From: Deefgea rivuli DSM 18356
GTDB taxonomy: Bacteria; Pseudomonadota; Gammaproteobacteria; Burkholderiales; Chitinibacteraceae
Length of the DNA stretch: 64,000 bases
Assembly (NCBI RefSeq): GCF_000620145.1
Contig: NZ_JHVM01000003.1
Span: forward strand, 186,001 to 250,000
Reading direction: 5' to 3'
In this document: positions 1 through 64,000 of the stretch, piece by piece
Layout: each line of letters starts with the position of its first letter
Position numbering within the stretch: position 1 is the stretch's first letter
Notes under the pieces: generated by a model
Database searches by the model: none
Seen by the model: the letters and a program-made list of their open reading frames with translations, nothing else
Told to the model about the DNA's origin: nothing
Translations under genes and position numbers: made by a program

Positions 1-477
1 AATATCCGCACACGGCGAATATACATCAACATCAATATCTAGATTATCAATATTGTAGCCGGTCAATTCACCCATCTTAAATTGAGAAAATAAAGCAGGT
101 TCAGTAAGCTTAACTTGCACTGCTGCGCCAACGCTGGCAGAAATGTCTACTCGCAAGGTTTCGAGCATACTTTCAAAACTCACCATTTTCGTTTGATTAA
201 AACTATTCAAATACAGCTTAAATGACTTCGATTCAATAATGTTTGGGCTATTTGCAGGAATATGGAAAGTGGCAATCGCAATCTGTGGCTTGCCTTTGGC
301 ATTAAGCCAAGACAATTCATAGCCATTCCAGATATCCACACCAAAAAATGGCAATGCCTCAGTTACGCCGATCTCACTTCGCTTTTGCATTCGTGCAATT
401 GGAAAGAGCAGGGCAGGCGAGTACGTTGTGATGTAATCGCTGGTTTTACCCAAAGGAGAAAGAAGAACATCACTCAT
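1..477 (-). CDS. queF: NADPH-dependent 7-cyano-7-deazaguanine reductase QueF (N-terminal part, cut by window edge)
   Basis: QueF reduces preQ0 to preQ1 in the cytoplasm during queuosine synthesis. Translating the minus strand from an ATG at 475-477 gives 159 open codons to the window edge, beginning MSDVLLSPLGKTSDY. Visible family marks are GYELSWLNAKGKP and the QueF motif ESKSFKLYLNSFNQT around residues 81-95. The N-terminal length fits the long (E. coli type, about 280 aa) form, so roughly 120 residues are missing beyond position 1. An upstream ATG is out of frame and runs straight into TGA, which fixes the start. An AGGA lies 9 bases upstream. The gene follows the LexA-like gene on the same strand. 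Identity is strong by motif; the catalytic Cys could not be checked with certainty. Confidence 0.9.
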   Translation of the reverse strand, partial: MSDVLLSPLGKTSDYITTYSPALLFPIARMQKRSEIGVTEALPFFGVDIWNGYELSWLNAKGKPQIAIATFHIPANSPNIIESKSFKLYLNSFNQTKMVSFESMLETLRVDISASVGAAVQVKLTEPALFSQFKMGELTGYNIDNLDIDVDVYSPCADI

Positions 478-558
478 TGCTGCATTTCCTAATTTATATT
501 TAAAAATCGTACCGTTTATCTTTAGCCGTGAGCCGCCTAGTAATTCATAACAGCAAAC

Positions 559-1146
559 TTAACGATATTTTCGAATCAAGCCAACCATCACGCCAAAAAT
601 CTCCAGACTTGACTCAGGGCGAATAATAGAAAAATCAGCATTATGTGGAATTAAAAAATAACCAGCCTTATCTTTGCCAAGCTCTTTGAGCGTGTATTCA
701 TTATCGACAACGGCAACGACAATGTTTCCGACCAAGGCCGCGTGGCGTTTTTCTACGACTGCGATATCGCCATCAAAAATACCCGCATCCATCATTGAGT
801 CGCCTTTGATTTTCACCAAAACAGATGAAGAGGGGTGTGGCATCAGGAATTCATCGAGTGAAATGGCTTCGCTCATTGCGTCGTTCGCCGCGGCCGGCAA
901 GCCAGCGGGCAGATTAAAATCTGCCAACTCGCGCTCAAAAAAGCGTTTTGTCGGCGCGAGCCGTTTGTCTGGCGTCACCTCAATAAAACCCGCCAATGTT
1001 AAACGCTTCACTAGCGCCGACACGGCCGATTTTGACGCCATACCTAACAGCTCGCCAATGGCAGAGTACGACGGAATATTGCGATAATCGGCGTAATAGT
1101 CTTGCAGCTTGCCAAGGTATTCCGCATCACGATTGGGGTTGGCCAT
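559..1146 (-). CDS. LexA-like transcriptional repressor with S24 self-cleaving domain
   Basis: This 195-aa protein has a winged-helix DNA-binding region (about residues 1-70) followed by an S24/LexA peptidase domain. The catalytic Ser is in GDSMMDAG (near residue 117) and the Lys in YTLKEL (near residue 154). An Ala-Gly pair in the linker (LPAGLP) could be the self-cleavage site, as in LexA. The family represses DNA-damage genes and is inactivated by RecA-stimulated autocleavage. The start ATG has AGAGGT 5 bases upstream. Its own upstream region carries GAAC-N4-GTTC (1184-1195) and TCAAA-N4-TTTGA (1161-1174), either of which could be an autoregulatory operator. It may be the cell's LexA or a second LexA-type repressor; the sequence alone does not decide, so no symbol is given. 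Confidence 0.85.
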   Translation of the reverse strand: MANPNRDAEYLGKLQDYYADYRNIPSYSAIGELLGMASKSAVSALVKRLTLAGFIEVTPDKRLAPTKRFFERELADFNLPAGLPAAANDAMSEAISLDEFLMPHPSSSVLVKIKGDSMMDAGIFDGDIAVVEKRHAALVGNIVVAVVDNEYTLKELGKDKAGYFLIPHNADFSIIRPESSLEIFGVMVGLIRKYR

Positions 1147-1160
1147 TACGCACCTCTAGA

Positions 1161-1195
1161 TCAAAGTATTTTGATAGCGTATTGAACGTTCGTTC
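1161..1195. promoter_or_regulatory. Candidate operator region between the lexA-like gene and dusC
   Basis: Two dyads lie 15-49 bp upstream of the repressor start. TCAAA-GTAT-TTTGA is at 1161-1174 and GAAC-GTTC-GTTC is at 1184-1195. The second matches the GAAC-N4-GTTC form known for LexA of Gram-positive and some other bacteria rather than the E. coli CTG-N10-CAG box. Placement suits autoregulation; binding is inferred. Confidence 0.4.
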
Positions 1196-1279
1196 TGTTG
1201 TCAAGCATGGTATTGTTTCGCCGTAACGCAAGCAGTCGATTACAATTGCGGATTATAAAATAAGATTGCCGAGCGTACT

Positions 1280-2230
1280 GTGCGGATTTTGCTTGCCCCA
1301 ATGGAAGGCTTACTGGATTGCGTCCTGCGCGATGTATTGACGCAAGCTGGAGGAATTGATCTTTGCGTCACTGAATTCGTTCGAGTTAGCGAGAGCCTCC
1401 TCCCTCAACGCACCTTTCAGCGCATCGCACCCGAACTCAATCACAATAGCCAGACCCCAAGCGGAGTTCCTGTTCGTGTGCAGCTACTTGGCTCGGACCC
1501 GATGCGCTTAGCCGAAAATGCGGCTCGACTCGCAGAGCTAAAACCTTACGGCATCGACCTAAATTTTGGTTGCCCAGCAAAAACGGTCAACCGCCATCGT
1601 GGTGGTGCAGTTTTACTCAAAGAACCCGAGACGATTTATCAAATCATCACCGCAGTGCGAAAGGCTGTGCCGGGGTATATTCCTGTAACAGCCAAAATGC
1701 GGCTTGGCTACGAAGATACCTCGCAAGCCATCGAGTGTGCTCAAGCCATTGCCAGTGCAGGTGCAGCCGAAGTGGTCGTGCATGCGCGCACCAAAACCGA
1801 CGGCTATAAACCACCCGCATACTGGGAGTGGATTGCGATCATCAAAGAAAATGTCACCATTCCCGTCGTTGCAAATGGCGAAATTTGGACGCTTGAAGAC
1901 TTTAAGCGCTGCCAGCGCATTTCAAATTGTGATGACATCATGCTCGGGCGGGGAATTGTTGCCAACCCCGGTTTGGCACTAGAAGCAAAACGAGGGCAGG
2001 CACTGAGCTGGGATGAATTACAACCGTTATTTGCCACTTTCTGGCGGCAAGTACTAATTCATTGCTATCCAAAATATCAGGCAGGGCGCATGAAGCAATG
2101 GCTCAACTACCTGCGTAAACACTACCCAGAGGCAGATGTTTTATTTAAAGAAATCCGCACGCTAAATTTGCCGGAACAAATCGAGCAGGCCTGCCCGCAA
2201 CTACTGGGACTAAATCAAAAAACAGATTAA
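1280..2230 (+). CDS. dusC: tRNA-dihydrouridine(16) synthase DusC
   Basis: DusC is an FMN- and NADPH-dependent enzyme that reduces a tRNA uridine (U16 in E. coli) to dihydrouridine in the cytoplasm. The 316-aa product shows the Dus TIM-barrel marks: APMEG at the N-terminus, the FMN-side NFGCPAKTVNRHRGGA with the catalytic Cys near residue 98, KMRLGY, HARTKTDGY and the phosphate-binding VANGEIW and MLGRGI. The Arg-rich recognition and overall length favour DusC over DusA/DusB. The start is GTG. The 3' end overlaps the convergent small gene by 3-4 bases. The gene is divergent from the LexA-like gene. Confidence 0.92.
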   Translation: MRILLAPMEGLLDCVLRDVLTQAGGIDLCVTEFVRVSESLLPQRTFQRIAPELNHNSQTPSGVPVRVQLLGSDPMRLAENAARLAELKPYGIDLNFGCPAKTVNRHRGGAVLLKEPETIYQIITAVRKAVPGYIPVTAKMRLGYEDTSQAIECAQAIASAGAAEVVVHARTKTDGYKPPAYWEWIAIIKENVTIPVVANGEIWTLEDFKRCQRISNCDDIMLGRGIVANPGLALEAKRGQALSWDELQPLFATFWRQVLIHCYPKYQAGRMKQWLNYLRKHYPEADVLFKEIRTLNLPEQIEQACPQLLGLNQKTD

Positions 2231-2517
2231 TCTGGCAAAGTCTGAATTAATTGCTCTAATGCTTCAATTTGCGTTTTGCCATTTGCTTCACAATAGCGCT
2301 TCAGTTTTTGATGCAGGCTCGCATCAATTTCAACCGATAAAGCTTTAGGTAAACGCTGCCGATGATCACGAGTGGCGCGGCCAACCTGTAATGAGCGCGA
2401 ACGGCGTTTGCGCTCGGCTGCGCTCATTGCTTTGCCATTAATTGCCGGTCTTCCGCGCTTTTTAAGCATCGGCATTTCAGGCAATTCCAGTGTGTGCTGA
2501 TCACAGGGGTGCTTCAT
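2227..2517 (-). CDS. Small basic protein of unknown function, possible DNA-binding
   Basis: I do not recognise this 96-aa protein. It has an AT-hook-like core (KKRGRPAI, about residues 19-26), a very basic segment (AAERKRRSRS) and a C-terminal helix-rich part (VEIDASLHQKLKRYCEANGKTQIEALEQLI) that looks like a ribbon-helix-helix or other short helical module. The pattern suits a small nucleic-acid-binding protein, but that is inference. Its stop overlaps the end of dusC. No clear ribosome-binding site precedes the first ATG, and internal Met codons at residues 15 and 17 are possible starts. Confidence 0.6.
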   Translation of the reverse strand: MKHPCDQHTLELPEMPMLKKRGRPAINGKAMSAAERKRRSRSLQVGRATRDHRQRLPKALSVEIDASLHQKLKRYCEANGKTQIEALEQLIQTLPD

Positions 2518-2629
2518 AACGTGACAAGTCGCAAATTATTGGCGTTTTATTATCTAGTAAGCAAGGCGTTTCGACAAGCTCAATATCAGTCGCCAGACCA
2601 GCAGGCGCGATCCAAAAACACAAGAATTC

Positions 2630-3694
2630 TTACAACATTGCTTTAATAATGATGAATTTAGCGTTCTGTGCCGCAATATCAACCCTGCGAAACCAACGCT
2701 TCAAATCGGACCGATAATTTAAATGCCGATTTGCAATCACCCATAATTCACTCGCACTACCCATACAGTTTTTCGCCTGAGCAAATAGGCTCAATGCAAC
2801 ATCAGTGGTGACCGTATTTTGTTGATGGAAGGGCGGGTTAATCAAAATCAAATCAAACACTTGCGAAACACCCTCAAGTCCGTCGCCATGCAAAATTTCG
2901 GGATTCGATGCCGGAAAATTAAACGCAAAACTTAAGCGAGCAGACTCGACCGCTGCCGCAGATTCATCCACCAAAAATAACTTCGCCTCAGGGTTCTGCT
3001 GATGATAAGCCAGCGACAACAATCCGTTTCCACACCCCACATCGGCAACATTAGCAACACTGGGGAGTAACTTGAAATTTTCAATAAAAAATCGCGAACC
3101 CACATCAAATTTCTGCTCAGCAAAAACACCTGCCACATTTTGCAAAGTCAACTGCAGCTCCGGCATCGGCAACGAATGCACCTCATTGCCAGCCGAGCGA
3201 GGCAGCAGCAACGCTTTGTACATGCGCGCCTTACGCTGCGTCGGCAGATATTCCACCTCAGCACAACAAGATTTAATCAGGTCCAGATGGCCACTACTTA
3301 CGTGTTTTTGCATACCAGAAAAATAAATCATCACCGGATACACAAGTTGATTGGCAATTTGCAGCAATTGAGCACTCAGCAAGGATAACGACTTGGGTAA
3401 TTTCACTAAAACGACATCAATCGACTGCCCAGCATACAACACGGGCTGCACGCGTGAATTGAGTTCAACAGCCCTGAGCGAGCACCACGAGTCATTGATA
3501 TGAAACGCCACCGAATCGCAAGCCAGACTTGCACACGCCAAGGCACCAAACGCATCATTTACCAGCAGGGCATTGCTTGCTGGTTGAATGAACTCAGTCA
3601 AATACTCGTCCGCAGCATCCCAAGCCTGCAAATCTTTGGCATGCTTCATCGGATAGCGTTGCAAATTGCACGAAGAAAAATCGATTGTTGTCAT
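2630..3694 (-). CDS. rlmG: 23S rRNA (guanine1835-N2)-methyltransferase RlmG
   Basis: RlmG uses S-adenosylmethionine to methylate G1835 of 23S rRNA. The N-terminus (LQRYP, LQAWDAADEYL, NDAFGALA) matches the degenerate N-terminal methyltransferase-like domain of E. coli RlmG. The C-terminal catalytic half has the SAM-binding DVGCGNGLLSL, the acidic VDESAAAV and the N2-guanine motif NPPFHQQ, then IANRHLNY. The frame stays open to a TTG at 3775, but homology begins at the ATG at 3692-3694, giving 354 aa. That start is chosen although no strong Shine-Dalgarno is visible. The gene is divergent from adhE and shares its promoter region. Confidence 0.92.
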   Translation of the reverse strand: MTTIDFSSCNLQRYPMKHAKDLQAWDAADEYLTEFIQPASNALLVNDAFGALACASLACDSVAFHINDSWCSLRAVELNSRVQPVLYAGQSIDVVLVKLPKSLSLLSAQLLQIANQLVYPVMIYFSGMQKHVSSGHLDLIKSCCAEVEYLPTQRKARMYKALLLPRSAGNEVHSLPMPELQLTLQNVAGVFAEQKFDVGSRFFIENFKLLPSVANVADVGCGNGLLSLAYHQQNPEAKLFLVDESAAAVESARLSFAFNFPASNPEILHGDGLEGVSQVFDLILINPPFHQQNTVTTDVALSLFAQAKNCMGSASELWVIANRHLNYRSDLKRWFRRVDIAAQNAKFIIIKAML

Positions 3695-3791
3695 GAGGCA
3701 CTTTAAACGAACTAATGATCGACGCAGTCGAAAGAGGGCGATTCTACCAGCGTTTCTGTTATCCCCAACAAACAACCCGCACTTAACTTTA

Positions 3792-3807
3792 CATAATGTA
3801 CATTATG
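3792..3807. promoter_or_regulatory. Perfect 16-bp palindrome in the rlmG-adhE intergenic region
   Basis: CATAATGTACATTATG is its own reverse complement. It lies about 100 bp upstream of rlmG and 240 bp upstream of adhE in an otherwise noncoding spacer. A dimeric regulator site is likely. The sequence does not match the Rex box usually linked to adhE, and I cannot name the binding protein. Confidence 0.5.
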
Positions 3808-4047
3808 CGATCATTAATGACGGACAATCCAAAAACATGACAAAGATCAAACTATCGCCACCACCCAAGCCTTAAGCTGACGCAATAGAAATAAAGAGAC
3901 AATTGCACGGCAAAGTGACTTGCATTTGTCTTTAATGAATTGCTCAATAATTTCTTCGTGCTGATGTTAATACTGTACAGATCAGCAACAATTCTAATGG
4001 CATAATCAACACAATACTAACAACTGGTGAAATCTCAGGAGATTGCA

Positions 4048-6681
4048 ATGACTGTAACTAACGTACAAGAACTTGACGCACTCGTCGCTCGTGTCAAAAA
4101 GGCGCAGCAACTTTTTGCCAGTTACTCGCAAGAACAAGTGGATGAGATTTTCCGTGTTGCTGCACTGGCTGCAGCCGACGCACGATTACCACTTTCTAAA
4201 ATGGCCGTCGCTGAAACGGGCATGGGGATTGTTGAAGACAAGGTTATCAAAAATCACTTTGCCTCTGAATATATCTACAACGCCTACAAAGACGAAAAAA
4301 CCTGCGGCATTTTGTCGACTGATGATGCGTTTGGCACCATGATTATTGCCGAGCCGATCGGGATTATTTGCGGCATTGTGCCAACGACCAATCCGACATC
4401 AACTGCAATTTTTAAAGCATTGATTTCGCTTAAAACCCGCAACGGCATTATCTTTAGCCCACATCCTCGCGCCAAAAACTCAACCTGCGCCGCAGCGCGC
4501 TTAGTGCTTGAAGCTGCCGTTGCCGCTGGTGCGCCGCGCGATATCATCGGCTGGATTGATGAACCAACGGTTGAACTATCGAACCACCTAATGAAACATC
4601 CAGACCTTAATTTGATTTTGGCGACGGGTGGTCCAGGCATGGTTAAGGCGGCGTATAGCTCTGGCAAGCCTGCCATTGGCGTTGGTGCAGGCAATACCCC
4701 GGTTGTCATTGATGAAACAGCGGACATTAAACGTGCCGTGGCTTCTATTTTGATGTCAAAAACGTTTGATAACGGCGTGGTCTGTGCATCTGAACAATCC
4801 GTTATTGTGGTCGACAGCATTTATGAGCAAGTCAAAGAGCGCTTTAACGCCAACGGCGGCTACATCCTCAATAAAAAAGAAACCGAAGCCGTACGTAAAG
4901 TAATTTTGGTGAACGGCGGCTTGAACGCAGCCATTGTCGGTCAATCAGCACTCAAAATCGCCGATATGGCAGGCATTAAAGTACCTATCTACACCAAGGT
5001 ATTGATCGGCGAAGTGACTTCAGTGGGTGAAGAAGAGGAATTTGCCCACGAGAAGCTCTCCCCTACTCTAGCCATGTATCGCGCTAAAGACTTCTTTGAT
5101 GCGGTAACTAAGGCTGAGGCTTTAGTTGCTCTTGGCGGGATTGGTCACACTTCAGGACTGTATACCGACCAAGATTTACAAGGCGAGCGCATTGCTTACT
5201 TCGGCGACAAAATGAAAACAGCGCGTATTCTGATCAACACGCCTGCGTCGCAAGGTGGGATTGGTGACCTATACAACTTCAAACTCGCCCCGTCGCTCAC
5301 ATTAGGTTGCGGCTCTTGGGGTGGTAATTCGATTTCGGAAAACGTGGGCCCGAAACATTTACTCAACAAAAAAACCGTTGCGAAGCGAGCTGAAAATATG
5401 TTGTGGCATAAACTCCCCAAAAGCATTTACTTCCGGCGCGGCAGCTTGTCGATTGCACTTAAAGAAATGGCCGGCAAAAAACGCGCCGCGATTGTGACTG
5501 ACCGTTTCTTGTTTAATAACGGTATGTGCGATGAAACAATTCGTGTTTTGAAGCAACAAGGTTTAGAGGTCGAAGTTTTCCACGAAGTAGAAGCTGATCC
5601 GACTTTGGCAGTGGTGCGCAAAGGCGTGGCAATGCTCAATAGTTTCAAACCGGATGTGATTATTGCGCTCGGTGGCGGCTCGCCAATGGACGCAGCAAAA
5701 ATCATGTGGGTCATGTACGAACATCCTGAAGTGCACTTTGAAGATTTGGCGCTGCGCTTTATGGATATCCGTAAACGTATTTATACCTTCCCGAAAATGG
5801 GCATTAAAGCGGAACTGATTGCCATTCCAACGACATCAGGCACTGGCTCAGAAGTAACGCCATTTGCCGTGGTGACCGATGAAGTGACTGGCATGAAATA
5901 CCCAATCGCCGATTATGAACTCACGCCGAATATGGCGATTATTGATTCGAATTTGGTAATGAATATGCCAAAAACGCTAACGGCTTTCGGCGGTATCGAT
6001 GCGGTAACCCACGCACTCGAAGCCTACGTTTCTGTCTTGGCGAATGAGTTCTCTGATCCGCATGCTTTGCAAGCGCTTAAATTACTCAAGCAATATCTGC
6101 CATCGTCTTACACCAACGGTGCAAACGATCCAAAAGCACGCGAACAAGTTCACAATGCAGCAACGATTGCCGGCATGTCGTTTGCCAATGCTTTCTTGGG
6201 CGTTTGTCACTCGATGGCGCATAAAATTGGTGCCGAATTCCACTTGGCACATGGCTTAGCCAATGCCTTGTTGATTAGCAACGTGATTCGCTATAACGCG
6301 GTGGACATTCCAACCAAACAAACTGCATTTAGCCAATACGACCGTCCGCAAGCAAAATGCCGTTATGCTGACATTGCCGAACATTTGGGCCTAGCAGGTA
6401 AAAACGACGATCAGAAAGTGGAAAGCTTGATTGCTTGGGTGGATGAACTCAAACAAGTACTCAATATTCCAATGTCGATTAAAGACGCGGGCGTAAATGA
6501 AGCTGACTTCTTGGCGAAATTGGATCGTGTTGCCGAAGAAGCGTTTGACGACCAATGCACGGGTGCAAATCCACGCTTCCCGCTCATTAGCGAATTGAAA
6601 CAAGTCTTGCTCGATAGCTACTATGGCCGCCCTTACCATGAAACTTATGGTGTGATAGCTGAAGCGAAACCAGCAAAATAA
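4048..6681 (+). CDS. adhE: Bifunctional acetaldehyde-CoA/alcohol dehydrogenase AdhE
   Basis: AdhE converts acetyl-CoA to ethanol in two NADH-dependent steps, regenerating NAD+ under fermentative conditions, and forms long cytoplasmic spirosome filaments. The 877-aa protein has an N-terminal aldehyde dehydrogenase half with the catalytic Cys at residue 246 (VVCASEQS, the E. coli position). Its C-terminal iron-dependent alcohol dehydrogenase half has GGGSPMDAAK, TTSGTGSE and the metal-binding DAVTHALE and HSMAHKIGAEFHLAHG. Length matches the family (about 890). The frame is open from a GTG at 4027, but AGGAG at 4037-4041 sits 6 bases before the ATG at 4048, so that start is used. The gene stands alone, with a hairpin repeat and a terminator after it. 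Confidence 0.97.
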   Translation: MTVTNVQELDALVARVKKAQQLFASYSQEQVDEIFRVAALAAADARLPLSKMAVAETGMGIVEDKVIKNHFASEYIYNAYKDEKTCGILSTDDAFGTMIIAEPIGIICGIVPTTNPTSTAIFKALISLKTRNGIIFSPHPRAKNSTCAAARLVLEAAVAAGAPRDIIGWIDEPTVELSNHLMKHPDLNLILATGGPGMVKAAYSSGKPAIGVGAGNTPVVIDETADIKRAVASILMSKTFDNGVVCASEQSVIVVDSIYEQVKERFNANGGYILNKKETEAVRKVILVNGGLNAAIVGQSALKIADMAGIKVPIYTKVLIGEVTSVGEEEEFAHEKLSPTLAMYRAKDFFDAVTKAEALVALGGIGHTSGLYTDQDLQGERIAYFGDKMKTARILINTPASQGGIGDLYNFKLAPSLTLGCGSWGGNSISENVGPKHLLNKKTVAKRAENMLWHKLPKSIYFRRGSLSIALKEMAGKKRAAIVTDRFLFNNGMCDETIRVLKQQGLEVEVFHEVEADPTLAVVRKGVAMLNSFKPDVIIALGGGSPMDAAKIMWVMYEHPEVHFEDLALRFMDIRKRIYTFPKMGIKAELIAIPTTSGTGSEVTPFAVVTDEVTGMKYPIADYELTPNMAIIDSNLVMNMPKTLTAFGGIDAVTHALEAYVSVLANEFSDPHALQALKLLKQYLPSSYTNGANDPKAREQVHNAATIAGMSFANAFLGVCHSMAHKIGAEFHLAHGLANALLISNVIRYNAVDIPTKQTAFSQYDRPQAKCRYADIAEHLGLAGKNDDQKVESLIAWVDELKQVLNIPMSIKDAGVNEADFLAKLDRVAEEAFDDQCTGANPRFPLISELKQVLLDSYYGRPYHETYGVIAEAKPAK

Positions 6682-6690
6682 GGGGTAGTC

Positions 6691-6737
6691 AGCAAAAGCT
6701 TTCTTGCATCCTTGTCGCACCATAAAGTTTTTTAGCT
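6691..6737. repeat. AAAAGYTTT-type intergenic hairpin, copy C1
   Basis: AGCAAAAGCTTT (6691-6702) faces AAAGTTTTTTAGCT (6724-6737) directly after adhE. Arms and the inner TTGC...TTGT.TCGC...CCATAAA resemble copies at 34707-34802 and 55703-55750. Confidence 0.5.
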
Positions 6738-6750
6738 AGCACTTAAATCC

Positions 6751-6776
6751 AAAAAGCCCGCAATAGCGGGCTTTTT
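6751..6776 (+). terminator. Rho-independent terminator after adhE
   Basis: An 11-bp stem AAAAAGCCCGC / GCGGGCTTTTT with an AATA loop and a T run follows adhE by 70 bp. It is symmetrical enough to work in both directions. Confidence 0.9.
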
Positions 6777-6841
6777 GACGTCGGATGATACGCGTCTGCC
6801 GTGGTAAACTTCAGCCCCATACAAATCAGAGTGGATTTTGC

Positions 6842-8077
6842 ATGTATGAATTATTAATCGGCCTTCGCTACACTCGCGCCAAGCGCCGCAATGGCTTCAT
6901 TTCTTTTATTTCGCTGGTGTCAATTTTAGGCATCGCGCTGGGCGTTGCCGCATTGATTATTGTGCTATCCGTCATGAATGGCTTTCAAGAGGAAGTGCGC
7001 AATCGCATTTTAGGGATGGCTTCGCACATTACTGTAACCAGCCCTGATAACACATTAGTTAACTGGACTTCGGCAGCGCAAACCAGCGCGGCAAATCCGC
7101 ACGTACGCGGCGCAGCGCCGTATGTACTGGGGCAAGGCTTATTTACTAACGGCAGCCAAGTCAAAGGCGTAATGGTGCGCGGCATTGATCCGGCGCTAGA
7201 ACCTAAAGTCAGCGAATTAGCCGATAAAATAGTCGCCGGTCAACTCGATGCTTTACGCAGTGGTGAGTTTTCGGTGGTATTGGGCTGGGCTTTAGCGCAA
7301 GAGTTGGGCGTCACCTTGGGCGATAAAGTCACGCTGATTACGCCACAAGGTCAAGTGACACCAGCAGGGCTAATCCCACGGCTGCGGCAATTTACCGTTG
7401 GCGGCATTTTTAAGGCCGATTACTACCCTTACGACGCCAATTTGGCACTCATCAATCTGACTGACGCACAAAAACTATTTCGTACTGGCGATGCAGTGAC
7501 TGGCGTGCGGCTTAAAATCGACAATTTATTTAAAGCGCGCGAAGTGGCGCGAGAAATTAACCGCACTTTGCCAGATTTGATTGTTGCCGACTGGAGCCAA
7601 GAAAATCCAACGTATTTCCGTGCCGTTGAAATCGAAAAACGCATGATGTTTATTATTTTGACGCTGATTGTCGCTGTGGCGGCTTTTAATCTGGTTTCGA
7701 CTTTGGTAATGCTTGTGACCGACAAGCAAGCCGATATCGCCATTTTGCGCACCTTAGGTGCGTCGCCCCGTTCGATTATGAAGATTTTCCTCGTTAACGG
7801 TGCGATTTCCGGCTTTATCGGCACCGCAGCCGGTGTCATTGGCGGCGTGTTGGTCGCGGCGAATATTGGTACGATTGTGCCCTTTATTGAGCGTGTGATC
7901 GGCGCACAAATTTTATCAGCGGACGTCTACTTGATTACTGAATTACCATCAAAAATCATCCCGAATGATGTCATCAGCATCGGCGTGATTTCTTTATTAC
8001 TCGCGCTACTGGCCACACTTTATCCAAGCTGGCGCGCCTCGAAGGTCAATCCTGCGGAGGCTTTGCGCTATGAGTAA
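6842..8077 (+). CDS. lolC: Lipoprotein-releasing ABC transporter permease LolC/LolE type
   Basis: This inner-membrane permease works with LolD to pull mature lipoproteins out of the inner membrane and hand them to LolA. The 411-aa product has an N-terminal membrane segment after [25 protein letters not shown], a large periplasmic domain (about residues 50-260) and three C-terminal helices typical of the FtsX/MacB family, ending PAEALRYE. The frame is open from 6785, but the conserved N-terminus [14 protein letters not shown] begins at the ATG at 6842. It overlaps lolD by 8 bases, showing translational coupling. Only one permease gene is present here, so it may act as a LolF-like homodimer if no lolE exists elsewhere. 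Confidence 0.93.
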
Positions 8078-8744
8078 AGTGATAATATCTGCTCAGCAAG
8101 TGGGTAAAACGTATATTTCGGGCAAGCTCTCTACCCCTGTGCTGACTGGGGTGGATTTTGAACTCAAAGCGGGCGAAATCGTCGCGATTGTCGGTGCATC
8201 GGGTTCGGGTAAGTCCACCCTACTCCACTGCCTTGGCGCACTGGATACGCCGAGTTCTGGTACGGTCAATTTGCTGGGCAAAAATCCGTTTGATTTAAAC
8301 GAGCAAGCGCGCGGTGAATTGCGTAATCAGCACTTAGGTTTTGTGTATCAGTTTCACCATTTGCTACCCGAATTTACCGCGGCAGAAAATGTCGCGATGC
8401 CGCTGTTGATTCGGCGCATGAAAAAGGCCGATGCCTTGGCGCAAGCGGAAGCAATGCTAGCCAAAGTCGGCCTCGCGTCGCGCAGCCATCACAAGCCCGG
8501 TGAATTGTCCGGCGGCGAGCGCCAACGCGCTGCGATTGCACGCGCCTTGGTGACCAGCCCAGCTTGCGTTTTGGCCGATGAGCCAACGGGCAATTTGGAT
8601 CGCACAAATGCGGCGGTGGTGTTTGATTTGATGCTGGAATTAGCAAGGGGTAGCGGTACTGGTTTTGTCATCGTCACCCACGACACCGACCTCGCCGCCC
8701 GTTGTGATCGAGCGCTACGATTGGATCTAGGAGTATTGAGCTAG
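8070..8744 (+). CDS. lolD: Lipoprotein-releasing system ATP-binding protein LolD
   Basis: LolD is the cytoplasmic ATPase of the Lol lipoprotein-release complex. The 224-aa protein has a Walker A (GASGSGKST, near residue 42), a Q-loop ([12 protein letters not shown]), the ABC signature [10 protein letters not shown], a Walker B with D-loop ([11 protein letters not shown]) and an H-loop His (VTHD). The phrase [15 protein letters not shown] is characteristic of LolD within the MacB-type ATPases. It overlaps lolC and has the usual family length. The last codons run into an imperfect hairpin repeat (8728-8780), so the extreme C-terminus may be altered by that element. Confidence 0.95.
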
Positions 8745-8780
8745 ACGTCATTACTAATAATGACTACAAGCCAATACCTA
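8728..8780. repeat. GGTATTG-type hairpin repeat, degenerate copy (B family)
   Basis: TAGGAGTATTGAGCTAG (8728-8744) covers the end of lolD and faces CTACAAGCCAATACCTA (8764-8780) imperfectly. The arms resemble the clearer copies at 10221, 15512 and 35305. Confidence 0.4.
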
Positions 8781-8790
8781 AAAATAATTG

Positions 8791-8906
8791 GATCACGAAA
8801 AACACGAAAATAATTCAAAAATGAAAGAAAACTCTTCCGTGTTTAAAAATACGACTAAGGTTTTCTTTAGTGTTTTTTGCCTTTGCGTTCGTGCCTTTCG
8901 TGATCA
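8791..8906. repeat. CACGAAA inverted-repeat element, copy 1
   Basis: Outer arms GATCACGAAAAACACGAA (8791-8808) and TTCGTGCCTTTCGTGATC (8889-8906) pair over 18 bp with two mismatches. Inside, AAAGAAAAC (8824-8832) pairs with GTTTTCTTT (8860-8868). The 116-bp unit fills the lolD-tyrS spacer. A related element with more CACGAAA units lies at 44712-44837. No protein is encoded, and a nonautonomous mobile or REP-like element is possible. Confidence 0.7.
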
Positions 8907-8938
8907 AGTGTTTTAGTTTTTGATTTGAGAGATAAAAA

Positions 8939-10213
8939 ATGAGTACTTTTAATTTATTGGCCGACCTAGAACAACGCGGCTTGATCGCGCAGCAGACGGA
9001 TGCTGTTGCGCTGGAAAAACTCTTATCCGAGCAAGCGATTACCTTGTATTGCGGCTTTGATCCGACTGCGGACAGCTTGCACATCGGTAGTTTGGTGCCG
9101 CTCTTGGTACTTAAACGTTTCCAGCAAGCGGGCCACAAACCGATTGCCTTGGTCGGCGGCGCTACCGGCATGATTGGCGATCCATCGTTTAAAGCGGCCG
9201 AGCGCAAGCTCAATACGCTGGATGTGATTGAAGGCTGGGTCGGAAAAATCCGCACCCAAGTAGAGCCTTTCTTGAGCTTTGACGGCGACAATGCCGCGAT
9301 CATGGTGAACAATCATGACTGGTTCGGCAAAATGGACGTACTGACTTTCTTGCGCGACATTGGCAAGCACTTTTCCGTCAATAATATGATCAACAAAGAG
9401 TCAGTGAAGCAGCGAATTAACCGCGATGGCGACGGCATTTCCTTCACCGAATTCACCTACAGTCTGCTGCAAGGCTATGATTTTGTTGAGCTAAATGCAC
9501 AATACGGTTGCCAGTTACAAATCGGCGGCTCGGATCAATGGGGCAATATCACCGCAGGCACGGATTTAACGCGTCGCATGCGCCAACAATCGGTACATGG
9601 CTTAACGCTGCCTTTGGTGACCAAAGCCGATGGCACGAAATTTGGCAAAACCGAATCGGGCACAATCTGGCTAGATCGCAAAAAGACTTCGCCGTATAAG
9701 TTTTACCAATTTTGGCTATCGAGCGCCGACGCGGACGTGTACCAATTCTTGCGCTACTTCACTTTCCTTAGCGTTGCCGAAATTGCAGCCATTGAAGCCA
9801 CCGATCTTGCTTCAGGCAAAAAACCAGAAGCGCAGCGCATTTTAGCGGAACAAGTCACTGAGCTGGTGCACGGCAAAGACGCGGTTATCGCTGCGGAACG
9901 GATTAGCCAATCTCTGTTTGCCGAAGATCAGAATGCTTTGACCGAACTGGACTTTGAGCAACTTGCGCTCGATGGTTTGCCGACATTCGAATTAGCGCGC
10001 GACGCGAATGGTTTGATCGATGTGTTGGCGGCGACTGAATTGGCGACATCAAAAAGCCAAGCGCGTGGCTTTATCGAAAGTGGCGCAGCGATTGTGAATG
10101 GCGCGAAAATCATAGACTTGACGGCGACGATCACAGAAGCTGACTACAAATTCGGCCGCTACACGCTATTGCGCCGTGGCAAGAAAAACCATGCGCTGGT
10201 GGTTTGGAAGTAA
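8939..10213 (+). CDS. tyrS: Tyrosine--tRNA ligase
   Basis: TyrS charges tRNA-Tyr in the cytoplasm. The 424-aa class I synthetase shows the nucleotide-binding HIGS ([12 protein letters not shown], near residue 45), tyrosine-pocket YSLLQGYDF and [11 protein letters not shown], the KMSKS-equivalent KFGKT (near residue 235) and a C-terminal S4-like RNA-binding domain ([18 protein letters not shown]). Length is normal for bacterial TyrRS. The ATG follows GAGAGATAAAAA. It appears to be a single-gene unit between two repeat elements. Confidence 0.97.
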
Positions 10214-10220
10214 TTGTGTA

Positions 10221-10267
10221 GGTATTGCCATGCAGATATTGCTTAATAAAGGCCACATGGCAATACC
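10221..10267. repeat. GGTATTGCC hairpin repeat, copy R1 (B family)
   Basis: Perfect 12-bp arms GGTATTGCCATG (10221-10232) and CATGGCAATACC (10256-10267) enclose a 23-nt loop just after tyrS. No T run follows, so it is not a standard terminator. Confidence 0.75.
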
Positions 10268-10300
10268 CGTTGAATCCTGCTTAATAGTTAGGAATTACAA

Positions 10301-10654
10301 ATGAAGCCGAAATATCTTCGAGAAACGACACTAGCCATGTGTGTAATGAATATGGGTGGTTTCGTATTCATTGACCCCGCAGTGGGTTCAATTTACGAAC
10401 AGGCAATCATATTTGGAATAATCATTGCATGCACTTATGTTGTCCTCTGGTTTTATTGGAACGGTAAAAATTGGGCGCGCACTCTTGTTCTGCTAGGCGC
10501 GTCACTTTCGTTAATTAATATCCTTTTTATTGGCTCTGCGAGCTTGGCGGGCTCAATCCTCATCATGTTTGAAGCTGCCTTTGGCTTGCTTATGCTTTGG
10601 TGGCTTAATACTACTAAAATTAAATCTTTCTTTAGAGGTATTGCAACCAAGTAA
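10301..10654 (+). CDS. Small integral membrane protein of unknown function
   Basis: I do not recognise this 117-aa protein. Three or four hydrophobic segments are visible (about residues 10-28, 34-52, 60-78 and 82-102), with a short basic C-terminus (KIKSFFRGIATK), so it should sit in the inner membrane. An AGGA 8 bases upstream supports the ATG start. It lies alone between tyrS and a terminator, with codon use similar to its neighbours. Confidence 0.65.
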   Translation: MKPKYLRETTLAMCVMNMGGFVFIDPAVGSIYEQAIIFGIIIACTYVVLWFYWNGKNWARTLVLLGASLSLINILFIGSASLAGSILIMFEAAFGLLMLWWLNTTKIKSFFRGIATK

Positions 10655-10758
10655 TGTGTGCAGGTTTTGATTTTCCGTGCGAATTGGTGGAATGCGCTTC
10701 GCTTATTCACCCTACTTGCAGGCACTGCATTTATTAATGCTGTATTGACACGCACAAA

Positions 10759-10785
10759 TAAGGGCGTTCTTTTAAAGACGCCCTT
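10759..10785. terminator. Bidirectional terminator hairpin
   Basis: TAAGGGCGT (10759-10767) pairs with ACGCCCTTA (10778-10785 region), with further TCTTT/AAAGA pairing inside. It sits 3 bases from the stop of the minus-strand gene at 10789 and 100 bp after the plus-strand membrane gene. Confidence 0.7.
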
Positions 10786-10788
10786 ACT

Positions 10789-11502
10789 TTACCTAAAATC
10801 CATTTCATATTCTTCAATCGCCCGATCAATTTCGCCGTCCGTCCACGCCAGTGCCGCGCTAAACACCGCCATTCTGCCCACATAACCGTCCAAACGCGCG
10901 AACTGCGTAATTACCATATATTCAGCGCGACCAACGTAATCATCAACAACCAATGTCCAGCCCGACTGCGCGTGCAAAGCCCGAATCACCTTGAGTGCGC
11001 AGGCGACACGAAAGCGGCCATCGATCAAGATCAAATCGGGCGTGTGATTGTTTTGGAATAATTCAGCGGGAAAATCGGAGTAACGCCTAAATTTTGTTTG
11101 GCGACTTTGACTTAGTGAAGCCCAAATTACCGGCTGACTCCATTCGCGCGTAAAGCCGATATTGCGCTGCAAATAACATTGCGTTACTGGATTAAACAAG
11201 CCATCCGTGGTGATTTTTTGCTTCACCGCGCGCAGGAAAAACCGATCCGAATCGATACACACAAACGGTTTATTGAGTTTAGCGGCCAAATACGTCGAAC
11301 CGCCCGAACCGAACTCCAAGTAATTTTGTGATGCCTGTAGTTTTTGCTCAAACCAGAGGCTCGTTGCATCACTATCAAAATGCGGCGCACTCGGCACCGC
11401 AAAACCTTGAATGCGCTGGACGTATAAAAATTGGAGTAATTCCAGCATATCGCGCCTATGTTGGCCGTTCGTTATTCTCGTGAGCAACGCGTCGCGTTTC
11501 AC
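10789..11502 (-). CDS. Class I SAM-methyltransferase-like protein
   Basis: The 237-aa protein has a recognisable Rossmann-type SAM site, YLEFGSGGSTYLAAKL (about residues 64-79), an acidic IDSD at the next strand, a later acidic LILIDGRFRV and VVDDYVGR. That layout fits class I methyltransferases, but no substrate motif is clear. It starts 13 bp after the stop of another methyltransferase-like gene (11516-12340) on the same strand, so the two are probably cotranscribed. Function is unassigned. Confidence 0.7.
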   Translation of the reverse strand: MKRDALLTRITNGQHRRDMLELLQFLYVQRIQGFAVPSAPHFDSDATSLWFEQKLQASQNYLEFGSGGSTYLAAKLNKPFVCIDSDRFFLRAVKQKITTDGLFNPVTQCYLQRNIGFTREWSQPVIWASLSQSRQTKFRRYSDFPAELFQNNHTPDLILIDGRFRVACALKVIRALHAQSGWTLVVDDYVGRAEYMVITQFARLDGYVGRMAVFSAALAWTDGEIDRAIEEYEMDFR

Positions 11503-11515
11503 ACCCGACGATTGC

Positions 11516-12340
11516 TCAATACAAAAATCGCCCTGCCATATCGCCCAGATTGGTTTCTTCTAAAATCTGCGCGATTTTTTCGCGAGCTTGTTTGCGCGGG
11601 GCGTCTTTGCTTTGGCTGGCAATAATCAGCTCGTTTTTCATCGAATGCTCCCAGCCGACCAATTCGGTTACCGTCACTTGGTAGCCATTGGCTTGCAATT
11701 GCAGGCAGCGCAGTACATTGGTGAGTTGGCTACCAAATTCGCGGGTATGAATCGGGTGGCGCCACATTTCGGCCAACGGCGTTTTCGCTAAGGATTTACT
11801 TTTGTGTTTGCGCAGCACGCTGGCGACTTCGGCCTGACAGCAAGGCACCAGCACCATGTGGCGCGCATTTTTTTCTAGGCCAAATTTAATCGCATCATCC
11901 GTCGCCGTGTCGCAGGCGTGCAGCGCGGTGACGATGTCGATTTGCGCGGGCATTTCTTTGGCGGCAGCGGCTTGTTCAACCAACATATCCAAGAAAGTCA
12001 TACGTTCAAAGCCACACAAAGTCGCCAATTCACGCGATTTTTGTACCAGTTCCGAGCGAAATTCGGTGCCGTAAATATGCCCGGCTTTTTTATCTTTAAA
12101 AAACAGGTCGTAAATAATAAAACCCAGATAGGACTTGCCCGCGCCATGGTCGACCAAGGTCACGTGCTCGTGATCGGCCAGCGTTGATTTTAAGAGCGGT
12201 TCAATAAAGTTAAATAGGTGGTAAACCTGTTTGAGTTTACGGCGGCTATCTTGATTGAGTTTGCCATCGCGAGTCAGGATATGCAGCGCTTTTAATAGCT
12301 CATGCGATTGTCCGTCGCGAATTTCGGGAATGGCGTTCAT
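11516..12340 (-). CDS. Methyltransferase-domain protein (Methyltransf_32 type)
   Basis: The 274-aa product has the motifs of the methyltransferase 32 / GSTCD-like group: VDHGAGKSYLGFIIYDLF (SAM loop), TEFRSELV, VTALHACDTATDDAI and VLVPCCQAEVA. The last carries the Cys-Cys pair typical of the group. Members are thought to be RNA or protein methyltransferases; the substrate here is unknown. The frame is open from 12385, but AGGA 6 bases before the ATG at 12338-12340 marks the real start. It is the first gene of a probable two-gene operon. Confidence 0.75.
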   Translation of the reverse strand: MNAIPEIRDGQSHELLKALHILTRDGKLNQDSRRKLKQVYHLFNFIEPLLKSTLADHEHVTLVDHGAGKSYLGFIIYDLFFKDKKAGHIYGTEFRSELVQKSRELATLCGFERMTFLDMLVEQAAAAKEMPAQIDIVTALHACDTATDDAIKFGLEKNARHMVLVPCCQAEVASVLRKHKSKSLAKTPLAEMWRHPIHTREFGSQLTNVLRCLQLQANGYQVTVTELVGWEHSMKNELIIASQSKDAPRKQAREKIAQILEETNLGDMAGRFLY

Positions 12341-12748
12341 CGTACTTCCTATTGATTGATCGTATTCAGGTAAAATTTTGCACATCCGCCTCGCCGTACA
12401 GCTGAAACTGACGACGTACAGGCTGCAATCAAACTTTTACAAACGGGCTATTTATTAAGGTATTTGCTTCTGCCTCAGGGCTAAAAAGGCTTACAAGGCA
12501 ATACATCATCTTTGATGCAAAATTAATCCGTAGTAACTATTTACACTCGTCGCCTACCGTCGTGAAAAAAATTCATTTGATGCTAAAGTGGCGAGCTGTT
12601 TGTAAGCTAGTCGCTACATAGTGATTTTTTCAATACAGATTTGCAGTTGCGAAACCCAAATATCAACAGCCCCTAGAGGGTCGTTGGGCCATTGAACTCT
12701 CAGCGTTCTTTTGCCTCTTAGCCTTGCCGCTTTACGGAAACTTGACTT
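12341..12748. other. 408-bp intergenic region between divergent genes
   Basis: No gene, tRNA or other structured RNA was recognised. It should hold promoters for the minus-strand methyltransferase operon and for the M23 peptidase. A degenerate GGTATTG-type hairpin lies at 12459-12504. The 100 bases before the peptidase are GC-richer and contain CCCCTAGAGGG and GTTGGGCC blocks that could form a leader structure. Confidence 0.5.
12459..12504. repeat. Degenerate GGTATTG-type hairpin repeat (R5, B family)
   Basis: GGTATTTGCTTC (12459-12470) faces ACAAGGCAATAC (12493-12504). The right arm is identical to that of the copy at 35305-35351; the left arm has drifted. Confidence 0.4.
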
Positions 12749-14083
12749 ATGAAATGGATTTTACCGCAAACCCCCGCGCAAGGGCGTGGAAACACCTCAA
12801 GCTCCGACAATGCATCTTGGCAAAAACGCCACCTTACATGGCTGGCCGCCGCTGTATTTGTCCCTGTTAGCCTCACGATGACGGCCTATGGTGTCGTTGA
12901 ATATGGCCCCAGCGAAAGCGTGGTGATTGCCAAAGTCACACAGCAATTATCGACGCCCGAATTAGTCAGCACACCAAGCGATACACCATTTTGGCGCGAA
13001 GAAACCATCCAAACGGGTGATGGTTTAGGTAAGATTTTCAGTAAATTGGCCATCAACGATTTGCAAGCATGGGAATTTGTTCGTAGCGATCCCGCCGCGC
13101 GTGCCTTGTATGAGCTCTCTGCTGGGCGCTCGATTCGTGCGCAAACCACGCCTGAGGGACGTTTGCTGCAAATGAGTTACCTCAATAAAGCCGGTGAGCT
13201 AATCCAGATTCAGCGTACTGGCGATGAATTAAGCACGCAGATCGCGCCTGCCGTCGCGGAGAAAAAAACCGAATATAAAACTGGCGTGATTCAGTCGTCG
13301 TTTTATGCGGCCACCGATGCGATTGGCTTGCCCGACGCGGTGGCGCAGCAATTGATTGATGCGTTTGAAGGCAAGGTCGACTTTCACCATGATTTACAAA
13401 AAGGTGACCAGTTTTCGATTGTCTATGAAACAGAGCGCAGCAACGGCGAACTGCTACGCACTGGCCGCATTTTGGCGGCACAATTTATCAACAATGGCAA
13501 AACGCATGAAGTGATCTGGTTTGAAACGCCGGGCGTCGCGGGCGCTTATTACGATGGCGACGGTAATAGCAGCGCGCAAAGCTTTTTGTCTGCGCCCGTA
13601 AAATTCTCGCGAATTAGCTCAGGGTTTTCGATGCGCTTTCATCCCGTGTTGTTTACGTGGAAATCGCATAAAGGCATTGATTATGCCGCGCCAACGGGCA
13701 CTGATGTGCTCAATACCGCCGATGGCGTCGTAACGCGTGTCGCGCAAGATGGCGGCTACGGCAAATTTGTCGAAGTGCAGCATGGCGATCAATACAGCAC
13801 CTTGTATGGGCATTTGTCCGCGCACGCCAAGAATTTAAAAGTCGGCCAAGTCGTCAAGCAAGGTGACATTCTGGGCGCAGTCGGCCAAACGGGGCGCGCC
13901 ACAGGCCCGCATTTGCACTACGAATTCAAAGTCAACGGCAAGCAAGTCAATCCATTGGCGCTTAAATTACCCAATGCCAAGCAGCTGGATGCAACGCAAA
14001 TGGCGCAATTTAAGCCCTTCGCGCACAGCATAAAACAGCAACTAGCCTTACTCAACAAGGTAGAATTGGCGCAACTTGATTAA
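12749..14083 (+). CDS. M23-family murein endopeptidase (MepM-like)
   Basis: This 444-aa protein probably cuts peptidoglycan cross-links in the periplasm. One N-terminal membrane segment or uncleaved signal (about residues 28-48) follows a charged start. Next comes an OapA/LysM-like region (TIQTGDGLGKIF near residue 88) and a middle domain. The C-terminal M23 zinc peptidase carries HKGIDYAA (HxxxD, near residue 310) and HLHYEF (HxH, near residue 391). It resembles Neisseria NMB0315 and E. coli MepM in architecture. It lies directly upstream of anmK, pointing to a cell-wall turnover pair. Confidence 0.9.
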   Translation: MKWILPQTPAQGRGNTSSSDNASWQKRHLTWLAAAVFVPVSLTMTAYGVVEYGPSESVVIAKVTQQLSTPELVSTPSDTPFWREETIQTGDGLGKIFSKLAINDLQAWEFVRSDPAARALYELSAGRSIRAQTTPEGRLLQMSYLNKAGELIQIQRTGDELSTQIAPAVAEKKTEYKTGVIQSSFYAATDAIGLPDAVAQQLIDAFEGKVDFHHDLQKGDQFSIVYETERSNGELLRTGRILAAQFINNGKTHEVIWFETPGVAGAYYDGDGNSSAQSFLSAPVKFSRISSGFSMRFHPVLFTWKSHKGIDYAAPTGTDVLNTADGVVTRVAQDGGYGKFVEVQHGDQYSTLYGHLSAHAKNLKVGQVVKQGDILGAVGQTGRATGPHLHYEFKVNGKQVNPLALKLPNAKQLDATQMAQFKPFAHSIKQQLALLNKVELAQLD

Positions 14084-14098
14084 TGCAGAGTCGTGAGC

Positions 14099-15187
14099 AT
14101 GGCGCAATTGTTTGTCGGATTAATGACGGGAACGAGCTTGGATGGCATTGATGCCGTCGTCGTGAATTTAGGCGGCGCAAAACCGCAACTCATCGCCAGT
14201 CTTGGCGCGCCACTCCCACCAGCACTGCGCGAGCAATTGCTGCAATTGCAATCGCCATCCATTGATGAAATCCATCTGGCACAGCTCGCCGCCAATGCAC
14301 ACAGCCGCGCTTGCGCCGATGTCGTGCTGGCTTTGTTAAGCAAAGCAGGTCTACAAGCCAGCGACATTGTCGCGATTGGTAATCACGGGCAAACCATACG
14401 CCACCGGCCCGAGTGCGGGTATACGCTGCAAATCGGCAACCATGCTTTGCTAGCGGAATATACTGGCATTAGCGTGGTGGGCGATTTTCGCTCGCGCGAT
14501 ATTGCCGCCGGTGGTCAAGGCGCGCCGCTGGTGCCCGCGTTTCATCAAGCGCTGTTTGCACAAAACAATTCCAATCGCGTCGTACTTAATATTGGTGGCA
14601 TTGCCAATTTGAGCTGGCTGGCTGCCAATGGTGACGTGACTGGCTTTGATAGCGGCCCAGGCAATGTATTGATGGATTTGTGGATTTATCAACACTTGGG
14701 ATCGCATTACGATGCCAATGGCGATTGGGCGGCTTCTGGTGTGGCACTGCCTGATTTGCTGGCGCAAATGCAGGCTGAGCCGTTCTTTACACAAGCCGCA
14801 CCGAAAAGTACAGGGCGTGATCTCTTTCATCAAGCGTGGTTGCAAGCGCACTTAGCAGGTCGCATCGATAAGCCACAAGACGTGCAAGCGACCTTGTGCG
14901 AATTGACTGCATGGAGCATCGCCAGCGCGATTTTGCAGCAAGGCCAGCCCGATGAAGTTTTTGTTTGCGGCGGCGGCGTTCATAATCGCCACTTAATGGC
15001 GGCGCTCGCGCGATACCTGCCGTGCGCAGTACACAGTACGGCGCAATTGGGCGTGGATCCAGATTGGGTGGAGGCATTTGCGTTTGCTTGGCTGGCAGAG
15101 CGTTGTGTAGCAGGCTTGACGAGCAATTTACCCGCCGTCACTGGTGCATCTGGAGAGCGAATTCTGGGTGCGATCTGGCCCGCATAA
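14099..15187 (+). CDS. anmK: Anhydro-N-acetylmuramic acid kinase AnmK
   Basis: AnmK phosphorylates and opens 1,6-anhydro-MurNAc to MurNAc-6-phosphate in the cytoplasm, recycling cell-wall sugar. The protein begins AQLFVGLMTGTSLDGIDAVVV (ATP-binding MTGTSLDG) and contains GNHGQTIRHRP, FRSRDIAAGGQGAPLVPAFH, LNIGGIANLS, FDSGPGNVLMD and VCGGGVHNRHLM, all diagnostic. A GTG at 14093 is in frame two codons upstream; the ATG at 14099 is preferred because CAGAG then has better spacing. It follows the M23 peptidase by 15 bp, so the two are likely cotranscribed. Confidence 0.95.
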   Translation: MAQLFVGLMTGTSLDGIDAVVVNLGGAKPQLIASLGAPLPPALREQLLQLQSPSIDEIHLAQLAANAHSRACADVVLALLSKAGLQASDIVAIGNHGQTIRHRPECGYTLQIGNHALLAEYTGISVVGDFRSRDIAAGGQGAPLVPAFHQALFAQNNSNRVVLNIGGIANLSWLAANGDVTGFDSGPGNVLMDLWIYQHLGSHYDANGDWAASGVALPDLLAQMQAEPFFTQAAPKSTGRDLFHQAWLQAHLAGRIDKPQDVQATLCELTAWSIASAILQQGQPDEVFVCGGGVHNRHLMAALARYLPCAVHSTAQLGVDPDWVEAFAFAWLAERCVAGLTSNLPAVTGASGERILGAIWPA

Positions 15188-15242
15188 AATTACGTCGTAG
15201 ATTCAAAGTCCACGAACTGAACACCCTATTGAAGAACACATC

Positions 15243-15501
15243 ATGCCCCTACAACTCGACAAAACCTTGCACCCACAATTGCACGCATCAATTCAACGTT
15301 ATTGCAGCGAAGAATTGGACACCGACATCGGCGAGCTACAAGCATCGTTTTTGCTCGATTTCATTCTGCGAGAAATTGGCCCGCATATTTACAATCAAGC
15401 GATTAGCGATCGCGCAAGCGCAATTGATTCAACACGTCGAGGCGCTGCCAGAAAGTTGCTTTGAATTGACGGGCAGTTATTGGTCGAAAAAGAAACGCTA
15501 A
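15243..15501 (+). pseudogene. DUF2164 protein gene interrupted by a +1 frameshift
   Basis: The first frame gives MPLQLDKTLHPQLHASIQRY...LLDFILREIGPHIYNQAISD, which matches small DUF2164 proteins (about 80 aa, function unknown). After GAT at 15408-15410 that frame leaves the family and stops early at 15464. Skipping one base at about 15411 restores AQAQLIQHVEALPESCFELTGSYW and a stop at 15501, exactly the expected tail. So one extra base, in the run GCGATCGCG, breaks the gene. Genuine mutation or a sequencing error are both possible. No slippery sequence is visible. Confidence 0.75.
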
Positions 15502-15511
15502 CGTATAACAT

Positions 15512-15560
15512 GGGTATTGCGCTGTAGGACTTTATGAATAGCACCTACAAGGCAATACCC
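15512..15560. repeat. GGTATTGCC hairpin repeat, copy R2 (B family)
   Basis: GGGTATTGCGCTGTAGG (15512-15528) and CCTACAAGGCAATACCC (15544-15560) pair over 17 bp with two mismatches around a 15-nt loop. The right arm lies inside the 3' end of the minus-strand peptidase gene. Confidence 0.8.
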
Positions 15561-17604
15561 TCTCGTCCATTAATTGTTGATATAAAAAAGTCAGTGCACG
15601 GGCTAAATCACTGGCCATTTCTTGCGCTCCGACACCACCGCGATGCCCGCCCTTCTCGTTTTCATAAAACAGTACTTCATGCCCCAAAGCCTGCATTTTA
15701 GCGACCATTTTTCTGGCATGCGCCGGATGGACGCGGTCGTCTTGGCTGTTTGTCGTGAATAAAACCTTAGGGTAGCGCTGCTCCGTCGCCGATTTGATGT
15801 GCTGGTATGGCGAATATGCGGCGAGCGCAGCGTAATCCTCAGCTTGATTCGGGTCGCCATATTCATCGACCCAACTCGCGCCAGCGTGCAGCTCGGTGTA
15901 ACGCAGCATATCGAGTAAGGGCACTTCGCACACCACGGCATTAAAAATTTCTGGCCGCTGCGTCAAGCAAGCGCCGACCAACAAGCCGCCGTGGCTACCA
16001 CCTTGAATCCCTAAGCGGCGCGGCGATGTGATGCCGCGCGCAATTAAGTCTTCTGCAATCGCAATGAAATCATCAAAACTCAGTTGGCGATTACGCCCTT
16101 GTGCCGCTTGATGCCAAGCGGGGCCAAATTCACCACCGCCACGAATATTCGCAACCACAAACGCGCCGCCCTTGGACAGCCATTGCGGCCCCAGATTGTC
16201 GACATAGTATGGCAGCAAAGAAAGTTGAAAACCGCCGTAGCCATACAGCAAGGTTGGCGTTTGTCCGTCCAATACCAAACCTTGGCGATGCACGACAAAA
16301 TACGGGATCTGCGTGCCATCGTTGGCGTTGGCAAAATATTGTTGATACGTAAAATCGCTGCTATCAAAAGCAGCAACTTGCTGGCGCAGCAATTCTGGCG
16401 CTTTCCCAGATTGCAGCTCGTAACGATATAATCCTGCTGGTTGCAAAAAATCACTGTAGTTGTAATACAGCACATCGCTGCGCCACGGCTGATCGACAAA
16501 CTCAATCGCACCCGTTGTGGGCAAGGGATTAGCACAGACTTGCCATGCGCCGCCCTCCTCACCAGAGGCCCAAATAAAGGTATGGATTTGGCTTTTAACG
16601 CAATCGAGCACATTCACCGCTAGGCAATTGAACGTCGCATCTAAGCCTTGAATCGTTTGCTGTGCCGTCGGCACCAGCAAAACCTGAACACGGCCAAGCT
16701 GACCACTGCTAGCCTCACATTGAATCGCCAGCAAAGCGCCGCTTGGATATTGCACACCCTGCCAAGTCCAATTCATTGCAATTTTGACGATCAAATCACC
16801 ATGGCTATACGCAAAAACATCACAGCGCAGCGGCAGCGTGATTTGTTGCAAGCTCAAATCTGGCGTAATGCAGTAATACACTTTTTTATAAAAACTCAGC
16901 GCCACTTCAATGACGTCCAGCACCGCCGTATCACCATCCAGAAAACGCCACGCCAAAGCTTTCAGCGCCGATTCAGGGATTACCGCCAGCGAAATGGCCT
17001 CCTCCCAAGCTTGCCCGCGCAATTGCAAGCACACCTCACACGAGTAGCCCGCATGCGTGAGCTGGCTTTCATCCCACGCGGGGCACACCAACACGCTATT
17101 GGCATCACGCCAATGGATTTGGTTTTTGCCAAATGGAAATTGAAAGCCATTCGGCACAAACCGCCCTATCTCCAAATCAAATTCACGGCAAACACTGGCA
17201 TCAGAGCCAGCGACATTCAAGCTGATTAAGCATAAATTCGGCTGCAGAATGCAATGCGAAATACCGGCCAAATGCCAATCGACCTCTTCCTGCTGCGCCA
17301 GTGCGTCTAAATCGAACACCACAGTCCACTCGGTATTTTCGCTTTGATATGAATGAAGCGTCGTGCGGCGATATGCGCCGCGTGGCGATTGAGGGCTTTG
17401 ATAAAAATGGTAAAGCCAACCTGCATGCTCGGCAAAGTAAGGGATTTGCTGTGTGGATTGGCTAAAGCTGAGAATTTCTTGCTGCATGGGTGCGCAGCGT
17501 GGATCAAAATCAATTTGCTCAATACAACGCTGATTTTGCGCCGCTACCCAGTCTCGAGATGCTAAATGATCTTCTAAGAATGAAAATGGGTCGTTCGCTA
17601 GCAT
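15532..17604 (-). CDS. Prolyl oligopeptidase-family serine peptidase (S9)
   Basis: The 690-aa product has an N-terminal beta-propeller (about residues 1-420) and a C-terminal alpha/beta-hydrolase domain. The catalytic Ser is in GGSHGGLL (near residue 536), the Asp in NSQDDRVHPAH and the His in KGGHRGG. VANIRGGGEFGPAWH is the typical oxyanion-side motif. No signal peptide is visible, so it should cleave peptides in the cytoplasm. It is close to prolyl endopeptidases, but exact specificity is unknown. The last residues (VLPCRCYS) are encoded by a hairpin repeat that overlaps the stop, so the original C-terminus may have been replaced. It is convergent with the DUF2164 remnant. Confidence 0.9.
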   Translation of the reverse strand: MLANDPFSFLEDHLASRDWVAAQNQRCIEQIDFDPRCAPMQQEILSFSQSTQQIPYFAEHAGWLYHFYQSPQSPRGAYRRTTLHSYQSENTEWTVVFDLDALAQQEEVDWHLAGISHCILQPNLCLISLNVAGSDASVCREFDLEIGRFVPNGFQFPFGKNQIHWRDANSVLVCPAWDESQLTHAGYSCEVCLQLRGQAWEEAISLAVIPESALKALAWRFLDGDTAVLDVIEVALSFYKKVYYCITPDLSLQQITLPLRCDVFAYSHGDLIVKIAMNWTWQGVQYPSGALLAIQCEASSGQLGRVQVLLVPTAQQTIQGLDATFNCLAVNVLDCVKSQIHTFIWASGEEGGAWQVCANPLPTTGAIEFVDQPWRSDVLYYNYSDFLQPAGLYRYELQSGKAPELLRQQVAAFDSSDFTYQQYFANANDGTQIPYFVVHRQGLVLDGQTPTLLYGYGGFQLSLLPYYVDNLGPQWLSKGGAFVVANIRGGGEFGPAWHQAAQGRNRQLSFDDFIAIAEDLIARGITSPRRLGIQGGSHGGLLVGACLTQRPEIFNAVVCEVPLLDMLRYTELHAGASWVDEYGDPNQAEDYAALAAYSPYQHIKSATEQRYPKVLFTTNSQDDRVHPAHARKMVAKMQALGHEVLFYENEKGGHRGGVGAQEMASDLARALTFLYQQLMDERVLPCRCYS

Positions 17605-17682
17605 GGCTTTCTGGTATTTAAATAAATCAAGCCGCGAATATACCTTGTTTCGCTCTTCTTGTTTTCCTAGGCAGTAAAAACA

Positions 17683-17712
17683 AAAAAGCCACGGGCTAGG
17701 CCGTGGCTTTTT
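17683..17712. terminator. Terminator after the PTS gene
   Basis: AAAAAGCCACGG (17683-17694) and CCGTGGCTTTTT (17701-17712) form a 12-bp stem with A/T tracts on both sides. On the minus strand it ends the PTS transcript 19 bp after the stop, and it may also insulate the S9 gene's promoter. Confidence 0.9.
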
Positions 17713-17730
17713 GCTATTGCAGAAAAATTG

Positions 17731-18228
17731 TTACTTGGTTTTAAACTTGTAAAGCACGGTTTTTCCCGCCTCAACCGAACCACTTGCTACACTTTCCAGC
17801 GCAGTAAATTGATCCGCATTAGAGAGAACCACTGGGCTAATGATTGAAGCAGCATTTGCAGCCAAGTAATCTAAGTCCAGCTCCAGAACCGGATCACCCG
17901 CTTTAACGCGACTACCTTGCTGCGCTAAGCGAGTAAAACCTTGACCGCCGAGTTTTACCGTTTCAATACCAATGTGCACTATTAATTCTGCGCCCGAATC
18001 GGTCACCAAAGCAAAGGCGTGATTGGTGTTGAAAATCTTTACCAATTCACCATCGCAAGGTGCAACGACCAGCTTACCCGTTGGGCGGATACCAACACCT
18101 TCACCAACCGCTTTGCTCGCAAATGCGGCATCAGGCACATCTTCAATCGCCACCACTTCGCCCGTTACTGGCGCAAAGAGAATGGTTTCATTACCACTAA
18201 TAGAAACTACAGGTGCCACGCTTGCCAC
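17731..18228 (-). CDS. nagE: PTS EIIA(Glc)-type domain, probably the C-terminal part of a frameshifted NagE
   Basis: This 165-aa segment is an EIIA of the glucose superfamily, which passes phosphate from HPr to EIIB. Active-site His is in IVHIGIETV and the second conserved His in NTNHAFALVT. The only possible start is a GTG at 18226-18228 without a Shine-Dalgarno. The same frame reads on upstream as an Ala/Pro linker (VAEVAPAAP) right into the A-AAA-AAG site at 18255-18261. In E. coli NagE the EIIC, EIIB and EIIA domains are one 648-aa chain. I infer that EIIA is made by -1 frameshifting as a 666-aa fusion, or that a base is missing from the A run. Confidence 0.85.
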   Translation of the reverse strand: MASVAPVVSISGNETILFAPVTGEVVAIEDVPDAAFASKAVGEGVGIRPTGKLVVAPCDGELVKIFNTNHAFALVTDSGAELIVHIGIETVKLGGQGFTRLAQQGSRVKAGDPVLELDLDYLAANAASIISPVVLSNADQFTALESVASGSVEAGKTVLYKFKTK

Positions 18229-18261
18229 CGGAGCAGCAGGCGCAACTTCCGCTACTTTTTT
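18222..18261 (-). promoter_or_regulatory. Candidate -1 ribosomal frameshift signal in the PTS gene
   Basis: On the minus strand the EIICB frame ends GCA-GCA-AAA-AAG-TAG. A-AAA-AAG (18261 down to 18255) is the heptamer used by E. coli dnaX, and a stop codon follows at once. Slipping back one base continues GTA-GCG-GAA into the EIIA frame. Nine bases downstream, TTGCGCC (18245-18239) can pair with GGTGGCAA (18229-18222) with one bulge. Pairing was judged by eye. Confidence 0.6.
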
Positions 18262-19730
18262 GCTGCAGTACCCAATTGAGCGCGCAATGAATCGGCGATC
18301 AATTCAGCTTTTGGTCCAACGATGATTTGAACGCTTTGCTTGTTCAATTTAATCACGCCACTAGCGCCAAGGCGTTTTGCAGCAGCTTCATCGACCAAGT
18401 CAGCATCATTCACAGACAAACGCAAACGAGTGATACACGCATCGACGTTAGTCACATTGCTTGGGCCGCCCACAACAGCAACATAAGCTTGTGCCAATTC
18501 GGCAGTGCTACCGGTTGCAGCTGCAACTGGCGCAGCAGTACCTACTTCATCAATCAGATCATCTTCACGACCTGGTGTTTTAAGATTGAACATCTTAATC
18601 ACGGCGGTAAAACCGAAGTAGTAAATGGCAAAGAACACCAAGCCTTGTGGGATCAACATATACCATTTAACCGCGAATGGATTAGTCGACGACAAGGCCA
18701 TATCGATGGCACCCGCACTAAATGCAAAACCTGAAATCCATTGCATTGAAGCCGCGATATACACCGACAAACCAGTGAGGAAGGCATGGAATACATACAA
18801 CAACGGCGCTACAAACATGAATGAGAATTCAAGTGGTTCAGTCACGCCGGTAACAAATGAAGTCACTGCCGCTGCAAACATGATAGAGCCAACCATTGCT
18901 TTTTTAGCTGGTTTAGCTGCTTGGTAGATCGCTAGCGCTGCGCCAGGCAAACCAAACATCATGATTGGGAAGAAACCAGCTTGATACATCCCTGTTACAC
19001 CCAGAGTACCTTTGGCAATATCACGACCTTGGAAAATACCAATGTCGTTAATACCAGCAAGGTCAAACCAGAACACAGAGTTCAGAGCGTGATGCAAACC
19101 AACTGGAATCAATAAGCGATTGAAGAAGGCATAAATACCAGCACCTGCAGCGCCCATATCTTTGATAGAAACACCAAAGTTAAATAGCGCGTTGTACACA
19201 ACAGGCCAGATTTCTAGCAAGATAAACGACACGACAATCATTGCGACCGATGTAATGATCGGAACACAACGACGACCACTGAAGAAAGCAAGTGCTTTGT
19301 GCAACTCAACTTGGCTAAAGCGATTGTAAATTTCACCGGCAATAACACCCGTCAAAATACCAACGAAAGCATTGTCAATTTTGCCAAAGGCTTTTGGCAC
19401 TTGATCCAATGCAATGCCTTGAATTTGTGACACCGCGCCAGGAGACAATAATGTCGTCACAACCAAAAAGCCAACCAAGCCTGCTAAAGCGGCTGCGCCA
19501 TCTTTATCTTTAGAAACACCGTAAGCCACACCAACCGCAAACAGAATTGGCATTTTATCAATAATCGCAGCACCGGCTTTGATTAAAAACGCGGCCAATT
19601 GGCTATTTGCACCCCAACCTGTTGGGTCAATCGCATAGCCCACACCCAACATAATTGCAGCGGCCGGTAGTACAGCCACCGGCACCATGAGCGAACGCCC
19701 AATTTTTTGTAGATAACCTAAAATATTCAC
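18252..19730 (-). CDS. nagE: N-acetylglucosamine-type PTS transporter, EIICB part
   Basis: The EIIC domain (about residues 1-375) is the membrane channel that imports and phosphorylates the sugar. It has MVPVAVLPAAAIMLGVGYAIDP, HHALNSVFWFD, FPIMMFGLPGAALAIY and FVTGVTEPLEFSF, as in GlcNAc permeases. The EIIB domain (about residues 405-490) has its phosphorylated Cys in NVDACITRLRL. The start is GTG, preceded by AAGGGGA about 7 bases upstream. The frame ends at TAG 18252-18254, immediately after a -1 slippery heptamer that leads into EIIA. GlcNAc is the likely substrate by similarity to NagE; glucose is less likely. No nagA or nagB is adjacent. Confidence 0.9.
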   Translation of the reverse strand: MNILGYLQKIGRSLMVPVAVLPAAAIMLGVGYAIDPTGWGANSQLAAFLIKAGAAIIDKMPILFAVGVAYGVSKDKDGAAALAGLVGFLVVTTLLSPGAVSQIQGIALDQVPKAFGKIDNAFVGILTGVIAGEIYNRFSQVELHKALAFFSGRRCVPIITSVAMIVVSFILLEIWPVVYNALFNFGVSIKDMGAAGAGIYAFFNRLLIPVGLHHALNSVFWFDLAGINDIGIFQGRDIAKGTLGVTGMYQAGFFPIMMFGLPGAALAIYQAAKPAKKAMVGSIMFAAAVTSFVTGVTEPLEFSFMFVAPLLYVFHAFLTGLSVYIAASMQWISGFAFSAGAIDMALSSTNPFAVKWYMLIPQGLVFFAIYYFGFTAVIKMFNLKTPGREDDLIDEVGTAAPVAAATGSTAELAQAYVAVVGGPSNVTNVDACITRLRLSVNDADLVDEAAAKRLGASGVIKLNKQSVQIIVGPKAELIADSLRAQLGTAAKK

Positions 19731-20254
19731 GACGCATCCCCTTTTTTACATGTTCACCAAAACGGTGAGCTACATTCATTCATGTAGTGTTATTAGCTCG
19801 TAGAAGAAACAGCTGAACCTATTCATGCTTCACAGCCATCTATCGATAGCCTGTGCCGATTATTCGCTGACAAAACAGCAATAGCAAGATTTCTGCGCTC
19901 TATGTTTGTCTTACATAACATTTCACAACAAAAACACCTACTCTCTATATTTCGCGCTAAAGCCATGAATATTGCCGATCTTGATCGATACTTTGATCAT
20001 TACGGATAAGAGCTAGGCCATTCTCTGCTACAAGTTTTGCCATATTGTTGAGTTTGCTCAATAAGCTCAATGGCTCGTGCAACTTCTTAAACATTTGCAA
20101 CAAATCTTTACATTTGACGGACGCATCATCGGTTTTAAAATGCTAATTAGGTTTTTCGACGGCATTTTTCACTCAATCAATGACAGAAGTCGGTTTCGTC
20201 AGTGAATTGCTTCGGTTAGAATGTTTTCTTTTTGCTCACTGGTAAAATCTGCTC
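19731..20254. other. 524-bp intergenic region between nagE and dapA
   Basis: No gene was recognised. It must hold divergent promoters. Near nagE there are two adjacent hairpins in the leader: CACC-AAAAC-GGTG at 19755-19767 and CTACAT...ATGTAG at 19770-19787. At 19977-19999 three GATC sites cluster within 23 bp, including the dyad TGATC-N8-GATCA (19982-19999). Either could be regulatory. No NagC or GntR-family operator was identifiable by eye. Confidence 0.45.
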
Positions 20255-21130
20255 ATGCTTACAGGAAGCCTAGTTGCGTTAGTCACTCCGATGGATGCGG
20301 ATGGTCAAATCAATTATTCAGCGCTTCGAGCGCTGGTTGACTGGCATATCGAACAAGGCACCGACGGACTAGTTGCCGTTGGCACGACGGGAGAATCTCC
20401 AACAGTTTCAGTCGATGAACACATCGAAATTGTCAAAACAGTCGTTGAGCAAGCCGCAGGACGCGTTCCAGTGATTGCCGGAACCGGCGCCAACTCAACC
20501 CGCGAAGCGATCTACCTTTCTGAGCGTGCGCTATCCGTTGGTGCAAATTATGGTTTGAGTGTCGTTCCCTACTATAACAAGCCATCGCAAAATGGTTTGT
20601 ACTTGCATTTTAAAGCAATTGCAGAAAACACGGCGCTTCCTACCCTGCTGTATAACGTGCCAGGCCGTACCGTGTGTGACCTAGCGAACGATACCGCCCT
20701 TAAATTGGCGGAGCTAGCAAATATTGTCGGGATCAAAGATGCCACCGGAAATATGGAACGCGCCGCAGACTTAATGCTTCGCGCACCTAAGGATTTTGCT
20801 TTCTATAGCGGTGACGATGCATCGACACTGCCTTTTATTTTACTCGGTGGTCACGGTACGATTTCAGTCACCGCCAATGTGGCCCCCAAAGCCATGCATG
20901 AAATGTGCAGTGCAGCGCTCAAAGGCGATATTGCTGGTGCAAAATTAATCAATGATCGCTTACAGAGCCTACATAAACATCTCTTCATTGAAGCCAACCC
21001 AATCCCAGTTAAATGGGCACTTGAAGAAATGGGTAAAATTCCCGCAGGAATTCGCTTGCCATTAACTCGCCTAGTCGACAGTGCTCAGGGTATAGTGCGG
21101 CAAGCTCTCATTCAGGCTAATGCCTTATAA
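20255..21130 (+). CDS. dapA: 4-hydroxy-tetrahydrodipicolinate synthase DapA
   Basis: DapA condenses pyruvate with aspartate semialdehyde in the first committed step to lysine and diaminopimelate. The 291-aa TIM-barrel protein shows GTTGESPTV, YYNKPSQ (with the proton-relay Tyr), YNVPGRT, the Schiff-base Lys in GIKDATGN (near residue 161) and GDDAS. Length matches E. coli DapA (292). It is followed after 35 bp by bamC, the same order as dapA-bamC (nlpB) in E. coli. Confidence 0.96.
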   Translation: MLTGSLVALVTPMDADGQINYSALRALVDWHIEQGTDGLVAVGTTGESPTVSVDEHIEIVKTVVEQAAGRVPVIAGTGANSTREAIYLSERALSVGANYGLSVVPYYNKPSQNGLYLHFKAIAENTALPTLLYNVPGRTVCDLANDTALKLAELANIVGIKDATGNMERAADLMLRAPKDFAFYSGDDASTLPFILLGGHGTISVTANVAPKAMHEMCSAALKGDIAGAKLINDRLQSLHKHLFIEANPIPVKWALEEMGKIPAGIRLPLTRLVDSAQGIVRQALIQANAL

Positions 21131-21165
21131 TCGTTTTTTGTCGTCCTCCATTTACGGATACAAAC

Positions 21166-22308
21166 ATGCAGCAAAAGAAATTAGCTTTATATCTCTCTAG
21201 TTTGTTCGTAGCCGCCAGCCTAGTTGGCTGCTCCTCCGATCAAATGCTTATGCAAAGTAAAGTGGACTACCGTGGTGGTAGCGATAATTTATCCAGGAAT
21301 CCACTTGAAGTGCCACCAGACTTGAGCGCGGTCACCTCAAATGCGAATTTCGCAGTGCCAAAAAGCGCTGTGTTAGCCAATGAAGCTCAGCCACAGAAAA
21401 ATACCGGCAATGTATTGCCGATTTTCGAAAATGCAAAACTAGTTCAAGCCGATGGCGCTCGCTGGCTTGTGATTAAAGGCGATCCTGTTAAAACTTGGCC
21501 TGAAATCCGTGAGTTTTGGCTAGGTCACGGCTTTTTGCTCTCGCAGGACAATGAGCAAACTGGCGTAATGGAAACGGACTGGCTAGAAAATCGTGCAGCA
21601 CTGCCGACTGACTTTGTTACCAATTTACTGCGTAAAGTTGCTGATAGCTTTATCTCAACGGGCGAGCTGGATAAATTCCGCACTCGGATGGAGCGCGGCA
21701 CTGAGCCCGGCACGCTAGAAATCTACATCACTCACCGTGGGATGATAGAAGTCTTTGCTGATGGCTCGCAAGAGGCAAAAGGTGGCGACACCGCCACAGT
21801 GAGCGGCAAAACGATTTGGACCCCACGCCCGTCTGATCCTGAGCTTGAAGTTGAAATGCTAAAACTGATGTTGCAGCAATTTGGCATGACTAAAGAGCAA
21901 GCAGCCAGCACAATTAAAACGGCCGAAGTTCAAACCTCCCGCGCCACATTAGTTGCCTCAGGCAGCAAGCTCGAATTAGCCGACAGCTTTGATCGCGCTT
22001 GGCGCCGTGTCGGCTTAGCGTTTGATCGAATTGGTTATGTTGTTGAGGACCGCAACCGTGCCGAAGGTACATTCACGATTCAACGCGCGGCAGCCAATAT
22101 CGAAAAAGAAAAATCAACTGAATACTTTAGCAACTTGGCCTTCTGGCGCAGTAAGGATGCACCAAAAGAAGGTAATTTGCAGCAATATCAGGTCAAATTA
22201 AAAACCGAGCTCAATCGCACAATCATTTCTGTGAAACCGATGAGCGGCGGTGCCGATGAAGCGACTGGTAAGAAAATCTTGCAGGATTTACTGCTACAGC
22301 TGAAATAA
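21166..22308 (+). CDS. bamC: Outer-membrane assembly lipoprotein BamC
   Basis: BamC is an accessory lipoprotein of the BAM complex that folds proteins into the outer membrane. The 380-aa product has a lipoprotein signal ending LVGC (lipid-modified Cys near residue 22). An unstructured N-terminal part carries DYRGGSDNLSRNPLEVPPDL, the segment that in E. coli contacts BamD. Two helix-grip domains follow (about residues 90-215 and 265-378). ASGSKLELADSFDRAWRRVGLAFDRIGY is typical of the second. Gene order after dapA supports the call. Confidence 0.92.
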   Translation: MQQKKLALYLSSLFVAASLVGCSSDQMLMQSKVDYRGGSDNLSRNPLEVPPDLSAVTSNANFAVPKSAVLANEAQPQKNTGNVLPIFENAKLVQADGARWLVIKGDPVKTWPEIREFWLGHGFLLSQDNEQTGVMETDWLENRAALPTDFVTNLLRKVADSFISTGELDKFRTRMERGTEPGTLEIYITHRGMIEVFADGSQEAKGGDTATVSGKTIWTPRPSDPELEVEMLKLMLQQFGMTKEQAASTIKTAEVQTSRATLVASGSKLELADSFDRAWRRVGLAFDRIGYVVEDRNRAEGTFTIQRAAANIEKEKSTEYFSNLAFWRSKDAPKEGNLQQYQVKLKTELNRTIISVKPMSGGADEATGKKILQDLLLQLK

Positions 22309-22310
22309 AC

Positions 22311-22343
22311 AAAGTCGGATCTAACTTGTTTAGATCCGACTTT
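22311..22343 (+). terminator. Terminator hairpin after bamC
   Basis: A 14-bp perfect stem AAAGTCGGATCTAA / TTAGATCCGACTTT with a 5-nt loop begins 3 bp after the bamC stop. The following sequence is moderately T-rich. Confidence 0.75.
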
Positions 22344-22364
22344 AATTTAGCAAAAAATAGGCGT

Positions 22365-22394
22365 AAAAAAATCGACTCGAAAGTCGATTTTTTT
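22365..22394. terminator. Bidirectional terminator between bamC and the phasin gene
   Basis: AAAAAAATCGACT (22365-22377) pairs with AGTCGATTTTTTT (22382-22394). A and T tracts flank it, so it should stop transcription from both convergent genes. Confidence 0.88.
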
Positions 22395-22408
22395 ATTGCT
22401 GCGTGCAA

Positions 22409-22945
22409 TTATTTTGCGGTACGAGCAACTGTTTTTGCGCCAGTTTCGACGGCAGCAACTGCAGCTTCAGCAATATTGCCAGCGATGCGTTGGCCTGTTT
22501 TGTTGATTGCATCGTAAGCGTTATTCGCGCTTTCAACTGCATTTTTCAAAACATTCACAGCGGCGCTAGACGCTGGTGCTTGTGCAACCGCTTTATCCAA
22601 AGAAGACACCAAGTTTTTATTGAATTCCAAAACTTGTTCTTCAACCAGTTTGTTCAATTCAGCTTGAGTCGAGCTAGCAGCTTCGTAAACAGTGCGAGCA
22701 ACTGCGATTGTTTTTTCAACGTTAGGTTGTGCAAGGCCTTTTTGCAACTCAACCAAGTCTTGAATGTTTTTCACGCCTGACAACGCTTTTGCTGTTTCTG
22801 CGTTTTCAGTCATCAAATCACGTGCAATGCCCATTTGCAATTGAAACAAACGCTCAACACCAGCAAGAGCGATATTTGTTAGGCGCAAAGATTTTTCTAG
22901 GTTAGCTTGACCAAGTTCAGCAAATTGTTGTTGAGCGTTAAACAT
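22409..22945 (-). CDS. phaP: Phasin (PHB granule-associated protein)
   Basis: Phasins coat intracellular polyhydroxybutyrate granules. The 178-aa protein is almost wholly amphipathic helix and begins MFNAQQQFAELGQANLEKSL, matching the phasin 2 family of betaproteobacteria (usual length 180-190). The C-terminus is Ala/Val-rich. GGAG lies 8 bases before the ATG. The upstream region has a sigma-70-like promoter flanked by two TGC-N3-GCA dyads, the pattern bound by the phasin repressor PhaR. With phaB at 59444 it indicates that this organism stores PHB. Confidence 0.93.
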   Translation of the reverse strand: MFNAQQQFAELGQANLEKSLRLTNIALAGVERLFQLQMGIARDLMTENAETAKALSGVKNIQDLVELQKGLAQPNVEKTIAVARTVYEAASSTQAELNKLVEEQVLEFNKNLVSSLDKAVAQAPASSAAVNVLKNAVESANNAYDAINKTGQRIAGNIAEAAVAAVETGAKTVARTAK

Positions 22946-22969
22946 TGTAAATCTCCAAGGGTTGAATTG

Positions 22970-23039
22970 TGCACTGCATCAATTGCTATTTTTATACCAG
23001 CAACATGCAATGTCAAGCAATTTATTGTGCAACGCACAA
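22970..23039 (-). promoter_or_regulatory. Phasin promoter flanked by two PhaR-like boxes
   Basis: On the minus strand TTGACA (complement of 23011-23016) is followed by TATAAAAAT (22988-22996), with somewhat short spacing depending on the -10 chosen. TGCACTGCA (22970-22978) lies near the expected transcription start. TGCAACGCACAA (23028-23039) lies within a 7-3-7 dyad just upstream of the -35. TGC-N3-GCA is the known PhaR recognition pattern; regulation here is inferred. Confidence 0.6.
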
Positions 23040-25385
23040 TTACCCGCCAGCCTGTTTGTGCCGGATCGCCAAAATGGCCTGATTTCGCAATGTTTTCAAT
23101 AGATTCAACTGATCAGATGGGATAACTAAATCGTGCGCGCAGCGTTTATCGCCATAAAATAAGCCAATCGGTTTTTTATCGATCACCAAAGGAAACACAA
23201 TGAGTGTCTGTGCTGGCACCAAGGCTCGGTACCAGCTAGGGATCCGCTGCGTAATGCTCTCTGCATTAATGTCTTCAACAAACACATCCGCCTGCTTCGC
23301 CATCACCAATTGAAACACATCCGACACGGGCTCCAGCTTGAACTGAAATTTAGGAATGATTTTTTCAATTTCAAATCCAAAGCCAAATCGGGCACTCATG
23401 CAGCCCAGCTTGACATCGCGCGTACAGAAAAGCACTCGATCAAAACCCACACTGCGGTACATCGTTTCCAAAATCATTCGTAGTAAATCATTGAGCTTAA
23501 ACTCCCCCACCAGCGTATTCGTAATATCTTGTACTCCTGCAGCCAGCATCGCAGCAGGGCTATTGCCTGACACCTGATCGGGTGAAATACTCGCGGCCAT
23601 TCTGGCTTCGTGCAATGCATCCTTCTCTATTGCATGCTGATTGGGCAGTTCTTTATACCCAGCCAGCTTCATCAAATTTCGCGCAAAGGCACTGCCTTTC
23701 AGATCAATTCCTAGAATCGACAAGTACGATAAATAGTTCTTCGCCGCATCAGTCAATAAATCATGATAGGCTCGCTCTTTCCAACTTAATGCTGGCGCAT
23801 ATTGCTGCACAATCGCGAGCAATGCACTGTTTGCGCTACTGGCTGGTGCCCCCACGACGGGTACTAAATCAGCCGCTAAATTAGAGAAAATACGTAAACG
23901 CTCAGTTTGCGTTTGCGGGGCACGAATGAGCTGAGGCAATTCGCGCATACTGCTGACAATCCGTTCAGGAAAATTCCAACTTTGCACCACCGACACACCC
24001 AATTCGCGATACGAAATACCCAGTACTGCTTCTGCGGCAACGGCTTCAGTTTCTTGGGTTTGCTCTTGTCGCTTACCAATTTCAACACTTTCCTCGTGAA
24101 AATAATACAAAGTCAGTAAACGCCCCATTTGCTGAAACATGCCGCAAATCAGCGCCTCCTCAACATCACGCCACGCGCTTTTCACGCCTAATTCACGCGC
24201 AAGTACGCCACAAAAAAAACTTTGCAACACCGCCTCACGCAATCGCTCCGCCTGCCCTTTGTTTTGCATGTGTTCAAATAGCAATAAAGTAATTGCTAAA
24301 TTACGCACCGTATCAAAACCTAAAATGACAATCGCCCGCGAAATTGTACTAATTGAACCACCAAATTGCCCATAACTGGCCGAGTTCACCATTTTTAGTA
24401 ATTTATTGGTGAGCGAGAAATCTTGCAAAATGACGCCAGATAAATTCTGTAACTTCTCACCATCAACGTCGCTAAGTCGATTGATCGCGCTAATCGTTTG
24501 CGACAAAGAAGGAAAATCCGCCGTATGCCGCATTCGGCGCAACAAAAAATCCAAAGTGCTATTTTTGCTTTGCACCTCTGGCGAGTCCGTTGATCCTGCC
24601 CCACTCAATTCGAACCAGTCTGCGAGTGCCGCACGCATCGCCCCCGCATCGGCATAGCGCTCTTGCGGGTTTTTAAACAAGGCCACCATCACCAGATGGT
24701 CAAGCTGCGGATCAATGGCCGTGTTTAATTGTGATGGCGGCAAAAAAGCTTCATTCGCGGTGCGATGCAAAATCGCGTAAACCGACTCGCCTTCTGCAGC
24801 CATTGTTCCGGTGAGCATTTGATACAGCAAAATACCGCAAGCAAACACATCCGCCTGTGTGCCTATGGGTAAGTTGGCAATCACTTCTGGCGCCATATAA
24901 CCCACCGTACCCATCATCCTCTCGCTCGTTTCACCGTGAGCGGTCGCAACGCCAAAATCCATAATACGAGGCCGAGCAGTGCTATCGATCATGATATTTT
25001 GCGGCTTGATGTCACGGTGAATCACGCCAATCTGATGCGCAGCAAAGAGACCCTCCAAAATGGCCAGAATCAATCTCACCGCAGCCACCGGCGTAAGTGG
25101 CCCAGATTGCTTTAGCCGCTCAGCCAAGGTCTGCCCTTCAACATACTCAAAAACCAGACAGGGATGGCCGTGCTCGGCAAACGCGTCAAATAAAGCAACC
25201 ACATTGGGATGTTGTAACTGACTAACGACCTGTGCTTCATTGGCTAAATGGATGGGCTGGCTATGCAAGACTTTGATCGCGACATGCCGATTCAATTGCG
25301 TGTCTTTGGCCAAGTAAACCAGACCTTGTGCACCTTGCCCTAACTTCTTTTCGACGACAAAGCGTCCGTTGGCAAAGTTTTTCAT
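23040..25385 (-). CDS. Ser/Thr protein kinase with HDOD and GAF domains
   Basis: This 781-aa cytoplasmic protein joins three signalling modules. Residues about 1-260 form a Hanks-type kinase with GQGAQGLVYLA (P-loop), VAIKV (Lys), HRDIKPQNIM (catalytic loop), MDFGVA and GYMAPEV, all intact. Residues about 290-490 form an HDOD domain (LLKMVNSASYGQFGGSISTISRAIVILGFD). The last 180 residues look like a GAF sensor. No membrane helix is visible. The fusion suggests a regulator that senses a small molecule and phosphorylates partners, but targets are unknown. Its stop abuts the upstream PhaR-like dyad of the phasin gene; it is not obviously in an operon. Confidence 0.88.
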   Translation of the reverse strand: MKNFANGRFVVEKKLGQGAQGLVYLAKDTQLNRHVAIKVLHSQPIHLANEAQVVSQLQHPNVVALFDAFAEHGHPCLVFEYVEGQTLAERLKQSGPLTPVAAVRLILAILEGLFAAHQIGVIHRDIKPQNIMIDSTARPRIMDFGVATAHGETSERMMGTVGYMAPEVIANLPIGTQADVFACGILLYQMLTGTMAAEGESVYAILHRTANEAFLPPSQLNTAIDPQLDHLVMVALFKNPQERYADAGAMRAALADWFELSGAGSTDSPEVQSKNSTLDFLLRRMRHTADFPSLSQTISAINRLSDVDGEKLQNLSGVILQDFSLTNKLLKMVNSASYGQFGGSISTISRAIVILGFDTVRNLAITLLLFEHMQNKGQAERLREAVLQSFFCGVLARELGVKSAWRDVEEALICGMFQQMGRLLTLYYFHEESVEIGKRQEQTQETEAVAAEAVLGISYRELGVSVVQSWNFPERIVSSMRELPQLIRAPQTQTERLRIFSNLAADLVPVVGAPASSANSALLAIVQQYAPALSWKERAYHDLLTDAAKNYLSYLSILGIDLKGSAFARNLMKLAGYKELPNQHAIEKDALHEARMAASISPDQVSGNSPAAMLAAGVQDITNTLVGEFKLNDLLRMILETMYRSVGFDRVLFCTRDVKLGCMSARFGFGFEIEKIIPKFQFKLEPVSDVFQLVMAKQADVFVEDINAESITQRIPSWYRALVPAQTLIVFPLVIDKKPIGLFYGDKRCAHDLVIPSDQLNLLKTLRNQAILAIRHKQAGG

Positions 25386-25874
25386 CGCAGACGTCCTTTT
25401 TTATTCCTTTCAATATAGGCCTTCACCTGCAAAAACGAAGGGCAATACGGTGAATGGGGTAGAAATCGTGAAGAATTATTTAGAATTGATAAAAATTTTC
25501 TGTCATTGAGAGCCGCACCACTCGTAGCATCACATCAAAAAATCTGCAGGCATTTATTTTGAGGGTGATATCAAAATATACAGGATGTATATCTATGAAG
25601 ACATTATTAACCCTAGTCTACAATCAAATACCCTTAAAATAAACTAAGTAGCCCACAACTTAAAAATCAGCGCATCCCGCCGCATTTACCCATCTGACAA
25701 GTGGCTTATCGCCCTTAAAAAATATTCTTCACCTTGTATCTGATTCAACGCAGAACTTTCATGCCTGACTTTTGTCATGATGAAACCATCCACTAGGATG
25801 TAACGCGGTGGATTTTACGGGCTACACCCGCTAGAATAGTCCGCCTTTGTTTGGCTTACACACTGGAACTTAAT
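25386..25874. other. 489-bp intergenic region upstream of yajC
   Basis: No gene or known RNA was recognised. The region is AT-rich and must carry divergent promoters for the kinase and the yajC-secDF operon. A perfect dyad ATATAC-AGGAT-GTATAT lies at 25576-25592. A 15-codon open frame (25594-25641) follows an AGGA, but is too short to claim as a gene. The usual upstream neighbours of yajC, tgt and queA, are absent here. Confidence 0.45.
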
Positions 25875-26201
25875 ATGTTGATAGCACCCGCCTTCGCTAA
25901 TGCTGCTGCGTCAAGCACAGAAGCAAGTTTTATGTCATTTCTGCCAATGATCGCCATTTTTGCTATTTTCTGGTTTTTGATGATTCGTCCACAACAGAAA
26001 AAAGCCAAAGAACTTCGTGCGATGCTGGATGCTTTGCAAAAAAATGACGAAGTCGTCACCACCGGTGGCGTCATTGGTAAAGTCGTTAAATTGAACGAAC
26101 AATTTGTCACTCTTGAATTAGCCGACAACGTTGAGATCCTCATTCAGCGCGCTGCAATTGGTCAGCGTCTGGAAAAAGGCACCCTAAAAAACAATAAATA
26201 A
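25875..26201 (+). CDS. yajC: Sec translocon accessory protein YajC
   Basis: YajC is a small inner-membrane partner of SecDF. The 108-aa protein has one membrane helix (about residues 20-38, FLPMIAIFAIFWFLMIRPQQKK) followed by the conserved cytoplasmic domain with NDEVVTTGGVIGKV. The frame stays open to a TTG at 25851, but the ATG at 25875 gives the usual 110-aa length. It is the first gene of yajC-secD-secF. Confidence 0.95.
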   Translation: MLIAPAFANAAASSTEASFMSFLPMIAIFAIFWFLMIRPQQKKAKELRAMLDALQKNDEVVTTGGVIGKVVKLNEQFVTLELADNVEILIQRAAIGQRLEKGTLKNNK

Positions 26202-26209
26202 TCAATGAT

Positions 26210-26228
26210 ACGGCAGCCCTGCTGCCGT
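26210..26228 (+). terminator. Attenuator-like hairpin between yajC and secD
   Basis: ACGGCAG (26210-26216) and CTGCCGT (26222-26228) form a 7-bp stem with a short U-rich tail. It is more likely to lower readthrough or stabilise mRNA ends than to stop transcription fully. Confidence 0.45.
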
Positions 26229-26247
26229 GTTTGTTGGGGCCCCACGC

Positions 26248-28071
26248 ATGAATCGCTACCCTCTTTGGAAATACCTCCTCATCCTCGCTTCTGTTTTGCT
26301 GGCGTTGATTTACACCATTCCTAACTTTTATGGCGAAAGCCCAGCGCTGCAAATTTCCAGCGGCCGCGCCACCGTAAAAGTGACGCCCGATATGGTCGAG
26401 CGTGCCAATACGATTGCCAAAGCGACAGGTCTTACCCCTGTTGATAGCTTCTTTGAAAACGGCTCAGTTAAAGTGCGTTTTCAAGACACGGATAGCCAAC
26501 TCAAAGCCAAAGACGCGATTCAAGCAGCGCTGGGCGATGATTACATCGTGGCACTTAATCTAATTTCTGACACCCCCGTTTGGCTCACTAAACTGCATGC
26601 CAAACCGATGGTGCTGGGTCTAGATTTGCGTGGTGGTGTGCATTTCTTGTTTGAAGTCGACATGAAAGCCGCTATCGATAAAGCGCTAGAAAAAACAGCG
26701 GGTGATATTCGCCGCGAACTCAAAGACAAAAAAATTCGTTACGGCAAAGTCAGCCGTGAACGTGATCGCGTTGAAGTGCAATTGCGCGATGCGGAAACAC
26801 TGAAAGCGGCCAATGCGGCAATCAGCAAAATTCTAAGTAACCTTAAAGTTCAAACCGTTGCAGAAGAAGGCAATTACAAACTCATTGTGACCTTCCCTGC
26901 TGCGGCTGTCTTGCAACTGAAAAACGATGCGGTAACACAAAATATTACCACCTTGCACAATCGGATTAACGAACTTGGCGTGTCGGAACCGGTGATTCAA
27001 CAGCAAGGTGAAGGCCGTATCGTCGTGCAATTGCCAGGCGTGCAAGACACCGCCAAAGCCAAAGACATCCTGGGCCGCACAGCGACGCTTGAAGTTCGTA
27101 TGGTTGAAGATGACCAAGCCAAATTGGCCGAAGCCATCAGCGGCAATGTGCCAGCAGGCTTTGAGCTGATGAGCGAACGCCGTAATGACGGCAAAAATGT
27201 ACCGATTTTACTCAGAAAAGAAGTTGAATTAACCGGTGAAAACATCAACGACGCGCAAGCGGGCTTTGATGACAAAAATGAACCTGCAGTTCATTTAGGC
27301 CTTGATTCAACGGGCGCTGCGATTTTCAAAACCTTGACACGTGAAAACGTTGGCAAGCGCGTGGCGATGATTTTGGTTGAGAAAGGCAAAGGCGAAGTCG
27401 TGACTGCACCCGTGGTGCGTGGCGAAATCGGCGGTGGTCGAGTACAGATTTCTGGCTCGATGGGCGTAGCAGAAGCCAACGATACTGCACTGCTCCTGCG
27501 TGCTGGTTCATTGGCAGCACCAATGAATATCGTTGAAGAACGTACGATCGGCCCTTCATTAGGTAAAGAAAACATCAGCAAAGGTTTCAACTCGACAATG
27601 TATGGTTTTGTCGCGATTGCCATCTTTATGATGCTCTACTACCGCGTCTTTGGTGTAGTTTCTACCATTGCCTTAGCTGCCAACTTGGTATTCTTGCTAG
27701 CGCTACTGTCATTGCTCGGCGTTACTTTAACCTTGCCAGGGATTGCAGCGATTGCACTGACTTTGGGGATGGCGATTGACTCAAACGTGTTGATTAATGA
27801 GCGGGTGCGTGAAGAATTACGCAGTGGTGCCACGCCACAAATGGCGATTAAGAATGGTTACGAACATGCCTTTGCAACCATTCTCGACTCGAACATTACA
27901 ACCTTAATTGCCGGCCTTGCGCTGCTGATTTTCGGTTCTGGCGCGATTCGTGGTTTTGCTTGGGTGCATTGCATCGGTATTTTGACGTCAATGTATAGCG
28001 CGGTCTTTGTGTCACGCGCCATGATTAACCTGATCTACGGCAACCGTCGTGTGACCACGCTCTCCGTTTAA
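26248..28071 (+). CDS. secD: Protein translocase subunit SecD
   Basis: SecD works with SecF as a proton-driven motor that helps pull secreted proteins through SecYEG. The 607-aa product has an N-terminal membrane helix, a large periplasmic domain with LGLDLRGGVHFL (near residue 130), and five C-terminal helices containing GMAIDSNVLINERVREE, the conserved proton-relay region. The frame is open from 26227, but the conserved start MNRYPLWKY is the ATG at 26248. It follows yajC and precedes secF by 12 bp. Confidence 0.97.
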   Translation: MNRYPLWKYLLILASVLLALIYTIPNFYGESPALQISSGRATVKVTPDMVERANTIAKATGLTPVDSFFENGSVKVRFQDTDSQLKAKDAIQAALGDDYIVALNLISDTPVWLTKLHAKPMVLGLDLRGGVHFLFEVDMKAAIDKALEKTAGDIRRELKDKKIRYGKVSRERDRVEVQLRDAETLKAANAAISKILSNLKVQTVAEEGNYKLIVTFPAAAVLQLKNDAVTQNITTLHNRINELGVSEPVIQQQGEGRIVVQLPGVQDTAKAKDILGRTATLEVRMVEDDQAKLAEAISGNVPAGFELMSERRNDGKNVPILLRKEVELTGENINDAQAGFDDKNEPAVHLGLDSTGAAIFKTLTRENVGKRVAMILVEKGKGEVVTAPVVRGEIGGGRVQISGSMGVAEANDTALLLRAGSLAAPMNIVEERTIGPSLGKENISKGFNSTMYGFVAIAIFMMLYYRVFGVVSTIALAANLVFLLALLSLLGVTLTLPGIAAIALTLGMAIDSNVLINERVREELRSGATPQMAIKNGYEHAFATILDSNITTLIAGLALLIFGSGAIRGFAWVHCIGILTSMYSAVFVSRAMINLIYGNRRVTTLSV

Positions 28072-28083
28072 GGCGAAGCTAAA

Positions 28084-29022
28084 ATGATTGAATTTTTTCA
28101 TGTAAAACGTGACATCCCGTTTATGAGCTATGGCAAGCTCACGACGGCGATCTCCTTAGCGACTTTTGTGATTGCCGTGTTTTTTCTAGTGGCAAAAGGC
28201 CTTAACTTTGGTATCGAATTCACTGGCGGCACGGTCATGGAATTACGCTACCAAAAAGCGGCCGATTTAAGTCAAATCCGTCAGCAAGTCGATGGTTTAA
28301 AACTTGGCGAAACCCAAGTTCAATCGATGGGTAGCACTACGGATGTGATGCTGCGTTTGCCAAACATCAAGAACAAAAACAGCGCACAATTGTCGGCTGA
28401 AGTACTTGAAGCGCTAAAACAAACCCGCAGCGATGTTGAGCTACGTAAAGTTGAGTTTATCGGCCCTTCGGTCGGCGACGAACTGTTTAGCCATGGCTTA
28501 ACCGCACTCGCTTTAGTCTGCGTCGGGATTATTGCGTACTTGGCATTACGTTTTGAATGGCGCTTTGCGGTTTCAGCAGTGATCGCCAACTTGCATGACG
28601 TGGTGATTATTTTGGGGTTTTTCGCACTATTCCAGTGGGAGTTTAACCTCACGGTACTGGCGGGTATTTTGGCGGTGCTGGGCTATTCAGTGAATGAATC
28701 GGTGGTGGTGTTTGACCGGATTCGCGAGAATTTCCGCAAGCCGACTCTACGCGGCAAGACCGTTCCTGAAGTGATTGACAATGCAATCACGTCAACGATG
28801 AGCCGTACCATCATTACCCATGGCTCAACCGAGTTTATGGTGCTATCGATGTTGATTTTTGGTGGTGCCGCACTGCACGGTTTTGCAATGGCACTGACGA
28901 TTGGTATCGTGTTCGGTATTTACTCATCCGTATTGGTGGCATCACCGCTCTTGCTGATGTTTGGCGTCACTCGCGACAATATGATTAAGCCAGTCAAAAT
29001 CAAAGAAGAAGCAGTGGTTTAA
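28084..29022 (+). CDS. secF: Protein translocase subunit SecF
   Basis: SecF is the partner of SecD in the inner membrane. The 312-aa protein has an N-terminal helix, the periplasmic motif NFGIEFTGGTVMELRY, then five helices with LGYSVNESVVVFDRIREN and TSTMSRTIITHGSTEF, all standard. AAGGCGAAG precedes the ATG. The gene ends the yajC-secD-secF operon, with a hairpin 27 bp later. Confidence 0.97.
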   Translation: MIEFFHVKRDIPFMSYGKLTTAISLATFVIAVFFLVAKGLNFGIEFTGGTVMELRYQKAADLSQIRQQVDGLKLGETQVQSMGSTTDVMLRLPNIKNKNSAQLSAEVLEALKQTRSDVELRKVEFIGPSVGDELFSHGLTALALVCVGIIAYLALRFEWRFAVSAVIANLHDVVIILGFFALFQWEFNLTVLAGILAVLGYSVNESVVVFDRIRENFRKPTLRGKTVPEVIDNAITSTMSRTIITHGSTEFMVLSMLIFGGAALHGFAMALTIGIVFGIYSSVLVASPLLLMFGVTRDNMIKPVKIKEEAVV

Positions 29023-29048
29023 CTAACATTTAATTGTTATACAATCAG

Positions 29049-29069
29049 CGCCGACGTAGCCCGTCGGCG
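29049..29069 (+). terminator. Hairpin terminator after secF
   Basis: CGCCGACG (29049-29056) pairs perfectly with CGTCGGCG (29062-29069), followed by TTTG. Only 25 bp separate it from the next gene's start, so it may be a partial terminator. Confidence 0.6.
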
Positions 29070-29094
29070 TTTGTACAACTACCTAGAGAACATC

Positions 29095-29730
29095 ATGGAA
29101 TTTATTGATCTGTTTTTACATTTAGACGTTGTGCTCAAAGAAATGGTGACCACATATGGCATTTGGATCTATGTCATTTTATTCGCAGTTATTTTTTGCG
29201 AAACCGGCTTAGTGGTTACACCTTTTCTACCTGGTGATTCTTTATTGTTTGTCGCAGGCATGATCGCAGCGTCTGGCGCGATGAATGTGCATCTGCTTTT
29301 AGTGCTCCTACTCATTGCAGCCATTTTAGGCGACGCAGTCAATTACACGATTGGCAAATACTTTGGCCATCGGCTGTTTTCTAATAAAGATTCAAAAATA
29401 TTCCGCCCTGAATATCTCAATAAAACCCATGAATTCTTCGAGAAATACGGCGGAAAAACCATTATCATCGCGCGCTTTGTGCCTATCGTTCGCACCTTTG
29501 CCCCTTTCGTGGCAGGCATGGCAGAAATGACTTATAAGAAATTTGCATTTTATAATGTAGTCGGTGCAATTTCATGGGTAGGCTCACTGCTCTATGCTGG
29601 TTATTTATTGGGCGGCATTCCATTTATCCAAAAGAATCTCACTGCAATTATTTTAGGGATTATTTTTGTATCGATTTTGCCTGGATTAATCGAAATCGCT
29701 AAACATAAATTAACCAAGGCAAGTGCATGA
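29095..29730 (+). CDS. DedA-family (VTT) membrane protein
   Basis: DedA proteins are inner-membrane carriers linked to lipid (undecaprenyl- or phosphatidyl-) recycling and membrane-potential homeostasis. The 211-aa product shows [19 protein letters not shown] near the N-terminus and [31 protein letters not shown] in the middle, with several hydrophobic segments. The ATG at 29095, preceded by AGAGAA, is chosen over an in-frame TTG at 29071. The stop overlaps the bioC start by 4 bases, an unusual pairing with biotin genes that implies cotranscription. Confidence 0.88.
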
Positions 29731-30617
29731 CAGAATCGTTTTACACTGAGAAACAAGCGATTCGCAGCGCTTTTGATAAAGCAGCGCACAGCTATGATGC
29801 AGCCGCCGTTCTGCAGCGTGAAGTCGCAGATCGATTGTTTGAACGCCTAGAACTCATCAATATCCAGCCTCAAGTCGTACTCGATGCCGGTAGCGGTACG
29901 GGTTATGCCGCACCACGCCTGCGCGAGCGCTATCGCGATGCACGGCATATTGAGCTGGATTTAGCGCTCAATATGCTCAAATCCTCGCAAGCTAAAACCA
30001 GTGGCGTTAAAAAATGGCTTTCGATGTTTGATAACAACAAGCCATTTGCCATTTGCGCTGATATCGAACAAATTCCACTTGCAGATGAATCTGTCGATGT
30101 CATTTGGTCCAGTTTGACGATTCAATGGTGCAATACGCCAGATGCCGTATTTAAAGAGTTTTTCCGCGTATTAAAACCGGGTGGCCTAGTCCTTTTTTCA
30201 ACACTAGGCCCCGATACACTCAAAGAGCTGCGCGCCGCTTTTTCAGGTATTGACGGGAATGAACACGTGAATCAATTTATCGACATGCACGACCTTGGCG
30301 ACGCCTTAGTCAAACACGGGCTAACAACGCCCGTGATGGACATGGAATACCTCACCATGACCTATCCGAATGTCAAAGCAGTGATGAATGATCTCAAACA
30401 TATTGGCGCGAGCAATAAAATGAATGGGCGACGCAATGGCTTGCTGGGCAAAGCGGCGTGGCGACAAATCCAAACACAGTACGAAGCATTTCGCCGCAAC
30501 GACGTACTGCCCTGTACTTACGAAGTGGTTTACGGTCACGCATGGAAACCCGTAGCCAAGAACAATAAATTAGCAAATGGCAGTCAGGTCATCGACTTTC
30601 GTCCACGGACACGCTAA
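29727..30617 (+). CDS. bioC: Malonyl-[acyl-carrier-protein] O-methyltransferase BioC
   Basis: BioC methylates malonyl-ACP so that fatty-acid enzymes can build the pimelate part of biotin. The 296-aa SAM methyltransferase has [22 protein letters not shown] at the start, [10 protein letters not shown] (SAM loop), [25 protein letters not shown] and [28 protein letters not shown], all characteristic. It overlaps the dedA stop and is followed by bioD after 2 bp. The role is confident from sequence and neighbour. Confidence 0.95.
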
Positions 30618-30619
30618 CA

Positions 30620-31315
30620 ATGGCACAGCTATTTTTCATCACAGGCACAGATACCGACGTTGGAAAAACAGTCGCCAGCGCGCAACTTATCCGTGGCTTT
30701 TGCAACGCAGGCTACAAAACAGTGGGTATGAAGCCAGCAGCCTCAGGATGCGAGCGCTCTGGCGATATACTCATCAATATGGACGTAGAAGCACATCGTT
30801 CCGCTAGTAATATTGATGCACCACTCGCACTGATTAATCCCTATCGCTTTGAACCTGCCATCTCGCCACATCTCGCAGCAAAAGACGCTGGCGTCACGAT
30901 TGATTTAACGCATTTAATTAATTGTGCTGAGCAATTAAGCCGAATGGCCGACATTGTTATTATTGAAGGTGCGGGGGGCTGGTATGCCCCACTCTCCGAA
31001 GATCTGGCGATTGCAGATTTAGCCAGCGCACTGAATGCCCCCGTCATTGTGGTAGTAGGAATGCGGCTGGGCTGCTTAAATCATGCGCTACTGACAATTG
31101 AAGCCATTCAGCTGCGTGGTCTTGTGGTGGCCGGTTGGATCGCCAATTTAATTGATCCCGACTTTAATCGCTACGCAGAAAATTTAGCTTACCTAAAACA
31201 GCGAATTACTGCGCCCTTACTCGCCGAATTCACTTATGATAACGAAGCACTCACTGCGGCAATCAATCCTGAAGCGATTGCACGATTGTGTCCGGCTTTA
31301 AGCGCTTGCGACTGA
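30620..31315 (+). CDS. bioD: ATP-dependent dethiobiotin synthetase BioD
   Basis: BioD closes the ureido ring of dethiobiotin using CO2 and ATP, the step before BioB. The 231-aa protein begins with the P-loop FFITGTDTDVGKTVAS, has the KPAASGCE segment, VIIEGAGGWYAPL and VVVGMRLGCLNHALLT. Length is normal. It is translationally close to bioC. No bioA, bioB or bioF is in the window. Confidence 0.96.
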   Translation: MAQLFFITGTDTDVGKTVASAQLIRGFCNAGYKTVGMKPAASGCERSGDILINMDVEAHRSASNIDAPLALINPYRFEPAISPHLAAKDAGVTIDLTHLINCAEQLSRMADIVIIEGAGGWYAPLSEDLAIADLASALNAPVIVVVGMRLGCLNHALLTIEAIQLRGLVVAGWIANLIDPDFNRYAENLAYLKQRITAPLLAEFTYDNEALTAAINPEAIARLCPALSACD

Positions 31316-31344
31316 TAAAACTCTCACACTAGAAATTCAATTTA

Positions 31345-31911
31345 ATGAAAAAAATAGCTTTTATTCTTTGCTCAATTCTATTCCTGGTAGCATGCAGTCG
31401 CCCCGCGTTTCAGGGCGCGGATATTACGGGCGGACCAATTGGCGGTAGCTTTACTTTAAGCGATCATCACGGGAAATTACGTAATAGCGAAGAATTCAAA
31501 GGCAAAGTCGTGGTGCTATTTTTTGGCTTTACGCAATGCCCCGATGTTTGCCCAAGCACTCTATCCGAATTGAAAGCCAGCATGAGCGCATTAGGTGAAC
31601 AGGCCAAAGATGTGCAAGTTTTATTTGTTTCTCTCGACCCAGAACGCGATACCAACCAAATCCTCGCCGAATACGTTCCTGCATTTCACCCGGATTTTCT
31701 TGGATTAACAGGTAAGCCAGCGCAGCTAGAACAAATTACCAAAAAATTTCGCATTATTTCTCAAAAGCAGCCACAAGGTGATAGCTATAGTATTGACCAT
31801 ACAGCGGGCAGTTATTTAATTGATAAACAAGGCAATACCCGAGTTATGATTAATTACGGTGCTGGCGCTGCTGCATTTACGCACGACATTCAACAATTAC
31901 TCGCCGAATAA
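31345..31911 (+). CDS. SCO1/SenC-family copper-binding lipoprotein
   Basis: SCO proteins deliver copper to the CuA site of cytochrome oxidase or act as thiol-disulphide reductants outside the inner membrane. The 188-aa protein has a lipoprotein signal ending LVAC (Cys near residue 17) and a thioredoxin-like fold. The metal ligands CPDVC (near residue 70) and the later His in SIDHTAGSYLID are intact. It follows bioD by 29 bp and precedes a PilZ protein; no oxidase genes are nearby. Confidence 0.9.
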   Translation: MKKIAFILCSILFLVACSRPAFQGADITGGPIGGSFTLSDHHGKLRNSEEFKGKVVVLFFGFTQCPDVCPSTLSELKASMSALGEQAKDVQVLFVSLDPERDTNQILAEYVPAFHPDFLGLTGKPAQLEQITKKFRIISQKQPQGDSYSIDHTAGSYLIDKQGNTRVMINYGAGAAAFTHDIQQLLAE

Positions 31912-31933
31912 AAATACTTGTACAGGATGCAAG

Positions 31934-32695
31934 ATGTCAGAAGAAGTTAATGGCGGCGTTGCGCCAATCAATGAACAAGAAGATATTGCGCCCTATCGCA
32001 TTACTGCAATTATGGAAATTGCTTTTGTTTTGCGCAGCTTAGCGCAAAACAATACCAATCTGGCAATTTACTTTAATGCTGGGCGCGACATGATGTTATC
32101 GCGGGTACTCAATGTCGATAGCAAAGCACAACAGTTTATTATTGATGTGGGTGGTCATGAGCCAAGCAATGCCGCGATTGCCCAAGCAGAACGCATTTTA
32201 TTTGTAACCACGCTAGATGGCGTTAAAGTGCAATTCTCGGTGGTCAGCGTAAAATTAGGGCAATTTGAAGGAAAACCTGCTTTTATTGTGGGATTTCCAA
32301 AAGATTTAATTAAACTACAGCGCCGCGAGTTTTTTCGCCTACTCACCCCAATTACCAATCCATTAAGCTGTGATTTAACACTACCTAACGGCGTGAAAAC
32401 CCAACTTGAATTACATGACATTTCACTCGGTGGTGCCGGAATATGGCTAAAAGACGAACAGCATACGCAAATGCAAGCGGGTATTATTATTCAGCATGCG
32501 TATTTTGATTTCGCTGCGGCGGGTACTGCAAAGTTAGATATTGAAATTCGCTCGACGCATCCCATTACGATGGCTCACGGCAAAGTGCGCTGGTTAGTTG
32601 GCGTGCGTTTTATCGATTTGCCACGTGGAATAGAAGCAAGTTTACAGCGGCTTTTGGCACACTTAGAAAGAGAACGAAAAACACTTATCGGCTGA
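31934..32695 (+). CDS. YcgR-type flagellar brake protein with PilZ domain
   Basis: YcgR proteins bind cyclic di-GMP and slow the flagellar motor. The 253-aa protein has an N-terminal YcgR domain (about residues 20-120) and a C-terminal PilZ domain with the c-di-GMP motifs QRREFFRLLTP (RxxxR, near residue 137) and DISLGGAG ([DN]xSxxG). The frame is open from 31859 across the SCO stop, but AGGA at 31924-31927 and homology support the ATG at 31934. No flagellar genes are adjacent; the call rests on architecture. Confidence 0.87.
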   Translation: MSEEVNGGVAPINEQEDIAPYRITAIMEIAFVLRSLAQNNTNLAIYFNAGRDMMLSRVLNVDSKAQQFIIDVGGHEPSNAAIAQAERILFVTTLDGVKVQFSVVSVKLGQFEGKPAFIVGFPKDLIKLQRREFFRLLTPITNPLSCDLTLPNGVKTQLELHDISLGGAGIWLKDEQHTQMQAGIIIQHAYFDFAAAGTAKLDIEIRSTHPITMAHGKVRWLVGVRFIDLPRGIEASLQRLLAHLERERKTLIG

Positions 32696-32780
32696 TCGTC
32701 ACGTTCAGACGAGATTTAACAATACATTTTTTGCAATAATTAGCTAAACTCGGCCGACCTTCGATGCGGAAAATATAACC

Positions 32781-34661
32781 ATGCACAAGCCCAATCAATT
32801 TGACCTCTTTGGCCAAAGACGCTTTTTGCCTTTGTTTTTAACGCAATTTGCAGGTGCATTTAATGATAATTTATTCAAAAATGCTTTTTTAGTTTTAATT
32901 GCGTTTCATGGTTTATCAACTGCGGGGCTTGATGCTGCAACTTTAGTGAATATTGCCGCCGGCGTTTTCATTCTGCCATTCTTCTTATTCTCTACTTTAG
33001 CAGGACAACTTGCCGAAAAATATGATAAAGCTAAATTGGCGCAATGGATTAAGCTGCTAGAAATCGCCATTATGTTGGTCGCTGGCGCAGGATTTATTTG
33101 GCATAATGCTGCGCTCTTAATGAGCTGCCTGTTTATGATGGGGATTCACTCTGCTTTATTTGGCCCACTTAAATATTCTGTTTTGCCACAGTACCTAAAA
33201 GACAAGGAAATTCTCGGCGGTAATGGCCTCATTGAAATGGGCACTTTTATTGCCATTTTATTAGGCCAAATTGCGGGCACTTTAATTATCCAGCATCAAC
33301 CGCACGGCGAAACACTGGTTATTTGGGCGTGCGTCGGCGTAGCAATCATTGGTTATTTCTTTAGCCGTGCGATGCCTTCTGCTCCACCAACTGCACCAAA
33401 CATAAAAATCGGCTGGAATATCTTTACTGAAACCACCAAAATTTTATCGCAAACCAAGAAAAACAAAACCGTTTTCAATAGTCTGCTTGGCATTTCATGG
33501 TTTTGGTTTTTTGGCTCGATCTACCTCACTCAATTCCCTAATTTTGCCAAAGAAGCACTGCATGGTGATGCCTCGGTATATACATTGCTGATGACTTTGT
33601 TTTCTTTAGGTGTCGGCATGGGTTCTATGCTGTGTGAAAAGCTTTCAGATGCCAAAGTTGAATTGGGATTAGTACCATTTGGTTCAATTGGACTATCTGT
33701 GTTTGCGATTGACTTATTCTTTGCGACGCAAAATTTAGTTCCCGCGGCGCATACAGCGCAAAGTTTCTTGGCTGAATTCGCGCATTGGCGTGTAATTATT
33801 GATCTATTTTTAATTGGCGTATTTGGTGGTATTTTCATTGTGCCGCTATATGCACTGATTCAAACTCGTACTGAACGTGAATTTACCTCACGCGCAATTG
33901 CCGCAAATAATATTCTTAATTCTTTATTTATGGTGATTGCGGCCGGGATGAGTATTTTATTGCTTAATGCAGGCGTTACGGTACAGCAATTGCTACTCAT
34001 TGCAGGCATATTGAATATCTTTGTTGCAATTTATATTTACAGTTTAATTCCTGAATTTTTGATGCGCTTTTTAGTGTGGATCTTGACGCACACTTTATAT
34101 CGAATCAAAAAGACGGGTCTTGAAAACATCCCAGAACATGGTGCAGCTGTTTTGACCTGCAATCATGTGAGTTTTATGGATGCATTGGTTTTAGCGGGTG
34201 CGATTCGCCGCCCTGTTCGCTTTGTGATGGATCATCGCATTTATAACCTACCTGTCATGAATTTTATTTGCCGAACTGCAAATGCCATTCCGATTGCACC
34301 GAGCAAAGAAAATCCAGAAATGAAAGATGCTGCATTTGCCGCTGTTGCACAAGCATTGTCTGATGGTGAAATCGTCGCTATTTTTCCCGAAGGGCGAATT
34401 ACCCACAATGGCGAAATCAATCGCTTTATGCCGGGCATTGAGCAAATCATTAAAACGACGCCCGTACCCGTCATTCCAATGGCGCTACAAGGTTTATGGG
34501 GCAGTTTCTTTAGCCGAAAAGATGGCGCAGCAATGATGAAAATGCCACGCGGCATTTTCTCGAAGATCGGGCTTGTTGTTGGAGAGGCTATTCCACCGCA
34601 GGACGTAACTCGGCAGAAATTAGAGGATGAAATTCACCGACTTCGTGGTGATTGGCAATAA
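32781..34661 (+). CDS. MFS transporter-PlsC acyltransferase fusion (LplT-Aas-like)
   Basis: This 626-aa inner-membrane protein likely flips lysophospholipid inward and re-acylates it. Residues about 1-420 are a 12-helix MFS domain beginning FLTQFAGAFNDNLFKNAF, the LplT signature. Residues about 430-626 are a PlsC acyltransferase with NHVSFMD (HX4D), FPEGRITHNGE and VIPMALQGLWGS. The AMP-binding acyl-ACP synthetase domain found at the C-terminus of E. coli Aas is absent, so acyl donor use may differ. A terminator follows. Confidence 0.88.
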   Translation: MHKPNQFDLFGQRRFLPLFLTQFAGAFNDNLFKNAFLVLIAFHGLSTAGLDAATLVNIAAGVFILPFFLFSTLAGQLAEKYDKAKLAQWIKLLEIAIMLVAGAGFIWHNAALLMSCLFMMGIHSALFGPLKYSVLPQYLKDKEILGGNGLIEMGTFIAILLGQIAGTLIIQHQPHGETLVIWACVGVAIIGYFFSRAMPSAPPTAPNIKIGWNIFTETTKILSQTKKNKTVFNSLLGISWFWFFGSIYLTQFPNFAKEALHGDASVYTLLMTLFSLGVGMGSMLCEKLSDAKVELGLVPFGSIGLSVFAIDLFFATQNLVPAAHTAQSFLAEFAHWRVIIDLFLIGVFGGIFIVPLYALIQTRTEREFTSRAIAANNILNSLFMVIAAGMSILLLNAGVTVQQLLLIAGILNIFVAIYIYSLIPEFLMRFLVWILTHTLYRIKKTGLENIPEHGAAVLTCNHVSFMDALVLAGAIRRPVRFVMDHRIYNLPVMNFICRTANAIPIAPSKENPEMKDAAFAAVAQALSDGEIVAIFPEGRITHNGEINRFMPGIEQIIKTTPVPVIPMALQGLWGSFFSRKDGAAMMKMPRGIFSKIGLVVGEAIPPQDVTRQKLEDEIHRLRGDWQ

Positions 34662-34668
34662 ATAACAC

Positions 34669-34694
34669 AGGCGACTCATTGAGTCGCCTTTTTA
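34669..34694 (+). terminator. Terminator after the MFS-acyltransferase gene
   Basis: A 9-bp stem AGGCGACTC / GAGTCGCCT with an ATT loop is followed by TTTTTATT, 8 bp after the stop codon. Confidence 0.92.
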
Positions 34695-34706
34695 TTAAGT
34701 ACTCGT

Positions 34707-34802
34707 GCAAAAGTTTTCCAGCAAGGCGTAGCACCCGCGGCAGTATGTTTATTACGGCAAGCAGCTACAACGATGCTGGAGAAAACTGTTGCTTTACTAC
34801 TT
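34707..34802. repeat. AAAAGTTTT-type intergenic hairpin, copy C2
   Basis: GCAAAAGTTTTCCAGCA (34707-34723) pairs with TGCTGGAGAAAACTGTTGC (34784-34802) with one mismatch and a 2-nt bulge. The interior has GCAAGGCGTAGC and CTACAACG, as in copy C3 at 55703. Confidence 0.6.
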
Positions 34803-34805
34803 ATA

Positions 34806-35294
34806 TTATTTTGCAATTAACTTTAAGTGCATCTGATTATCTTGGGTACGAATATCAAATTTTTGGATAATATTCATCCCCATCAAAACTTCATTGCCCA
34901 AATTGGGAACCACACCCACGCTGACATTTTTAAATTCAAATGGGCCAAAACTTAAACTACCCAGTTTAGATTGATAGCCCTCAACATCGCCATTCGCAGT
35001 CTGGGCGGTAAACGGCTCACCGCGCGGCAAATCAAGGCGCTCGGCCAGCGCGCTACTAATTGTCATTGCACTGGCACCAGTATCCAGCAATAAAATAACC
35101 GGCTCGCCGTTGATACTGCCATTAACTCGAAAATGCCCATCTCGCGCCCGTGGCAACGTAATTTCACTACCCTGCCCTGAGCTTGAGATCATCATTTTGG
35201 GCTGATATTGCTGCGCGATAAATTGCGTAAACGTCCAATAAATCAGCAACAGCACAGCAGCCCAGAGTAAAACAATTGACCATGTTGAGCGCAT
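34806..35294 (-). CDS. Membrane-anchored retropepsin-like aspartic protease
   Basis: The 162-aa protein has one N-terminal membrane helix (about residues 5-25) and a periplasmic single-domain aspartyl protease of the TIGR02281/clan AA type. The catalytic motif is LLLDTGASAMTIS (near residue 65) and the second conserved turn is VLMGMNIIQKFD. Such proteins probably act as dimers; substrates are unknown. The frame extends to 35342, but those codons lie in a hairpin repeat, so the ATG at 35292-35294 is used. It follows the ABC-F gene on the same strand. Confidence 0.85.
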   Translation of the reverse strand: MRSTWSIVLLWAAVLLLIYWTFTQFIAQQYQPKMMISSSGQGSEITLPRARDGHFRVNGSINGEPVILLLDTGASAMTISSALAERLDLPRGEPFTAQTANGDVEGYQSKLGSLSFGPFEFKNVSVGVVPNLGNEVLMGMNIIQKFDIRTQDNQMHLKLIAK

Positions 35295-35304
35295 AAAATC
35301 CTTG

Positions 35305-35351
35305 TGTATTGCCTTGTAGCGCTTAAAATACAAAGCCAACAAGGCAATACA
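35305..35351. repeat. GGTATTGCC hairpin repeat, copy R3 (B family)
   Basis: TGTATTGCCTTGT (35305-35317) and ACAAGGCAATACA (35339-35351) are perfect 13-bp arms around a 21-nt loop, between the ABC-F and protease genes. Confidence 0.8.
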
Positions 35352-35354
35352 TCA

Positions 35355-37277
35355 CTACACGACTAGATTGTCGATTTGATCGCTAACGACCATCCATGCC
35401 GCTTCACGTTCTGCTAATTTTTCTTTTAGCTTTAACTCACTGGCGAGGATTTTTTGCAGCGCATCTTTACGTTCCGGCAGATACAAAGTTTCATCGGTCA
35501 AAGTTGTGGTGATCGTTGCTTGTTCGGCCGTAATTCGCGCCATTTCAGCATCAATCCGCGCTAAATCCTTTTCTAAAGGTTTACGCGCGTTCGCAAGTTT
35601 TTGCCGCGCTTCAGCTTCGAGGCGTTTTTGCTCTTTGCGATTCACGTTGGTGCTTGGCTGGCTCGCGTTCACCACGGCATTAGCGGCAGATTTATCGCCA
35701 CTACGCTTTTCTTGGCTGTAACGCGTGTAATCATCCAAATCGCCGTCAAATGGCGCAACGCGGCCATCTTCGATCAACCAGAAATCATCGACGGTCGCGC
35801 GCAAGATATGCCTATCATGCGAAACCACGATCAAAGCGCCATCGAAATCTTGCAGCGCAAACGTCAGCGCCTCACGCATTTCGATATCCAAGTGATTGGT
35901 CGGCTCATCGAGCAGCAAGAGATTCGGTTTTTGCCAAATCAATAGCGCCAAAGCCAAACGCGCTTTCTCACCGCCCGAAAACGGTGCAATTGGCCCCAAA
36001 GCCATAGCCCCATGAAAATTAAAGCCTCCCAAGAAGTTACGATGCTCTTGCTCACGCGTGTTCGGGTCGATTTTTTGCATATGCCATAATGGCGACTCGT
36101 CAATCCGTAGATATTCGAGCTGATGCTGGGCGAAATAACCGATCTTTAAACCCTTCCCTTCGGTACGAATCCCCGATAGCAAGTCTTGTTCGCCCGCCAA
36201 AGCGCGAATAAACGTCGATTTACCCGCGCCATTCACGCCGAGTAAACCCAAGCGTGCTGAATTATCAATGCTCAAATTCAGCTCTGACAAAATCGGATTA
36301 TCCGCACTATAACCAGCAGCCGCTTTTTCCAAGTGCACCAAAGGATTCGGGCTTGAATCGGGCTCGCGGAACGAGAAATTAAACGGAGAATCGACGTGCG
36401 CCGCAGCGATTTTTTCCATTTTTTCGAGTGCTTTAACGCGACTTTGCGCCTGCTTGGCTTTACTGGCCTTGGCTTTAAAGCGCGTAATAAAGCTTTCTAA
36501 ATGGGCAATTTGCCGTTGCTGCTTATCAAACGCTTGCGATTGCTGCGCGAGGCGCTCGGCACATTGATTTTCAAAATCTTCGTAAGTACCGGTGTAAATA
36601 GTGAGTTGCGCGTTATCAACGTGCAGAATTTGCTTGATGGTGCTATCGAGGAAGTCGCGGTCATGGGAAATAATCAGCAACATGCCCGGGTAGGTTTTTA
36701 GCCAATCTTCCAGCCAAACCACGGTTTCTAAGTCCAAGTGATTGGTCGGTTCATCGAGCAGCAACAAGTCTGAACGGCACATCAAAGCCTGCGCCAAATT
36801 CAAACGCATGCGCCAACCACCGGAAAAACTCGAGACTGGTTTTGAGTTTTCTTCTAAAGAGAAACCCAAACCAGCGAGTAATTTAGCGGCGCGCGCCGGT
36901 GCGGTGTAACCATCGATCGCATCAAGGCGGGCGAAGAGTTCACCATGCGCCATGCCATCGTTATCGTCATGGGCAATCGCATTGATTTCTGCTTCAATTT
37001 TGCGCAGTTCAAGATCGCCATCCAGCACGTAATCGAGGGCTGAACAAGGTAAAGCGGGGGTTTCTTGGGCAACGTGGGCAATGGCCACGCGCGGAGGCAT
37101 TTCTAAATCGCCTTCATCGGCGTGAATTTCATCGCGCAGCAAGGCAAAAAAGCTGGATTTACCCGCGCCATTCGCGCCAACAATCCCAGTTTTTGAGCCA
37201 GGTTGTAGCGTGAGTTCAACGCGATTCAGGAGCACCTTAGTGCCGCGACGGAGTGTGAGTGTTTTAAGTCGTATCAT
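35355..37277 (-). CDS. yheS: ABC-F family ATPase, YheS type
   Basis: ABC-F proteins bind the ribosome E site and ease translation stalls. The 640-aa protein has two ABC domains: first Walker A GANGAGKSS, signature FSGGWRMRLNLAQAL and Walker B LLLLDEPTNHLDLE; second GVNGAGKST, FSGGEKARLAL and DEPTNHLDIEMR. An interdomain arm (FKAKASKAKQAQSRVKALEKMEKI) and a charged coiled-coil C-terminus are present. Phrases such as ETPALPCSALDYVLDGD match E. coli YheS (637 aa) rather than Uup or EttA. No membrane domain exists, so it is not a transporter. Confidence 0.92.
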   Translation of the reverse strand: MIRLKTLTLRRGTKVLLNRVELTLQPGSKTGIVGANGAGKSSFFALLRDEIHADEGDLEMPPRVAIAHVAQETPALPCSALDYVLDGDLELRKIEAEINAIAHDDNDGMAHGELFARLDAIDGYTAPARAAKLLAGLGFSLEENSKPVSSFSGGWRMRLNLAQALMCRSDLLLLDEPTNHLDLETVVWLEDWLKTYPGMLLIISHDRDFLDSTIKQILHVDNAQLTIYTGTYEDFENQCAERLAQQSQAFDKQQRQIAHLESFITRFKAKASKAKQAQSRVKALEKMEKIAAAHVDSPFNFSFREPDSSPNPLVHLEKAAAGYSADNPILSELNLSIDNSARLGLLGVNGAGKSTFIRALAGEQDLLSGIRTEGKGLKIGYFAQHQLEYLRIDESPLWHMQKIDPNTREQEHRNFLGGFNFHGAMALGPIAPFSGGEKARLALALLIWQKPNLLLLDEPTNHLDIEMREALTFALQDFDGALIVVSHDRHILRATVDDFWLIEDGRVAPFDGDLDDYTRYSQEKRSGDKSAANAVVNASQPSTNVNRKEQKRLEAEARQKLANARKPLEKDLARIDAEMARITAEQATITTTLTDETLYLPERKDALQKILASELKLKEKLAEREAAWMVVSDQIDNLVV

Positions 37278-37517
37278 GGGGCAGGATTCTAACAGAGCTA
37301 AGCCCTGCGAATGGGCTTGAGTAGCGGAAAATTAAGTACACACGAGTAACAAAAAGCGCTAAGCGAAGAAGTAGCGCTAGGCGAAAGCGTCAAAAATGAC
37401 AGATTTAACTCGATAGTCGGTGTTTAAAAGATAAAAACATATTTAAGAATACGCAAAGTACAAAGTGTATATCACTGTAGTGCTTCATATTAAATGGCCA
37501 CATCTAAATACCCACAA

Positions 37518-39701
37518 TCAAACCAGATTGCTGCGCAACTCATTCAAAGCGCGATCCGTTAAACTACCTTCAAGTGCCAAGCGGCGCACCCGACCCGACG
37601 TCAAAGCTTCAAGCAGCTCGGTCTTCAAAAACGCCTTGCCATTGCCGCCAAGACGATTGGTAAACAAATAGCGGGTTTCTTGCGGGCTGATCCATGAAAG
37701 GCGTAAGCGCAGTACTTCGTCTTGCTCGCTAATCCATTCAACCCATTCACCTCGTAAAGGCAATTCACTTTGTGGCTCAGGAGCTTGAGTTTGTTGACTC
37801 ACAAAAGGCAATGCGTCTTCTTTGAGCAAAACCTCATCATCCAACACAGGAATAGTCTGAGCAGTCACCAGCGGCGGCACATCAGCAACGGCCACTCGTA
37901 AACCATTACGAATCGCGGCAGCGTGACAATGCACCAGTTGCGCAAAGAACGCTTTGGCTTCATCACCGCTCATCCCTTCTGCACGCGCTGCATCCTCTAG
38001 CGTTTTGAGCATTTCCGGCAATAAATTCACCAGTTTGAAACGCTCTTCCGCGCCTTGCTTAGCCTCTACACTCCAGATGAGATTATCCATTGCCTTGAGT
38101 TTGCCAACGAATTCAGTGCCCGTTTCACCTTGTACCCCAAAACTGCGTGCCAGCGCTTTTGACCAATATTGCGCCAAAAACCCACGCACTAGCTCGGGTA
38201 CATCGGGACGGCTCAAGCGCTCTTTAACTAATTCCTCACCGGTAATCACGCCCAATTCTGCGATCTCGTTTTGCACCAGCTCTTGCGCGTTTTCTTGTGC
38301 TGCAATTTCCGCCGACTGAGCTTCTCCGGCTAAAAATACATTAAGCGTATCCTGTGCATTTTGAAATACTGAAACATCATTAACAAATTGGCCACAAACC
38401 TGAGCCACAATCGCCGCTAGCTGATCGTAGCGATGCTCGCCTGGCGCCATATCAGGCGCATCTAAGGAGGCTTCAGCCAAGGTATCCAGCAAAAGCCGCG
38501 CACTGTGATTTTTACTCGCAAAAAATCCCGCATCCAGCATCGCGACTTTCAGCACAGGAATCTGCAAGCGGCCAATGAGACCTTTCACTGAATCAGAAAG
38601 CCGAGGGTCTTCAAAAATATGTTCGAACAGCATCGCGATGAGTTCTAGTGTCATCGCATCCATTTGCGGCAGATTTTTCGCCCAACCAGAGCTACGCAAC
38701 ATGCCAAGCATATTGTGCTGAAATAATGCAGCACCATTATCGTCACTCAAACCCTCTAAGCGCGGTGCTTTATGCTGCAAAACATCAAGAAACGACAGCC
38801 AGCCTGGGGCGTGCTCAACTGGTGCTGCTGCATAGTTCTGCTGGCTTTGCGCGAGCGCCGCTAAATGCGCGCCCAGTGGCAGCGCAGCTTCGGGCGCTTG
38901 AGGGTTCGCTACTTCAGATTGCGGACTCGTTGGCGCAATCGGTTCGCTGATCGGTTCAGGTACTGCAGATGACTTAGCATTAGCCTGACGTTTAATTTGA
39001 TGCTGAGGCACAACTCGTTGCACATTTTGCGTAATCAAATATTGATTCACGTGATGATAAACATCTGCGACTTGATTCGATAATTCATTCTCAAATGCCT
39101 TGAGCGCAATTAAACGCGCATCCAAACCCGTTTCAAGCTGTTTGCAGGCTTGCATAAACGCATCGCAAATGGCTTCTGGCGACATCGGATTGCTGCTGCC
39201 ATTTTCTTGTGCGGGCATCAAACCAGCAAAACGCTGCTCCAACTCAGTCAGCTCCTCACCTCCAGTATTTTTGAAGGCCTTGATAATTAAATCGGCAGAT
39301 AGATTTTCTTCGTATTCTTCATTGGCGACCAAGCTGAGTTGGTCGGGTTTTGCACTCACTTTAAAAAATGGGCTATCCGCTTTCTGCGCCGGTGCAGCAC
39401 TTGGTTTGAGCAAGCTATCGTTAAACGCCGCCAAGAAATTCAAACGGAACTGCTCGGCTAAAAATTCGCGTTTATTGTGGGTTTCAACGCGAGCGGCAAA
39501 GTAATCGTCGCGCAATTTACGATCAAATGTTTTATCGGCCAGCTCAAAATAAGTATCTTCTAAGCGCGCAAAAAATCCCTCCAACGATTGGCTGAGCATT
39601 TTAAGTGCCAAGTCACGGCAAGCCGCCAGCATCGGATCTGTCGCCGCAACGTGTGCACCACGGGCTGGACTGGATGGATTCGTGAATTGGGGTTGGCTCA
39701 T
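37518..39701 (-). CDS. DUF1631 family protein
   Basis: This 727-aa protein matches the DUF1631 family, sometimes mislabelled thymidine phosphorylase. The family has no proven activity. It is mainly helical and acidic, with a low-complexity Pro/Ala stretch (about residues 245-290, EPISEPIAPTSPQSEVANPQAP). Its C-terminal region, WVEWISEQDEVLRLRLSWISPQETRYLFTNRLGGNG, looks PilZ-like and could bind a nucleotide second messenger. No signal peptide or membrane helix is visible. It stands alone. Confidence 0.82.
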   Translation of the reverse strand: MSQPQFTNPSSPARGAHVAATDPMLAACRDLALKMLSQSLEGFFARLEDTYFELADKTFDRKLRDDYFAARVETHNKREFLAEQFRLNFLAAFNDSLLKPSAAPAQKADSPFFKVSAKPDQLSLVANEEYEENLSADLIIKAFKNTGGEELTELEQRFAGLMPAQENGSSNPMSPEAICDAFMQACKQLETGLDARLIALKAFENELSNQVADVYHHVNQYLITQNVQRVVPQHQIKRQANAKSSAVPEPISEPIAPTSPQSEVANPQAPEAALPLGAHLAALAQSQQNYAAAPVEHAPGWLSFLDVLQHKAPRLEGLSDDNGAALFQHNMLGMLRSSGWAKNLPQMDAMTLELIAMLFEHIFEDPRLSDSVKGLIGRLQIPVLKVAMLDAGFFASKNHSARLLLDTLAEASLDAPDMAPGEHRYDQLAAIVAQVCGQFVNDVSVFQNAQDTLNVFLAGEAQSAEIAAQENAQELVQNEIAELGVITGEELVKERLSRPDVPELVRGFLAQYWSKALARSFGVQGETGTEFVGKLKAMDNLIWSVEAKQGAEERFKLVNLLPEMLKTLEDAARAEGMSGDEAKAFFAQLVHCHAAAIRNGLRVAVADVPPLVTAQTIPVLDDEVLLKEDALPFVSQQTQAPEPQSELPLRGEWVEWISEQDEVLRLRLSWISPQETRYLFTNRLGGNGKAFLKTELLEALTSGRVRRLALEGSLTDRALNELRSNLV

Positions 39702-39956
39702 GGCGTTGCCTCTAGGGAGTTTTGCTGCTTAATACACATATTAGCATTTAATGATATACAATTATTACCCGTTGGTCATTTAGATTCATACGGTCACGCG
39801 CAATATTTGTATTTGGTCTCTATTTTCTTCGCATTTCAATACCTTATGCCAGACTCAGCCTACTGAATAGTTCAGCAGATAGGTGGTAACCCCTGTTGGT
39901 ATAGACGAAATCTAGGTCTAAAGTGAAACCCTAAACCTCGTCAATAGGCACAGAAA

Positions 39957-42900
39957 ATGAGTCCAAATAGCATCTTGCAAGCGTTACAAGAATGGTCGCA
40001 ACAACAAGGCGTACCTGAGATGAGCCCCATCATTCAGAGCTACTACGCCAATGTGCCCGAAGACGACTTGCAAGAGCGCGCGATAGAGGACTGGGGCGGT
40101 GCTGTGCTAGCACATCGCCGTATGGCCGCTGTGCGTTTACCGCAACAGCGCTTGCTGCGAATTTACAACCCCAATCTGAGCGAGCACGGCTGGCAGTGTC
40201 GGCACACGGTGATTGAAATCGTCCAAGAAGATTTGCAATTTTTGGTTGATTCGGTGGGTATTGTCCTGAATCAATTGAAATGCACTACTCACGGCGTAAT
40301 ACATCCGATCATGGATGTGGCGCGTGACGATTTAGGCCAACTCATTCCTCAAGCCAGCAAACCCAAAACTGCAATAAAAGAATCATGGATGCATTTTGAA
40401 ATTAATCGCATCAGCGATGCCGCCACGCTTGCGCTGATTCAAAATGAAATCAATCAAGCCCTCGATAGTATTGCGATTGCGGTTGCCGACTGGCCTGCAA
40501 TGACCGACCGCGTAACCGAGGCACTAGAGCAATTACGCGCTACGCCCACCACTCAAATCACGCCAACAATCAAAGAAACTGTCGCCTATTTAGAATGGTT
40601 GCTCGCCGGGCATTTTGTTTTTTTAGGTTTACGCGACTATCAATTTGAAGCTGGGATTCTCAATATCATCCCTCATTCGGGCAAAGGTCTGCTACGTGAT
40701 GCGGGGCTACCCTCCCCTTCACATATTTGGGCTAGTTTGAGCCCCGATCTACGCGAAGTCGCCTATTCTCCTGAGCGCTTACTCATGCTCACCAAGTCGG
40801 ATCGACGCTCTCTCGTGCATCGATCAGCCTATCTCGATACCGTTTTGCTACGTAATGTTAGCCCTGCGGGGCAACTCCTTGGCGAGCTTCGCATTATTGG
40901 TCTGTATTCAGCCAGCGCCTACACCACGCCACCACGCCAAATCCCAGTTTTACGACAAAAAATTGATCATGCAATGGCGCTATGCGGCGCAGAACTCACC
41001 GGTTATCGTGGCAAAGCCTTACTCAATGTGCTCGACACCTATCCACGCGACGAGCTGATTGAAATTGAAGCGCCCGAATTGGCGCGCATCGCCGATGGGA
41101 TTGTCAGCCTGCACGAGCGGCACCGTGTCCGCGCCTTTTTTCGTGATGACATTTACCGTCGTTATGTATCGGTGATGGTGTTTGTGCCACGCGACAATTA
41201 CAGCACTGACGTTCGCATCAAGATCGAAGCATTGCTGATGCAACATTTAAGCGGTAGCACCTCTGAATTTACTGTTTTTCTCGGCGACCATCCGCTAGCG
41301 CGAATTCATTACATTATCCGCCGCGATGCCTCCGCCAATACCGAGTACAAAGCGAAAGAAATTGAAGCTGAAATCGCCCAAGTGGCGCAGCGTTGGCAAG
41401 ATGAACTACGCCAACAACTCATCCAAGGTAGTGGCGAGGAGCGTGGCGCGGCGCTACATCAAAAATACCTACACGCCTTCCCTGCGGCATACTGCGCTGA
41501 TTTTGCCGCTCGCTCAGCGATTCATGATATCGAAGCGCTAGAAACCGCGCTCACAGAGCAAAATCTGGTCGCCACACTTACGCCTGGCAACGCCTTGGAT
41601 GCCAGCATTTGGCGACTCAAACTTTATCAGCATCACGCAATTGAACTCTCTGACTGCCTCCCACTACTAGAAAGCCTAGGCTTACGAATTATTGATGAGC
41701 GCCCTTATGTGCTGCACTTTTCTACCCTGCCCGAGCAGCAAGCATGGATTGTTGATATCGGCATTCGCCTGCCACCCCAAGTTTCACTAGAGTCGCCCGA
41801 ACAAAGGCAGCGCCTACTCGCCGCTTTTGTGGCGCTCAGCAAAGGACTAGCAGAAAACGACAAGCTCAATCAGCTCGTACTGCACAACGGACTGGCTTGG
41901 CGTGAAGTTTTGATTTTGCGTGCTTACTCACGCTTCTTAAAACAAGTCGCACTAAAATACGGAATGGAAACCATCGCCGATTGCCTATTGCGTCATGGTG
42001 CGCAGGCACAACAACTGGTTAATGCCTTCCAGCTCTTACACAATCCCGCTCAGCCCGAGCCAGCAGTTGCAGATATTGTGTTAGAAGAAATCGCTCAAGC
42101 CGCGCGAGCGATGCCCAATATTGATGACGAAAAAATCCTTAGTTCTTTGATGGCCGCGATTCGCGCAACTTTGCGGACTAATTTTTATCAAGATGGCGGC
42201 AATAAAGCCTATTTATCGATCAAAGTGGCCTCATCCGAAATCCCGATGATGCCGCAGCCTGTGCCGCTGTACGAAATCTTCGTCTATTCGCCGCAAATGG
42301 AAGGTGTGCATTTACGCGGCGGCAAAGTCGCTCGTGGCGGATTGCGCTGGTCAGATCGGCGTGAAGATTTCCGCACGGAAGTGCTCGGCTTAGTCAAAGC
42401 ACAAATGGTGAAAAACACCGTCATCGTGCCCGTCGGCTCCAAAGGCGGCTTTATTGTTAAAAACCCACCCACTGAGCGAGAAGCATTTTTAGCCAGCGGC
42501 ATTGCCTGCTATCAAATGTTTATTCGCGGCCTACTTGATCTGACCGACAACTTCCAAGATGGCCACGTGATTCCACCCAAAGATGTACTGCGCCGCGATG
42601 ATGACGATCCTTATTTGGTCGTTGCTGCAGATAAAGGAACAGCAAGCTTTTCAGACATCGCCAATGCGATTTCGCAAGAATATGGCTTTTGGCTTGATGA
42701 TGCTTTTGCCTCAGGCGGTTCAGTCGGCTACGACCACAAAAAAATGGGCATTACTGCGCGTGGCGCGTGGATTTCGGTTGAACGATCTTTCCGTGAAATG
42801 GGCATTGATACGAATAAAGATCACTTCACTGCGGTTGGTATTGGCGATATGTCGGGTGATGTGTTTGGTAATGGCTTACTGCGAACCAAAACCATTCAGC

Positions 42901-44675
42901 TGATTGCCGCTTTCGATCACCGACACATTTTCTTAGACCCCAAGCCCGACACCGAAGCCGCCTTTAATGAGCGCGCGCGTTTATTTGATTTGCCACGTTC
43001 TTCGTGGGCGGATTACGACGCCACACTCATTTCAGAAGGTGGGGGTGTATATCCCCGTAGCCTAAAGAAAATAAAGGTCTCCAACGATATACGTGCACTA
43101 CTTCATATTGAAGATACAGAGCTCGAACCCGATCTACTAATTCAAGCAATTTTAAAAGCACCGGTTGATTTGCTCTACAACGGCGGGATTGGTACTTATG
43201 TAAAATCGAGCAGCCAAACCCATGCCGAGGCCAATGACAGGGGCAACGACGCGGTGCGTGTCGATGGTAAAGACTTGCGCTGCAAAGTCATCGCCGAAGG
43301 TGGTAATTTGGGCTTTACCCAATTAGGGCGCATTGAATACGCACTCAATGGCGGACGAATTCACACCGATGCAATTGATAATTCTGCCGGCGTAGATTGC
43401 TCAGACCATGAAGTGAACATCAAAATTTTACTCGGGCGAATTTTGGCCGAAGGCGATCTAACGCTTAAACAACGCAATGAAGTCCTCGCCAGTATGACCG
43501 ACGAGGTGGGATTGCTGGTTTTACGCGATAACGAGCTGCAAACTCAGGCCGTTTCATTAGAATTTTCACAAGCGCTCTCCTTGCTGCCTGTGCACACACG
43601 GCTGATGCAAGCCTTGGAGCAAGCAGGAAAACTTTCACGTCGAATTGAGTATTTACCCAGCAATAGCCAACTGACTGAGCGGCAAGCACAGGGTTTAGGA
43701 TTATCTCGCCCTGAGCTATCGGTGCTGATGGCTTACGCCAAAATCGTCATTAAACAAGAATTACTCAGTCAAGACTTAATTGACGCGCCGAAATGGAATT
43801 CGCTACTGCAGCAATATTTCCCTAGCTTATTGGTCGAGAAATTCAAATCTCAACTCGAAAAACACCCTTTGCGCCGAGAAATTATTGCGACAGTGCTCAC
43901 TAACCATGTAGTTAACCGCTACGGCATCAGCAGTGTCTATCGCTTGCAAGAAGAGACCGAGAAAAATTGCAGTGATATTGTCGATGCGCTCATTTGCGCC
44001 GAATCGCTCCTTGGTAGTGAAGCGCTGGCGCTTGAAATTGAAAGCAATATCGAAAAAATCACCGCAGAAGGACAAAACCATCTACTGCTACAAGTGCGTC
44101 GGCAAACAGAACGCGTTGCGCGCTGGTTGCTGCAGCAAAACCTGAGTAATCTCGATCATATGCGTACGTGTGCGGCGCTGGCGCTACCGCAATTGCCGCA
44201 ATTACTCAGCACAAGCCCATCGCATATTGCCCAAGCGGCGCAATGGCAGGCCACAGGGGTTGGCACTGAGTTGGCGATGAAAGTGCTGGCGATTCAAGAG
44301 GCGCAATCGCTGCTGGAGTTGAGCCTTTGCAGTAATGATTCAGGGCAATTGGCAGAACATATGCGGATTTATCTGGCGCTAGGCGATGCCCTGGGGCTCA
44401 AATGGTTGGCACTGGCGATTGAGCAATTGCCGCGTGACAATCGTTGGCAAACCTTGGCGCGGCTTGCTGTGCGTGATGATTTGCAACGTCTGCATAGCGA
44501 GTTATTTAAGCAGGCATGGGCGCAGCATCAAGATCAGCTCGATCTATGGTTAACGCAAAACCAAGCCGCACGCGAACGTGTCGCTGCAATGTTTGCCGAA
44601 TTGAGCGCAGCAACACCAGACTTAGCAATGATCTCAGCGGCACTACGCGAATTACGCCACCGTTTGATTGCGTAA
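39957..44675 (+). CDS. gdhB: NAD-specific glutamate dehydrogenase (180-kDa class)
   Basis: This very large enzyme oxidises glutamate to 2-oxoglutarate and ammonia with NAD+, mainly for amino-acid catabolism. The 1572-aa length is standard for the class. An N-terminal half with ACT-like regulatory segments precedes the catalytic core: KVARGGLRWSDRREDFRTEVLGLVKAQMVKN, VGSKGGFIVK, VVAADKGTASFSDIAN and TAVGIGDMSGDVFGNGLL. A C-terminal helical domain contains LSRPELSVLMAYAK. The symbol follows usage in Pseudomonas. It stands alone, upstream of the CACGAAA element. Confidence 0.95.
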   Translation: MSPNSILQALQEWSQQQGVPEMSPIIQSYYANVPEDDLQERAIEDWGGAVLAHRRMAAVRLPQQRLLRIYNPNLSEHGWQCRHTVIEIVQEDLQFLVDSVGIVLNQLKCTTHGVIHPIMDVARDDLGQLIPQASKPKTAIKESWMHFEINRISDAATLALIQNEINQALDSIAIAVADWPAMTDRVTEALEQLRATPTTQITPTIKETVAYLEWLLAGHFVFLGLRDYQFEAGILNIIPHSGKGLLRDAGLPSPSHIWASLSPDLREVAYSPERLLMLTKSDRRSLVHRSAYLDTVLLRNVSPAGQLLGELRIIGLYSASAYTTPPRQIPVLRQKIDHAMALCGAELTGYRGKALLNVLDTYPRDELIEIEAPELARIADGIVSLHERHRVRAFFRDDIYRRYVSVMVFVPRDNYSTDVRIKIEALLMQHLSGSTSEFTVFLGDHPLARIHYIIRRDASANTEYKAKEIEAEIAQVAQRWQDELRQQLIQGSGEERGAALHQKYLHAFPAAYCADFAARSAIHDIEALETALTEQNLVATLTPGNALDASIWRLKLYQHHAIELSDCLPLLESLGLRIIDERPYVLHFSTLPEQQAWIVDIGIRLPPQVSLESPEQRQRLLAAFVALSKGLAENDKLNQLVLHNGLAWREVLILRAYSRFLKQVALKYGMETIADCLLRHGAQAQQLVNAFQLLHNPAQPEPAVADIVLEEIAQAARAMPNIDDEKILSSLMAAIRATLRTNFYQDGGNKAYLSIKVASSEIPMMPQPVPLYEIFVYSPQMEGVHLRGGKVARGGLRWSDRREDFRTEVLGLVKAQMVKNTVIVPVGSKGGFIVKNPPTEREAFLASGIACYQMFIRGLLDLTDNFQDGHVIPPKDVLRRDDDDPYLVVAADKGTASFSDIANAISQEYGFWLDDAFASGGSVGYDHKKMGITARGAWISVERSFREMGIDTNKDHFTAVGIGDMSGDVFGNGLLRTKTIQLIAAFDHRHIFLDPKPDTEAAFNERARLFDLPRSSWADYDATLISEGGGVYPRSLKKIKVSNDIRALLHIEDTELEPDLLIQAILKAPVDLLYNGGIGTYVKSSSQTHAEANDRGNDAVRVDGKDLRCKVIAEGGNLGFTQLGRIEYALNGGRIHTDAIDNSAGVDCSDHEVNIKILLGRILAEGDLTLKQRNEVLASMTDEVGLLVLRDNELQTQAVSLEFSQALSLLPVHTRLMQALEQAGKLSRRIEYLPSNSQLTERQAQGLGLSRPELSVLMAYAKIVIKQELLSQDLIDAPKWNSLLQQYFPSLLVEKFKSQLEKHPLRREIIATVLTNHVVNRYGISSVYRLQEETEKNCSDIVDALICAESLLGSEALALEIESNIEKITAEGQNHLLLQVRRQTERVARWLLQQNLSNLDHMRTCAALALPQLPQLLSTSPSHIAQAAQWQATGVGTELAMKVLAIQEAQSLLELSLCSNDSGQLAEHMRIYLALGDALGLKWLALAIEQLPRDNRWQTLARLAVRDDLQRLHSELFKQAWAQHQDQLDLWLTQNQAARERVAAMFAELSAATPDLAMISAALRELRHRLIA

Positions 44676-44711
44676 CTGGTTTTTACACCATCGATTCAAA
44701 CGTCAAGGCTG

Positions 44712-44837
44712 GAGTCCACGAAAAGCACGAAATACACGAACAAAACCATCTCTATTTAGGCTATGACGCGGGCGATATCGACGTGAATGTGTAGAGACTT
44801 TGGTGTTTTTCGTGCCTTTCGTGTATTTCGTGGACTC
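44712..44837. repeat. CACGAAA inverted-repeat element, copy 2
   Basis: The left arm starts GAGTCCACGAAAAGCACG (44712) and continues with CACGAAA units at about 9-bp period. The right arm ends TTTCGTGGACTC (44837). The arms match over about 30 bp with four or five mismatches, around a 60-nt centre. It fills most of the gdhB-prfB spacer and is related to 8791-8906. Confidence 0.75.
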
Positions 44838-44974
44838 GACTTTTGAATTTTTAGCATCACATCTGCCTCTCATTTCCCACTGCGGGTAAACCGAGTTTCG
44901 ATTTACCCTACTTTAACAAGGCACTCGCTGATATAATTCTCGGCTTTTGCAATTGCAGACGCGGATTCATACGC

Positions 44975-46078
44975 ATGGAAGCGGAACAGCTTAATCAGAT
45001 TGAAAACCAACTCAAAGAGTTGGGCGCACGCGCGGACGAGCTCAAGCGCTACTTGGACTACCCTGGTAAAGTGGATCGACTCGAAGAAGTCGTTCGTCTT
45101 TCCGAAGCGCCAGAAACTTGGAACGACCAAAAGAAGGCCCAAGAAGTCGGTCGTGAACGCAAAGCACTGGAGGACATCGTTCTCGTGCTGGATCGCGTTT
45201 CTGACGGAGTAACTGACTCGCTTGAGCTATTTGAAATGGCCAAAGCAGAAGGCGATTACGGCACTGCCGAAGTCATCGCCGAAGATTACATTGCACTCGA
45301 AGCCGAAGTGGCCAAGCTAGAATTCCGCCGGATGTTTAATAATCCGATGGATCCAATGCCGTGCTTTATCGACATTCAATCGGGCGCTGGCGGTACTGAG
45401 GCACAAGATTGGGCTGGCATGTTGCTGCGCATGTACGTACGTTATGGCGAACGCAAAGGCTTTACCGTTGAAGTAATGGAACAATCGGATGGCGACATCG
45501 TCGGCATCAGCCAAGCAACGATCAAGCTGACTGGCGATTACGCCTACGGTTTCTTGCGCACCGAAACTGGCGTACATCGCTTAGTTCGTTGTTCTCCGTA
45601 CGACTCCAACAATCGCCGCCACACGTCATTCGCTTCGGTATTTGTTTACCCTGAAGTCGATGATAGTTTCGAGATCGACATCAACCCATCCGATGTGCGT
45701 ACCGATACTTACCGTGCCTCGGGCGCGGGTGGTCAGCATATTAATAAAACCGATTCTGCGGTTCGTTTAACGCACATCCCGACCAATACCGTCGTGCAAT
45801 GCCAAAACGATAGATCACAACACAAAAACCGTGATGAAGCGTGGAAAATGCTGCGTGCTAAATTGTACGAGTTGGAATTGCGTAAACGCATGGAAGCTCA
45901 ACAATCGCTCGAAGCGACCAAATCGGATATCGGCTGGGGGCATCAAATTCGCTCTTACGTGTTCGATCAAAGCCGAATCAAAGATTTACGCACCAGTTTT
46001 GAAGTCGGCAATATCAAAGGCGTCATGGATGGCGACTTGGATAACTTTATTGCGGCCAGCTTGAAACAAGGCGTTTAA
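44975..46078 (+). CDS. prfB: Peptide chain release factor 2 (no frameshift site)
   Basis: RF2 recognises UGA and UAA and triggers peptide release. The 367-aa frame is continuous. At the place of the usual CTT-TGA-C programmed frameshift it reads TTG-GAC (45053-45058), so autoregulation by +1 shifting is absent. [16 protein letters not shown] carries the catalytic GGQ. The codon-recognition tripeptide, normally SPF, is SPY here ([14 protein letters not shown]). The domain order and length are normal. The next gene, lysS, follows by 68 bp, as in prfB-lysS of E. coli. Confidence 0.95.
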
Positions 46079-46091
46079 TTAATTCTTCAAA

Positions 46092-46115
46092 CAGGGGGCG
46101 ATGATTCGTCCCCTG
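46092..46115 (+). other. Hairpin between prfB and lysS
   Basis: CAGGGG (46092-46097) pairs with CCCCTG (46110-46115), with GCGA/TCG pairs possible inside. No T run follows, so it may modulate rather than end the prfB-lysS transcript. Confidence 0.4.
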
Positions 46116-46146
46116 AAATCATTTAGATGTAATGAGTGGAAAAATC

Positions 46147-47673
46147 ATGAGCGAAAATCAAGCTGGTCAAGCAACTGAAGTTGCAGAAGCACCCATCGAT
46201 GAAAATCAAATTATTCTTGAACGCCGCGCCAAGCTCGCTGCGATTCGCGCCAAAGGCATTGCCTTTCCAAATGATTTCAAACGCGAACATCTGTCTGGCC
46301 CGCTGCACGAACAATACGATGCCGTAGAAAAAGCGGAGCTCGAAGCCCAAGCCATCAGCGTTTCAGTTGCTGGCCGCATGATGCTTAAACGCGTGATGGG
46401 TAAAGCCAGTTTCGCGACGATCCAAGACGCCGATGGCCGTATTCAGTTTTACATCAGCAAAGAAAGCGTTGGCGAAGCGGTTTACGACGATTTCAAAACG
46501 TGGGACATGGGTGACATCGTAGCTGCGCGCGGCACTTTGATGAAAACCAAAACGAATGAATTGTCGATCCATGTAACCGAGCTGCGTTTACTGACCAAAT
46601 CGCTACGTCCATTGCCAGACAAACATCACGGCATGGCCGATCAAGAGCAAATTTATCGCCAGCGTCATTTGGATTTGATTACCAATGACACAAGCCGCGG
46701 CACGTTTATCAAGCGCTCAAAAATCATTCAACGTCTGCGCGAATTCATGGTCGGTGAAAATTACCTTGAAGTTGAAACGCCGATGATGCACTCGATTCCA
46801 GGCGGTGCAACGGCCAAACCATTCGTGACGCATCACAATGCGCTCGACATGCCGTTATACCTACGCATTGCGCCTGAACTGTATTTGAAACGCCTTGTTG
46901 TTGGCGGTTTGGAACGCGTATTTGAAATTAACCGTTCATTCCGCAACGAAGGCATGAGCACGCGTCACAATCCAGAATTCACGATGATCGAATTCTACGA
47001 AGCGTACGCCGACTACCAACGCATGATGGATATGTCCGAAGGCATTATCCGCGCCTGCGCGATTGAAGCGACTGGCTCTGCAACCGTGGAATATCAAGGT
47101 AAAACGGTTGATCTATCACAGCCATTTGCGCGCTTTACGATTGCCGATTCAATCAAGCATTACAATCCAGAATACACTGACGCACAACTCAATGACGCTG
47201 ACTTCCTGAAAGCTGAAATCGCCCGCCTTGGTGGCAAGCCAGTCTTGACCAGTGGCATTGGTGGCTTGCAATTGAGTTTGTTTGAAGAAAATACTGAGGC
47301 CAAACTGTGGGAACCGACTTTCATCGTTGATTACCCTGCCGAAGTGTCACCACTGGCGCGCGCATCGGATACGCAAGCGGGCTTGACTGAGCGTTTCGAG
47401 CTATTTATCGTTGGCCGTGAACACGCCAATGGTTACTCAGAATTGAACGATCCAGAAGATCAAGCCGCTCGTTTCCAAGCGCAAGTAGATTTAAAAGCCA
47501 AAGGCGACGATGAAGCAATGCATTACGACGCCGATTATGTTCGCGCGCTTGAGCACGGCATGGCACCGACTGGCGGCTGCGGCATTGGTATTGATCGCTT
47601 GGTGATGCTTTTGACTGATTCACCAAGTATTCGTGACGTGATTTTGTTCCCGCAAATGCGCCGCGAAGACTAA
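46147..47673 (+). CDS. lysS: Lysine--tRNA ligase, class II
   Basis: LysS charges tRNA-Lys. The 508-aa protein has an N-terminal OB-fold anticodon-binding domain (about residues 60-170) and a class II catalytic domain with motif 1 ([15 protein letters not shown]), motif 2 ([23 protein letters not shown]) and motif 3 ([12 protein letters not shown]). Two in-frame ATGs exist (46132 and 46147); GGAAAA just before the second favours it. Length equals E. coli LysS. A hairpin repeat and a terminator follow. Confidence 0.97.
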
Positions 47674-47677
47674 TGCA

Positions 47678-47724
47678 GGCATATCCATCCAAGCCATATT
47701 AATTAATGGTCACATGGATATACC
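47678..47724. repeat. Hairpin repeat, variant copy R4 (B family)
   Basis: GGCATATCCAT (47678-47688) faces ATGGATATACC (47714-47724). The 8-bp core ATATCCAT/ATGGATAT is perfect. Compared with copy R1, both arms have changed together. Confidence 0.55.
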
Positions 47725-47730
47725 CAAATA

Positions 47731-47756
47731 AAAAAACCGGCTCTTGCCGGTTTTTT
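47731..47756. terminator. Bidirectional terminator between lysS and the HU gene
   Basis: AAAAAACCGGC / GCCGGTTTTTT with a TCTT loop forms an 11-bp stem with A and T tracts on each side, serving both convergent genes. Confidence 0.92.
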
Positions 47757-47774
47757 CATTTGCCAAAATATGAA

Positions 47775-48086
47775 TTACTTCGCTAATGCGGCATCCTGCT
47801 CTGCCACAGCATCTTTCAACGCTTTAGCGGGTGTAAATTTCAATACACGCTTGGCGGGGATTTGTACGGCTTCACCAGTCCGTGGATTGCGACCAACGCG
47901 CGCATCGCGTGATTTCAACGCAATTTTCGCCACATTAGGCAAAACCACTTCGCCACCACCACTCACCGTGGCCACGATCACTTCAGACAAAGTCTCTAAT
48001 GTGGCCGCAATGGCTTTTTTCGAAACTTCAGGATGATCGATCGCTACTAAATTATGCACGATCGAAATCAATTCGGTTTTATTCAT
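47775..48086 (-). CDS. HU/IHF-family DNA-binding protein
   Basis: HU-family proteins bend and compact DNA as dimers. The 103-aa product has the standard fold with NKTELISIVHNL at the start and the beta-arm motif GRNPRTGEAVQIPAKRVLKFTPAKALKDAV. It has an extra segment of about 10 residues (AEQDAALAK) at the C-terminus compared with 90-aa HU. A TTG one codon upstream is possible, but the ATG at 48086 is preferred. Whether it is a main HU or an accessory paralogue cannot be told. Confidence 0.92.
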   Translation of the reverse strand: MNKTELISIVHNLVAIDHPEVSKKAIAATLETLSEVIVATVSGGGEVVLPNVAKIALKSRDARVGRNPRTGEAVQIPAKRVLKFTPAKALKDAVAEQDAALAK

Positions 48087-48371
48087 CAAAAGAACCTTTG
48101 CATTGGCTGCTAGGCAAATATAGAACGCACATTATGCCGCAGCCTAGCGAAATAAGCTAAGTAGTCACATACAAGCCAATAGAAAGTTACAGTCCCGATA
48201 CTGCCAAAAGCTCATCTGATTGATTGCTGGGCACTTCCTTAAAGTCATCTCCATTCAATTTACAAAAGCTCACCTTGCTTTGCACATAGAAAAGCATTTA
48301 TGCCAACAGCACTATTACCTCGCTTTTAAAAAATAAAACAAGGAAAATGGCGGTACTTATTGAGAGATTAC

Positions 48372-49598
48372 ATGACCCAAATTCGTACCCAGCCGATTAG
48401 CCAACTCAGCTTTATCGCTTTATTATTTCCATTCGCCTTAGTTCTCTTTGAATTTGCCACTTACATTTCCAACGATATGATTTTGCCGGCGATGCCGACG
48501 ATTGTGCATTTATTTAATGTCGATCCAAGTCATATTCCGTCGGCCATGTCTTTATGCCTGCTTGGCGGCGCTAGTTTACAGTGGCTACTTGGGCCATTAT
48601 CAGATCGAATTGGCCGAAAACCAGTAATGCTGGCGGGTGTGCTGCTCTTTATCGTCGCCTGCATCGGCATTGTGTTTGCCAAATCGTATTCTTGGTTTTT
48701 ATTCGGCCGTTTTGTACAAGGTACTGGCATGTGCTTTATCGGCGCAGTCGGTTATGCCGCCATTCAGGAAAGTTTTGCTGAAGCCACGGCGATCCGCGTC
48801 ACAGCGTTGATGGCGAATGTGGCACTCATTGCCCCGCTGATCGGCCCATTGGCTGGCGCCATGATTCTGCAATTCACTGACTGGGAATGGATATTTATCA
48901 TTGTGGCAGGCATTGCGATGGTGTCGTTTGTTGGCTTATGGCGCTTTATGCCTGAAACCTCGCCGAAAATCACTTCGCCATTGAGACTCAGCAGTTTACG
49001 TACCGACTATATGGCAGTGTTACGCAATCGCCGCTTTGTTGCAGGTGCGATTTCAATTGGCTTCACGTCCATGCCACTACTGGCATGGATCGCCCTAGCG
49101 CCAGTGATTTTAATGCAGGACGCAGGCCTTTCCACCATCGATTATGGCTATTGGCAAATTCCGGTCTTTGCTGGCCTAATACTGGGCAATATTATTCTTG
49201 CCAAAGTGGTGGGCAGCTTTCCAATTTATCGCATTATCACATTGGGATCGATCCCCTTTATGCTCGGATTCGCCCTTAGCCTCTACCTTATTCGCGCACC
49301 CGATGCGTGGCAGTGGCTGATTGTGTCACTTTCGATTAGCGCCATCGGGATTGGGATTATCAATGCCGCCCAATTCAGGCTGGCACTTTTTGCTAGCGAT
49401 CAAAGCAAAGGCACCGTTTCAGCGGCGCTCGGCATTATCATTATGATTATTTTCTCGGCCGGTATCGAAATTGCCAAAATTAGCCATGAAATCGCAGGTA
49501 ATGCCGGATTTGTGCTCGTTTGTATTGCCGCCGCTGCGATTGCAATTAGCGCTCGCCGTCGATTTTTGCGTGGCCAATTTGGCGAAGAAGCGCAATAA
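48372..49598 (+). CDS. mdfA: MFS multidrug efflux transporter MdfA
   Basis: MdfA exports diverse toxic compounds in exchange for protons across the inner membrane. The 408-aa protein aligns well by eye with E. coli MdfA (410 aa): LFEFATYISNDMILPAMP (helix 1 with the key acidic residues), QWLLGPLSDRIGRKPVMLAG (MFS motif A), CFIGAVGYAAIQESF, ALMANVALIAPLIGPLAG, FVAGAISIGF and SDQSKGTVSAALG. The ATG at 48372, after GAGAG, is chosen over a TTG at 48360. It is followed 21 bp later by mnmC. Confidence 0.93.
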   Translation: MTQIRTQPISQLSFIALLFPFALVLFEFATYISNDMILPAMPTIVHLFNVDPSHIPSAMSLCLLGGASLQWLLGPLSDRIGRKPVMLAGVLLFIVACIGIVFAKSYSWFLFGRFVQGTGMCFIGAVGYAAIQESFAEATAIRVTALMANVALIAPLIGPLAGAMILQFTDWEWIFIIVAGIAMVSFVGLWRFMPETSPKITSPLRLSSLRTDYMAVLRNRRFVAGAISIGFTSMPLLAWIALAPVILMQDAGLSTIDYGYWQIPVFAGLILGNIILAKVVGSFPIYRIITLGSIPFMLGFALSLYLIRAPDAWQWLIVSLSISAIGIGIINAAQFRLALFASDQSKGTVSAALGIIIMIIFSAGIEIAKISHEIAGNAGFVLVCIAAAAIAISARRRFLRGQFGEEAQ

Positions 49599-49619
49599 CA
49601 CCAACAATCGCGAACCAAC

Positions 49620-51401
49620 ATGAGCGCTCAAAGCAACGAAAAGCAACAGCACTTTATCGCCGCGAATCAACTGCCGCAGCGCTGGCAAGGCCGTGATTCA
49701 TTCGCCATTTTTGCTAGTGACTTTGGCGATGGCTCGGCATTTTTAAACACTTGGCAGCTCTGGCAGCAAGATACACAACGCAGTCAGCGGTTGCATTACC
49801 TCGTATTTACCAATCCTTCCGATCTCAGTTCAATGAGCGAGGTGAGCGGCTCGCTGCAATTATTGCGCGATGAATTGCTGGCGCAATGGCCGGCGGCCAC
49901 CAGCGGCTTTCATCGGCTTTATTTGCAGCGCGGCCAAGTGATGCTGACGCTGATTTTTGGCGACATGGATAAAATGCTGACTGAGGTCACGGGCCCGATC
50001 GATGCGTTTTATCTTAATGATGCAACGGACTGGACCACATCGCAGTGCAAGCAACTTTGGCGGCTCTGCAAAACGGACAGCATGCTGGTCAGCCACAACA
50101 CCACACTTGCACCACAGCTAGATGCAGCGGGATTTAGCAGCACGCTATTTACCCAAGACAATACATCTTATTTAATTGCACATTGCCAACGCCCGCCCAA
50201 AACAACCATCGCCAAACCAAAGACCCAACACGCAATCATCCTGGGGGCGGGCATGGCGGGTTGCGCCGTTGCAGCCAGTCTTACCAGTCGCAACTGGAAA
50301 ATCACGTTGATCGACGCGCAAGCGAGCATCGCCAGTCAAGCGTCAGGCAATCATATTGGTCTTTGCCATCCCGTCTTTAGCTTGGATGATAATTTTCAAG
50401 CTAGGCTCTCAAGAGCCGGCTTCGCGGTAACCCAGCAAAAACTCGATGCACTGCTTGCGGCGCAACAAGCAGTGCACTTTGCCCGTGATGGACATTTTCA
50501 AATCGCCAAAGATGCCGCCGCAGCGCAATTAATGCAGGCGATTTTAGCTGCACAAACACATCCCAATTCGCTAGTGCAATGGCTTAGCAGCGCAGAGTGC
50601 CTGCGCGCTCTCGATATAAATTGTGAGTTCGGCGGCTATTGGTTCCCGCAAGGAATGTGGGCGAACCCTGCCAGCTTATGCAATGGGTATATTAATGCAG
50701 GCATTGAAAATATTAGCCTACAATTAAATACCTATATTAAATCTATTCAATATGCTGACCAGCTCTGGCACCTATACGACGCTGATAATCACCTTATCAC
50801 CCGTAGCGAAACACTTATTTTGGCCAATGCCACTGATGCGCGGCGCTTACTTCCCAGCCTTGAATCCGCGCTCAGCGCCAGCCTGCGTAGTGTCACTAAA
50901 TTGGCTTCTGCACAGCTCAACACCACCCTTCACAGTATTTCTGGCTTAACTTATTTAACCGCCGAATTTGCTGGCTGGCGCTGTGCGGGCGCCAGCCTCG
51001 TCAACGCAGCAGATCCCGCTAGCGCCGAGCAGAATAACTTAAACGATTTAGCCAAACTACTTGGCCAAAACGCCATTAGCCCCTCCTTGCATACTGAAAC
51101 ACGGCTGTGCTTTCGCCCTAATTCTTCGGATCGCCTACCTCTGGTCGGCGCGATACCCAACACATCCGACATCCAACATGCGGTGCATCAGTTATTTCAT
51201 ATTCCAAGAGTCACAGGGCTATATGGTGTACTGGGCTTTGGTTCGCGTGGATTAACTTGGCATGCACTGGCCGCTGAAGTGCTAGCCTGTCAGCTCAATG
51301 CCGAACCGCAAGGCATTGAGCGCAGCCTGCTAGCTGCAATCGACCCTGCCCGCTTTGCTTTACGCGTGCTCAGAAAAAAGACTTCGGCCCCTGTGCAGTA
51401 A
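49620..51401 (+). CDS. mnmC: MnmC with intact FAD oxidoreductase domain and degenerate methyltransferase domain
   Basis: MnmC completes the mnm5s2U34 tRNA modification. The C-terminal oxidase (about residues 205-580) is well kept: AIILGAGMAGCAVAASLTSRNWKITLID (FAD dinucleotide site), ASGNHIGLCHPVFS, RLCFRPNSSDRLPLVGAIPN and GVLGFGSRGLTW. The N-terminal MnmD part is shorter, begins directly at FIAANQLPQRW, and shows DFGDGSAFLNTW where the family has GFGTGLNFL. Where DGFAPxxNPxMW is expected it reads LNDATDWTTSQCKQLW. So SAM binding and catalysis look lost. The oxidase function is likely; the methyl-transfer step would need another enzyme. Confidence 0.88.
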   Translation: MSAQSNEKQQHFIAANQLPQRWQGRDSFAIFASDFGDGSAFLNTWQLWQQDTQRSQRLHYLVFTNPSDLSSMSEVSGSLQLLRDELLAQWPAATSGFHRLYLQRGQVMLTLIFGDMDKMLTEVTGPIDAFYLNDATDWTTSQCKQLWRLCKTDSMLVSHNTTLAPQLDAAGFSSTLFTQDNTSYLIAHCQRPPKTTIAKPKTQHAIILGAGMAGCAVAASLTSRNWKITLIDAQASIASQASGNHIGLCHPVFSLDDNFQARLSRAGFAVTQQKLDALLAAQQAVHFARDGHFQIAKDAAAAQLMQAILAAQTHPNSLVQWLSSAECLRALDINCEFGGYWFPQGMWANPASLCNGYINAGIENISLQLNTYIKSIQYADQLWHLYDADNHLITRSETLILANATDARRLLPSLESALSASLRSVTKLASAQLNTTLHSISGLTYLTAEFAGWRCAGASLVNAADPASAEQNNLNDLAKLLGQNAISPSLHTETRLCFRPNSSDRLPLVGAIPNTSDIQHAVHQLFHIPRVTGLYGVLGFGSRGLTWHALAAEVLACQLNAEPQGIERSLLAAIDPARFALRVLRKKTSAPVQ

Positions 51402-51546
51402 AACGATGCAGATGTCTTATTTTTAGAGCATAACAGTGACAGAAAAATGGTAAGTGAATGATGAAATACAATACAGTTTGCATCTAATACAGAAAATCTG
51501 CTTTGCGTATAGTCGGTATATCGCGTAAACCTGCAGAGAGCACAAG

Positions 51547-51810
51547 ATGCAAACCTATCAACTCAATACCGCAGAAGTTCATTCATTGGCGGCCAAACAA
51601 AGTTGGATTCGCTGCGACTCAGGACAAGTTTGGCTTAGTCACGATGGCGAAGATATCGTATTGGAGTGCGGGCAAAAATGCTTTATTAGTGGCCGCGACA
51701 AGGTGGTTGTCGAAGCGTTACAAAATAGCCGCTATAGTCTGGCCAAAGATTTCATGGCCGCGACAGCTCAAGATCGCCCTATGGCATTGGGCGCGGCAGC
51801 GACCGCCTAA
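51547..51810 (+). CDS. DUF2917 domain protein
   Basis: The 87-aa protein matches the DUF2917 family, a small cupin-like fold of unknown function common in betaproteobacteria. Marks are WIRCDSGQVWLSHDGEDIVLECGQKCFISGRDKVVVEAL. The C-terminus is Ala-rich and variable. GAGAGCACAAG precedes the ATG. No operon partner is obvious. Confidence 0.8.
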   Translation: MQTYQLNTAEVHSLAAKQSWIRCDSGQVWLSHDGEDIVLECGQKCFISGRDKVVVEALQNSRYSLAKDFMAATAQDRPMALGAAATA

Positions 51811-52032
51811 GTCAACAGCATGACAAGCAGGCGAGCCACCCGCCGTCCTTTGGCTGCGCCGTATGTCCCGACGACGTCCGTTTAAATACCGAATTGGAAC
51901 AACCGTTAATCGGTGAATTTCGACGCTAAGCGCGGCCAAGGTTGCAGTTCAGTAATCGCTCTGCCGATATTTAAGCAAACGGCAGGCCGATTGCGTTTCA
52001 TTCGAAATGCCAGCCCGTCAAGGGAGGGCATC

Positions 52033-52329
52033 ATGTTCCGAAAATCCCTAATCACTGCAATTGCGACTGGATTACTTTTACCCAGTATCGCCAATGCAGA
52101 AATCATCGACGATTTACTCAATATTAACGATATCCTCGGCAATCTATGCGGCCAACGCATGACCGTGCTTTGGGTGGACGAAACCGAGCAAATCGGCCCC
52201 TGCTTACTGACCTACTCCGTAGGCTGCGTCGAAGTACAAACAGCAGGCTCACAAAGCTGCAGCAACGCAGCAGAAACGGCCAAGCCAGAAGCCGAGCCCA
52301 TGCAGGTCACCACAATTACGGCAAATTAA
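52033..52329 (+). CDS. Small exported protein with four cysteines, unknown function
   Basis: The frame is open from 51913, but AGGGAGG at 52020-52026 marks the ATG at 52033. The 98-aa product has a clear Sec signal peptide (MFRKSLITAIATGLLLPSIANA, cut after ANA) and a mature part of about 76 residues with four Cys (LCGQ, PCLL, GCVE, SCSN) that could form two disulphides. The C-terminus is low-complexity and acidic (ETAKPEAEP). I know no family for it. It ends 3 bp from the convergent MocR gene. Confidence 0.7.
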   Translation: MFRKSLITAIATGLLLPSIANAEIIDDLLNINDILGNLCGQRMTVLWVDETEQIGPCLLTYSVGCVEVQTAGSQSCSNAAETAKPEAEPMQVTTITAN

Positions 52330-52332
52330 GCA

Positions 52333-53796
52333 CTACCGATGCGCTGCTTTGCTTAAGTAGTGTGCCAATTGCCCAAGCCGTTCGATGGCTTTTTCGTGTC
52401 GAACTGTCCAAGGCTCACCACAGCAAATTCGCAAGCAATTGTGGTAACTTCGGCTGGGCGAAAACATCATGCCAGGCGTAAAACTAATCCCTTCTGCCAA
52501 TGCAAGCTGCAAGAGTTGCAAAGTTTCAATCCGTGTATTGAGCTCTAGCCACAACACATAACCGCCCTGCGGCACCGTCAAGCGCGTATCAGCAGGAAAA
52601 AAGCGCTGAATCGCATCGACCGCATCATTCACCTGCTCTGCGCAATTTTTTCTCAAACGACGCAAATGATGATCATAGCCGCCGCTTTCTAAGAAATTCG
52701 CAATCGTTCGCTGCAAGACCAAGGACGTTGAATAAGTATTGATGAATTTCAGCTGCTCGATTTCTTTTTGCCAACGACCACCGAGCACCCAACCAATTCG
52801 AAATGCGGGCGCTAATAATTTGGTAAACGATGCAATCAACATGACATTGCCCGTTTGATCGTAAGCTTTGGCTGGGCGTGGACGGTCGCCTTGATAATAA
52901 AATTCGCCGTAAATATCATCTTCGATCAGGGGGATATTGCGCTGATCCAGCAACTCGACCAGTCGCCGTTTATTCTCATCAGGCATCAAACTGCCGCACG
53001 GATTCGAGTAATTAGGCAATAAAACGCAAGCTTTAATGTCGCCATTTCGCGATGCAAGCTCCAGCGCCTCAATTGAAATTCCCGTTTTGGGATGCGTGGG
53101 CAGCTCTAGCGCTTTGAGTTTAAAGCTTTCTAAAATCTGCAACAGGCCAAAATACGCTGGCGATTCAATCGCCACCACATCGCCCGGCTTGGTTACCGCA
53201 CGCAAACACAAATTCAAACCTTCAATCGCACCATGCGTAATCAGTACGTCATCGGCTTCAACCTGCGCACCCCACGTCAACGCGCGTCGAGCGATTTGTC
53301 GCCGCAATTCTAAATCACCATGCGACTCGCCATAATCGGCAATGATATCGGGATCATTACGCGTAACCTGCGACAAGATGCGTTGAATTTGCTGATTCGG
53401 AAATAATTTGGGCGACAAAATCGCCAAGCCAAAATCTACTTTCACTTCATTAATACGGGATAAAGCGCTCGGAGTGAGTAAAGGATCAATCACGACATGC
53501 GAAGGGCGTTGCGGCGGCTTAGTCAGCTCAGGCGCAGCAAGATGGCGAATCGCACGCACATAAAAACCAGATTGTGGCCTTGCTTCAACCAAACCGCGAT
53601 CTTCTAGTTCGCGATACGCTTCCATAATCGTCGACAAACTGAGTTGACGCTCTGACGACAATTTGCGAATAGACGGTAGCTTTTCACCGGAACGCAAAAT
53701 GCCAGCCTGAATCGCTAGCGCTAGCTCTTCAGCTAATTGGTAATACAGCGTGTCTGATTTTTTACGGTGATGCTCAGTGGTGATTAGCTCGCTCAT
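52333..53796 (-). CDS. MocR/PdxR-type regulator (GntR HTH fused to aminotransferase-like domain)
   Basis: These regulators bind pyridoxal phosphate in an aminotransferase-like domain and control metabolic genes. The 487-aa protein has a GntR winged helix (about residues 15-80, GEKLPSIRKLSSERQLSLSTIMEAYRELEDRGLVEARPQSGFYV) and a fold type I aminotransferase domain. PLP-site residues include LPNYSNPCG, EDDIYGEFYY and ASFTKLLAPAFRIGW with the Schiff-base Lys. The ATG at 53796 has AAGGGG upstream and is preferred to an upstream in-frame start at 53865. Target genes are unknown. Confidence 0.9.
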   Translation of the reverse strand: MSELITTEHHRKKSDTLYYQLAEELALAIQAGILRSGEKLPSIRKLSSERQLSLSTIMEAYRELEDRGLVEARPQSGFYVRAIRHLAAPELTKPPQRPSHVVIDPLLTPSALSRINEVKVDFGLAILSPKLFPNQQIQRILSQVTRNDPDIIADYGESHGDLELRRQIARRALTWGAQVEADDVLITHGAIEGLNLCLRAVTKPGDVVAIESPAYFGLLQILESFKLKALELPTHPKTGISIEALELASRNGDIKACVLLPNYSNPCGSLMPDENKRRLVELLDQRNIPLIEDDIYGEFYYQGDRPRPAKAYDQTGNVMLIASFTKLLAPAFRIGWVLGGRWQKEIEQLKFINTYSTSLVLQRTIANFLESGGYDHHLRRLRKNCAEQVNDAVDAIQRFFPADTRLTVPQGGYVLWLELNTRIETLQLLQLALAEGISFTPGMMFSPSRSYHNCLRICCGEPWTVRHEKAIERLGQLAHYLSKAAHR

Positions 53797-53897
53797 TGCT
53801 TGCGCCCCTTGTTTACTGATCCAAGGGAATACTATAACTGAGTGCCAATCAAAAAAACAGATCAATAAAAACTAAATAAATCCCAAGCTGTACCGTA

Positions 53898-54242
53898 TCA
53901 ATTTGCAGTTGGTTTTTTAACCTCAGCAATTGTACTGGCAGCGATGGTGGGCGTACTAGCCGCTAAAGGCGCACGGTCTAAGACCTGAAAAAAGACTTCT
54001 TCTTGGCGTATCATGCCCAATTCATTTCTAGCACGCTCTTCAATTGCATCCGTACCGGTTTTTAAATCCCGCACTTCGGCTTCTAAAGCATCATTGCGTT
54101 CTTTTAATTTTAGATTTGCAGCACGATGCTCAGTGAGTTGCGTATCCAACTGCCAAACTCGCAACCAACTTCCCTTCCCCACCCACAGCGGCCACTGCAA
54201 TGCGACGATCACAATCGCAAAAAAAATCGCAAGAATTCGCAT
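53898..54242 (-). CDS. ftsB: Cell division protein FtsB
   Basis: FtsB is a bitopic membrane protein that bridges FtsL and FtsQ in the divisome. The 114-aa protein has a short N-terminus, one membrane helix (residues 3-20), the conserved [15 protein letters not shown], then a periplasmic coiled coil ([28 protein letters not shown]) and [21 protein letters not shown]. Two ATGs, at 54242 and 54248, are possible. It lies downstream of eno, the order seen in many gamma- and betaproteobacteria, which supports the call. Confidence 0.93.
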
Positions 54243-54260
54243 ACCCATCCAAATATAAAA

Positions 54261-54286
54261 TAAAACCGGAGCAAGCTCCGGTTTTA
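54261..54286 (-). terminator. Terminator between eno and ftsB
   Basis: TAAAACCGGAGC / GCTCCGGTTTTA is a perfect 12-bp stem with a 2-nt loop. On the minus strand it follows eno and is trailed by TTTTATATTT, so ftsB may have lower or separate expression. Confidence 0.8.
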
Positions 54287-54349
54287 GATCTTACTACAGA
54301 GGTTTACTACGTCGCATGCAAGACGAAAACAGCAACGTAGAAAACAACA

Positions 54350-55690
<1,341 letters not shown>

Positions 55691-55702
55691 TTAAGTAGTA
55701 AA

Positions 55703-55750
55703 GCAAAAGTTTTTTTGCTGCGTTGTATCGCCTTGCCATAAAAACTTTTA
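55703..55750. repeat. AAAAGTTTTT-type intergenic hairpin, copy C3
   Basis: AAAAGTTTTT (55705-55714) and AAAAACTTTT (55740-55749) are perfect 10-bp arms in the eno-kdsA spacer. The loop CGTTGTATCGCCTTGCC matches the interior of copies at 34707 and 6691. Confidence 0.6.
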
Positions 55751-55761
55751 CACAACAATTA

Positions 55762-56601
55762 TTACAAGGAATGCTCAATAAACGAGTGTGCCTTAACTGC
55801 ACGGTCGATGTCTTTGAGAACGGTCAGCAATTCTTTCATTCGTGCGATCGGCATCACATTTGGACCATCCGACATCGCAACGGCCGGATTTGGATGCGTT
55901 TCCATAAACACACCCGCCACACCAGAAGCAATCGCTGCACGCGCCAAGACTGGAACGAATTCACGTTGACCGCCCGATTTGTCGCCTAAGCCGCCAGGTT
56001 GCTGCACTGAATGCGTCGCATCAAACACCACAGGGCAATTCGTTTCGCGCATGATGGCCAAGCCACGCATGTCGCTGACTAATGTGTTGTAGCCAAACGA
56101 TGTGCCACGGTCACAGACCATAATATTGTCGACGCCACCATTGGCTTCTTTGGCTTTCTCAACGACGTTCTTCATATCCCAAGGCGCCATAAACTGGCCC
56201 TTTTTGATATTCACTGGTTTACCCGTCGCACAGACTGCATGGATAAAGTCAGTTTGCCGCGCCAAAAACGCTGGCGTTTGCAGCACATCAACCACTTGCG
56301 CCGCAATCGCCGCTTCGGCTTCGGTGTGAATATCGGTGAGCACCGGAATACCTAGCTGGCGCTGCACTTCACTCAAAATACGCAAGCCTTCATCAATACC
56401 AAGCCCGCGAAATGATTTGCCGGACGAGCGATTGGCCTTATCAAAACTCGATTTATAAATAAACGGAATATTGAGTTCAGTCGTCAGCTCTTTCAAATAG
56501 CCAGCGGTGTCAATCGCAAGTTGCTCGCTTTCAATGACGCAAGGGCCTGCAATGAGGAAAAACGGCTGATCAATACCAACATCAAAACCACATAACTTCA
56601 C
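55762..56601 (-). CDS. kdsA: 3-deoxy-8-phosphooctulonate (KDO-8-P) synthase
   Basis: KdsA condenses phosphoenolpyruvate with arabinose-5-phosphate for the inner core of lipopolysaccharide. The protein has [68 protein letters not shown] and [12 protein letters not shown], all standard. The frame is open from an ATG at 56631 without a Shine-Dalgarno. AAGGGG at 56607-56612 lies before a GTG at 56599-56601, where family homology (VKLCGFDVG) begins, so the GTG start is chosen, giving 279 aa. Confidence 0.95.
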
Positions 56602-56634
56602 AGAATTCCCCTTTGACGTATATGAATGCATATC

Positions 56635-56669
56635 TTGCTAGGTATGGGCTAGGAGCCCATACCTAGCAA
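56635..56669. repeat. Perfect 16-bp-stem hairpin between pyrG and kdsA (B-family-like, R9)
   Basis: TTGCTAGGTATGGGCT (56635-56650) and AGCCCATACCTAGCAA (56654-56669) are fully complementary around a 3-nt loop. No U run follows on either strand. The GGTATGGGC...GCCCATACC core resembles the GGTATTGCC family with both arms changed. Confidence 0.7.
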
Positions 56670-56678
56670 ATTACTATT

Positions 56679-58361
<1,683 letters not shown>

Positions 58362-58423
58362 CTACCTGAACAACAGCGCGCCCTCAATTCTGGACAGAAA
58401 CAAAAAAACCTGCAGCAATGCTT

Positions 58424-59317
58424 TTATTTGCGTTTTCGACCATAACTCGCCCCCGGCTCATCCCCAGAAGCAGTTAATAAAATCCAATCTAAGCAACGTG
58501 TTGGCAAAATTCGCTTCAAATACCAAAATATTTTTGTAGGTGTTGTAACGCGATAACGTGGCTTGGGTCTTTTTGCCTCTAGCGCAGCGACAACGACCTT
58601 CAATACGGCAAGAGCAGGCAATGTAAACGGCGCGGCAGCGCCCACTACCGCCAAACGCTGCTGCATCAGAGCATACGACTTAGCATGAAAACTATGCTCA
58701 AGCTGAATCCAGCGCAAAAATTGCTGTGCGGCATTGCTACGAAAGCAACTCTCAATTGGGCCTGGTTCAATCAAGCATGCATGAATCTGCGAGCCACACA
58801 GCTCTTGTCTTAACGTATCTACAAAGCCCTCCAGCGCAAATTTGCTAGCGTTATAAGCCCCTCGGTACGGCATCGCCGCAAAACCCAGTACCGAGCTATT
58901 AAACAAAAGCGTACCGTAGCCTTGCTGGCGCATTGTTGGCAATACCGCATTGCTCAACTCAATCGCACCAAACACATTGGTTTCAAATTGATTGCGCATC
59001 GCTTCACGTGACAAATCCTCAACCGCACCCGGCACACCAAATCCGGCGTTATTAAACAAAGCATCAATACGTCCATCCGTTCTACTCAATACCTCAGCAA
59101 CACACTCGGCGATAGAGCTGGAATCCGACACATCCAGACGTAAGGATTCAAAGCCTTGTTCCGCCAAATTAATTACATCACTTTCTTTTCTCGCCGTTGC
59201 AAACACGCGCCAACCCTGCTCACGTAGACCATGCACCACGCACAAACCGATACCAGAAGAGCAACCACTCACCAAAACAATAGGTGAAATCCCTAGATTT
59301 TGTCTCTGAATTGTCAT
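58424..59317 (-). CDS. Short-chain dehydrogenase/reductase (YbbO-like)
   Basis: The 297-aa classical SDR has the cofactor loop VSGCSSGIG (near residue 18), an Arg at FATARK favouring NADP, LFNNAGFG, the catalytic Ser in FNSSVLG and YNASK, then IEPGPIES. The C-terminal extension is basic and hydrophobic (KIFWYLKRILPTRCLDWIL), as in E. coli YbbO, an aldehyde reductase. The substrate is not predictable. It is divergent from phaB and lies beyond pyrG on the same strand. Confidence 0.87.
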   Translation of the reverse strand: MTIQRQNLGISPIVLVSGCSSGIGLCVVHGLREQGWRVFATARKESDVINLAEQGFESLRLDVSDSSSIAECVAEVLSRTDGRIDALFNNAGFGVPGAVEDLSREAMRNQFETNVFGAIELSNAVLPTMRQQGYGTLLFNSSVLGFAAMPYRGAYNASKFALEGFVDTLRQELCGSQIHACLIEPGPIESCFRSNAAQQFLRWIQLEHSFHAKSYALMQQRLAVVGAAAPFTLPALAVLKVVVAALEAKRPKPRYRVTTPTKIFWYLKRILPTRCLDWILLTASGDEPGASYGRKRK

Positions 59318-59443
59318 TTTTTACCGTTTACAATAACAAGGGCTTACGCCAATATAAAAACACATGCTAGGATTTACGCCACATTAAATTCAATAGCGCT
59401 AAGCTGCAATTGATTCAATTATCTCACCTAGGAATAAAAACGC

Positions 59444-60178
59444 ATGGCAAAAGTAGCACTAGTTACAGGCGGAATGGGCGGCATCGGAACGGCAATCTGC
59501 CGCAAACTAGCCGATGACGGCTTTCAAGTGGTAACCACGTACTCTAAACCAGGCAAAGAACAAGCTTGGCTCAGCGACAATGCTGCCGCTGGGTACACGT
59601 TTCATGCCTATGAATGCGACGTAACTGATTTTGATGCCTGCACGGTTTTGGCAGAAAAGATCAGCAGCGAAGTAGGCAGTGTCGATGTGCTGGTTAATAA
59701 TGCTGGTATTACACGCGATGCTTCTTTTAAAAAACTGAGCAAAACCGATTGGGACATGGTGATTGGCACTAACCTTAACTCTGTATTCAACATCTCGAAA
59801 CAATTTGTGGATGGTATGGCTGATCGAGGCTGGGGTCGCGTGATTAATATTTCATCAATCAACGGGCAAAAAGGTCAGTTTGGCCAAACCAACTACTCAG
59901 CAGCAAAAGCCGGCATGCACGGCTTTAGCATGGCTTTAGCGCAAGAAGTTGCCAAAAAAGGTGTGACTGTTAATACAGTATCACCTGGCTATATTGCAAC
60001 AGATATGGTTATGGCAGTACCTGAAGATGTACGTAATAAAATTATTGCGCACATCCCTGTATCACGCCTTGGTAAGCCAGAAGAAATTGCAGGCCTCATT
60101 AGCTACCTCGCCTCTGATCTTGCAGGCTTTATGACAGGAGCCAACTTGGCCATTAATGGCGGTCAGCACACCTGCTAA
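59444..60178 (+). CDS. phaB: Acetoacetyl-CoA reductase PhaB
   Basis: PhaB reduces acetoacetyl-CoA to (R)-3-hydroxybutyryl-CoA with NADPH for polyhydroxybutyrate synthesis. The 244-aa SDR begins VALVTGGMGGIG, has NNAGITRDASFKKLSKTDWD, catalytic Ser and Tyr in NISSINGQKGQFGQTNYSAAKAG, and TVSPGYIATDMV. The GQFGQ and ITRDASF phrases separate PhaB from FabG. AGGA precedes the ATG. phaA and phaC are not in the window; the phasin gene is at 22.4 kb. Confidence 0.93.
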   Translation: MAKVALVTGGMGGIGTAICRKLADDGFQVVTTYSKPGKEQAWLSDNAAAGYTFHAYECDVTDFDACTVLAEKISSEVGSVDVLVNNAGITRDASFKKLSKTDWDMVIGTNLNSVFNISKQFVDGMADRGWGRVINISSINGQKGQFGQTNYSAAKAGMHGFSMALAQEVAKKGVTVNTVSPGYIATDMVMAVPEDVRNKIIAHIPVSRLGKPEEIAGLISYLASDLAGFMTGANLAINGGQHTC

Positions 60179-60201
60179 ATAACACGAATCAAATCGCACT
60201 C

Positions 60202-60228
60202 AAAAACCGGTCTTTGGCCGGTTTTTTT
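60202..60228 (+). terminator. Terminator after phaB
   Basis: AAAAACCGG and CCGGTTTTTTT with a TCTTTGG loop form a stem followed by a T run, 24 bp after the stop. Confidence 0.88.
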
Positions 60229-60410
60229 ATGCCCTAGCCACTAATAAAAACAAAACAAATCAAAAATGCTATGTGTACAATTACAAAAACATAAGCGCTC
60301 GCAAGCTCCAGCTAAGCTGTTAAACTTTCGCAAAATTTATACCGACCATTCTGTTTTAACATTCACCACTCATATTACCGAGCTAACGCACATTAATTGG
60401 AGCGCCCTGC

Positions 60411-61568
60411 ATGCGTAACACCACCACCAAGATTCGCGCAGTTTCAGTCAGCCTGCTCATTTTAGCTTCACTTACCGCATGCCAAAAAGCCCCCGAAAAA
60501 AAAGAGCGCCCACCTGCGCCCGTTACAGTTCTTGAAGTCAAACCAAGCAATGTGCCATTAACGAAAGAAATGGTCGGCGAAACGGCAGGTTATCGCGACG
60601 TCGATGTACGCGCCCGAGTCAGCGGTATTTTGCTGAAACGCACCTATATCGAAGGCCAAAATGTGCAAGCAGGCCAAATATTATTTGAAATTGATCCAGA
60701 GCCTTATAAAGCCGCCCTTGATCAAGCAAAAGGTGTTTTATCGCAAGAAGTCGCCAAACTCGAAAAAGCCCGCGCAGATCGGGATCGAATTGCCCCACTT
60801 TACAAAGAAAATGCAGTAAGCCGCAAAGACTTTGACGATGCCAACGCAGCTTACAATGCGGCGATTGCCAGCAATCAAGCAACACAAGCCAGCGTTCGAC
60901 AAGCCGAGCTCAATCTTGGTTACACCAAGGTCACCGCACCAATTTCAGGCGCAACCAGCAAGCTAGCCCAATCTGAAGGTAGCTTAATTAGCGTTGCGGG
61001 CGATTCGGGCAAACTCACTACAATTTCCCAGCTCGACCCTCTGTACGTGAATTTTTCGTATTCAGAGCAAGATAAGCAAGAGCTCGAAGCCGCTCAGCGT
61101 GAGGGTGTAATTGATTTAAATGACTCGAGTAAGCTCTCAGCCACCCTTAAATTAGCCGACGGTAGCCATTACTCAGAAATAGGTAAAGTTAACTTTTCAG
61201 ACAATCGTGTCGACCCCACAACCGGAACTATTCGCGCGCGCGCCATTTTTAACAATGCAAAAAGCGAGCTACTACCCGGCCAGTTTGTTCGTGTCACACT
61301 CAATCTAGGCACCCGAAAAAACTCAATCCTTGTTCCTGAGCGAGCTGTAGTGCAATCACAGGCCGATTTTATCGTTTTGACCGTCGACAAAGACAATAAA
61401 GTGGTACCAAAGCCTGTAACACTGGGGCCTCGCTACCAAGGACAAGTCATTATTACCAGCGGATTGAACAGTGGCGATAAAGTCATTGTTGAAGGTCAAA
61501 TGAAAGCCCAACCTGGCTCCGTGGTTAAACCTATCCCTGCTAGCGCTCCAGCTACAGCAAGTAAATAA
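60411..61568 (+). CDS. RND efflux periplasmic adaptor, AcrA/MexA family
   Basis: The adaptor links an inner-membrane RND pump to an outer-membrane channel. The 385-aa protein has a lipoprotein signal ending SLTAC (Cys near residue 24). Next come a lipoyl/barrel-sandwich domain (VRARVSGILLKRTYIEGQNVQAGQILFEIDPEPYKAALDQA), an alpha-hairpin (LSQEVAKLEKARADRDRIAPLYKENAVSRKDFDDA), the second lipoyl half (LGYTKVTAPISG) and the membrane-proximal domain. It is 12 bp upstream of the pump gene. Drug range is unknown. Confidence 0.93.
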   Translation: MRNTTTKIRAVSVSLLILASLTACQKAPEKKERPPAPVTVLEVKPSNVPLTKEMVGETAGYRDVDVRARVSGILLKRTYIEGQNVQAGQILFEIDPEPYKAALDQAKGVLSQEVAKLEKARADRDRIAPLYKENAVSRKDFDDANAAYNAAIASNQATQASVRQAELNLGYTKVTAPISGATSKLAQSEGSLISVAGDSGKLTTISQLDPLYVNFSYSEQDKQELEAAQREGVIDLNDSSKLSATLKLADGSHYSEIGKVNFSDNRVDPTTGTIRARAIFNNAKSELLPGQFVRVTLNLGTRKNSILVPERAVVQSQADFIVLTVDKDNKVVPKPVTLGPRYQGQVIITSGLNSGDKVIVEGQMKAQPGSVVKPIPASAPATASK

Positions 61569-61580
61569 CGGGGAGTCGGC

Positions 61581-64000
61581 ATGTTTTCTAAATTTTTTAT
61601 TGAGCGCCCCATTTTTGCGAGCGTTATTTCGATCATTATCGTGATTTTAGGTTTGGCAGGGATGAAATCGCTGCCTATTGAGCAATATCCCAGTATTACA
61701 CCCGCAGTAGTTTCAGTTACTGCGTTTTTTCCAGGAGCAACACCAGAAGTAATTGCACAAACAGTGGCCGCACCGCTTGAGCAACAAATCAACGGCGTTG
61801 AGCAAATGCTCTACATTCAATCGGGCTCAGCATCTAACGGCCAGATGACCATGAATGTTTACTTTGCAATCGGCACCGACCCAGACCAAGCCACGATTAA
61901 CGTGAACAATCGTGTTTCAGCGGCCATGTCGCAGTTGCCAGATGAAGTAAAACGCCAAGGTGTGACCGTCAAGAAAAAATCAACATCGATTTTAAATGTC
62001 ATTGCAATCAACTCACCCAATGGCCGCTACGACACAACATTTCTTTCTAATTACGCGTTATTAAACATTGTTGACGAAATAAAGCGCATCCCGGGCGTAG
62101 GCGATCTAACTATGTTCGGCGGCACCGACTACGCCATGCGTGTTTGGTTGCGCCCAGATCGTCTAGCGCAACTTAGTCTCACGCCCAGTGACGTAATTAA
62201 TGCGATTCGTGAACAAAATGCCCAGTTTTCTGCCGGTAAAATTGGCGCTCAACCGACCACTGAAGTGATTGACTTCACTTACACCGTCAATGCACAAGGT
62301 CGACTCAAATCAGTTGAAGAATTCAATGAAATTATCGTTCGTTCCACACCCGATGGTGCAACCACTCGCCTTAAAGACGTAGCCCGCGTGGAAATTGGGG
62401 GTAAAGATTATGATTTAAAAGCAAAAATTAATGGTAAATCAGCGGTTGCGATGGGGATTTACTTACAGCCTGGAGCGAATGCGATTGGTGTTGCTGAAGC
62501 CATCAACCAAAAAATGGAAGAGCTTAAAAAACGCTTCCCACAGGACATTGAATACTCAATCCCTTACGACACGACCACATTTGTCAAAATTTCCATCGAA
62601 GAGGTCTTGCACACCCTGCTCGAAGCGATTGTTTTAGTGTTTTTGGTTGTGTATTTATTCTTGCAAAACTTTAGGGCCACTTTAATTCCTTGCATTGCAG
62701 TTCCTATTTCTTTGATCGGCACTTTTGCAGGGATGATGGCATTTGGCTTTTCGATCAATCTTTTGACCCTATTTGGGCTGGTTCTCGCGATTGGTATCGT
62801 GGTCGATGATGCCATCGTGGTACTCGAAAACGTCGAACGCATTATGAGTGAAACCAAGTGCTCGGCCAAAGAAGCATCGATTAAAGCGATGGAAGAAGTG
62901 TCTGGCCCTGTGGTTGCCATTGTTCTCGTGCTGTGCGCTGTATTTTTGCCCGTGGCCTTCTTGGGCGGAATGACCGGCGTTATGTATCAGCAATTTGCAA
63001 TTACGATTGCGATTTCTGTCATCATTTCAGGGATTGTCGCGCTGACGTTAACGCCGGCTTTATGCGCTATTTTATTAAAAGGCGGCCATCAAGAACCCAA
63101 TCGTTTTTTCAAAGCCTTCAACCGTGGCTTTGACAAACTGACCAATGGCTATGTGGGTGGGGTTGCATTTTTAAACCGCCGAGTCGGCGTTGCATTTATG
63201 ATCTTTGCCGCCATTCTGGTCGCAATGGTCTTGATGCTTAAGCACGTTCCGAGCGCTCTTGTCCCCGATGAAGATCAGGGCTATTTATTAAGCGCGATCA
63301 TGCTCCCTGATGCGGCCTCTTTAAATCGCACCGAGGTTACGAGCACCCAATTCGACAAAATGCTAATGGCCAATAAAAACGTTGAAAACGTAGTTTCATT
63401 TGTTGGCTTTGATATTTTGTCGGGTGCCGTCATCAGCAATAGTGGGATTTCTTTTGTCACACTCAAAGACTGGAAAGAACGCCAAGGCAAGGGTGATAGC
63501 TCTTACGATCTCGCCAATACTTTCCAAGGCATGGCCTTTATGGGCTTGAAAGACGGTTTTGCCGCGACATTCAATCCACCACCGATTAGTGGTATGTCGA
63601 CCACTGGCGGTATTGAAGCTTATTATCAAAACCGTGGCACTGGCGATATTGCAACCTTCTCTGCTGCGGTCAACGCCTTTGTCGCAGAAGCTAAAAAGCG
63701 CCCCGAATTTGCTAGCGTTTCAACAACGTTCCGCGCCAATGTGCCGCAGATATATTTGGATCTTGACCGCGAAAAAGCCAAAGCTTTAGGCGTTAGCGTG
63801 AATCAAGTGTTTGATGCTATGTCGGCAACTTTTGGTCAGTTATATGTCAATGACTTCAACCAATTTGGCCGCACTTACCGTGTGCAGCTGCAATCTGAAG
63901 CTGATTTCCGTGCGCACCCAGAAGACATTCGCAATGTGTTCGTGCGCTCAGCCCAAGGCACAATGATTCCATTGACCAGCTTGGTTCAGGTGAAATCATC
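61581..64000 (+). CDS. RND multidrug efflux pump, AcrB/HAE1 family (C-terminus beyond window)
   Basis: This inner-membrane trimer pumps drugs out using the proton gradient. The frame is open from the ATG at 61581, preceded by GGGGAG, to the window end, giving about 806 of roughly 1050 codons. Visible marks are MFSKFFIERPIFASVISIII, FFPGATPEVIAQTVAAPLEQ, INGVEQMLYIQS, the proton-relay Asp pair in VLAIGIVVDDAIVVLENVER (near residue 400) and LTPALCAILLK. No frameshift was seen. It is coupled to the adaptor gene upstream; an outer-membrane channel gene may follow outside the window. Confidence 0.95.
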   Translation, partial: MFSKFFIERPIFASVISIIIVILGLAGMKSLPIEQYPSITPAVVSVTAFFPGATPEVIAQTVAAPLEQQINGVEQMLYIQSGSASNGQMTMNVYFAIGTDPDQATINVNNRVSAAMSQLPDEVKRQGVTVKKKSTSILNVIAINSPNGRYDTTFLSNYALLNIVDEIKRIPGVGDLTMFGGTDYAMRVWLRPDRLAQLSLTPSDVINAIREQNAQFSAGKIGAQPTTEVIDFTYTVNAQGRLKSVEEFNEIIVRSTPDGATTRLKDVARVEIGGKDYDLKAKINGKSAVAMGIYLQPGANAIGVAEAINQKMEELKKRFPQDIEYSIPYDTTTFVKISIEEVLHTLLEAIVLVFLVVYLFLQNFRATLIPCIAVPISLIGTFAGMMAFGFSINLLTLFGLVLAIGIVVDDAIVVLENVERIMSETKCSAKEASIKAMEEVSGPVVAIVLVLCAVFLPVAFLGGMTGVMYQQFAITIAISVIISGIVALTLTPALCAILLKGGHQEPNRFFKAFNRGFDKLTNGYVGGVAFLNRRVGVAFMIFAAILVAMVLMLKHVPSALVPDEDQGYLLSAIMLPDAASLNRTEVTSTQFDKMLMANKNVENVVSFVGFDILSGAVISNSGISFVTLKDWKERQGKGDSSYDLANTFQGMAFMGLKDGFAATFNPPPISGMSTTGGIEAYYQNRGTGDIATFSAAVNAFVAEAKKRPEFASVSTTFRANVPQIYLDLDREKAKALGVSVNQVFDAMSATFGQLYVNDFNQFGRTYRVQLQSEADFRAHPEDIRNVFVRSAQGTMIPLTSLVQVKS

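What the first reader, a model, noticed from the sequence alone, without database searches (positions are those of the whole stretch)
18222..18263. Possible programmed -1 frameshift joining EIICB and EIIA of a GlcNAc PTS permease
Seen: the EIICB frame ends GCA-AAA-AAG-TAG, so the dnaX-type heptamer A-AAA-AAG is followed directly by a stop. The -1 frame continues without stop through an Ala/Pro linker (VAEVAPAAP) into a complete EIIA. EIIA's only start is a GTG with no Shine-Dalgarno, so it seems to depend on slippage. A bulged stem-loop can be drawn 9 nt downstream. Known: E. coli NagE is one EIICBA chain. Inference: the ribosome (or RNA polymerase on A6) makes two products, a 492-aa EIICB and a 666-aa EIICBA, allowing a split between self-sufficient and EIIA-dependent transport. 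I do not know of such a mechanism described for nagE. The alternative is a lost A in a homopolymer run.
Basis: partly seen in the sequence, partly recalled or inferred. Interest (0 to 1): 0.78.

Follow-up and report, generated by a model that had tools for sequence, protein, structure and literature searches.

The report
Conserved frameshift in a sugar transporter
In a group of related bacteria the gene for the N-acetylglucosamine transporter seems to be read in two ways, because some ribosomes slip back one letter at a run of six A's and so add an extra energy-feeding domain to the transporter; the slip site is the same in all 15 related genomes that have the gene in this form.

Summary
nagE EIICB (492 aa) ends A_AAA_AAG-TAG, and the -1 frame runs on into a complete EIIA (666 aa fused). 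All 15 genomes held of three genera keep AAAAAAG directly followed by TAA or TAG, with EIIA in the -1 frame. The other 18 close orthologues in the family are plain fused genes. A sequencing error is thus excluded. AAAAAAGTA is the longest invariant nucleotide run in the 15 genes, with synonymous sites near saturation. A hairpin follows the heptamer; it beats synonymous shuffles (at most 14 of 1000 as good) in 13 of 15 genes, not clearly in the window's own (70 of 1000) and not in G017; none of 15 fused controls shows this. EIIA is under purifying selection. An own start for EIIA is not conserved. A second IIA domain occurs in all 15 genomes, so the short EIICB could be fed in trans. Not shown: frameshift efficiency, the proteins, and any benefit of making both. 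The literature searches listed no frameshift in nagE or another PTS permease gene.

The parts
18252..19730 (-). nagE zero frame: EIICB (492 aa), GTG start, stop TAG directly after the slippery heptamer
   Evidence: TIGR01998 PTS-II-BC-nag 648.7 bits against a cut-off of 553.2; PF02378 and PF00367
18255..18261 (-). slippery heptamer A_AAA_AAG in the EIICB frame
   Evidence: AAAAAAG identical in 15 of 15 genomes of three genera; with the next two bases (TA) the longest invariant nucleotide run in the 15 genes
18252..18254 (-). zero-frame stop TAG directly after the heptamer (TAA in 11, TAG in 4 of the 15 genes)
   Evidence: the overlapping -1 codon GTA is the only one of 29 invariant Val columns with one codon in all 15
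18210..18251 (-). predicted downstream stimulatory hairpin; main helix 18246-18215, 8 nt after the heptamer
   Evidence: consensus and pair counts; fused controls; weak in this gene taken alone
17731..18261 (-). -1 frame: Lys-Lys-Val-Ala/Pro linker and EIIA, reached by -1 slippage (666 aa EIICBA in all)
   Evidence: PF00358 5.4e-45; dN/dS 0.016-0.136 in the pairs where it could be computed

Best explanation
nagE of this bacterium uses programmed -1 ribosomal frameshifting of the dnaX/IS type. Ribosomes reading GCA-AAA-AAG with the next codon a stop pause at a hairpin a few nucleotides ahead. In a fraction of passages both tRNA-Lys slip back one base onto AAA-AAA, and translation goes on through the Ala/Pro linker into EIIA. 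The other ribosomes terminate at once. One mRNA thus gives an EIICB permease without EIIA and a full EIICBA permease. Shown here: the site, its conservation in 15 genomes, purifying selection on EIIA, RNA-level selection for the hairpin in most of the genes, fused orthologues in other genera, and a second IIA domain in the same genomes. Inferred: that it is ribosomes and not RNA polymerase that slip, that both products are made in useful amounts, and that the short form takes phosphate from the IIA-HPr-EI protein or from the EIIA of neighbouring full-length copies.
For: 15 of 15 genomes of g1 (7), g4 (6) and g5 (2) have AAAAAAG + TAA/TAG with EIIA in the -1 frame, while synonymous sites are near saturation (pS 0.44-0.92 among ten of them). 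AAAAAAGTA is the longest invariant run; only 19 of 372 invariant-residue columns keep one codon in all 15, and all three junction codons are among them. In g5 AAA is rare (4 of 24 and 2 of 22 other Lys codons counted) yet is kept here. The hairpin starts 8 nt (main helix; an outer helix 2 nt) after the heptamer in g1, 4-5 nt in g4 and 4-7 nt in g5; 5-8 nt is usual (PMC4066793 passage). At most 14 of 1000 synonymous shuffles fold as well in 13 of 15 frameshift genes (mean z of the 15 about -3.3), against z of -1.2 to +2.25, at least 35 of 300 as good, in 15 fused controls. Two compensatory pairs in g4 (4 cells, 0 of 500 shuffles); in g1 18 named pairs stay paired in all 6 distinct rows. The -1 frame is open for only 2-16 codons upstream of the heptamer, so the crossing must happen there.
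Against: No protein, ribosome-profiling or reporter data. In the window's own gene the hairpin is among the weaker ones (70 of 1000 synonymous shuffles as good; dinucleotide z -1.33); in G017 it is not better than synonymous shuffles (293 of 1000). In g1 the pair counts do not beat the shuffle control (243 of 500). Ranked against other windows of the same gene the linker folds strongly in several fused controls too (rank 2 to 9 of 660 in L032, L035, L037, L038, L044), so only the synonymous test separates the two sets. No GGAG, AGGA or GAGG in the 30 nt before the heptamer in any of 15; GGGG or GGTG 7-11 nt before it in 8 of 15, not in the window's gene. The genome has a tRNA-Lys(CUU) beside two tRNA-Lys(UUU), which should lower slippage at AAG (recalled from E. 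coli dnaX work). Three of 15 have an ATG overlapping the stop, and ten have a GTG in the linker, so free EIIA could also be made in some.
Confidence: 0.88

Rival explanations
1. EIIA is made as a separate protein by termination and reinitiation (stop/start overlap) or from its own internal start; the two genes are simply split and coupled.
For: G002, G003 and G004 have TAATG, an ATG in the -1 frame overlapping the stop; ten others have a GTG 27-42 nt after the start of the heptamer, in G013 and G014 with a GAGG 11 nt before it.
Against: No start is shared by the 15. G005 has no ATG/GTG/TTG in the first 90 nt of the -1 frame, and in G001 the first is a GTG at the first residue of the EIIA core. 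Apart from G013 and G014 none of the starts has GGAG, AGGA or GAGG in the 18 nt before it. Coupling needs neither AAAAAAG nor a hairpin, yet both are kept, and the linker resembles that of the fused relatives.
Confidence: 0.07
2. RNA polymerase slips on the A run (transcriptional slippage) and some mRNAs carry an extra A, giving the fusion without ribosomal frameshifting.
For: The run is homopolymeric A.
Against: Six A's are short: selection against slippage shows at nine in a large proportion of genomes (PMC1088944 passages), and runs of more than 7 A's are named as used for it (PMC3711429 section 19). It needs neither the hairpin nor the exact A6G phase.
Confidence: 0.03
3. Sequencing error or a decaying pseudogene: a chance loss of one base from the A run.
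For: Homopolymer runs are error-prone, and fused orthologues exist.
Against: 15 genomes of three genera show the same six A's and stop; EIIA is under strong purifying selection. Compare the isolated frame break in the IIA-HPr-EI gene of G015, which G013 does not share.
Confidence: 0.01

Closest known systems
dnaX programmed -1 frameshift (E. coli and others)
   Same: heptamer A_AAA_AAG, a hairpin downstream, two products that share the N-terminal part (PMC3711429 passages and section 19)
   Different: In E. coli dnaX the shift gives the shorter product; here it gives the longer one and adds a whole domain. E. coli dnaX has a Shine-Dalgarno-like stimulator; no clear one is seen here. The dnaX ORF of this genus has no AAAAAAG, AAAAAAA or TTTTTTC in 7 of 7 genomes.
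IS3-family (IS911-type) -1 frameshift transposases
   Same: slippery heptamer with a hairpin or pseudoknot downstream (PMC4066793 passages and section 20); that the shift there yields a longer fusion is recalled
   Different: nagE is a cellular transporter gene, beside dapA in 13 of the 15 loci by a start-motif search, with only PTS domains in the two frames.
E. coli copA -1 frameshift
   Same: cellular transporter gene, two products of one gene by -1 slippage (PMC5009743 section 19)
   Different: in copA the shift makes a putative chaperone of 70 aa; here it extends the permease by EIIA.
Suggested gutR-gutM -1 frameshift (Pediococcus sorbitol cluster)
   Same: a -1 frameshift proposed within a sorbitol utilization cluster (PMC5723342, passage)
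   Different: proposed there for gutR and gutM, not for a permease gene; a suggestion in the discussion, from one TAA stop and a weak structure.
E. coli-type NagE (EIICBA, one chain)
   Same: same domains and order, N-acetylglucosamine EIIBC model met
   Different: one uninterrupted frame, as in 18 close orthologues of the family; that E. coli NagE is one chain is recalled.
EIICB-only relatives (Vibrio, Aeromonas and others)
   Same: 49 of 80 named relatives encode EIICB with no EIIA motif in the 900 nt downstream, the form that the zero frame yields here
   Different: no EIIA behind the stop in those 49.

Membership tests
programmed -1 ribosomal frameshift gene | X_XXY_YYZ heptamer in the zero frame at the frame crossing | tested here: met
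   A_AAA_AAG
programmed -1 ribosomal frameshift gene | heptamer and frame arrangement conserved across species beyond protein constraint | tested here: met
   15 of 15 genomes in three genera; 19 of 372 invariant-residue columns codon-identical, junction codons among them
programmed -1 ribosomal frameshift gene | hairpin or pseudoknot about 5-9 nt downstream, conserved | tested here: met
   13 of 15 clear, weak in the window's own gene, not better than synonymous shuffles in G017
programmed -1 ribosomal frameshift gene | upstream Shine-Dalgarno-like stimulator (present in some, not required) | tested here: not met
   no GGAG/AGGA/GAGG in the 30 nt upstream in 15 of 15; GGGG or GGTG in 8 of 15
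programmed -1 ribosomal frameshift gene | frameshift protein detected | not testable with these tools
   needs proteomics, ribosome profiling or reporter
NagE, N-acetylglucosamine-specific PTS EIICBA | EIIBC-nag model above cut-off | tested here: met
   TIGR01998 648.7 bits, cut-off 553.2
NagE, N-acetylglucosamine-specific PTS EIICBA | full IIABC equivalog NF007608 (cut-off 1010 bits) in one chain | tested here: inconclusive
   456.2 and 204.9 bits for the two frames apart; the joined chain was not scanned
Rfam-described frameshift RNA elements | match to an Rfam model | tested here: not met
   18050-18400: only one match with E <= 5, sR16, 14 bits against a gathering score of 70
IS-element frameshift gene | transposase domains | tested here: not met
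   only PTS domains in the two frames

The most novel reading that the evidence does not exclude
The frameshift rate is a set-point, possibly a regulated one, for how much of the N-acetylglucosamine permease carries its own EIIA. Mixed dimers of EIICB and EIICBA would then share phosphate with the glucose PTS (a PtsG-like EIICB and IIA-HPr-EI in the same genome), and competition between tRNA-Lys(UUU), which can slip, and tRNA-Lys(CUU) at the AAG codon (both genes present) would tune it. This would be the first PTS permease known to be controlled by recoding, as far as the searches here reach.
Probability: 0.3. Interest if true: 0.82.

Novelty: new member of a known kind. Interest (0 to 1): 0.7.

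Why it matters
[quoted passage not shown] This case has the comparative signature of one: three genera, a hairpin under RNA-level selection in most of them, and fused genes in other genera of the family. It would give a PTS permease with and without its own EIIA from one gene. That makes it a natural test of why some NagE relatives carry EIIA and others (Vibrio, Aeromonas) do not. It also warns that such genes may be annotated as frameshifted pseudogenes or as two separate genes.

Tried and rejected
Sequencing error or pseudogene: rejected by 15 of 15 conservation. Own start of EIIA: rejected as the general explanation. dnaX of the genus as an internal control for A_AAA_AAG use: its ORF holds no AAAAAAG, AAAAAAA or TTTTTTC in 7 of 7 genomes, so it gives no control. 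Search for the same arrangement further out: in the order search (300 genomes drawn from a larger group) and the class search (369 genomes) the only rows with an EIICB piece and an EIIA piece in different frames at one place came from the family. These calls list matches only at E <= 1e-60 and 1e-30 and scored at most 4 and 3 candidates a genome, so weaker cases could be missed. A viral-contig scan gave two relatives, not pursued. Rfam gave nothing. Gene tree of EIICB (41 rows: 30 of the family, 11 chosen from the 80 named relatives): the 15 frameshift genes and one EIICB-only gene of a Propionivibrio MAG (L050) fall in one group together with two fused sequences (L045, L047), the branching at its base being open; the label needs two changes, fewer than in any of 500 shuffles, and whether there was one gain plus one loss is not settled. 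The tree does not follow the genera (G001 falls apart from the rest of g1), so EIICB parts may have recombined; not followed up. In one search my EIIA motif was too narrow and called enteric fused genes unfused; corrected. The invariant run prints as 10 because the first A was counted in both frames; the true run is 9. For the g1 pair count I left out RNAalifold's innermost pair (broken or gapped in 2 of 7), and for g4 I named a 14-pair structure of my own, a little different from RNAalifold's. One search was a mis-aimed alignment (wrong strand) and is not used. Literature: seven searches in the open-licence PMC library; their listings show no frameshift in nagE or another PTS permease gene, but several were cut (20 of 104 papers listed, 10 of 91, 15 of 1,534, 12 of 2,339) and only titles and abstract openings were seen. 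Of the two papers, one suggests a -1 frameshift joining gutR and gutM (PMC5723342, passage) and one is unrelated (PMC11477304, passage); PMC2627896 mentions programmed frameshifting only in general and for luxN (passages). An eighth search was about IIA cross-feeding and was not used. PMC3711429 (found passages and part 1 of 2 of section 19), PMC4066793 (found passages and section 20), PMC5009743 (found passages and section 19; 300,000 of 475,107 characters held) and PMC1088944 (found passages) were seen; their supplementary lists were not, so a PTS cluster among the GeneTack clusters cannot be excluded.

Full report
What is there. The finding lies in nagE on the - strand. The zero frame (19730..18252, GTG start, 492 aa) is an N-acetylglucosamine EIICB (TIGR01998 648.7 bits, cut-off 553.2; EIIC and EIIB domains). 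It ends GCA-AAA-AAG-TAG. The -1 frame is open from the heptamer to 17731 and carries an Ala/Pro linker and a complete EIIA. The fused chain is 666 aa. The site alone is not improbable: AAAAAAGTAR occurs once in the window with 0.53 expected.

Conservation. The genus of the window has 7 genomes in the collection; all 7 have two PF00358 domains, one of them in an open frame of only 186-190 aa behind nagE. All 7 have C-AAAAAAG-TA[AG] at that place. In the family (43 genomes) the close orthologues (70% identity or more) fall in two sets. In g1 (7), g4 (6) and g5 (2) the EIICB frame is 497-526 codons long; 15 of 15 have AAAAAAG directly followed by a stop (TAA in 11, TAG in 4) and EIIA in the -1 frame. 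In g2, g3, g6, g9 and g10 all 18 have one frame of 667-736 codons; the junctions of 15 of these were read and show no break, the other three are known by frame length only. Seven more distant homologues in the family (about 50% identity) also have one long frame (660-695 codons) that holds EIIA. g5 is Chitinilyticum: the junction and contig length of G017 equal those of Chitinilyticum aquatile (L046), so the family is most likely Chitinibacteraceae (lineage). The names of g1 and g4 were not established.

Is the conservation more than protein constraint? Yes. Synonymous differences in EIIA between ten of the species are near saturation (pS 0.44-0.92), with dN/dS 0.016-0.136 where it could be computed. 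In a codon alignment of the 15 genes, AAAAAAGTA is the longest invariant nucleotide run (9 nt; the next is 8). Of 372 columns with one residue (Met and Trp left out) only 19 keep one codon in all 15; the Lys, Lys and Val of the junction are all among these. Val has 29 invariant columns, and only the junction one keeps one codon, GTA. GTA is what keeps the zero-frame stop TAA/TAG; the next -1 codon begins with A or G in all 15 although its residue varies (Ala, Met, Thr, Ile, Val, Ser). In g5 AAA is a rare Lys codon (4 of 24 and 2 of 22 counted outside the site), yet it is used here.

The hairpin. RNA folding of the 60 nt after the heptamer gives -17.6 to -33.8 kcal/mol in the 15 genes, the structure starting 2 nt (outer helix) and 8 nt (main helix) after the heptamer in g1, 4-5 nt after it in g4, and 4-7 nt after it in g5. 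When the -1-frame codons of a 50-nt window are redrawn synonymously, at most 14 of 1000 shuffles fold as well in 13 of 15 genes; the exceptions are the window's own gene (70 of 1000, z -1.53) and G017 (293 of 1000, z -0.5); the mean z of all 15 is about -3.3. The same test at the matching place in 15 fused relatives gave z from -1.2 to +2.25, with at least 35 of 300 shuffles as good. Ranked against the other windows of its gene, the linker folds strongly in most frameshift genes but also in several fused ones (rank 2 to 9 of 660 in five of 15), so that ranking does not separate the sets. In g1, 18 named pairs form in all 6 distinct rows, by wobble-keeping single changes and one double change; the shuffle control is not exceeded (243 of 500) because those changes pair either way. 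In g4, two pairs show G-C to A-U double changes (4 cells, 0 of 500 shuffles reach this) and 91.7% of cells pair. Slid versions of the two structures pair in 25-59% of cells. The structures were derived from these sequences, so that comparison leans in their favour.

Which mechanism. The -1 frame is open for only 2-16 codons upstream of the heptamer, so the frames can be joined only there. Starts for EIIA alone are not shared: in G002-G004 an ATG overlaps the stop (TAATG); ten others have a GTG 27-42 nt after the start of the heptamer, with a GAGG before it only in G013 and G014; in G001 the first start is a GTG at the first residue of the EIIA core; G005 has none in the first 90 nt. So an own start cannot be the general answer, though it may add free EIIA in some species. 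Transcriptional slippage is unlikely on six A's (PMC1088944 and PMC3711429) and would need no hairpin. Ribosomal -1 frameshifting on A_AAA_AAG with a hairpin 5-8 nt downstream is the well-known dnaX/IS arrangement (PMC4066793; PMC3711429). No GGAG, AGGA or GAGG lies in the 30 nt upstream in any of the 15; GGGG or GGTG lies 7-11 nt upstream in 8 of 15, not in the window's gene. The genome has two tRNA-Lys(UUU) and one tRNA-Lys(CUU) gene next to each other (which scanned 19 of the 25 loci that a similarity search with E. coli tRNA-Lys had given). E. coli lacks the CUU form (recalled), and its presence should lower slippage at AAG, so efficiency cannot be borrowed from E. coli dnaX.

What the two products could do. 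The short product resembles the EIICB-only relatives: of 80 named relatives 30 are fused, 49 are EIICB with no EIIA motif in the next 900 nt, and one is frameshifted. It would need IIA in trans. In G000 one is at hand: a IIA-HPr-EI protein of 859 aa followed by a PtsG-like EIICB of 576 aa that has no IIA of its own. All 15 frameshift genomes have a second PF00358 domain outside nagE, in open frames of 848-873 aa in 14 of them; that of G015 lies in a broken frame of 460 aa. The long product is self-sufficient and may lend its EIIA to others. That both are used, and in what ratio, is inference.

Origin. nagE lies beside dapA in 13 of 15 frameshift loci by a start-motif search in flanks of 1.5 kb; the two missed are G011 and G018. 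Longer stretches of G000, G006, G012, G017 and L046 agree. Of the fused genes, that of G007 (g2) lies beside dapA too (L044); the start-motif search found no other among the 15 fused loci, but it missed G007 as well, so it is not a full test. The fused and the frameshifted gene thus can occupy the same locus, and a fused ancestor is the simpler reading. The EIICB tree groups the frameshift genes (two changes of label; 0 of 500 shuffles as low) but does not settle a single gain.

Known or new. The kind, programmed -1 frameshifting, is known; the gene is new to it as far as the searches go (listings partly cut; main-text searches of PMC3711429 and PMC5009743 found no phosphotransferase entry; the latter is held only in its first 300,000 characters). 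One paper suggests a -1 frameshift between gutR and gutM of a sorbitol cluster (PMC5723342). Supplementary tables were not available. Verdict: a real, conserved, very probably programmed frameshift, a new member of a known kind, of more than ordinary interest because conserved cellular cases are few and because it makes presence or absence of a PTS domain a matter of translation.

Noticed in passing
L172 (G015:C1:2040500-2046500), near 1989: The IIA-HPr-EI gene of G015 is split by an isolated frame break in the EI part that G013 does not share; looks like an error or a recent mutation.
   Followed up: partly
L147 1501-1761 (G000:C10): Three tRNA-Lys genes in a row, anticodons UUU, CUU, UUU; the CUU gene bears on slippage at AAG.
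   Followed up: partly
L127-L133: dnaX of all 7 genomes of the genus has an ORF of 567-590 codons without AAAAAAG, AAAAAAA or TTTTTTC, so no dnaX-type frameshift site of these kinds is seen.
   Followed up: partly
L050, nagE-like gene from 3001: A Propionivibrio MAG carries an EIICB-only nagE that groups with the Chitinilyticum genes in the tree and has no EIIA behind it; possible horizontal transfer or MAG binning error.
   Followed up: no
L015-L030 (nagE of g1, g4, g5): The EIICB tree does not follow the genera (for example G001 falls apart from the rest of g1) although the linker of G001 is g1-like; possible recombination within nagE.
   Followed up: no
L136 and L137: G012 and G016 (g4) each have a second nagE-like EIICB of 494-495 codons at about 62% identity without EIIA behind it.
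   Followed up: partly
L029, L033 (fused nagE of g9): Two fused g9 genes have six or seven A's in a row in the linker region; whether these cause any slippage was not examined.
   Followed up: no
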